The notes under the pieces were generated by a model, which did no database searches, was not told where the DNA came from, and saw only the letters and a program-made list of their open reading frames with translations. A stretch of DNA of 32,788 nt, taken from the IMG/VR virus record IMGVR_UViG_3300017714_000073, positions 1 to 32,788 of that record, one strand, 5' to 3'. Origin of the DNA: a virus. The number at the start of each line of letters is the position of its first letter. The stretch's first letter is position 1. The position numbers were made by a program, and so were the translations under genes. Below, piece after piece: positions 1-32,788 of the stretch.

Positions 1-448
1 CGTTACTTGTTTCTAATGCATCAAGAGTAGTTGTTATATCGTCTATGCATTGAAACATTCTTGATTCAACAGTTCCTGTAATTTTTTGTTTGACAGCTGA
101 TACTATTGATGCTGTAATTACTGTTGATGGATCTTCAAAATTTGTTAAAACAATACTGTTGTCTATGTGTTGTAGTCCTGCATTTATTTGTGCAATCACA
201 GCATTTAGATGTACTGCTTCTACGATTTGACCTGTAGCAACACTTGTTTCGTCAGCAGGGTTACCGCTATCGTGTGCTTTTACCACTACCTGTGATTGTC
301 CCCACCCTTTTCTTCTAATTAAATCAATTGTATGCTGGTTATCAAAACTAAAACTACCAGCAGGATCATTCCAGTAATCGTTGTAAAACGTTACTAGGTG
401 TTCCATGAATTGGCTTGCAGTTATTTTGTTTTGACTTGAAAAAGACAA
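1..448 (-). CDS. Virion structural protein, C-terminus beyond window edge
   Basis: The frame is open from 448 to the window edge, so the C-terminal part is missing and 149 codons are visible. The likely start is TTG at 448-446, directly after the TAA of the upstream gene, with GGAG eight bases before it. An in-frame ATG at 406-404 is the alternative but lacks a comparable ribosome site. The visible product starts with LSFSSQNKITASQFMEHL and contains FYNDYWNDPAGSFSF and a RRKGWGQ segment. I do not recognise a named domain. It is last in a run of tail genes and abuts a fibre-like gene, so a virion or tail-fibre-associated role is inferred from position. Confidence 0.7.
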   Translation of the reverse strand, partial: MSFSSQNKITASQFMEHLVTFYNDYWNDPAGSFSFDNQHTIDLIRRKGWGQSQVVVKAHDSGNPADETSVATGQIVEAVHLNAVIAQINAGLQHIDNSIVLTNFEDPSTVITASIVSAVKQKITGTVESRMFQCIDDITTTLDALETSN

Positions 449-1330
449 TTACTTTACTCCAACAATTATTTCTATTAAACCAGTTTCTTCTGTAGTCTTG
501 CTTTCTAATGCTCTCCCAATAACCTGTCTATGTGTTGCATCACTTGTTGCAGCAATTGCTACACCTGGTGTATCGCTTGACGTTAGTCTTTGTCCTTTTG
601 TAATTTCACCTATTACTTTGCAAGGAACTCTACCAGCTAGTGCTACTGGAACACTTGTTCCTTGTAACATGCTGTTCATTAAGTAAGCTGGGTCAGTTGA
701 TACTACGCCAAAAACATCTTCGTCTCTAATGTAAGTTGTTTCAGTAACTTCTGCTTCGCCACCAATTTTAACTACTGTGCCTGCTTCGTAATCTTTGTCA
801 CTCGAGTAAAGCTCAGCCAAGTCAGCATATTCTGCTGTTGTTGCTGTGCCGTGAAATTTCATATTTGCTGCTCCACTTAGTGTAATACCAGTTTTTATCT
901 CAGCAAAAGATGATATTAAGTTATCGCTTGCATGAACTGTAAAGCCTGTTTCTGAGCTAAATGCTGCAACTGGATTACCATTTTGTTTTGTAACCCATAT
1001 TTCGTGATCTACATTTGATGTATCTTTGATTGTAGTAGGACCAGCTGATCCTAAATCTATTGAAGCCCATGCACCAACTGTATCATCGCTTACTGTTGTA
1101 TTCCATATACGTAGATAATTGGTGCTTGTATCATACCAAATCTGTCCCTCAATTGGAGTTGTTGGGGCTGTGTCACTTGCAAAGTTTTGTAGCAAATTTA
1201 CAAAACTTTGTGCTATTGCGCTACCGTATCCGAAATAATCTTTACCTACAAGTTCTAGGCTTGTCTCTGTGTTGAGATCGCCTTCTGCAATTGTTATAGT
1301 TCCATTCTTTTTGTTAATTGAATATGCCAT
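449..1330 (-). CDS. Tail-fibre-like structural protein with GQIWYD module and G2-like C-terminus
   Basis: A 293-residue protein. Residues 1-75 carry a module common in structural proteins of marine T4-like phages: a short beta start (NKKNGTITIAEGDL), LVGKDYFGYG, a helix with NLLQNFA, then PIEGQIWYDTSTNYLRIWN. From about residue 160 the segment YADLAELYSSDKDYEAGTVV, a GG.AEVT strand, VFGVVST.PAYLMN and ALAGRVPCKV resembles the C-terminal domain of phage fibre and appendage proteins assigned to the Peptidase_G2/autoproteolytic group. Self-cleavage is not shown; it would be inference. It lies one base downstream of the 1332-1919 gene and abuts the next gene (TAA then TTG), so the three are probably co-transcribed. 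Virion function is likely; the exact position in the particle is unknown. Confidence 0.75.
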   Translation of the reverse strand: MAYSINKKNGTITIAEGDLNTETSLELVGKDYFGYGSAIAQSFVNLLQNFASDTAPTTPIEGQIWYDTSTNYLRIWNTTVSDDTVGAWASIDLGSAGPTTIKDTSNVDHEIWVTKQNGNPVAAFSSETGFTVHASDNLISSFAEIKTGITLSGAANMKFHGTATTAEYADLAELYSSDKDYEAGTVVKIGGEAEVTETTYIRDEDVFGVVSTDPAYLMNSMLQGTSVPVALAGRVPCKVIGEITKGQRLTSSDTPGVAIAATSDATHRQVIGRALESKTTEETGLIEIIVGVK

Positions 1331-1331
1331 T

Positions 1332-1919
1332 TTAACTTCCTGCTGTTATTCTTAGAGTATATCGAATCTCTAGTTTACGGTTTTGGCTTTTTTGTATAGG
1401 GTGAAAAATTAAATGTGTTAGTAATGCATCATTGTCTCCTACAAGTGCTAACTCGTCAAATACATATGATGCTCCAGTAAAGTCTGCTGCATTATCGCTA
1501 GCAAGTTGTTCATTGTTAGGGAATGAATAATCAAGTGTTACAACACTTGTTAAATCTCTAAAAGTGCCACTTGCATCTGATATTTCAAAAGAATCTATTG
1601 CCTTTTCGACTATTTGGTCTGCATTTGCTCCAAAATTTGGATTATACAGTGCGCCGGTTCCACCATCTGTTTTTGGTGTTTTATATGTAATGTTACCATT
1701 TGCGTCTACTATTGTTCCTTCGTGACCAAAAGCTATTTTAGAAATGTAATATCCATCTCCGTTGTCTGTTTGATTTGCTAGTAAATTAGCAATTGCAATG
1801 GCCATATTTTCAAAATTGATTGCATTAAATTTATCTAATAGAACTTCACCCGTGTCTACATCACTGATCAAAACATGACCGTGAAATGATAAATTTGCGT
1901 TATCTGTTGTGTTATACAT
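1332..1919 (-). CDS. Virion structural protein, 195 aa (tail/baseplate region)
   Basis: Begins MYNTTDNANLSFHGHVLISD and continues with LLDKFNAINFENMAIAIANLLA, a pattern I associate with small structural proteins beside the baseplate genes of marine T4-like phages. It is beta-rich with no signal peptide or membrane segment, and ends in an alternating strand (RKLEIRYTLRITAGS). An AGGA ribosome site precedes the ATG. The 49-base gap upstream to the giant gene is the largest gap in the stretch from gp6 to the window edge and holds a weak late-promoter-like box. Only one base separates it from the downstream gene. The function is inferred from position and style; no catalytic motif is visible. Confidence 0.7.
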   Translation of the reverse strand: MYNTTDNANLSFHGHVLISDVDTGEVLLDKFNAINFENMAIAIANLLANQTDNGDGYYISKIAFGHEGTIVDANGNITYKTPKTDGGTGALYNPNFGANADQIVEKAIDSFEISDASGTFRDLTSVVTLDYSFPNNEQLASDNAADFTGASYVFDELALVGDNDALLTHLIFHPIQKSQNRKLEIRYTLRITAGS

Positions 1920-1938
1920 TGTTGCCTATTCCTTTACA

Positions 1939-1946
1939 CTATTTAG
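1939..1946 (-). promoter_or_regulatory. Weak late-promoter-like box
   Basis: On the minus strand it reads CTAAATAG, one base away from the ATAAATA core seen before several other genes here. It lies about 20 bases upstream of the ATG at 1919, in the only sizeable gap of this part of the operon. A single mismatched box in AT-rich DNA is weak evidence. Confidence 0.25.
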
Positions 1947-1968
1947 CATAAAATTAAATATACTTATA

Positions 1969-4900
1969 TTAAATTGTAATACCTTTGCTTAGTGTCCTAA
2001 GCTCAACAGCTGATAAGCTGTCTGTGCTTGTAGGATCTATTATACTCTTGCCCAAATCGTTGAGCATTGTTGTTCCTATTTCTGCCGAAGTTAGGAAGCT
2101 ATTTGTTACGTCAACAATTACACTGCCTATTGCATGTTGTAATTCCAATGAATTCATTGTTGACCTTGTAATAATTGTTAAATCGTTACCATTCTTAATG
2201 TATTGCATAAATTCGTTATTTACATATGCTATACCGCTATCTGCAAATGCACTAGCATCATCTAGTGTTACAGTGGTTCCACCTACTGCAATTTCAGTCG
2301 TTGTGGCTGCAGCTTTGCTTTCTTCTAATCCAACAATTGATGGAATATTTGAATCTATGTTTTTCAAGTACACAAATGTTCTTGTGTTATTATCAACTGT
2401 ATCTGCTGTTGTATTTGTTTGAACTTTAAAACCTGCTAGTGTTCCAAAACTGATTTTTAGTAAATGTTGTCTTTGTGGATTATTTTCACTTGTAAACAAG
2501 TTTGGCTGATGGAAAGCACCATTGTCATATGTTTCTGTGAAGCTCCAATCATTACTATCTGCAACACCTGCCACAGCATCCCAAGCAGAACCCCCATTTC
2601 TAATATCACCTGAGAATACACTTGTGAAATCATCAAACTCGTCCTTGTCTGCATCAAAGTATATAACTTGTTTTGGATCTTCTGTGATTGTAATTTTAGA
2701 CTCTTCTGTTGTTTTTTGAATATCTAATATCTCATCTACTTTGGTATGGAATGGTTTAAGTGTATCAACATAGCCTATGATATTATTCATAGTGCTTCTT
2801 GTATACTTGCGTAACTTTGTGTTAATACTATGTGTAATGTCTAGCTTTACATATGTTGACTTGTGGCACCAGTTATTTTGATCCTGTTCACTAAATGTAT
2901 AATCAACCATAGCAAAAAATAGTTTGTTGAATTTTACAATGTTAAAATCTATAAACCAGTCATTTCTACATGCATCAATAATTGTTCTCCACCAATCTTT
3001 TGTTTCTGTTCTGTTCCATTTTGTTGAGTCCCAACCGTAAATATCCCAGCCAGCTCTAGTGACAGCAACAATATCTTCTAGTTCAATAGTTGCATTTGCC
3101 TTTTCAGTAACAACCCAATCATTGTCTATATATTCTAATATCTCACTTCTATCTAAACCTTCACTTGTTATTTTAAGTTTTACTGTTTTAATTTTGTCAG
3201 TATCAATTGAGCTAAGTTCAGTTAAATTATTTACAGTGGTGCTTGGAACAACAAATAGATTTCTATCTTTGCTTACATAATTTGTCCATTTCCAAGTCTT
3301 GTTTGGCATGCTACTTTTTATAAATTCTCTATCCCATATTCCATAATAATCTGTATATAAATTAATATCCTTGAGTAAATCGTTTATTACAACATATGCA
3401 TTTAGTCTTGCCGATTTATGATCAATAAACCAAGTTTGTTTATTATTTCTATCATCTCCATATCTGCTAAATGGATGAGCATTATAATTAGGTAATGAAT
3501 TTTCAAGTGCATCAACAGTAGCAAGATTATTTCTCAAACCTATATAGTAATAATCAGGAATTAAATCTCTGTCTTTAGCAATTGTTGTCCAACTGTTATG
3601 ATTTATACCACTTGGCACTCTGTTGATTTGAATAACAGTGCTAGTATCATTTAAATATATATCTGCATTTGAAAGTATAAATGCATTACCGCTAGTATGT
3701 GTTAGTGCTAAACTTGTAGTCTCTGGTGTAAGAGCTGCAAACCAACTTATACCATTAGCTGTTGGATTTTCAATTATATCTGATACTGCACTTGTTGATA
3801 AGTCTTTTCCACTTGGAATTGTGTTCTTATTTTTGACCCAAAAGTAGTAACATGTTGAATATGTTCCTAGTGTATTATTCCACTCTTCAACTGTTGAATA
3901 ATAGTAATAATTTTCCTGTAGTGTGCTATTGTAAATATAATATGCTTCACCAGATGCTACTACTCCAAACATTTCTGTTTGATTTTCTACTTCTCTTGCA
4001 TAATCTTCTGGACCTACAGATGATTTAGTCCACTCGTACACATCAATACTTGATCCTGGAAATAGTTTGCCCCAATGACTACTTTGATATGTATAGTCAC
4101 CTTGATCATAATCATAGTATACTACTTGACTTGTATCCCACCAACGTTTACCTAAATGTTCTTGAGACCAGTAATTTTCTGCAACTACTGCATATTCTTC
4201 ATCACTTGAATTGTTATAAGCAGCTAAGTCTACATCATCTGTCATATCAACTTCTGCATTTGCAATACCAGGAATAACTCCACGTAATGGATCAAAAAGT
4301 TCTAATTGTTTTACAGTTTTATTTTTATCATAATCGTAAATTGTAATATTTGCAACATCGTTGTTTGTTACTCTATACTTTGTAAATCTTGTTCCAGGAG
4401 GTAAGTCGTAAGTTATATTACCACTTACATCTTCAGATGCTGTAAATACATTTGTAGTTACTGGTCCAGCAATTCCATCTACTTTGTCAACATAAACCAA
4501 TGATTTATCTGTCACTGTAGTTGATAAATCTCTTTGTGTCGTTGTTTCAAAACGTTGTGGTCTCAATACCATAATACTGCTAGCATTACCACATACATCA
4601 ATAAACTTATCAATAAAAAATATTTTATTGTCTGCAGCATCTACTTGTGTAACTCTGTGTATTCCATCTATATTAGGCTGTGTTGTTGTATTGGTGAGCA
4701 TTACATAATCACCCTTTACTAAACCATGTGGTGCAATTGTAGTAATTCGTGCATCGTTACCATCGCTTGTTGATGTTCCTGCACAAATACCGCATGGCTC
4801 TTCATCTGTTTCTCTAGTAAACAATGTATGATTTTGCACTTGGAAAACATTCCAACTGTAAAATTTTGTCTTTAATGATCCTAATCCTTCTACGCTGTAA

Positions 4901-7900
4901 TCGCTATCATTTACTACCCAAATGTTAAACAAGGCAGGATCTTGACTGTCTTCTTGTCTTTCCCATTCGGCTTCAAGAAATATATTTTGAATACTTGTTA
5001 TATTATTTGTTTGTAATGCACTTGGTAATATTGCTATTGTATTAAAATCAGTATCTCCTAAATCTAAAGATTGTCTAGGAGAAGAAATACGGATTTGAGC
5101 ACCAGCAACCACACTTGCTGTGATATCTGTTATACCTTGTGAAGTAAAATGATTGTTAATGTCATTTATTGCTTCTAAAAATCCAATCTCTACCTGTTCT
5201 GTTGTTTCCGTAGTGGTGTAAGCAGTAGTGTTAAATCCAAATGCAATATTGCCTGCTGCAATAGTCATTGTTAATAAAGGATTATTAATCTCTGTTTTTG
5301 TAAGAATAAGTTGATTATTTGATTGTGTTGCAGTAATATTATCTAAAGAAAATAATTGAAAATTGTTTATCTGATCTAATATTTGTTGCATTGTTAATTG
5401 AGGATATATTGCACCTGATTGAACAACAGCTATTTCTCCTGCTGAATCAAATCCAAGTTCTGTGTTAGTAGAACCTGCTGATAATATTAACTGATCTCCT
5501 GGAGCTGCTCCTGTAAATTCTAATAGTATATGATTGTTAGCATCTAATGTAGCTGTAACATTAGGAACTGAACTTGTGATAAGAGAAACTACTTCTGTCA
5601 TTGTCATTCCAGTATCTACATGCACTAAAACAAATTCTATACTATCTGCTATATTATATTGATTGACATTGTCTAATTCAACTGCTTGACCTGTAAGAGT
5701 AAAATCACTAGATGTTAATGTTGTGCCGTCTACAATAACACTATCAAGTTGATATCCTGTAATACTTAATGCCTGAGTAATAGTGTAAGTGTCAAGTAGG
5801 TCTATAACTGTAGTATGTGTTATTGTAACTTCGATAGAAGTTGTGTCTGTCCAATCAGCAGGATCTTGTGTAATATCAAGAACTTGTCCTGTTAAATTGC
5901 TTGCTGTGATATTTTGAGTTGTTGTAGTTGTATCTGCAAAAGTTATTACAGCCTGTATAGTGTCTACAGTGTATCCTGTAAGAGATGTTGCTATAGTAAC
6001 TTGTTTAGTGTTACCAGTACCAGTAAAATCAGCTGGATGTTGAAATGTTTCAACAATGTTAGGAGGCGTCACACCTACATTCTGTATGGCTGTATTTTCT
6101 GTAAGATTGGCTGGTATATTATTAAAATCAACTGTAGTTCCATTTATAACTATTGCTTTACCTGTAACTGTTAAAAAATCATTTGGTGCAATATTACTTA
6201 AAAGTTGTGCAGGGCCTAGTATACCAGTTCCACTGCTAGCAACTTGAAATGTTAAGACATTTCCATTTATAGAAAGTTGATCTAAGTTGTTTACCACAGG
6301 ATTTGCTACACTACCTGTTGCAACTATATCACTTAATGCTTGACTTGTCTGTGTAAGTGTTACAGGATTATTATCAATTTTTACTACTGTGCCCACTGGA
6401 AAAACAGGAAATCTCTTTACACCAGTGACAGTAATACCATCATTAACACTTGTAAGTCCAGTAGTATCTACTTTACATTTATATAATACAGACTCTCTTC
6501 TTACTATATCACCAAAGCTATAAGTCTTTGTGTCTGACCAATTTTCAATTATAGCATAGTCTGCTGTGCTATCATATACGTCAGTCATTTTTGTTGTATT
6601 AAATGCGTAGTATCTGGCTTCAGTTGATAGAGGACTACCGGCAGTATTTAATTTTGTTTGTGCCTGATCAAAGTCTGCGATGTTAAATTCTATACTATCT
6701 TTGTTTACAAATCTTGAATCATCATTAGTAATTGCAATACTTTTTGTTACACTTGGTTGTTCGGCAAATTCTATAACTTGTGGATTGTTGCCAATTTCAT
6801 TTTGTAATAATTTTATTTCTGTGCTATGTTTTTTTGTTGTGTCTCCAAAGTAACTGTGATTGAACATATATTTTTCAAACACTTGAATATCGTCTGCGCC
6901 TTTAATAAATCTAGCAAGCCTATCTACACTTGCATTTGTGCCAGCTTCTTTTATTGCACCTTGATAAAATTTAGTAATTACATTTGGATCTAGATGTAGA
7001 TTTTCAACCCAATCTCTGTCAATGTTACCTATGCTTATGTCTTTTGCTTTTTTCACATCAGGATTAAATTCTGTTATATCTGTTCTATAATATTCGTTTG
7101 TTTCTTCTACACTACTGTCAAAGTTTTGAACTATATGGTCATCAAATACTAAATGTCCTAGTGCTTTTTTCTCACCATTCCATTCTTTTGTAACACCACC
7201 ACGTGCTATCAATCTATCTTGTCTTGACATTTTTACATCATCAAATAATACATTGTTAAAAATTGTGTTGTTGTTAAACACAAATGCATGTTCAAAGTCA
7301 ACTACTGCAACTGTAATGTTACCAAAAGATTTCTCTTGCTTATTTTCAAATGTTACTTTGTTTTCTTTGCGAGATACTACTAAGTTTTCTTTTAATACAT
7401 CTGATCCATCTCTAATATTAATATTGTTTGCAAAGTAATCAAAAGTTCCTGCTTCACTTACATGACCATGTGTAGAAGTAAACTCTATAAATTTTCCTAA
7501 GTCTAATGTAATCTCTTGACCTTCTTCTGCTCTCACAGTCCATCTTACAAAAGTATTTGCGTAAGCGTCTTTGCTTGTGGCAAATTTAAATCCGTTTTGT
7601 TCTAAAAATGCAAAGTAGCCTCTAATGAAAGTATACACGTCTTGTATTTTGTTTAACACTGATCCATATTCTAAGATACTATGATTTGTTACAAACTTAG
7701 AATATTTTCTTATAACTCTATTTGATACTTCAATATCTGTGAAATTATTTTTATTAGGTTCTAGGAACATAAATTCTTGTCTGTTAGTGCTTGAACCTTT
7801 TATTTGATATCCGTCTGGTTCTTTCTTAATTGTGATTTGACTTGCATTAATAAATGTATGAGGATATCCATTGTGCATTACAATTTTGTAATCGTTATCA

Positions 7901-10900
7901 GATACTGCAAAAGATCCATCAATGCCGCTTTCTGCAAATAAGCTCATACTACTTTTTGTTGTAAATCCATTAATTTTTTGAATTAGTTGTGTATCTAAGT
8001 TTGTATAAATTTGTTCTGCTAAGTCAGTGTATCTGTTTCTAATTGTATAATTATGTTGTGCTTGACTTATACCATTTGCAACAAATTCTGCTTGTTTGTA
8101 TTCATATTCTAAATCAAGTGTATCTATATTTTTACCTTCGCTATCTCTTACACTACCTAAAACATTACTTGTTATTACTGCTTCGGTTGTGATGTCAAAA
8201 AGCCTTTTGTTTACAATAATATTATCTACTTCTCCTGTTGCTGTAAAGTTAACAACTGGTGAAAAGTTTTGGTCAAACTTGTTACCATATACAACACTGC
8301 TTTCGTTTGAAGTATTGGAGTAAATTTGATTTGTGTTTATTTTTATTGCATTTAAAACTTTGTTGCTTTTGTAACCAGGTAAGATAAAAGATTTACTGTT
8401 AATCATCTTATTTTCAAGTTCGCTTACATTGAAACTAGAATCATCATTTGCAACTGTTGTAAATGTTCCTGGCTGAAAGAATTCTGTAAATGCTTGAGCT
8501 GGTTTTAATTTAATAATAGCATCTATTGTTACTGCATTACATTGTGCAGTTTGTCTAAATAATTGTTCTGTAGGACCCCAGTCTCCGAATACAAAAGATT
8601 CGCTTGCTTCTAATACACTTGGTGTTCCGAGTATATCTTTTGGATCTACTAAATCACCATTTGTATCTACTGGGCTATTATTTGTCCAATCCCATGCGTG
8701 TCTAGCATATGTAATTTCCTGTGTGACATTACTTGCAGGATTATTTGTTTTACCAAATGTTAATGCATCAAGTAATGCTGTTCTTTTTGTTGCATCTGTC
8801 CAACTGTAATATGTATCCCACCATTGTGGTTTGAAGTTGAATCCCAACATGTGCCATGGTGTGATATGAGGTGTTGCTGTACCAAATAAAATATTATAAA
8901 TCCCAACATAGTGACCTGGCAGATTTGTATCAACAAAATGATTATATGATCCAAGTATAGTAGAAGTCATGTCTTTGTAGTTCCATGTTTTACTATCATT
9001 TACATCATATACAAGTTCTTCTAACACAACTGGGTAATTGTTTGCTTTAGCCCATTTACTGTAATATGTATAAACATAGTTGTCTAGTTCTGCGTTTGTA
9101 TACCATGTGCTTCTGTGTTGACTTGGGATATATTTGTTTACTGATTTTAGTTTAACATTGCTATATAGTAAATCTTCTTTTACAATACCTGCATATATCA
9201 TGCATTCTAATTCATACTGTGCTGCATTTACAACATCAAATGTTGCTGAATTCATATTGAATAAATCTGCACCAGAAGCTAACAAGTAAGTTCTATTATC
9301 ATGTGTAACAAGTTTGTTGTCTACTACTGTAGGTTCTTGACCTACTTGGATACCTAATTTAACAAGACTTTGTGGAACATATGAATGTGTATCCATTTGG
9401 TAATAGTGAATTTCTACACTTGAATATTCACCACTCGCACTTGTCTGAGGTGTTATTAGTAGATTAATTTTATCTCCATTAACTGTGTATTCCTTGTCTT
9501 TTACAAGTGTTCTTCTTACCATTATATCATTGTTGTCTTTGTCATCTCTCAACCATACATATACATGATCTCTTATATTAACATCACCACCTGCAATTTT
9601 ATCAATCGTAAATGTAGTTTGATTATCATCTATAGTAAATGTTTTAGTAACAGGTTCTTTGGTGTATAACATATTACTTGTTTTGTATAAATCTGTGCCT
9701 TTTTTGTTAGCTAATAATGTTGTTAATGTTTTGCTAACAACTTCAGAAATATTAGATATTGTTGTAGAAGAATAAACTCGTCTTACTTGATTTCTAAATC
9801 TAGTAATAAAAGCATCGTAATCTTGTCCTTGTTCAAACAATGCACCTGTGATACTATATTCTTTGTTTATGTATTGTATGTCGTGCATTATACCTGTGTT
9901 TTCGTTGAGGAAGATTTTTCCACCGTATGACGAAAGTCTAATAGAACTGCTAAAGTTATTTTCTCCAAACACACTTCCAGTAAACCCTGGAATTGCTAAC
10001 ATCATATCTTTCCAATGATCTGCAGTTTCAGAAATTGTAAATGAATCAAATGTTTCATTGTTGCTGTTTGACTGCCATAGTGTAGGGAAACTTGGGTTGT
10101 TTGTTGCATTGCTCAAATCATTGTTTATAAATTCAAAATCAATTATGTCGCCTTCTTTGCATTGTGTTGTGTTGATAGTTGTTGTAGTTGCATTTACTGT
10201 AACATCTGATGTATCAAAGTTTTCTCCATTTTTAGTTAATCTGTAAAAATGATTATTAATACTATCTGCTACTGTTATTTTAAATACGCTGTTACTGTTG
10301 TACTCTGCACTATCGTTTACAATTGAAGTTAATTCTTGTGTAGCACCAGATGCAATAGTTACACTGTTGTTGGCAAAAACTAAATTATTATCTGTTAAAT
10401 TAGTAATTTTAATTGTTGAAGTCGAATCAACTAGAATACCATCTTTAAACCTATCAACATTTTTATTAATGCTTGTTCCTTGTGAAGTTGTTTCTTTGAG
10501 ATTAACTTTCCCATCAACTATGTAAACAAAATACTCAAATGTAGGTCTATAATTGTCAGAGCCTAATGGAATATCAAACTGTTGAGATGCAATCTGTGCT
10601 GCTGTGATTGTATACTGTAAATGTTCGTATGCACCAAATATATTATCACTTGTTTTGTAAAGTGTTGATAGTTTATTATCTTGTTTAAAATAATTGTATC
10701 CTTTTCCTTTGTATTCATGTCCAAGTTTTGGATCTACATCATCTGCAACAACATAGTTTAATGTATATGTGTTCAAGTAATTTTCAAATTCATATTCTGC
10801 ACCTTTTGGCGTATCTTTGTAAGATAATTTTTTACCAAGTATTGCATCAGTGTTACCTGTTCCTTGTTTGTAACCAAATATTTTGTTTCCAATAAATTCA

Positions 10901-12552
10901 TTATCGTATTGGGACACTTCTACATTATCTATAGTATAAACTTTGAATAAAGGATCTTGATGTGCTAAAGTCTTTGCTTGACTTTTTTGAATACCTGAAC
11001 TAGTAAAATAAACATCACATTTTTCGTATGTTTTTAAATCTGTAAATGGAGTGTAATCTATAAATGCAGTATATCCATTTACTATTGCTTTGTGTTCTAC
11101 TAACACACCTCCTGTCATTTTATAAACATGTGTGTCGTGTGTATCTGTGAATATAACAAGACTACCATTCTCTATGTTTGCTTCAGCTGGTATAATTAAA
11201 TCACTGCCACTTACTGTTGGTAGATAATCACCTTCTGGTTTTATGTAGTAGTCAATATGACCAAGCCATTGCATGTCCGTGCTTGCAATATAATCTGCAC
11301 CTTCGAACAAATTCATTTTTGTTTCAAATTCTATAATACTTCTTTTTGCTTGATAGGTAGCATTAGCATACAGTGACAAGTCTATATGTGGTATAATTTG
11401 TTTTAAAGTTTTTATACAATCGATATGAACCCAGTTATTGATCCTTGACCAAGCTGTTTGTCTACTATCGTTTTTTGCAATAACAATATAATCTGGTTCT
11501 GTTTCTATTACCTGTTCAAAGTCCCAAGATTCGATATCATATGATTCACCTAAGTTACTGTTTGGTGTTATAGCTGTAGCTGTAACTGTTCCGTCACCTA
11601 CTTCTAAATAGTAAATGTCAGTTTGGTCTGGTAGTTTTGCATACAAATTATTTACAAGTTTATCATTGTTTGATTCATGTCTTAGTAAATTAAACCCATC
11701 AAAGAATACTGGTTTATCTGCATGTGTATCGTTGTTATATGCTGTAAGCCTATCTAGACTAGAGCCTGTATAACCTCTTGCTCTTGTCCTAAATTCTACA
11801 TCATAAACTACGTTTCTATCCCAATAACCATCTGATCTAATATTACCTTTGTATTGATTAGAATACATAGTTTTGCCGCTTGTATCTCTAAATAAAATTA
11901 ATTTAATACCTGTGCCTACACCCGTTACTATGTAAGTATTATCTGTTGCCGCTGTTCCCCAGTTACCTGAAAACTTGATAATCATACCGTTATGTAACTT
12001 GAAAGTATTGTTATCATCTGTTAATTCGTATACTGCTTGATTATCTATTGCATCAAATATATCTACTGTCGCACCTGTGTTTGTTGCTGTGTATATTGGT
12101 AAATTTTGTGCCCAGTAGTATGAACTGTAGTTAACCAACATATCAATATTAACTGGCGGATTAAAAACATATCCCTGACTCGAATATGCACTTGCATAGT
12201 TATAATTTGTAAAATTTGTTTGTAAAGCATTTACAACATCGTCAAATGCAAGTGTATTTGTAATTTCATTTTCATTGTTTTTTAAAACAATACCAGGCTG
12301 TAATTGGCTTATTTGTTTTGCTTTGTTATTGTTAATAATGTCAATGTATGTGTCATGTAGATTTTTTTCTCTTCCATGTGTACTACCAATAAATCCATGA
12401 TAATCTTTTAAATTACCTTTGCTAATCATTTGATCAAATGTACTATCTAACCATGATTTGTTAGTATCGCTTTGGAATGTTTTTGGTAAGAAGTTAGATG
12501 CACTAACCTTACTATTAGGATATTGTCCTGCTCTTTTCTTGTTACCTGCCAT
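1969..12552 (-). CDS. Giant baseplate/tail structural protein, 3527 aa, in the gp7 position
   Basis: A single uninterrupted frame covers almost a third of the window. It starts at ATG 12552, two bases after the gp6 stop. In T4 the gene after gp6 is gp7, the wedge initiator of about 1030 residues; I see no clear similarity to T4 gp7, so the equivalence is positional. The N-terminus is MAGNKKRAGQYPNSKVSASN, with no signal or membrane segment. The protein is rich in Thr, Asn, Asp and Tyr and largely beta in character. A Thr-rich insert at about residues 2130-2530 contains internal repeats. A CxxC pair (EEPCGICAG) lies near residue 2585, and aromatic motifs follow (KRWWDTS, YDYDQGDYTY, WGKLFPGSSIDVYEW). 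It probably forms a large peripheral baseplate or fibre-bearing structure. Structural role is fairly sure; identity with gp7 is not. Confidence 0.75.
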   Translation of the reverse strand: MAGNKKRAGQYPNSKVSASNFLPKTFQSDTNKSWLDSTFDQMISKGNLKDYHGFIGSTHGREKNLHDTYIDIINNNKAKQISQLQPGIVLKNNENEITNTLAFDDVVNALQTNFTNYNYASAYSSQGYVFNPPVNIDMLVNYSSYYWAQNLPIYTATNTGATVDIFDAIDNQAVYELTDDNNTFKLHNGMIIKFSGNWGTAATDNTYIVTGVGTGIKLILFRDTSGKTMYSNQYKGNIRSDGYWDRNVVYDVEFRTRARGYTGSSLDRLTAYNNDTHADKPVFFDGFNLLRHESNNDKLVNNLYAKLPDQTDIYYLEVGDGTVTATAITPNSNLGESYDIESWDFEQVIETEPDYIVIAKNDSRQTAWSRINNWVHIDCIKTLKQIIPHIDLSLYANATYQAKRSIIEFETKMNLFEGADYIASTDMQWLGHIDYYIKPEGDYLPTVSGSDLIIPAEANIENGSLVIFTDTHDTHVYKMTGGVLVEHKAIVNGYTAFIDYTPFTDLKTYEKCDVYFTSSGIQKSQAKTLAHQDPLFKVYTIDNVEVSQYDNEFIGNKIFGYKQGTGNTDAILGKKLSYKDTPKGAEYEFENYLNTYTLNYVVADDVDPKLGHEYKGKGYNYFKQDNKLSTLYKTSDNIFGAYEHLQYTITAAQIASQQFDIPLGSDNYRPTFEYFVYIVDGKVNLKETTSQGTSINKNVDRFKDGILVDSTSTIKITNLTDNNLVFANNSVTIASGATQELTSIVNDSAEYNSNSVFKITVADSINNHFYRLTKNGENFDTSDVTVNATTTTINTTQCKEGDIIDFEFINNDLSNATNNPSFPTLWQSNSNNETFDSFTISETADHWKDMMLAIPGFTGSVFGENNFSSSIRLSSYGGKIFLNENTGIMHDIQYINKEYSITGALFEQGQDYDAFITRFRNQVRRVYSSTTISNISEVVSKTLTTLLANKKGTDLYKTSNMLYTKEPVTKTFTIDDNQTTFTIDKIAGGDVNIRDHVYVWLRDDKDNNDIMVRRTLVKDKEYTVNGDKINLLITPQTSASGEYSSVEIHYYQMDTHSYVPQSLVKLGIQVGQEPTVVDNKLVTHDNRTYLLASGADLFNMNSATFDVVNAAQYELECMIYAGIVKEDLLYSNVKLKSVNKYIPSQHRSTWYTNAELDNYVYTYYSKWAKANNYPVVLEELVYDVNDSKTWNYKDMTSTILGSYNHFVDTNLPGHYVGIYNILFGTATPHITPWHMLGFNFKPQWWDTYYSWTDATKRTALLDALTFGKTNNPASNVTQEITYARHAWDWTNNSPVDTNGDLVDPKDILGTPSVLEASESFVFGDWGPTEQLFRQTAQCNAVTIDAIIKLKPAQAFTEFFQPGTFTTVANDDSSFNVSELENKMINSKSFILPGYKSNKVLNAIKINTNQIYSNTSNESSVVYGNKFDQNFSPVVNFTATGEVDNIIVNKRLFDITTEAVITSNVLGSVRDSEGKNIDTLDLEYEYKQAEFVANGISQAQHNYTIRNRYTDLAEQIYTNLDTQLIQKINGFTTKSSMSLFAESGIDGSFAVSDNDYKIVMHNGYPHTFINASQITIKKEPDGYQIKGSSTNRQEFMFLEPNKNNFTDIEVSNRVIRKYSKFVTNHSILEYGSVLNKIQDVYTFIRGYFAFLEQNGFKFATSKDAYANTFVRWTVRAEEGQEITLDLGKFIEFTSTHGHVSEAGTFDYFANNINIRDGSDVLKENLVVSRKENKVTFENKQEKSFGNITVAVVDFEHAFVFNNNTIFNNVLFDDVKMSRQDRLIARGGVTKEWNGEKKALGHLVFDDHIVQNFDSSVEETNEYYRTDITEFNPDVKKAKDISIGNIDRDWVENLHLDPNVITKFYQGAIKEAGTNASVDRLARFIKGADDIQVFEKYMFNHSYFGDTTKKHSTEIKLLQNEIGNNPQVIEFAEQPSVTKSIAITNDDSRFVNKDSIEFNIADFDQAQTKLNTAGSPLSTEARYYAFNTTKMTDVYDSTADYAIIENWSDTKTYSFGDIVRRESVLYKCKVDTTGLTSVNDGITVTGVKRFPVFPVGTVVKIDNNPVTLTQTSQALSDIVATGSVANPVVNNLDQLSINGNVLTFQVASSGTGILGPAQLLSNIAPNDFLTVTGKAIVINGTTVDFNNIPANLTENTAIQNVGVTPPNIVETFQHPADFTGTGNTKQVTIATSLTGYTVDTIQAVITFADTTTTTQNITASNLTGQVLDITQDPADWTDTTSIEVTITHTTVIDLLDTYTITQALSITGYQLDSVIVDGTTLTSSDFTLTGQAVELDNVNQYNIADSIEFVLVHVDTGMTMTEVVSLITSSVPNVTATLDANNHILLEFTGAAPGDQLILSAGSTNTELGFDSAGEIAVVQSGAIYPQLTMQQILDQINNFQLFSLDNITATQSNNQLILTKTEINNPLLTMTIAAGNIAFGFNTTAYTTTETTEQVEIGFLEAINDINNHFTSQGITDITASVVAGAQIRISSPRQSLDLGDTDFNTIAILPSALQTNNITSIQNIFLEAEWERQEDSQDPALFNIWVVNDSDYSVEGLGSLKTKFYSWNVFQVQNHTLFTRETDEEPCGICAGTSTSDGNDARITTIAPHGLVKGDYVMLTNTTTQPNIDGIHRVTQVDAADNKIFFIDKFIDVCGNASSIMVLRPQRFETTTQRDLSTTVTDKSLVYVDKVDGIAGPVTTNVFTASEDVSGNITYDLPPGTRFTKYRVTNNDVANITIYDYDKNKTVKQLELFDPLRGVIPGIANAEVDMTDDVDLAAYNNSSDEEYAVVAENYWSQEHLGKRWWDTSQVVYYDYDQGDYTYQSSHWGKLFPGSSIDVYEWTKSSVGPEDYAREVENQTEMFGVVASGEAYYIYNSTLQENYYYYSTVEEWNNTLGTYSTCYYFWVKNKNTIPSGKDLSTSAVSDIIENPTANGISWFAALTPETTSLALTHTSGNAFILSNADIYLNDTSTVIQINRVPSGINHNSWTTIAKDRDLIPDYYYIGLRNNLATVDALENSLPNYNAHPFSRYGDDRNNKQTWFIDHKSARLNAYVVINDLLKDINLYTDYYGIWDREFIKSSMPNKTWKWTNYVSKDRNLFVVPSTTVNNLTELSSIDTDKIKTVKLKITSEGLDRSEILEYIDNDWVVTEKANATIELEDIVAVTRAGWDIYGWDSTKWNRTETKDWWRTIIDACRNDWFIDFNIVKFNKLFFAMVDYTFSEQDQNNWCHKSTYVKLDITHSINTKLRKYTRSTMNNIIGYVDTLKPFHTKVDEILDIQKTTEESKITITEDPKQVIYFDADKDEFDDFTSVFSGDIRNGGSAWDAVAGVADSNDWSFTETYDNGAFHQPNLFTSENNPQRQHLLKISFGTLAGFKVQTNTTADTVDNNTRTFVYLKNIDSNIPSIVGLEESKAAATTTEIAVGGTTVTLDDASAFADSGIAYVNNEFMQYIKNGNDLTIITRSTMNSLELQHAIGSVIVDVTNSFLTSAEIGTTMLNDLGKSIIDPTSTDSLSAVELRTLSKGITI
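4990..6010 (-). repeat. Degenerate protein repeats inside the giant gene (two types)
   Basis: In the encoded protein (about residues 2180-2520) two repeat types follow each other. Type A occurs twice with a period near 73 residues: (S/A)L(S/T)TGY..D.(I/V) followed by (S/D)..LTGQ..(L/E)(D/L) and a D(T/S)(S/I)IE strand. Type B occurs three times with a period near 75-80: a helix ending in IN or IT (VVSLITSSVP, ILDQINNFQL, AINDINNHFT), then (N/D)(V/I)TA(T/S) and a strand N(H/Q).IL, and in two copies a GF turn (ELGFDSAG, AFGFNTTA). Type B resembles the flagellin hook IN motif pattern. The repeats were aligned by eye. Confidence 0.6.
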
Positions 12553-12554
12553 TG

Positions 12555-15500
12555 TTACTGTCCTGCTCTAATATTTGTATCTGTGATTGCATCAATAATA
12601 TCAATGTCTTCTATTTTTACATCTGGTATAAATATTTCACTACTCATTGGTTTGATTTCAAACAAATCACCAAATACGCTATCTGCTCCTTGTGGAACAA
12701 TTACAAAGCTACTGATTAATCCACTTAGCTCTTTGTGAACAAATGCAGCAAGTTCTGTGAAATAAAATGTTTCACCAAAGTCCCAATTCTCAATTTTGAA
12801 ATATTCATTAATTTTTTCAATTATTTTAGTTTTTACATCATTGTCTGTAGCTGTGCTAGTTTGTAATTTAATTACTCTAAACCTAGCTTTTAATTGTGGT
12901 TGTGCAGTATTACCAAACAATGGTTTATATGTTACACTTCTATAAACAACACTGTCACTCATTGCTTTTACATTTGCAACATCTGCAAATGTTTTAGATA
13001 ACTGATTACTTGTTGGAGGATTAGGTATGTCTTTTTTACCTAGTAGATACTGTTTAAAATCAGCATCATATGTACGACCTAATACAAAAACATCTATAAC
13101 ATTAGTGAAACTAGGATCTACTAGAACATTTCTGTCTGGGTTGTGTTGCCATTCGAATCTTAAGTTTTGTTTACCATCTACTGTATCTAGGACACCGTCT
13201 TCATTATAATCAACGTCAATTTGGTCACCTGATATAATATCATCAAATGCTCTTGGATTATTTGGTCTTACATCGTTGTTTGAATCTTCTAAAGATATAA
13301 TTACTCTATGGGAATTTGATATACCATTCTGGTCAATAAAATACCCACTTATGAAAAATGTTCCTGCTGGATCAAATTGATCATTTAAAACTGTAATTGT
13401 GTCTTTTTCTCTTTTTAATGTGTAAGTGTCTAGTTCGTATTCGTTTGATATATTACTGAACTCAACATTAGCACTACCAAATTCAAATCTAATTGTTCTT
13501 GTTAATATATCATATGAACCATTGTTATACTCTAACCAAACTAACCAGTTTTCGTCAAACTGTGTTGTATTATAAGTAGCAAATGGATTAGTGTTTACTG
13601 CATCTACACCTGGTTCAAATATTTCCCAACTTGTTTTTTCAAAGTTATAATATATTGCAAAAGTTTTTTGTGACTTTAAAAAATTTAGTATAATTTGTGT
13701 TTCTCTATCACTGAACACTCTGTTAAATGCAGGATATATTGATTTGATATATTTGGTTGGCGGAATATCACTATCTAAAACAATACTACCTTTGCCTACT
13801 GAAGTAAGACCTGTAGCGTCACCATTTACATCATATATACCCAGTCCGTTGTTGTATATTCTTACAACTCTTGCCCACATAGGATTACTATCGTTAGCAT
13901 CTGAAAACTCAATCAAACTACCTACTTCTATGTGTTTAGTATATGCTGCCTGAGAGCTTCCTACTTTTACATAATCAGGTCCTTCTAAAAAGTAACCATT
14001 GTTTGCACCTAAAGCATTTGAGCCAGTTGGTATCCATTCATATGTGTTTGTGTTATAGCCTGCTGGCTTTAAACTATCAAAAGGAAACTTAGTATAGTAT
14101 AAATTTAAAAACTCACTGTTGTTAAAAATATTTTTTAAATACTTGTTGTAAACTTGACTAGACGATTCATTAGTTGCAGTTGATATATTGTTTGTAACAT
14201 TGTATGCATATATTTTACCGTCTTTATTGAATATGTTTACACTTGTGTATGCACCTGTTGGATCCATTGTATGATGAAATCTGCTGTGTCCGCTGTGTGT
14301 TCTATTAATAGATTTTATCTTGAGTGCATCTTCGCTTTGTGTTTGAATTACATTATTATAATCACTTGCAGTGATCATTCTACCTTGGGAACTATAAAAA
14401 CGAGGTGCATTCTCTTTTATACTGTTAGCAGTTTCGCTTTCTGATGCTGTAACAATTGGTGATTTTAATTGTAATCCCATAACTGCTTGATATTGATTAC
14501 CGTCTGAGCCAATATAGTTTACTGTAATTTTTTGTGGTCCTAAATCATCAGGACGTAGAGTGTATGTATTGTTAACACTTGTTCTAAACCATACTCTAAT
14601 AATTCCTTTAGGTGGATTACCAAAATTACTATCACTAAAGCATACACTTATTTGATTATTCTCACGTGTCTTTACACTGAATATATTTCTGTCTGTTCCT
14701 GGCAATGCATTGTAAATTTCATTTTGTCCATATACATTTTCTACTTTAGTCCAATATGTTAATGTATCATCTGTGTCGTTAACGGTAGCTACCCATACGT
14801 CACTGTTGTTGATATCTGAAACGTCTATATCAAGTTTCATATTTGATATAGGATCTGAAATAGGAAAATCTCTAGATTGTAAATCGCCTTGCTTTAGTCC
14901 AACTAAAAATCCTGTGTTTGCACTTGTTATACCTTGACCGTCATTTTTGTATACAATACTGAATGCATTGTTTTTATCTGGTGTAACTTCTTCAATAATA
15001 CTTCTTTGGTTTACATCTAGTCCTACTACATTAAACACACTAGAAGTACCAGCAGCACTACCAATTAAGTTAAATTTAATTTGATTAACATTATTCTTTA
15101 ATTTGTAAAATTGATGAGTGATGTTATCAATAATTGTTTGTTTTACAGGACTACCAAATGTGTTACTGTCTTGCATTAATGCATTCATAACAGTGATAAA
15201 ATCATCCATGCTGTTTACATTAGATGTGTTTTCAAATCTTAATTCTTTACCACCTAAACTTGTTCCGTCACTACCAATTACTGCTTCGTTTGTTTTTACA
15301 CTGACAATCTTCATTTCACCAAATGCTGGCACATTTCTTTTTGGTGTGTAGCCTAAAAATTCTGCTAGTTTAAATATACTTTCTTGTCTTTCACTTGTAC
15401 TTAAAAAGTTGTTGCGTGTGTTTAAATCAACCCTAAAAGCCAAGTTGTGTCCAAACTGTGCAACTACATCAAGTAGTGCAACAAATTCTGCTGATTCAAT

Positions 15501-15665
15501 CCAGTCGTTGTAATTTTCAGGATAGTTGTTGCGAACATAGTCTACCATAGCAGAACGTATAGTGTCAAAATCATATGCTTGTAAATTTGCATTGATAAAG
15601 CTATCGTATACTACTGTGTAGTCTTCGGCCGCAAATAGTTTTGTTTGTCTAGTGTTTTGTGCCAT
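12555..15665 (-). CDS. 6: Baseplate wedge protein gp6
   Basis: A 1036-residue protein whose N-terminus (SFINANLQAYDFDTIRSAM, then YPENYNDWIESAEF, LLDVVAQFGHNLAFR and DLNTRNNFLSTSERQESI) has the pattern of T4-type gp6, a baseplate J-like wedge subunit. gp6 dimers join neighbouring wedges into the ring around the hub. T4 gp6 is 660 residues, so this one has about 375 extra residues, mostly in the middle and C-terminal part. The C-terminal region has the expected VKTKIIEKINEYF helix followed by FYFTELAAFVHKE. It starts one base after the gp25 stop and is followed two bases later by the giant gene. The order gp25-gp6-next wedge gene supports the call. Confidence 0.92.
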   Translation of the reverse strand: MAQNTRQTKLFAAEDYTVVYDSFINANLQAYDFDTIRSAMVDYVRNNYPENYNDWIESAEFVALLDVVAQFGHNLAFRVDLNTRNNFLSTSERQESIFKLAEFLGYTPKRNVPAFGEMKIVSVKTNEAVIGSDGTSLGGKELRFENTSNVNSMDDFITVMNALMQDSNTFGSPVKQTIIDNITHQFYKLKNNVNQIKFNLIGSAAGTSSVFNVVGLDVNQRSIIEEVTPDKNNAFSIVYKNDGQGITSANTGFLVGLKQGDLQSRDFPISDPISNMKLDIDVSDINNSDVWVATVNDTDDTLTYWTKVENVYGQNEIYNALPGTDRNIFSVKTRENNQISVCFSDSNFGNPPKGIIRVWFRTSVNNTYTLRPDDLGPQKITVNYIGSDGNQYQAVMGLQLKSPIVTASESETANSIKENAPRFYSSQGRMITASDYNNVIQTQSEDALKIKSINRTHSGHSRFHHTMDPTGAYTSVNIFNKDGKIYAYNVTNNISTATNESSSQVYNKYLKNIFNNSEFLNLYYTKFPFDSLKPAGYNTNTYEWIPTGSNALGANNGYFLEGPDYVKVGSSQAAYTKHIEVGSLIEFSDANDSNPMWARVVRIYNNGLGIYDVNGDATGLTSVGKGSIVLDSDIPPTKYIKSIYPAFNRVFSDRETQIILNFLKSQKTFAIYYNFEKTSWEIFEPGVDAVNTNPFATYNTTQFDENWLVWLEYNNGSYDILTRTIRFEFGSANVEFSNISNEYELDTYTLKREKDTITVLNDQFDPAGTFFISGYFIDQNGISNSHRVIISLEDSNNDVRPNNPRAFDDIISGDQIDVDYNEDGVLDTVDGKQNLRFEWQHNPDRNVLVDPSFTNVIDVFVLGRTYDADFKQYLLGKKDIPNPPTSNQLSKTFADVANVKAMSDSVVYRSVTYKPLFGNTAQPQLKARFRVIKLQTSTATDNDVKTKIIEKINEYFKIENWDFGETFYFTELAAFVHKELSGLISSFVIVPQGADSVFGDLFEIKPMSSEIFIPDVKIEDIDIIDAITDTNIRAGQ

Positions 15666-15666
15666 T

Positions 15667-16050
15667 TTAATACTCTAGAGTTTCTTCAAACTCTTTATCA
15701 AATTTAAGTTGCAACTCTGTTGCAGTTTTAGTAGGGAGATATATTAAATTAGCACTTACATATACAAAATGTGCATCTTGATCTATAGTAATAGTAGAAT
15801 CGCTTAATTGAAAGCGTGGATCGTAATTAACAATGCTAATCACATCTTCTTCTATTTCGTTTATAGTAAGATCATCTAAAGGTTGGAATACCAAATAAGG
15901 TAGGTTACTACCAAACTCTGGGTTCGTCCACTTTTCGCCTTTGCGAATGTGGAAATGGTTTTCGAGGTCTTGCATTGCAAGATCTAAACCTACAAGAATT
16001 TTTGCAGTAGATTTTGTATTTTTTGTTGTATAGCCAATAATATTACTCAT
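15667..16050 (-). CDS. 25: Baseplate wedge protein gp25
   Basis: A 127-residue protein close in length to T4 gp25 (132). Family features are visible in order: an N-terminal helix that ends in LENHFHIRKGEKWTNPEFGS, the LPYLVFQPLDD turn, a helix INEIEEDVISIVNYDPRF, and terminal strands (FVYVSANLIYLP, ATELQLKF). gp25 belongs to the lysozyme-like-fold gp25/GpW group, has no enzyme activity, and helps link wedge to hub and start sheath assembly. It directly precedes gp6. A T4-like late box ATAAATA ends only five bases before the ATG, with no Shine-Dalgarno between, so translation may depend on upstream transcripts or be leaderless. Confidence 0.93.
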   Translation of the reverse strand: MSNIIGYTTKNTKSTAKILVGLDLAMQDLENHFHIRKGEKWTNPEFGSNLPYLVFQPLDDLTINEIEEDVISIVNYDPRFQLSDSTITIDQDAHFVYVSANLIYLPTKTATELQLKFDKEFEETLEY

Positions 16051-16055
16051 ACAAC

Positions 16056-16062
16056 TATTTAT
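16056..16062 (-). promoter_or_regulatory. T4-like late promoter box (ATAAATA) before gp25
   Basis: On the minus strand CATAAATAG stands immediately before the gp25 start codon. The T4 late promoter consensus recognised by gp55 polymerase is TATAAATA. From this box, transcription would start at or about the ATG. Confidence 0.45.
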
Positions 16063-16074
16063 GTGAAAAATTAA

Positions 16075-16623
16075 CTATATACTTAACGGGACAATTTTAA
16101 GCTGATCTTCTGGCCAATTTATAAAATCTTGCCAGCTAGGATCCGGTATACTAAGTGGATAATACTTGCTGTTGTTGTTTATTTCGTGCCATGTTGGTCT
16201 ATATGGTATATTAAGTGGTTTAATAATTTTACTACCTTTTTTAACATTACATGGTCCACATGCTGCAACTGTATTAGTCCATCCCAGTTTGCCGCCTTTT
16301 GATTTAGGCCTAACATGATCTAACGTAAGATTGTCGTGACTAAAAGAATTACCGCAATATTGACATCGATAATCATCTCTTATGTAAACATTGCGGCGTG
16401 TGTATTTTGCTTTTGCTGGTTGTTTGTGATATTTACTGAGCATCACCACAGAGGGCATGGGTATGCTTAAACTTGTAGACCTTATGTATCTACCTTCATA
16501 GTTTTTTACTACATGAACTTTTTGTCCAAACATTGTCTTGATAGCACTTTGCCAACTGATTGTGCTTAGTGGTAATAGACTCAATGGTAATGCATCTGCA
16601 TTTAAAAGTAATACACTGGGCAA
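16075..16623 (-). CDS. HNH endonuclease
   Basis: A 182-residue protein with a complete HNH motif: C87xxC90 and, after a loop, D102-H103, N117, C122xxC125-N126 and K129, i.e. a zinc-stabilised beta-beta-alpha-metal nuclease. The first 80 residues (LLLNADALPLSLLPLSTISW, then a charged RRNVYIRDDYRCQYC) match the layout of free-standing HNH proteins found in many phages and bacteria. The start appears to be TTG at 16623 with GAGG eight bases upstream; the nearby ATG is out of frame. It sits between two structural genes and interrupts the baseplate order, which suits a homing-type nuclease, but a DNA-processing role cannot be excluded. No intron is visible around it. Confidence 0.88.
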   Translation of the reverse strand: MPSVLLLNADALPLSLLPLSTISWQSAIKTMFGQKVHVVKNYEGRYIRSTSLSIPMPSVVMLSKYHKQPAKAKYTRRNVYIRDDYRCQYCGNSFSHDNLTLDHVRPKSKGGKLGWTNTVAACGPCNVKKGSKIIKPLNIPYRPTWHEINNNSKYYPLSIPDPSWQDFINWPEDQLKIVPLSI

Positions 16624-16651
16624 AACATGTTCCTCGATTCAACTATATTTA

Positions 16652-17371
16652 TTAACCTAATTGTTTTACTAGGCGCATTCTTGCTTGATCCATTCCTGGT
16701 AGGAAGCGGCTTGTTTCTACAAAGTAAACTCTTTCTGCTTGCAACTTTTGTTTATCAGATTTCATTTTTAGAGGGTAATCTCTTTCTAGTGCTTTTAAAC
16801 TTGCAGCTTTGATAAAGTCTCTTTTTTTCTCATTACCATAATCGCCTAGCATTAGTATTCTTGCTTCTAGTTGTCGTGTACTTCTATTATTGCCACAGTT
16901 TGTTAGTGCAGTAGCATAGTAATTCCATTGCTTATTTTTAACATAATCATATACATCAAATTTACGTTGCTCGGTTCCTATTTTTTTAAAGTCACCAGTT
17001 TTATAATAAACACTTAATAATGTATCATATTGTGATTGGGAAAGAGTTTCTATTGGTAATAATTGTTTTAGTTTTCTTTCTGCTATTTTTAATTGATCAA
17101 TAAAAATGTTATGGGCTTCTACTTCTGTGAGTCCATTACTGTCTGTATTGATGTTTAGATTATATCCTATTTTCATTACGCCGTCAATATCTAAATACGA
17201 GTACGGTGTATAATTTTCTGTTCTAAGAATAAAATTAACTAATTCTTCACTTGCTTCAAACTCTTTTGTAGGTTTGGTATCATTCACATAGGAAGTATTG
17301 ACTACATTAAAAATAGTGTAATCAATTAGCATATCATCTGTAATAATATTTGGTAAGTTTATTACTGGCAT
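16652..17371 (-). CDS. T4-lysozyme-like (GH24) tail-associated protein, catalytic Thr replaced
   Basis: A 239-residue protein. Residues 45-150 follow the T4 lysozyme pattern: FILRTENY..YSYLDIDGVMKIGYNL aligns with the E11/D20/T26 region of T4 lysozyme, giving E52 and D61 at the right spacing (9). The T26 position is K67, however, and the residue matching H31 is also changed. Later segments LSQSQYDTLLSVYYKTGDF and TRQLEARILMLGDY match the family's second half. A 40-residue N-terminal extension and a C-terminal tail ending RMRLVKQLG lie outside the domain. The start overlaps the gp5 stop (TAATG). In T4 the lysozyme domain is inside gp5; here gp5 lacks it and this gene follows directly, so it may be the split-off partner. 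Activity is uncertain because of the lysine. Confidence 0.75.
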   Translation of the reverse strand: MPVINLPNIITDDMLIDYTIFNVVNTSYVNDTKPTKEFEASEELVNFILRTENYTPYSYLDIDGVMKIGYNLNINTDSNGLTEVEAHNIFIDQLKIAERKLKQLLPIETLSQSQYDTLLSVYYKTGDFKKIGTEQRKFDVYDYVKNKQWNYYATALTNCGNNRSTRQLEARILMLGDYGNEKKRDFIKAASLKALERDYPLKMKSDKQKLQAERVYFVETSRFLPGMDQARMRLVKQLG

Positions 17372-18588
17372 TACTTGTTACCTTCTCCTGTTGTAAACTT
17401 TTCATATTGACCTGTTGCACCTTTCCAAGGATGATGTTCTGGAACTCTTGTTGCAACACTTTCTTTTACACCTGTGTTTTCTCCTAACTGTCTTGATGTA
17501 GGATCAGTTGTACTACCTGCTTGCGGTCCGTTCATGTCTATCCTTCCGGCAGTTTCTGTGTAGTTTCCTGCGACTAATAAGTTACCGTTGCCGTCTGCTT
17601 GTAAATTTATATCAGTTTGTGAATGAATATCTATGTTGCCGACTGTGCTATGCAATTTAATTCCTGTACCTGTGCTTTTCATGTTAATACCTAAATCAGC
17701 TTGCATATTGATATTACCGCCTGCGTGTATGTTGTAATCACCTTCTGTATGCACACTTACACCTTCTTGACTGTATATATCTATACGTCCATCTTTGTCC
17801 ATTTCTATATAAGCATTTGCAGCATGGTTGTTGATAAACACTGTGCCTGTTGTATCGTCCATTAAAACTTGAGCACCACCTCTGGTTTTAATACGAATGT
17901 TTTTACTAATGCCTTCAGCATCGCCATCGTCTAATGTAAGCGTATGACCGCCTAAGGTTGTAATTCCAAAAACCTTACTTGGACTTTCTCTTCTTGCACT
18001 ACTTTGACTGTGTCCTCTTAACAAATCACCGGCTAGTCCTTGTTCAACTAAATTAATAGCTGATCCTGGATCTGCTGGTCTTGTATCTGGATCAACAGTG
18101 TCGTATGGATTTTTTTCACTAGATGGTGTTACAGTTTGTGTATCACCTGCATAAGACAAACTGCTAGCATTGCCGCCCATCATATAGTTTCTATCTTTTG
18201 CAATAAGGCTACCTATTAGTATACCTTGATGCATTGCACCAGTAAATGCTACAACAACCTGTGTCCCTACTTCTGGTGGCTGCGGCCACATGCCATAACT
18301 TTTTGGACTTTCATCGTAATTGGTAATTTCTTGGCTGCTACCTTTGATGCTTGTTATACCACCGTATGGAGTTGTAAGCAAACAAATTGTTCCAACATCC
18401 TCACCATCTACTGGGCTACCAAACTCGGGTATTCTAACATTTATTCTACCTGTGTACAGACTATCTGCATTATTAACAACTGTTCCCACGTATACACCTG
18501 TGATGTTGTTAATACCAAACTTCTCATCTCTAGTAGACATTGACGGTCTACTTTTTGATCCTTTTACGTTATATCCTGGTCCTGCCAT
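17371..18588 (-). CDS. 5: Baseplate central spike protein gp5 (OB fold and beta-helix, no lysozyme domain)
   Basis: A 405-residue protein. Residues 28-135 look like the gp5/VgrG OB fold: GVYVGTVVNN....TGRINVRIPEFG, then a long loop, WPQPPEVGTQVVVAFTGAMH and GILIGSLI. Residues 200-345 shift to short repeating strands (TLDDGD, IRIKTRGGAQVLMDDT, GNINMQADLGINMKS, GNIDIHSQTDINLQADG), typical of the triple-stranded beta-helix that forms the membrane-piercing needle. The end has VPEHHPWKG, like the conserved VPxHxPW segment near the gp5 C-terminus. The internal T4 lysozyme domain is absent. Start and stop are shared with neighbours by TAATG overlaps, so translation is probably coupled with the upstream hub protein and the downstream lysozyme-like gene. 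Confidence 0.88.
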   Translation of the reverse strand: MAGPGYNVKGSKSRPSMSTRDEKFGINNITGVYVGTVVNNADSLYTGRINVRIPEFGSPVDGEDVGTICLLTTPYGGITSIKGSSQEITNYDESPKSYGMWPQPPEVGTQVVVAFTGAMHQGILIGSLIAKDRNYMMGGNASSLSYAGDTQTVTPSSEKNPYDTVDPDTRPADPGSAINLVEQGLAGDLLRGHSQSSARRESPSKVFGITTLGGHTLTLDDGDAEGISKNIRIKTRGGAQVLMDDTTGTVFINNHAANAYIEMDKDGRIDIYSQEGVSVHTEGDYNIHAGGNINMQADLGINMKSTGTGIKLHSTVGNIDIHSQTDINLQADGNGNLLVAGNYTETAGRIDMNGPQAGSTTDPTSRQLGENTGVKESVATRVPEHHPWKGATGQYEKFTTGEGNK

Positions 18589-21389
18589 TATAAATTCTTT
18601 AATTCCTCTTGTAAAAAATATGTGCTTGATTTATGGTCTCTGTACATACGTAATTTACTTACATACTGTCCTTGTTGAAATCTATGTTCAATTTCTCTAA
18701 GTTCATATACACCACTTGTGTATAAATCCATAGGACCTTTGTCAAACGCATTATCCAATGTGTTTTTATTTAATGGAAAATAACTCACAAATGCAACAAA
18801 TATATCGCTGGTAGCATTTATATTTTTTAATGTTTTACTAGGCATGCCTGAAATTGTCACACCGGGTACTCCTAATAGATAAGGATCACCTATAATATCT
18901 ACTTCGATAATTTGCGTATCTGCGGTTCTGTTAGCATAGCTTTCTGCATATGCTGCTTCTCTTTGATTTACTGTAATTGTTTCTTCTGTAAGCTGTTGAT
19001 CTATTGGAGTGTTTACTATATAATCTCTTGGTAAGTTTTCCATTACATTTAGAGAATTTGTATTAACAGGTATATCACTCAAATATACAGCAGGTAGTAA
19101 ATTTGTTCCAGCTTTCTCGACTTGATTGTTACTTGTATTAAAAGCAAGTCTAGGGTCTGTGCTTATAGAAAATAGCATGTTAAATTGTGCAGAATAACTT
19201 AGAACTTCTGTATTTTTACCTGTATAAAGATAATCATATTTTTTTACTATGGGAAGTTTATCAAATCTTGTCTGTTGATAACTTTTGTCTGATAATTTTC
19301 CATTGTCTGATCCATCTGTCCTTACAACACCGTATCTTTGCTTAATGCCAATAGTAATTATTGTTGTAATTGGTTTTTGTTGAGTAACATTATCTGGTTT
19401 GTCTTTTTTGCCAGACGTGCCTACAACTTCTTGTGTGATTTCTATTGTAGGTGTAGTGTATCCTTCGTCTTGTGCTTTTTTTACATATTCATTCCAAGCC
19501 GATTGTCTTGTAATAAACGTTTTAACAAATGAAACAACATTACTGTTGTGTGGAATCCTTACATCGATTTTATCAGAGTCTTCGGTATTTTTAGCAGTGC
19601 CAGAACTGTTAGCAAATGTTATAGGCATTTGATCTAAAGAAAATCCACTTGTATCACCAAATTCTATTTGCCATGTTTTTCTTGGCTCAAGTGTTGGTGC
19701 GTCCCTTTTATCCGGCTGTGGTGGATTAATTGCTGACTTTTCAACTTGATTTAATCCTACTTCTAACTTTTCTGCAAATTCTCCTAGTGTAGCAACAGCC
19801 TTTACATGTACTTCACCTGCAGATGTTGTATTTTCGATAGCTGCAAGACTCGGTATTGTTAAGCATGTAAACATATAACTAGTACCATCTGGTCCTGTTT
19901 CACTAGTAACACCATATGGAATAACTGGAAAGAAATGTATGCTATCATATTTTTCTACTCTGCCTGTTTGAAATTCTCTGCCTTGAAATTCTAGTTTTAA
20001 AACATATGTCGCATCTTTCATAGTTTTAAAATTGAATGTTCCTGCTTGGCTTAAAATTCCATCCAATAATGTAAATCCCATTGGCTCTTTTAATTCAAAT
20101 TGCATAGTGCTTGTTTGTGCTGAACCTTTTGTGTCATCTCCAAATAAAATTGCATTAAACAAAAAATTATCAATACTGTAAGTTGCTTCTACACCTGATT
20201 TTGCAATTATAATTGCCTTACTTGGATCTGGTTCTTTGGTTTTCAAAAAGTTTTCTGGTTCGTCAAATACTTCTTTGTTTGTAAGATAGAATGTCCAGTT
20301 ATATGTCGGTAAATCAACACTGGTATACCAGTTAGGTTCTGGGCTTTTCTTTACAAGGTTTTTATTATAAAATTTTTCAATAGCCTCTTCCATCTTGTCT
20401 GACACTGCTTCTTCAGTTGCTGTTTCTACTGTTGAGGTATCTTCGTCTATATTGTTTGCAGCATATTGATTTGCCGCTTCTAATATTGCCTCACCTTTAA
20501 TCTGCTCAACTTTATCATCTGATTTTATCATTTGTTCTGCTTGATTTATCATTGGTCCAGATGTTGTTTCTTTTGCAGGGTCTAATTGTGGGTTGTTTTT
20601 GAAATGCTGTTCAAATGTTTCGTAGTATGACTGTGTTAGTTCTTGAAATGCTTCAGTGCCTTTGTCTCTAGGTTGATCAAATTGAAACTCACGGAAGTTT
20701 GAACCTTTAGCTAACCGATCAGCATCTTCGTTAGTCATAATTGGAGAAAAAGGAATATACTCTCTATCTGATAAATCTCCACTTGGTGCGTCTGGACCTT
20801 CAAACTGTCCGTCTGGTTGACTGTCTGATATAAACTGTGTTCCAGATTCATTGTTGATTTGACTGAGACTATTAGTAAACTTTGTAGCATCAACATGCTT
20901 GGCACTGTTTATACCGTCACCTTCGTAATAACTTTGTCCTGGAAAAATTCTTCCGTGAGCACCTTGTTGTGCAGTAGCAACAGGAACACTTGCAAACTCT
21001 TTGGCAAGATTATCTTGGAAAGTAGCATTATCCATGCTGCCACCTTTCCAGCTTGACAATCCACGCTGATCTAATCTTGTTGTCATTAATTGATCTTGAA
21101 CTTCTGGTGTAAAATATGTTGTTTCTGGATTAAAGCCAGCACGGTCTACTGTTTCAGAAAGTGTGCTTTGAATAAATTGATACTTGCCAACTGCACTACT
21201 AACCTGTCCACTAGTAATCTGATTACGTTGAAATTGTTGAACTTGTGAGATAGTCATATTACTAAAATCTGGCTGTTTAGAACTACCAACAGGAATACCA
21301 TAGACAGCATTATAGTCACCGTTGCTTTCGCCACCGGCTACAAGATCTAATATTTGCTTGTCTTTGATGTCTGGTGTTCTTGTTGCCAT
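18588..21389 (-). CDS. Baseplate hub protein fused to an N-terminal lytic transglycosylase domain
   Basis: A 933-residue protein. Residues 8-150 resemble phage lytic transglycosylase (SLT-type) domains: LVAGGESNGDYNAVYG with candidate catalytic Glu21, SSAVGKYQFIQSTL at 64-75, and YFTPEVQDQLM. Residues 160-360 are a polar, Glu-rich linker. From about 370 onward (YNWTFYLTN, EFQGREFQTGRVEKYDSIHF, FVKTFITRQSAWNEYV, VDIIGDPYLLGVPGV, ELREIEHRFQQGQYVSKLRM) it looks like a tail hub protein of the gp27/VgrG N-part type, the ring on which the gp5 spike sits. The location immediately upstream of gp5, with a TAATG overlap, supports this. It probably degrades peptidoglycan during injection. The domain assignment is by motif, not by search. 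Confidence 0.75.
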   Translation of the reverse strand: MATRTPDIKDKQILDLVAGGESNGDYNAVYGIPVGSSKQPDFSNMTISQVQQFQRNQITSGQVSSAVGKYQFIQSTLSETVDRAGFNPETTYFTPEVQDQLMTTRLDQRGLSSWKGGSMDNATFQDNLAKEFASVPVATAQQGAHGRIFPGQSYYEGDGINSAKHVDATKFTNSLSQINNESGTQFISDSQPDGQFEGPDAPSGDLSDREYIPFSPIMTNEDADRLAKGSNFREFQFDQPRDKGTEAFQELTQSYYETFEQHFKNNPQLDPAKETTSGPMINQAEQMIKSDDKVEQIKGEAILEAANQYAANNIDEDTSTVETATEEAVSDKMEEAIEKFYNKNLVKKSPEPNWYTSVDLPTYNWTFYLTNKEVFDEPENFLKTKEPDPSKAIIIAKSGVEATYSIDNFLFNAILFGDDTKGSAQTSTMQFELKEPMGFTLLDGILSQAGTFNFKTMKDATYVLKLEFQGREFQTGRVEKYDSIHFFPVIPYGVTSETGPDGTSYMFTCLTIPSLAAIENTTSAGEVHVKAVATLGEFAEKLEVGLNQVEKSAINPPQPDKRDAPTLEPRKTWQIEFGDTSGFSLDQMPITFANSSGTAKNTEDSDKIDVRIPHNSNVVSFVKTFITRQSAWNEYVKKAQDEGYTTPTIEITQEVVGTSGKKDKPDNVTQQKPITTIITIGIKQRYGVVRTDGSDNGKLSDKSYQQTRFDKLPIVKKYDYLYTGKNTEVLSYSAQFNMLFSISTDPRLAFNTSNNQVEKAGTNLLPAVYLSDIPVNTNSLNVMENLPRDYIVNTPIDQQLTEETITVNQREAAYAESYANRTADTQIIEVDIIGDPYLLGVPGVTISGMPSKTLKNINATSDIFVAFVSYFPLNKNTLDNAFDKGPMDLYTSGVYELREIEHRFQQGQYVSKLRMYRDHKSSTYFLQEELKNL

Positions 21390-21390
21390 T

Positions 21391-21669
21391 TTACGAGAAC
21401 CTTATAGGATATTTTATTGTAATTCCGCTTTTAAAATCTATGATTGGGTCAACAAGTTTATCTTGGTTAATTTCAGCAAATACCCACCATAGTTTTGCAT
21501 TTCCATAAAGGTCAAATGCTAACTTATCTGGTCGTTGATTATACTTGGCTTCTAGCACCATCTCATCTATTTCTATATCATTAGGAACAGGTGATTTATA
21601 AACATCGAGAAACCTGTTTCCAATTATTTTTGTATTTCTATACATACTGTCTGATCTATATTCTGTCAT
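21391..21669 (-). CDS. 53: Baseplate wedge protein gp53-like
   Basis: A 92-residue protein. The segment YNQRPDKLAFDLYGNAKLWWVFAEINQ corresponds well to the RPEELANAIYGNPQLYWVLLMCN segment of T4 gp53, a LysM-like fold that ties the wedge to the hub region. The ending DPIIDFKSGITIKYP is also typical of short gp53/LysM-type tail proteins. T4 gp53 has 196 residues, so only the conserved core is present. The start overlaps the stop of the upstream gene (TAATG), and one base separates its stop from the hub start. Confidence 0.75.
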   Translation of the reverse strand: MTEYRSDSMYRNTKIIGNRFLDVYKSPVPNDIEIDEMVLEAKYNQRPDKLAFDLYGNAKLWWVFAEINQDKLVDPIIDFKSGITIKYPIRFS

Positions 21670-22283
21670 TAGATAAATCCATCCCCACGTTTTAATGCAC
21701 TACCGTTTGCATAGTTTCTAAGATTAAATTTTTGTTTAGTATATCTAGGAGGCATTTGAATTCTTAAATCCAAGGTAACAAGTAAACTTGTTGGTATACT
21801 TGTTTTTGCTCCATTAAAGTCAACTTCGACATAATCAATATCTTCAACTAAATTGTAGTTGACACTTGTTAAAATAACAGGAACATTGTTTGCATGTAAA
21901 TGTCCATATGCATTAAAAATAAGTGTCTTAGGAGGACTACCTGGATTTACAGCATTTTCACCAAAGTCTGATTTGGTAAGTGTTTTAAAAAAGTGTAGTG
22001 CCGCTGCTGTGTATCTTGCTTCGCTCATTTCGTTGGCAGTAAATGTTGCTGTAATTCCAATTGTTGGGTTAGGTGTGTTAACATAATAGTTTGGTTGGTA
22101 TATACTGTGAGTTGTTTCATAGCTACCATAGTTTGCACTATGACCAATCCCAATAGTTGGAGTATATGGAAATATTACTCCTCTATCATTTCTAAGAGGT
22201 GATAGCAATCCATCAAATGTTAATCCACCTTGACTTTTTACTTGTAATCTTACTTTTTGATTGTCACCTATACCGCCGCTCAT
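21669..22283 (-). CDS. Tail tube cap/initiator-like baseplate protein (gp48/gp54-type)
   Basis: A 204-residue protein with IFPYTPTIGIGHSANYGSY, then a beta segment IGITATFTANEMSEARYTAA, LHFFKTLTKSDFG, GSPPKTLIFNAYG, and NLVEDIDYVEV. I associate this order of motifs (FPYTP, FTANE.SEA.Y, HF.K..TK..FG, G.PP..L.F.AYG, DVDYV-like) with tail-tube-cap and tube-initiator proteins of marine T4-like phages. Such proteins sit on top of the hub and start tube polymerisation. It overlaps the upstream nucleotidyltransferase by ATGA and the downstream gp53-like gene by TAATG. Whether it corresponds to gp48 or to gp54 cannot be settled here. Confidence 0.55.
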   Translation of the reverse strand: MSGGIGDNQKVRLQVKSQGGLTFDGLLSPLRNDRGVIFPYTPTIGIGHSANYGSYETTHSIYQPNYYVNTPNPTIGITATFTANEMSEARYTAAALHFFKTLTKSDFGENAVNPGSPPKTLIFNAYGHLHANNVPVILTSVNYNLVEDIDYVEVDFNGAKTSIPTSLLVTLDLRIQMPPRYTKQKFNLRNYANGSALKRGDGFI

Positions 22284-22891
22284 GATGTTAGTCTACCTAC
22301 AATAAATTCAAAAACACTTTGGTCAAACTTTCCAAAAAACTGTTGAAATGATTTTTTCTTTTCTTCTTCGCTAGCATTACTTGCTAGCGTTGTTCGAAAA
22401 TTGCTTGCACTCATACCACCTTGCATAAGAGGTGCTTCGTATGCAAAAACAATTCCTTCGCTGTGTGGAGTCATACCTTCCATGTTTTGTGGAACTGGTT
22501 TAACTTTGTCACCTGACAGTCGCATAGGATCTTTTGCACCATAGACTAATATAGTGGATGTTGTGTTGTTATCTTTGCCTACTACACTTGGTTCACTTCT
22601 ATACGGATTGCTGTTAACAATCTTATCTGCAGGTATGCTAAACATTCTGCTCATAATATCTCTTTTTTCTTCAAATGTAAAAGGATCGTTACTGTAGTCA
22701 CCCGATGAATGTGCTTTTACAGCTTTTTGACTAAACGTAGTAGCAATATATACATTGTCTCTGCCAAACTTTTCTACTAGATGTTTGTATACATCACTGT
22801 GTCCTTTGTGCATTGGTTGGAACCTGCCACCGTAGAATACTACGTATCCACTAGCATCTTCCATTAATTCTGTTAATTCTCTTAATAGCAT
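22280..22891 (-). CDS. Nucleotidyltransferase (cytidylyltransferase/NMN-adenylyltransferase-like)
   Basis: A 203-residue protein. It has the class motif YVVFYGGRFQPMHKGH, with H28-x-G-H31 for nucleotide alpha-phosphate binding, and a C-terminal MSASNFRTTL resembling the ISSTxxR motif that closes the active site. The middle part has an IPADKIVNSNPY turn and ILVYGAKDPMRL. It is therefore a nucleotidyltransferase-fold enzyme that joins a nucleoside monophosphate to a phosphorylated substrate; the substrate is unknown. Unusually, it is the first gene of the baseplate operon and overlaps the tail-tube-like gene (ATGA), so it is made with structural proteins. GGAG lies nine bases before the ATG, and a late promoter box precedes it. 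Confidence 0.82.
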   Translation of the reverse strand: MLLRELTELMEDASGYVVFYGGRFQPMHKGHSDVYKHLVEKFGRDNVYIATTFSQKAVKAHSSGDYSNDPFTFEEKRDIMSRMFSIPADKIVNSNPYRSEPSVVGKDNNTTSTILVYGAKDPMRLSGDKVKPVPQNMEGMTPHSEGIVFAYEAPLMQGGMSASNFRTTLASNASEEEKKKSFQQFFGKFDQSVFEFIVGRLTS

Positions 22892-22908
22892 AGCATTTTC
22901 TCCACTAG

Positions 22909-22915
22909 TATTTAT
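22909..22915 (-). promoter_or_regulatory. T4-like late promoter box (ATAAATA) of the tail operon
   Basis: On the minus strand GCATAAATACTAG lies 18 bases upstream of the nucleotidyltransferase ATG. It fits the T4 late consensus TATAAATA in seven of eight positions. A start about 6-7 bases downstream would leave a short leader holding GGAG. It sits next to the divergent sigma70-type promoter of gp55. Confidence 0.6.
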
Positions 22916-22931
22916 GCAATTAAAAAACCGG

Positions 22932-22960
22932 TTGACTTACAATAAGTTATTCCATATAAT
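22932..22960 (+). promoter_or_regulatory. Sigma70-type promoter of gp55
   Basis: TTGACT at 22932-22937, a 17-base spacer, and a perfect TATAAT at 22955-22960. The predicted start near 22967 is followed by GGAGAG at 22971-22976 and the ATG at 22984, giving a leader of only about 17 bases. The near-consensus form implies recognition by unmodified host polymerase, so gp55 and the following genes would be transcribed early or mid infection. Confidence 0.85.
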
Positions 22961-22983
22961 GTTACACATAGGAGAGTATAATA

Positions 22984-23865
22984 ATGACCAAAACGAGGCA
23001 ACATTACTTAACAAACAAAGACTTGTTGCGTGAAATCCACAATAGCAAAATGACTTATTGTTGGACACGTGATGACGATTTTAAACATTATGATTTAATT
23101 ATTAGTTCATTTGATGATATAAACGAAGATAGTATTTTTACAGCCAAACAAAATAGAGCAAAAAGATTACAAAAAATTGCACACGAAGCTGAAGTTAGAC
23201 GTTGGGAACAAGGTCTAACAGGTAAGAAAACAAAACCACGTGGTGCAGATTTTGCAGTAAATATTGATGATATAGCTGATGAAGATTTAGTAGTTCGTGT
23301 TATGACATTTGAACATATACCCGAAGAGCAAAGAAAAAACAAACCAAAGACAGTTGCAGATTATCATTCAAAGTGTAACTTTCCTCCTTTTAAACATTAT
23401 GCAAAAATAAGTGGTAAGTGGGAAGAGGTTGCTCGTAGTCATTGGGCAGGCGGAAAAGATAATGGATACTTTAGTGTAGAACATGGAATCACAACTCCTG
23501 CACTTGCTCGTGCTTATATTAAGTTATGCGAGCGTTACAGTATGAGAGCAAACTGGCGTGGATACACTTATGTAGATGAGATGCGTGGACAGGCACTGTT
23601 ACAACTATCACAAATTGGATTACAGTTTAATGAAGCAAAAAGTGAGAATCCTTTTGCTTATTACACAGCGGCTATTAATAACTCCTTTACAAGAGTTCTA
23701 AATTTAGAAAAACGTAGTCAAAATATACGAGATGATTTGTTAGAAGAAGGTGGATTAAATCCTTCAATGACACGTATCTTTAATGCTGAATGGGAAACTA
23801 TCCAAGAAGATCTCAAAAAAGAGCAAGAAAAGCAAGAAAAAGCAGCACAAAAATCTGGAGAATAA
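22984..23865 (+). CDS. 55: Late-transcription sigma factor gp55
   Basis: A 293-residue protein. Residues 172-262 (ALARAYIKLCERYSMRANWR, then GYTYVDEMRGQALLQL, GLQFNEAKSENPFAYYTAA, NNSFTRVLNLEKRSQNIRDD and GLNPSMTR) are the sigma region-2-like core of T4 gp55, which binds host core polymerase and reads the late promoter box. T4 gp55 has 185 residues; here about 170 residues precede the core, including basic stretches (KQNRAKRLQKIAHEAEVRRW, TGKKTKPRG). The last 20 residues are mostly Lys, Glu and Gln, and I see no hydrophobic clamp-binding tail such as T4 gp55 uses to contact gp45. It has its own strong sigma70-type promoter. Its stop is three bases before the gp47 start. Confidence 0.93.
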   Translation: MTKTRQHYLTNKDLLREIHNSKMTYCWTRDDDFKHYDLIISSFDDINEDSIFTAKQNRAKRLQKIAHEAEVRRWEQGLTGKKTKPRGADFAVNIDDIADEDLVVRVMTFEHIPEEQRKNKPKTVADYHSKCNFPPFKHYAKISGKWEEVARSHWAGGKDNGYFSVEHGITTPALARAYIKLCERYSMRANWRGYTYVDEMRGQALLQLSQIGLQFNEAKSENPFAYYTAAINNSFTRVLNLEKRSQNIRDDLLEEGGLNPSMTRIFNAEWETIQEDLKKEQEKQEKAAQKSGE

Positions 23866-23868
23866 GTT

Positions 23869-24888
23869 TTGTTTGATAAGGCAGTAATTTTTACTGATAT
23901 CCACTTCGGCATGAAGAATAACAGTAGATTGCACAATCAAGATTGTGAAGATTATCTAATTTGGATGATCGACGAAGCACATAAGCGTGGCATTAAAAAA
24001 TGTATCTTTATGGGTGACTGGCATCATAATAGAGCCAGCATTAATGTTAGTACACTAAATTATACAGTGAGTAACCTTGAAAGATTAAATGATGCATTTG
24101 ATGAAATTCACATGCTTACAGGAAATCACGATCTTTACTATAGAGAAAAACGTGAAATTCATAGTATTCCTATGACACAACAGTTTTCAAAAATCAACAT
24201 TGTCAATGACGAAATGTATATAGATGATAATGTTGCACTAGTTCCGTGGCTAGTAGATGATGAGTGGAAGAAATTAAAAGAAGTAAACTGCAAATATATG
24301 TTTGGTCATTTTGAACTCCCTACATTTTACATGAACGCACTTGTTCAAATGCCAGATCACGGAGGCTTAACAGCAAAAGATTTAAGTAAACCAGAGAAAG
24401 TGTTTACTGGACATTTTCACAAAAGACAAGAAAAGGGCAATGTAATTTACACAGGTAATGCATTTGCACATAACTATGCTGATGCATGGGATGACGAACG
24501 TGGTTGTATGTTTCTTGATTGGGATGGAACAATGGAATTTGTTCCATGGCCAAACGCACCAAAATATAGAACAATTAGTTTAAGTAGACTAATTGACAAT
24601 CCTATAAAATACTTGGGAGAAAAAACATACTGTCGTGTAACACTTGATGTAGGTATCACATACGAAGAGGCTAATTTTATCAAAGAGACTTTTGCTCAGC
24701 AATTTAATTTACGTGAGATTGCATTAATGCCTAGTAAAAAAGAAGAACATACACAAGATTGGAACAAGGGTGTTGATATTCAAGTAGAAAACGTTGATAG
24801 TATTGTTATGAGTCAATTAGATAGTATACAAAGTGAAACAATTAAAAAAGAAATGCTAGTTGACATATACCGTGGACTTGCGTTATAG
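23869..24888 (+). CDS. 47: Recombination nuclease subunit gp47 (Mre11-like)
   Basis: A 339-residue metallophosphoesterase. Motifs in order: D10-x-H12 in IFTDIHFG, GDWHHN (residues 45-50), LTGNHD, the GHFELP segment and the late TGHFHK (GHxH). These bind the two metal ions of the Mre11/SbcD active site. Length equals T4 gp47 (339). With gp46 it resects DNA ends for recombination-dependent replication and host DNA breakdown. The start is TTG with GGAG eight bases upstream, inside the end of the gp55 gene. Its stop is seven bases before the preferred gp46 ATG. Confidence 0.95.
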   Translation: MFDKAVIFTDIHFGMKNNSRLHNQDCEDYLIWMIDEAHKRGIKKCIFMGDWHHNRASINVSTLNYTVSNLERLNDAFDEIHMLTGNHDLYYREKREIHSIPMTQQFSKINIVNDEMYIDDNVALVPWLVDDEWKKLKEVNCKYMFGHFELPTFYMNALVQMPDHGGLTAKDLSKPEKVFTGHFHKRQEKGNVIYTGNAFAHNYADAWDDERGCMFLDWDGTMEFVPWPNAPKYRTISLSRLIDNPIKYLGEKTYCRVTLDVGITYEEANFIKETFAQQFNLREIALMPSKKEEHTQDWNKGVDIQVENVDSIVMSQLDSIQSETIKKEMLVDIYRGLAL

Positions 24889-24895
24889 TAATAGT

Positions 24896-26668
24896 ATGTT
24901 AATTATTAAAAATATCACAGTAAAGAATTTTATGAGTGTAGGCAATGTTACACAGGCTGTAACATTTGACCATACAGGATTAACACTTGTGTTGGGTAAC
25001 AACATAGACTTGGGCGGTGATGGTTCACGTAACGGTACAGGTAAGACAACAATTGTAAACGCATTGAGTTATGCACTTTATGGTAATGCATTATACAACA
25101 TTAAAAAAGATAATCTTGTTAATAAAACAAATAATAAGCAAATGATAGTTACTGTTGACTTTGAAAAAGATGGTCAACAATATCGTATTGAACGTGGTCG
25201 CAAGCCAAATATTTTTAGGTTTATTGTTAATGATGCAGATACAACAGATGGCACAGATGAGTCACAGGGTGAAGGGCGTCAAACGCAAACTGTTATAGAA
25301 CGCACACTAGGTATGAGTCATACTATGTTCAAGCATATATGTGCATTGAACACATATACAGAACCATTTTTAAGTATGCGAGCAAACGATCAGCGAGAAC
25401 TTATTGAACAACTACTAGGTATAACACAACTTAGTGAAAAAGCAGATATTTTAAAAGAACTTGCAAAAAATACAAAAGATAAAATACAACAAGAAACATT
25501 TAGAATAAGTGCAGTAGAAGAAGCAAATGAGAGAATTAATAAAAGCATATCTGATCTACAACGTAGACAGCGTGTGTGGGGAACAAATAAAGAAGATAAA
25601 AGAAAACAACTAAAAAGCGAATTACTTGCATTAGAACATATAGATATTGATGTAGAAATTAAAGCTCATGCAGACTTTGAAGATTTTACTAGTAAAAAAA
25701 ATCAATTAGATACTTTAAATGCAGAAATAGCTAGACTAACTAGTGCTATTGATAGAGAACAAAAACGTCTTAACAAAGCACAAAAAGATCTAGATACAAC
25801 ACTTGGCCATAAATGTTATGCTTGTGGACAAGAGCTACATGATGAAAAACATACTCATGTTGTAGCAACAAAAACAGAAGCAGTAAATGAAAGTCAATCA
25901 CACATTGACGAAGATACTGCTAAAATAGAAGATTATAAAAGCGCACTAGCTGAGCTAGGTGAACTTAGTGATGCACCACGTATGGAATACAATACATTAC
26001 AAGAAGTATACGAGCATCAGAGCAAACTAAGTACATTGCGTACAAACATAGATAACACAGAAGAAGAAACTGATCCATATACAGAACAAATTGAAGCACT
26101 AAAAGAGACAGGACTTCAAGAGGTAGAATGGTCGAAGGTAAATAGACTTACGGAACTGAAAGAACATCAGGATTTTTTACTAAAACTATTAACAAACAAA
26201 GATAGTTTTATACGTAAAAAAATTATTGAACAAAACTTACAATTCTTAAACACACGTCTTGAATACTATATTACAAGACTAGGTTTACCACATGAGGTGC
26301 AATTCCAAAGTGATCTTACAGTAACTATTACACAACTTGGTCAAGATTTAGATTTTGATAATTTAAGTAGAGGCGAACGTAATAGACTTATTTTAGGACT
26401 TAGTTGGAGCTTCCGTGATGTGTTTGAAAGTATGAACCATCCTATTAATTTAGTTTGCATTGATGAACTAGTTGATAGTGGAATGGACACAATAGGTGTA
26501 GAAAGCGCACTTAGTATTTTGAAGAAAATGGAACGAGACCGTAATAAAAATATTCTACTTATATCTCACAGAGATGAGTTAGTTGGTCGTGTGAATAATG
26601 TTTTACAAGTTACTAAAGAAAATGGATTTACTACATTTAATACAGAAGTAGAAATTGTTGATGCCTAA
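24896..26668 (+). CDS. 46: Recombination nuclease subunit gp46 (Rad50-like ATPase)
   Basis: A 590-residue protein if ATG 24896 is used, which gives MLIIKNITVKNFMSVGN, the usual family beginning. An in-frame TTG at 24860 would add 12 residues overlapping gp47 and is less likely. Walker A is GSRNGTGKTT near residue 45. Two long Glu/Lys/Gln-rich coiled-coil arms flank a zinc hook CYAC (near residue 306; followed by GQELHDEKH). The ABC signature is LSRGERNRLILGLSW (near 489) and Walker B is LVCIDELVDSGMD. The terminal ILLISHRDEL is the H-loop. T4 gp46 has 560 residues. The ATPase opens and closes the gp47 nuclease dimer. Gene order gp47-gp46 is the usual one. Confidence 0.95.
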   Translation: MLIIKNITVKNFMSVGNVTQAVTFDHTGLTLVLGNNIDLGGDGSRNGTGKTTIVNALSYALYGNALYNIKKDNLVNKTNNKQMIVTVDFEKDGQQYRIERGRKPNIFRFIVNDADTTDGTDESQGEGRQTQTVIERTLGMSHTMFKHICALNTYTEPFLSMRANDQRELIEQLLGITQLSEKADILKELAKNTKDKIQQETFRISAVEEANERINKSISDLQRRQRVWGTNKEDKRKQLKSELLALEHIDIDVEIKAHADFEDFTSKKNQLDTLNAEIARLTSAIDREQKRLNKAQKDLDTTLGHKCYACGQELHDEKHTHVVATKTEAVNESQSHIDEDTAKIEDYKSALAELGELSDAPRMEYNTLQEVYEHQSKLSTLRTNIDNTEEETDPYTEQIEALKETGLQEVEWSKVNRLTELKEHQDFLLKLLTNKDSFIRKKIIEQNLQFLNTRLEYYITRLGLPHEVQFQSDLTVTITQLGQDLDFDNLSRGERNRLILGLSWSFRDVFESMNHPINLVCIDELVDSGMDTIGVESALSILKKMERDRNKNILLISHRDELVGRVNNVLQVTKENGFTTFNTEVEIVDA

Positions 26669-26885
26669 ATATGAAGGGTTAGAAGACGGTGACTTAATTT
26701 TAATTGATCCGGATACAGGAAAAACACTAAGACTTCCTGCCCAAAAAATAAAGAACTTAGAGCTAGATTTAGAGCCAGAAGGTTCTCATATAAAACATGC
26801 TGTATACACAATAGAAGAAGGCATGTTAGGAAAAGACATAATCTACAAAATGAAGAAAAAAATAGATGAGTGGATCAAAAAGTAA
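26661..26885 (+). CDS. Small conserved-type hypothetical protein, 74 aa
   Basis: ATG at 26661 overlaps the end of gp46 by eight bases; two TTG codons just upstream are possible alternative starts. The product begins MPKYEGLEDGDLILIDPDTG, where a DLILIDPDTGKTLRLP segment looks like a small beta-hairpin, and it ends in a Lys-rich helix (YKMKKKIDEWIKK). It is acidic in the middle. I do not recognise a family. Tight overlap with gp46 upstream and with the nuclease-like gene downstream (20 bases) argues that it is a real, co-translated gene of the recombination operon. Confidence 0.65.
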   Translation: MPKYEGLEDGDLILIDPDTGKTLRLPAQKIKNLELDLEPEGSHIKHAVYTIEEGMLGKDIIYKMKKKIDEWIKK

Positions 26886-27417
26886 AAACAAGGGTAAAGG
26901 CTTTGAAAGAGAAGTCTGTAACATTTTAAGCGAGATCTACCAAGACAATTTTGAACGTGTGCCGTATAGTGGCGCATTTGTTGGCGGCATAAATGCTGCA
27001 CGTAAGAGTACACTTACAGAAAATCAAATCAAGGCATTTAAGGGTGATGTAATCCCTCCAGATGACTGGAAATATTTTAACTGCGAATGTAAAAATTATG
27101 CAGACTTTCCATTTCATCAATTATTACAAGAAAAACCAATACCACTACTAGAACAATGGCTAGAACAAACATTAGATGCACATGACGACAACGATTTAGA
27201 TCTACTGTTTATGAAATTTAATAGAAAAGGCATTTATATAGCTTTTCCAAAAGATTTGGTTGACAAATTTAAATCTGAACGCTATATATATTATACAAGT
27301 AAAAATTATGGCTCATGGACAATAACTTTTTGGCAAGACTTCCAGGCACAAGAATCTAATACTAGACAAATTAAGAATTTGTCAATTAATGGCTCAAATA
27401 CAAATCATATAGTTTAG
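26866..27417 (+). CDS. PD-(D/E)XK nuclease-like protein
   Basis: A 183-residue protein. The N-terminus is basic (SKSKNKGKGFEREVCNIL) with E14 or E16 in the helix position of the fold. VPYSGAFVGG follows, then KGDVIP with D61, and E74-x-K76 in FNCECKN. This G(D/E)-x8-15-ExK arrangement is the catalytic pattern of PD-(D/E)XK endonucleases, as in resolvase-like and VRR-NUC-type proteins. The second half (LLFMKFNRKGIYIAF, WTITFWQDFQ) has no known motif. It overlaps the preceding small gene by 20 bases and closes the gp55-gp47-gp46 operon, so DNA processing during recombination is a reasonable inference. Fold assignment is by motif only. Confidence 0.68.
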   Translation: MSGSKSKNKGKGFEREVCNILSEIYQDNFERVPYSGAFVGGINAARKSTLTENQIKAFKGDVIPPDDWKYFNCECKNYADFPFHQLLQEKPIPLLEQWLEQTLDAHDDNDLDLLFMKFNRKGIYIAFPKDLVDKFKSERYIYYTSKNYGSWTITFWQDFQAQESNTRQIKNLSINGSNTNHIV

Positions 27418-27429
27418 GCTAATACAGGC

Positions 27430-27775
27430 TGAAGGCTCAGTTTGGTCGGGATTGCTCGACTCACCTTGAGATTACACATCTGTGTGATCAGATCCTGGTG
27501 TTGCCACAATGTCAAAGCACTGGTTTGACAAACCAAAAAGAGTGAGCTCTCCTGGAAAATTGGAACTCACAGGTAGCCCAAAGTCGCATACTATGGCAAT
27601 GGGTGGTCCTGCGTTGCTTAAGAGCAGCATGTAATAGAGGTACAGCGTAACCGCCTCTCCTAAGTGTAAAATTAGGTTTGCTATAGTATGTGTAGAGGGA
27701 CGTCTAATCCAAGACTTTCAGTTTCACCTAGCCGTTAGTTGGCTAAGTGTGACTGAAACATCATACCAAGTTACC
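27430..27775 (+). ncRNA. Structured RNA candidate, about 340 nt, unknown family
   Basis: The stretch has no protein frame and is visibly richer in G and C than its surroundings. Complementary segments seen by eye: closing helix 27439-27446 with 27765-27772 (8 pairs, two G-U); 27471-27477 with 27482-27488; 27501-27506 with 27594-27599; 27521-27526 with 27530-27535; 27542-27546 with 27566-27570; 27587-27594 with 27683-27690 (8 perfect pairs). The last of these encloses hairpins 27613-27628, 27636-27658 and 27659-27676. A long hairpin 27716-27758 pairs TTTCAGT/ACTGAAA, CAC/GTG and TAGCC/GGCTA. Two single-base helix ends compete at 27594. G-U pairs in at least four helices would be A-C mismatches in the opposite transcript, so the plus strand is favoured. 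No tmRNA, RNase P, 6S or tRNA landmarks were found. No clear own promoter; read-through from the gp55-gp46 operon is possible. Confidence 0.7.
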
Positions 27776-27778
27776 TCG

Positions 27779-27785
27779 ATAAATA
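27779..27785 (+). promoter_or_regulatory. T4-like late promoter box (ATAAATA)
   Basis: GATAAATAT on the plus strand, directly after the 3' side of the structured RNA and about 130 bases before the next gene. It matches the core seen before other late genes here. If used, it gives the 27916 gene a leader of about 125 bases. Confidence 0.5.
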
Positions 27786-27915
27786 TCAATATAGAAATCA
27801 TTTCTTTAGTAATAACTATTCTTTAAGTATTACAAGCGATAGCAAAAAACATCGAATAAAGCGATAGCTTTATGAAGATGATGATGTCGTAGACATCAAG
27901 AAAACAGAGACATAT
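27786..27915 (+). promoter_or_regulatory. Leader region with hairpins upstream of the 27916 gene
   Basis: AT-rich DNA without a gene. It contains a hairpin at 27856-27873 (ATAAAGC/GCTTTAT around a GATA loop), a second at 27883-27897 (GATGTC/GACATC around GTA), and a weaker GTAATA/TATTAC pair. AGCGATAGC occurs twice, at 27835-27843 and within the first hairpin (27860-27868). Only a weak AGAGA stands before the ATG. The second hairpin ends 18 bases before the start codon, so it could affect ribosome access. Confidence 0.4.
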
Positions 27916-28356
27916 ATGAACTTCCAAGAATTCCAGAACAAATTTCTAGAGTGGACAGAAAATGAAATTGAAGCTAAGAAGTTGGATGGATTTCCCATTT
28001 GTCCTTTTGCAAGGAAAGCACGATTACAAAATAAAATTCAATTTATTGATGCTAGAGATAATCTTACACAATCATATGAAACATTTGACAAGGAAATCTA
28101 TGAGATAGGAATTGCTTGGGTTGATGGATGTAACATGTCTGAGGTTGAAACTATAATTGAACAACAGATGCAAAAACACAATGATTTGTTGTATTTTACC
28201 AGTACAACAACCAGCGGACATTTTGCAAAGAACTTTACAAATTGTGTTTTTATTCAATTGAGAGATGATTTGACAGAGAAACGCAAGTATCTACACACAA
28301 CAAAATACTATGATAGTTGGCCAATAGACTATTATAAACTTATAACATCTGTTTAG
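27916..28356 (+). CDS. Hypothetical protein, 146 aa
   Basis: Begins MNFQEFQNKFLEWTENEIEA and contains FPICPFARKARLQNKIQFID, an aromatic-rich pattern with one CPFA motif, then an acidic WVDGCNMSEVETIIEQQMQ helix and a C-terminal HTTKYYDSWPIDYY segment. No family is recognised and there is no membrane or export signal. The CPFA...ARKARLQ segment suggests a conserved small phage protein, but I cannot name it. The gene has a long structured leader and a weak ribosome site. Its end overlaps the end of the opposite-strand gp26 frameshift ORF by 17 bases. Codon use is like that of its neighbours, so it is probably real. Confidence 0.65.
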   Translation: MNFQEFQNKFLEWTENEIEAKKLDGFPICPFARKARLQNKIQFIDARDNLTQSYETFDKEIYEIGIAWVDGCNMSEVETIIEQQMQKHNDLLYFTSTTTSGHFAKNFTNCVFIQLRDDLTEKRKYLHTTKYYDSWPIDYYKLITSV

Positions 28357-28575
28357 CGTTACCGCTCATTCTTTCTGCACGTTTGTTAAGCCTTTCTACC
28401 AGTAAAACAATACTTGGCAAAGGCATCTGAATAATATCCTGATAACTGAATGCGCCATCACTGTTTATCACGATGTCGAGATAATTTTCTTCTAATTTTT
28501 TGTGTTGGTCTGTGTATTTCTTTAATATATCAGGAATTTGTTCAGGCTGACTGGTAGCTATCAGCCTGCGAAAAA
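28340..28575 (-). CDS. -1 frame extension of gp26 (frameshift product part, 76 codons)
   Basis: An open frame runs from the slippery site at the end of gp26 to TAA at 28342-28340. After the last in-frame stop upstream there is no ATG, GTG or TTG before the conserved-looking part; the first ATG is 49 codons in. The product part begins RRLIATSQPEQIPDILKK, continues KLEENYLDIVINSDGAFSYQ and ends with a helix (VLLVERLNKRAERMSGNAKQ). A frameshift would give gp26 residues 1-277 joined to these 76 residues, about 353 in all. The position and size match the T part of a G/GT tail-assembly chaperone pair. It may correspond to T4 gp51 by position, but T4 gp51 is larger and I see no similarity. The gene overlaps the opposite 27916-28356 gene tail to tail. 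Confidence 0.75.
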
Positions 28576-28579
28576 ATTT
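28543..28579 (-). promoter_or_regulatory. Programmed -1 frameshift signal (slippery site and hairpin)
   Basis: On the minus strand, in the gp26 frame, the codons ACA AAT TTT TTC give the heptamers A AAT TTT (28579-28573) and T TTT TTC (28576-28570), both of X XXY YYZ form. Four bases after the first heptamer, a perfect 8-bp stem begins: CAGGCTGA (28568-28561) with TCAGCCTG (28550-28543) around a 10-base loop. The gp26 stop codon lies inside the stem. Slipping by -1 enters the 76-codon frame. Confidence 0.8.
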
Positions 28580-29400
28580 GTAATATCTAGCTCTACTTCA
28601 GTTTGCCAAGAGTGTTCACAACTTTCACATGTAATAGTAAAATTGTTGTTTACACCATCGTTACTTAGTTCGTCTACTTTGGCTTTGATTATTTCGTAAT
28701 CTTTGCTAGTAATAGTCTTGAGCCATTCTCTGATCGTTTCGTTGTCACTTACTGTTTCGTTATCACTACCAGGTGTCCTAACACTATCTACACAGTTTGT
28801 TACTAGATCAACAGTTAATTCGGCCATTTCTACAAAAGTTTTTCCAAAAAGTTGTTGACGTGATTGGTCGTCAATGTTCTGATTTTGTAATCCCTCTATC
28901 ATTTTTACTTGCTTGATTTGTTGAATTTGTATAGTATTTCTATCTTCCAGGCTGTAAGGTTTAAGTGTAACTTCAAAACCTTCGTTTATTGTAACTATGT
29001 TATCTGGCTTTGTCTTTGATGTAGCAGTATCTATAATACTTTGACAGTTTACCGCAACACTGTTTACATGTTCACATTTTTCGCAAGTCACTTCTATTTC
29101 TATTTCACTGCCATAACTTGCTTGTCTTATTGCTAACATTATAACCATTAAATCGTTTACAGGTATTTGACTTGGGTTAGGAATGTCTGGACAACAACTC
29201 TGAATTAGACTCACACTAGCTTCACCGTTAAACAGTGCATCAGGTGTTTTTGTAATTAATTCATCACGTGCGGTCATTGCATAAACAGCTAATTCGCCGT
29301 CTACACTTAGTTTTGGTGCAGGATTGTAGTATTTTCCACCACTTGGTAGATCAATATATAGACTAGGTTTCCTATATGCACTAATTAGGGGATTACTCAT
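28561..29400 (-). CDS. 26: Baseplate hub assembly protein gp26
   Basis: A 279-residue protein. MSNPLISAYRKPSLYIDLPS, the GGKYY and YAMTARDELITKTPDALFNG segments, and IQSCCPDIPNP are the usual beginning of gp26 proteins of T4-like phages. Two CxxC pairs (C106/C109 in TCEKCEH, C258/C261 in TCESCEH) are 149 residues apart and could bind one zinc ion between them. T4 gp26 has 208 residues. GGAG lies nine bases before the ATG. The gene is on the minus strand between plus-strand genes and is headed by a late box at 29436-29442. Its last codons form the frameshift site, so two products are expected. gp26 is needed for hub assembly in T4; here a chaperone role for the tape measure is inferred. Confidence 0.88.
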   Translation of the reverse strand: MSNPLISAYRKPSLYIDLPSGGKYYNPAPKLSVDGELAVYAMTARDELITKTPDALFNGEASVSLIQSCCPDIPNPSQIPVNDLMVIMLAIRQASYGSEIEIEVTCEKCEHVNSVAVNCQSIIDTATSKTKPDNIVTINEGFEVTLKPYSLEDRNTIQIQQIKQVKMIEGLQNQNIDDQSRQQLFGKTFVEMAELTVDLVTNCVDSVRTPGSDNETVSDNETIREWLKTITSKDYEIIKAKVDELSNDGVNNNFTITCESCEHSWQTEVELDITNFFAG

Positions 29401-29413
29401 GTTTTAATTCTCC

Positions 29414-29443
29414 GATAAATACACTATACTAGAAGTATTTATC
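29414..29443. promoter_or_regulatory. Two late-promoter boxes facing each other in an inverted repeat
   Basis: GATAAATAC (29414-29422) and its exact reverse complement GTATTTATC (29435-29443) are separated by 12 bases. The plus-strand box points to the 29472 gene; the minus-strand box points to gp26. Predicted starts (about 29428 and 29430) nearly coincide, so the two transcripts would cross and two polymerases could hardly bind together. Only 71 bases separate the two start codons. Confidence 0.65.
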
Positions 29444-29471
29444 ATCATTAACTACGTACATAATATATAAT

Positions 29472-31547
29472 ATGCAAGAAGAAATATTAGACATATATCA
29501 ACAGTATCCTTGGGCAAGCGAGCTTACCGCTGACCAAATAGCCAGTGCTATTTCTAGTGGTCCAAATAGTAGACGCAAAATTGCCATGAGTATTACTAGT
29601 GCAATTAGTCCAGCAGCTCTACAACACATGTCCGACGAGCTAAACAAGCAAAAACGTAGTGAAAAGAAAGAATCACAAGCCAAAAAAGACCTAGCAACCG
29701 CAATGGCTGGTACTCAACGTGCAATTATGGTGCAAAACGTTGATGGACTTGGTGCAATGACTGGTTTGTTTGAACAATTAGCAACAGCAGCCTCAGAATT
29801 AGGTGTAGGAAGTGCAGTTGGCGGTGCATTTGGTAGTTTAACTGGTAGTAAAAATAAAATTATCAAGGGAATAGGCAATATTGGGTCTGGAGTAGCTGAT
29901 GTTGCTAGCAGTACACTTGGTATGGCAGCCGGTGTTGCTACATTTGTTGCATCATTTATAAACAGTCAAGACAAATTATTGAAAACAATGATAGATGTTG
30001 GTTTAGCTGATGCAAATATGGAACTGTTAACTGGTTTACGTAGAGATGCAGCTAGCCTAGGCATGGGTTTTGACGAGTATGCAAAAGTTTTACAAGTAAG
30101 CAGTAACCTAATAGGTGCAGGACATGATAGTGCAATACAAGGTGCTACAATTTTTGGAGAATTGGCAAATACAGTAGCAAGAGATGACAGTATCAATAAA
30201 TTTGGATATAGAACAAGCGAATTGACCTTGAGATTGGCTACCACAGCAGATGCATTATATAGAAGTAATCAAATTAACAGTTTGGATGCTAAAGCACAAC
30301 AAAAAATTATTGATTTGTTTACAACAACCAACGAAATTGCATTAGGTTTAGCATCAACTACTGGCGAAAACAGGATGAAACTGTTAGACGAGTTAGAAGA
30401 ACAGAGACAAGATAGAGACCTTAACACTAGCTTTGCAATTGCACAAAATCAATACATAGAAGAAAGAGGCCCAGTAGCATTTGAGAACCTAAAAAATAGT
30501 TCAGTAATGTATCTTGCAACACTTGCTAGTAGATTTGGCAAAGATAGTCCAATGTATCAAGAAATTGAAAAAACTATGAAGGGTGCAATCTATGATATCA
30601 ACTATGATCAAAATATAATCAACAACATGACGCCAGAATTGGTGCAATTGTTCAATGAAGTTGGTGGTGGGGCATTACAGGAGTTTATCAAACAAGGTAA
30701 TGAAATGCTCGCTGGAAACACAACACAAGAAGGTGCAGTAATTGATACCAGTAGATTGTTGGGAATTTTTAGTGATCAGTCTGATGCGGGAATAAGAAGG
30801 TTTGCAAGTGTTGATCCCATAACTGAGGCAGCTGCAAGAGCTATGGCAGCGGCAAGGGTGGCCAACGATGCCGCAAAAGATTTGGATATGGAACAAATTA
30901 GGAAAAGTATTGAAGAGACAAACAATGCAATTCCCGAAGCAAGCAAAGCTATAAAAGCAATTGACGATACTGCTATTGCTTTAACAACAACACTTGAGGC
31001 TATTTTGCCTGGCATTGATACAATGGATGAAACTTTAGACCTAGTGTATGGTGCTATGAATTTTACAGAGAAATTAATCACAGCTTTAGGTAAAATTATG
31101 GGTATTGATGTTGGCAGTGGACAGCGTAAGGTATCAGATATTAGAAAACAGATAAAAGATGCGTTAATAAAAGATGTTGTAATATATCAACCAGGTTCTT
31201 CTGAATATAATTCAGCAAATCCCCTAATGAGGAAATCACCATCGGGTAATATTACAGCATTAAGTTATCAAAACTTTATTACTACCACACGAGACTTTTT
31301 AAGTGATAATGCAATAGGCGGCGCAGATACTAATACTCTTACAGATAGAGTCGATGTGTTAAATGAAATGAAATCAAAGGTTGCTGCTTTGATGCAAAAT
31401 CCAACGGGAAGAACCAACAGCCGTAGAAGACCGCTTACTCAAGAAGAGATAGCATTATATAATCAGCAGTTGAGAATACTGGATGAACAAATTAATAAAG
31501 TAAATACAAGACTTACTGATCAAGAATCAGTAACGGAGACTATGTAA
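29472..31547 (+). CDS. Tape-measure-like tail structural protein, 691 aa
   Basis: Starts MQEEILDIYQQYPWASELTA. Residues 90-165 are rich in Gly, Ala and Ser with hydrophobic runs (GSAVGGAFGSLTG, GSGVADVASSTLGMAAGVA, TFVASFIN), followed by long predicted helices (Ala-rich AARAMAAARVANDAAKDLD, EETNNAIPEASKAIKAID). Such Gly/Ala-rich hydrophobic segments plus helices are typical of tape-measure proteins, which set tail length. T4 gp29, the tape measure, has 590 residues. The neighbour gp26/frameshift gene supports the role, since G/GT chaperones flank tape-measure genes elsewhere. It lacks a good ribosome site; the late box at 29415-29421 precedes it. The next gene is a paralogue overlapping by one base. 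The tape-measure call is inference, a virion role is likely. Confidence 0.6.
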   Translation: MQEEILDIYQQYPWASELTADQIASAISSGPNSRRKIAMSITSAISPAALQHMSDELNKQKRSEKKESQAKKDLATAMAGTQRAIMVQNVDGLGAMTGLFEQLATAASELGVGSAVGGAFGSLTGSKNKIIKGIGNIGSGVADVASSTLGMAAGVATFVASFINSQDKLLKTMIDVGLADANMELLTGLRRDAASLGMGFDEYAKVLQVSSNLIGAGHDSAIQGATIFGELANTVARDDSINKFGYRTSELTLRLATTADALYRSNQINSLDAKAQQKIIDLFTTTNEIALGLASTTGENRMKLLDELEEQRQDRDLNTSFAIAQNQYIEERGPVAFENLKNSSVMYLATLASRFGKDSPMYQEIEKTMKGAIYDINYDQNIINNMTPELVQLFNEVGGGALQEFIKQGNEMLAGNTTQEGAVIDTSRLLGIFSDQSDAGIRRFASVDPITEAAARAMAAARVANDAAKDLDMEQIRKSIEETNNAIPEASKAIKAIDDTAIALTTTLEAILPGIDTMDETLDLVYGAMNFTEKLITALGKIMGIDVGSGQRKVSDIRKQIKDALIKDVVIYQPGSSEYNSANPLMRKSPSGNITALSYQNFITTTRDFLSDNAIGGADTNTLTDRVDVLNEMKSKVAALMQNPTGRTNSRRRPLTQEEIALYNQQLRILDEQINKVNTRLTDQESVTETM

Positions 31548-32788
31548 TGGCTAAAGAAACTTATCAAATAGATAATCCCACAGGTGGACCGCCTTTGAAT
31601 ATACCTGCTTGGGCAAGCGAAGAAACTATGAGAAATATTGCAACTGACATAGGTGTAATGTCTCAGATAGATAAAACACTTGCAAAAACTATCGGTGAAT
31701 TTAGCAAAGACCTCGGAGAAGCATTTAGCAAAGTCACAGATAGTGCAACAGCTGACACAGCGGGTAACAACGAAACTGCTGCTGTAACTAAAAATACTAC
31801 AAAACAAACAAAAAGGTTAGCTAGAAAAATAGTTGACTCGACAAGTTTTATGGGCAACACAGAAAGACCTCTTACTAGCATTGTTGGTGCTATGAAAGAA
31901 GCAGGACCCGCGATTGCAGGTGCATTGGGGCAATTTTTTGGACCTTTAGGAAAAGCATTTGGCAAAATGGAAAATGGAGGTCTAAGTGCTCTAGGGTCAA
32001 TGATTAAAAAGAACGGTGATGTAATATCTGATGCAGCATTTATGTGGTTAGGATGGAATGTTGGTAAATTAGAAGCATTTGCAGAAGTGCAAAAACAGAT
32101 GATAGACAACGGTGCAATCATATTTGAAAATGGAAAAGCATTTAACGAATTAAGATTGAGTGTAAATGCTAGTGGTGTTACATATGATGCATTCAGTAAA
32201 ACAATTGCCGCTAATGGTAGTGCTATAAATGCATTTGGCGGAAATGTTAGTTTGGGAACAAGACGTTTTGCTGACTTTTTCAGAGACTTAGAACAAAGTG
32301 CCGATGCACTAGGAGACTTTGGTATAAGCAATGCAGAATTGTTGCAACAAACAGGCGAGTTTTTAGAATACCAACGTTTGACAGGTGGTTTAGTCAGAGG
32401 CACAGTGGGATTAGAAGATGATTTATCAACTGCATTTACACAACTACAACTAGAAACAGCAGGCTTAGCAAGTATTACAGGTATGCAAAGAAGTCAACTA
32501 CTGCAAAATGCATTACAAGTTAACAACATTGATTTTGCAGCAGGTATGGTAAATTTACAAGGTGCTGAAAAAGACGCAGTTGATGAAGCAAGACAATTAT
32601 TTCAAAACTTTGAAACTCTTGTAGGAACTACAACGCCATTAAGCACATTGAGTAATGCATTAGCAAGATCATTAGCAGTAGTAAATGGTGATTTATCAGC
32701 ATTAGATGTAGAAGAAGTTGCACAAGCATTAAATGCTACTGATGTTGCAGCACTTAAAAATGCGTTTGGTCAAAGTATTTTTGATGAC
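31547..32788 (+). CDS. Tape-measure-like structural protein, paralogue of the preceding gene, cut at window edge
   Basis: ATG at 31547 shares its A with the upstream TAA; GGAG lies eight bases before. 414 codons are open to the window end. It starts MAKETYQIDNPTGGPPLNIP and has WASEETMRNIATDIG, matching WASELTADQIASAIS of the gene before. A Gly/Ala/Phe-rich hydrophobic stretch (GPAIAGALGQFFGPLGKAFG) follows. Residues around 190-330 align with residues 195-310 of the upstream protein, with shared spacing of LR..V/DAS/AG/LG...D.(F/Y)(S/A)K and a common LAS.TG..R..LL segment. The C-terminus is outside the window. A structural role in the tail is inferred. Confidence 0.65.
   Translation, partial: MAKETYQIDNPTGGPPLNIPAWASEETMRNIATDIGVMSQIDKTLAKTIGEFSKDLGEAFSKVTDSATADTAGNNETAAVTKNTTKQTKRLARKIVDSTSFMGNTERPLTSIVGAMKEAGPAIAGALGQFFGPLGKAFGKMENGGLSALGSMIKKNGDVISDAAFMWLGWNVGKLEAFAEVQKQMIDNGAIIFENGKAFNELRLSVNASGVTYDAFSKTIAANGSAINAFGGNVSLGTRRFADFFRDLEQSADALGDFGISNAELLQQTGEFLEYQRLTGGLVRGTVGLEDDLSTAFTQLQLETAGLASITGMQRSQLLQNALQVNNIDFAAGMVNLQGAEKDAVDEARQLFQNFETLVGTTTPLSTLSNALARSLAVVNGDLSALDVEEVAQALNATDVAALKNAFGQSIFDD

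Follow-up and report, generated by a model that had tools for sequence, protein, structure and literature searches.

The gp26-like gene and the −1 frame at its 3' end

The window, by which we mean the whole stretch of viral DNA that was analysed (32,788 nucleotides), carries on its minus strand a gene whose product is homologous to T4 gp26 (Table 1). This protein matched the Pfam family PF12322 (T4_baseplate) with an E-value of 1.2e-23 and a score of 84.4 bits, above the curated cut-off of 24.5, and matched phrog_150 with an E-value of 2.8e-25. A Foldseek search with an AlphaFold2 model of the protein (mean pLDDT 79) returned no PDB match. The open reading frame closes with the minus-strand codons GAT ATT ACA AAT TTT TTC GCA GGC TGA, in which the heptamers A AAT TTT and T TTT TTC overlap, both in the X XXY YYZ phase of the gene. 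The initial annotation had noted two in-frame slippery heptamers at the end of gp26, and the positions and phase of both were confirmed in the sequence.

Table 1. Features at the gp26-like locus of the window
Feature	Positions	Strand	Basis
gp26-like gene, 279 aa; 0-frame short product, TAC-N / lambda G-like	28561..29400	−	ATG to TGA; PF12322, phrog_150
Slippery heptamer T TTT TTC; 0 frame (AA)T TTT TTC	28576-28570	−	sequence and conservation in relatives
Overlapping second heptamer A AAT TTT	28579-28573	−	sequence; confined to the window group (L001-L003)
Putative stimulatory hairpin across the gp26 stop codon; 8 Watson-Crick pairs and one U-G	28543..28568	−	RNAfold
Post-slip extension in the −1 frame (CGC AGG CTG ... 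TTA TAA), 76 residues; GT-like T domain / gp51 C-terminal	28340..28570	−	open frame, pN/pS
Predicted gp51-like long product, a frameshift fusion of 353 aa	28340..29400	−	computed: 29400-28571 joined to 28570-28340, −1 slip

Behind the short gene lies an open, coding and start-less −1 frame that would yield a longer form of the protein. It comprises 78 codons including both Phe codons and ends at TAA (28342-28340); the 76 codons originally given are correct when counted after both Phe, but not when the pair is included. Neither ATG nor TTG occurs in the first 50 codons of the frame, the first ATG being codon 51. The earlier statement that ATG, GTG and TTG were all missing from the first 48 codons holds for ATG and TTG, but codon 36 of the −1 frame is an in-frame GTG; this GTG is absent from the three relatives L001-L003. 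The computed length of the fusion agrees with the previous estimate of about 353 residues, and its predicted junction reads ...DITNFFRRLIATSQ.

A hairpin is predicted directly downstream of the heptamers. Its arms are CAGGCTGA (28568-28561) and TCAGCCTG (28550-28543), separated by 10 nt, to which RNAfold analysis of 70 nt added the U-G pair, with a minimum free energy of −15.7 and a z-score of −3.7 relative to dinucleotide shuffles. The original description of an 8-bp stem with a 10-base loop, beginning four bases past the first heptamer and containing the gp26 stop, proved exact, but the stem begins only 1 nt past T TTT TTC. This distance from the conserved heptamer is closer than usual and counts against the frameshift reading.

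The genes on either side give the locus its context. The −1 extension overlaps at its end, by 17 nt, the 3' end of a convergent gene on the plus strand (27916-28356), which encodes a 146-aa member of phrog_10325 (unknown function). Between the convergent-side genes there are also about 500 bases (27418-27915) without a notable open reading frame; no tRNA or Rfam match was found in this stretch, which could be an unannotated RNA or regulatory region. On the other side, the gene at 29472-31547 encodes a protein of 691 aa and is divergent from the gp26-like gene. A large virion structural protein occupies the equivalent divergent place in RaK2, BF and PA5oct, and that of BF gave weak matches to tape-measure PHROGs (E 3e-6); the product of 29472-31547 may be the tape measure of the window's group. 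The initial annotation had likened gp26 to a layout found beside the tape-measure gene in lambda and many siphoviruses, a point that we correct here: the neighbour is divergent, in the jumbo phages as in the window, is not a proven tape measure, and does not form one operon with a gp26-like gene directly upstream of it. Because of this divergent neighbour, operon membership differs from that of lambda G/GT; the working analogy stands.

Conservation of the slip site and selection on the −1 frame

Homologous loci were collected from public viral contigs, named jumbo phages, cyanophages and one pelagiphage, using single proteins as queries. A diverse set of 25 loci consisted of the window, 4 viral contigs, 17 jumbo phages, the cyanophages P-SSM2 and S-PM2, and the pelagiphage HTVC008M. 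The second set consisted of 84 loci from viral contigs, nearly all of them cyanophage-like, with one locus (L133) common to both sets. Two further viral contigs (L005:4001-4258 and L006:2080-2337) showed a weak (32%) partial match to gp26.

All 21 of the loci tested first, which were the window, marine contigs and the 17 named jumbo phages, had an in-frame heptamer followed by an open −1 frame, and both elements were also present in P-SSM2, S-PM2 and HTVC008M. Across the diverse set, 25/25 phages had a correctly phased T_TTT_TTY no more than 43 nt from the gp26 stop, and the −1 frame was open for about 60-82 codons, whereas only 2 other in-frame T_TTT_TTY sites were present in the 6875 codons of the 25 gp26 genes. 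T TTT TTC was likewise found in every one of the 84 viral-contig loci, four of the −1 frames there ending at the contig end. The Phe-Phe pair is preceded by N, S, H, R, A, Y or D, yet the third base of the codon for this residue is always T. From observed codon usage the chance probability of this invariant T is approximately 1e-11, a calculation that assumes 25 independent sites and is overstated since the phages are related. The final C of the heptamer was kept in 22 of the 25 diverse loci and in 84/84 viral-contig loci. Note that it is T TTT TTC that is deeply conserved, the A AAT TTT being confined to the window's own group. As judged from these counts, conservation of the slip site and the −1 frame is beyond chance.

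The hairpin has a different distribution. Strong hairpins were predicted in the window, P-SSM2 (z −3.1), S-PM2 (z −4.6), XacN1 and Atu_ph07, the z-scores again being RNAfold values relative to shuffles, and about half of the diverse set had z-scores below −1.5. No hairpin was predicted at the loci of BF, RaK2, XbC2, Kaldavass, Hallingskeid, Munch and HTVC008M (z 0.3 to 1.3). An alignment of slip site, stem and −1 frame across relatives had been proposed as a check on the initial annotation; slip site and frame are conserved in such a comparison, but no stem is predicted in seven of the lineages sampled. The hairpin as a universal part of the signal was rejected, several lineages, among them those of the BF/XbC2/Munch type, having no predicted structure. 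In 35 of 36 cyanophage sequences both arms of the hairpin are kept and their synonymous codons hardly vary; with arms so nearly invariant and few compensatory changes, covariation neither proves nor refutes the hairpin. Close to the window, the hairpin is intact in L002 and L003 and one pair short in L001. The stretch that starts at the ACA codon and takes in the hairpin is identical in the window and L001-L003 except at two positions, while further on about one third of the codons differ at the third position, and this near-identity fits an extra RNA constraint in the window group.

We also examined selection on the extension by comparing the window with its three close relatives (L001-L003) over the 69 codons past the first arm of the hairpin. 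In the −1 frame pN/pS was 0.05-0.20, compared to 0.7-3.1 in the other two frames. These ratios indicate that purifying selection is acting on the −1 frame in the window's close relatives.

Relationship of the extension to T4 gp51

Among phages with 24-30% overall identity to the window, protein homology in the extension (FFR.xLLxxxPEEI) begins exactly at the slip site, and the extension closes with a motif like YE..L.MP..ER..(V)..NKK. The start of homology coincides with the slip site throughout the diverse set and the 84 viral-contig loci. T4 gp51 is itself a PF12322 protein with approximately 48 further residues that gp26 lacks. The cyanophage extension could be compared directly with those residues. 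A 57-aa open reading frame of P-SSM2 named 'gp51' matched the gp51-only end of phrog_150 (residues 239-278, E 3.5e-7) and also phrog_634; a hidden Markov model of the cyanophage extension found 6/6 gp51 proteins with E-values of 6e-12 to 5e-3, shuffled sequences scoring no better than 0.14; and hhalign aligned the cyanophage extension to the gp51 C-terminus at 97%. By these profile comparisons the cyanophage extension clearly corresponds to the C-terminal part of T4 gp51.

For the jumbo phages and the window the relationship is less direct. A model of the jumbo/window extension found the HTVC008M extension (E 2e-5), but for a jumbo-only model gp51 was barely separated from shuffled sequences. 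The jumbo extension alone gave hhalign values of 48-60% against the gp51 C-terminus (P 9e-5 at 60%) with hmmsearch near noise, and whole fusions aligned to gp51 through the extension at 82% (E 1e-5). We rate the link of the jumbo/window extension to the gp51 C-terminus, with which it is positionally consistent, as moderate, because its support comes from profile-profile comparison and from the bridge via the cyanophage and pelagiphage extensions. The fusion would accordingly be a long family member with a gp51 C-terminal extension, clearly so in the cyanophages and moderately so in the jumbo phages and the window (hhalign 60-82%).

The extension has been handled variously in public annotation. 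Within the GenBank jumbo-phage and cyanophage records examined it is unannotated or appears as a separate hypothetical protein or 'gp51', and none of the phage records examined annotates a joined CDS of gp26 and the extension. The P-SSM2 'gp51, baseplate hub assembly catalyst' (L136:2718-2891; P-SSM2 7217-7390) is the −1 extension of gp26 begun at an internal ATG, and for this reason that annotation is probably wrong. Similarly, phrog_18291 (59 aa, unknown function) is the extension of Serratia BF-type jumbo phages taken from an internal codon.

Gene number differs between T4 and the other phages. Two PF12322 genes are present in T4, one on each strand, and a single one in P-SSM2, S-PM2, HTVC008M and every complete jumbo genome that gave a match; SCTP-2 had no PF12322 gene above the Pfam threshold, and tblastn found one homologue in that genome. 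The single copy in the window is a count for this 32.8-kb fragment only, which does not hold short and long forms as two separate genes in the T4 arrangement. T4 gp26 ends in GAG TTC TTT GAG and has no slippery run. From the gene counts and the end of T4 gp26, it appears that one gene with a slip stands in for the two T4 genes.

Proposed frameshifting and its alternatives

The best explanation of the locus, and one that we consider highly probable from the sequence comparisons, is that −1 ribosomal frameshifting yields both a gp26-like (lambda G-like) and a gp51-like (lambda GT-like) tail assembly chaperone from one gene. Most ribosomes would terminate at TGA to give the short chaperone. A minority would slip back by one base on T TTT TTC, with tRNA-Phe in the P and A sites, and bypass the stop to add the extension; the overlapping A AAT TTT perhaps assists, as may the downstream hairpin, which would be stimulatory where it is present. 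T4 gp26 and lambda G would be the counterparts of the short form, T4 gp51 and lambda GT those of the long form. By analogy, the short form would coat the tape-measure protein in many copies, a few long copies would recruit tail-tube subunits, and both would leave before the virion is completed. We infer slippage in vivo, the rate of slippage and the chaperone role from these features of the sequence. The programmed −1 frameshift proposed in the initial annotation, and its assignment of gp26 as G-like and the fusion as GT-like, are both well supported: by conservation of the slip site, the open frame and its protein sequence in more than 100 relatives, by purifying selection, and by the homology that ties the extension to the portion of gp51 missing from gp26.

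Several other readings were weighed against this one. If the −1 frame were a separate small gene that ribosomes enter by coupled re-initiation close to the end of gp26, with an incidental T run, one could account for the cyanophage ATG at codon 6 (5 codons past the slip site), for the separate 57-aa 'gp51' listed in GenBank, and for the ATG that overlaps the gp26 stop in several jumbo phages. Yet the whole 75-codon frame of PA5oct contains no ATG, GTG or TTG, and that of RaK2 has no start codon before an ATG at codon 33; together with the late ATG of the window, this indicates that independent initiation can serve some lineages, such as the cyanophages, but not all. Because protein homology also begins at FFR, upstream of any start, and the heptamer is conserved at the nucleotide level, we regard re-initiation as quite improbable. 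Every relative carries a homopolymer run, as would be expected if RNA polymerase slipped on it to produce mixed mRNAs, but the run is only six to eight Ts and transcriptional slippage usually needs longer ones. The strict phase of the heptamer and the retention of its terminal C are requirements of tRNA slippage and not of polymerase slippage, and downstream hairpins in about half of the loci also argue against a transcriptional origin, which we hold to be highly improbable. A single base at −1 would restore one open reading frame, raising the question of a longer gp51-like gene that has decayed or been mis-sequenced; more than 100 genomes, sequenced independently of one another, share the identical frame break at the same codon, and purifying selection acts on either side of it, which refutes a pseudogene or assembly error and leaves that reading with next to no probability.

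The frameshift might also be real and its products be structural parts of the baseplate hub. GenBank and PHROG names include 'baseplate hub', and the CBB homologue is annotated 'structural protein', which is unexpected for a chaperone. On the other hand, the annotation of T4 gp51 calls it an assembly chaperone; 'ESI-MS/MS' notes accompany the portal and a neighbouring structural protein of PA5oct but not its gp26 homologue, an annotation hint; and a passage in PMC10885494 cites Vladimirov 2022 for short and long chaperone genes in T4-like phages. We consider a structural role unlikely.

Frameshifting into two tail assembly chaperones has precedents with which the window can be compared. The lambda-type frameshift is textbook knowledge, and Xu, Hendrix and Duda reportedly described in 2004 a conserved tail-chaperone frameshift in siphophages and myophages. 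As in lambda G/GT and the chaperones of other siphophages and myophages, a short tail gene in the window closes with a slippery heptamer, past which a −1 frame lacking its own start would give a minor long form. Unlike the lambda case, this gene has T TTT TTC as its heptamer and is not placed immediately ahead of a proven tape-measure gene, and it showed no detectable sequence homology to lambda G. With T4 gp26 and gp51 (PF12322; TAC-N and TAC-NC) the resemblance is one of homology: PF12322 and phrog_150 unite the short product with both T4 proteins, and the gp51-like C-terminal extension of the predicted long product starts at the same place. The difference lies in the layout, T4 having two genes, one on each strand, and no slippery run at the end of gp26, and the window having one gene with a predicted −1 slip. 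The tail assembly chaperones of T4-like phages are said to have been identified by Vladimirov et al. in 2022, who reportedly proposed a mechanism other than frameshifting. A 2016 review of frameshifting (PMC5009743) names T4 as an exception to the tail-chaperone frameshift. In Pakpunavirus Adele and the Vandenendeviridae and Andersonviridae (PMC12846349), TAC-N ends in a polyT slip motif (GTTTTT) and the family-wide conserved −1 frame was argued from sequence alone; these belong to another phage family and are likened to the window by motif and frame layout. The statement in PMC12846349 (2025) that cites Vladimirov 2022 describes polyT −1 signals as known in TAC-N genes of T4-like phages, and that in PMC10885494 attributes to some T4-like phages a short gene together with a long, fused one. 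On the strength of these two statements, frameshifting in some T4-like members has probably been reported already. According to the initial annotation such a system is not known to be described for T4-type gp26, but the idea is not entirely new, the tail assembly chaperones of T4-like phages having been in print already. No published frameshift in a jumbo-phage gp26 was found in the literature searched.

The loci compared here indicate that conservation of the frameshift signal is broad across T4-related phages and unannotated in the records examined. We lean toward the view that the single, deeply conserved frameshift gene of cyanophages, pelagiphages, jumbo phages and the marine group is ancestral, and that T4, the textbook exception, is derived, a duplication having fixed the short and the long product as the separate genes gp26 and gp51. 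On the sequence evidence, the greater part of the T4-related phages sampled beyond the T4 family proper would frameshift, and at one invariant site. Frameshifting would also explain the 'hypothetical' and stray 'gp51' open reading frames in cyanophage and jumbo-phage genomes, providing a direct route to their correct annotation, and would offer a natural before/after comparison of how two genes replace one frameshift gene.
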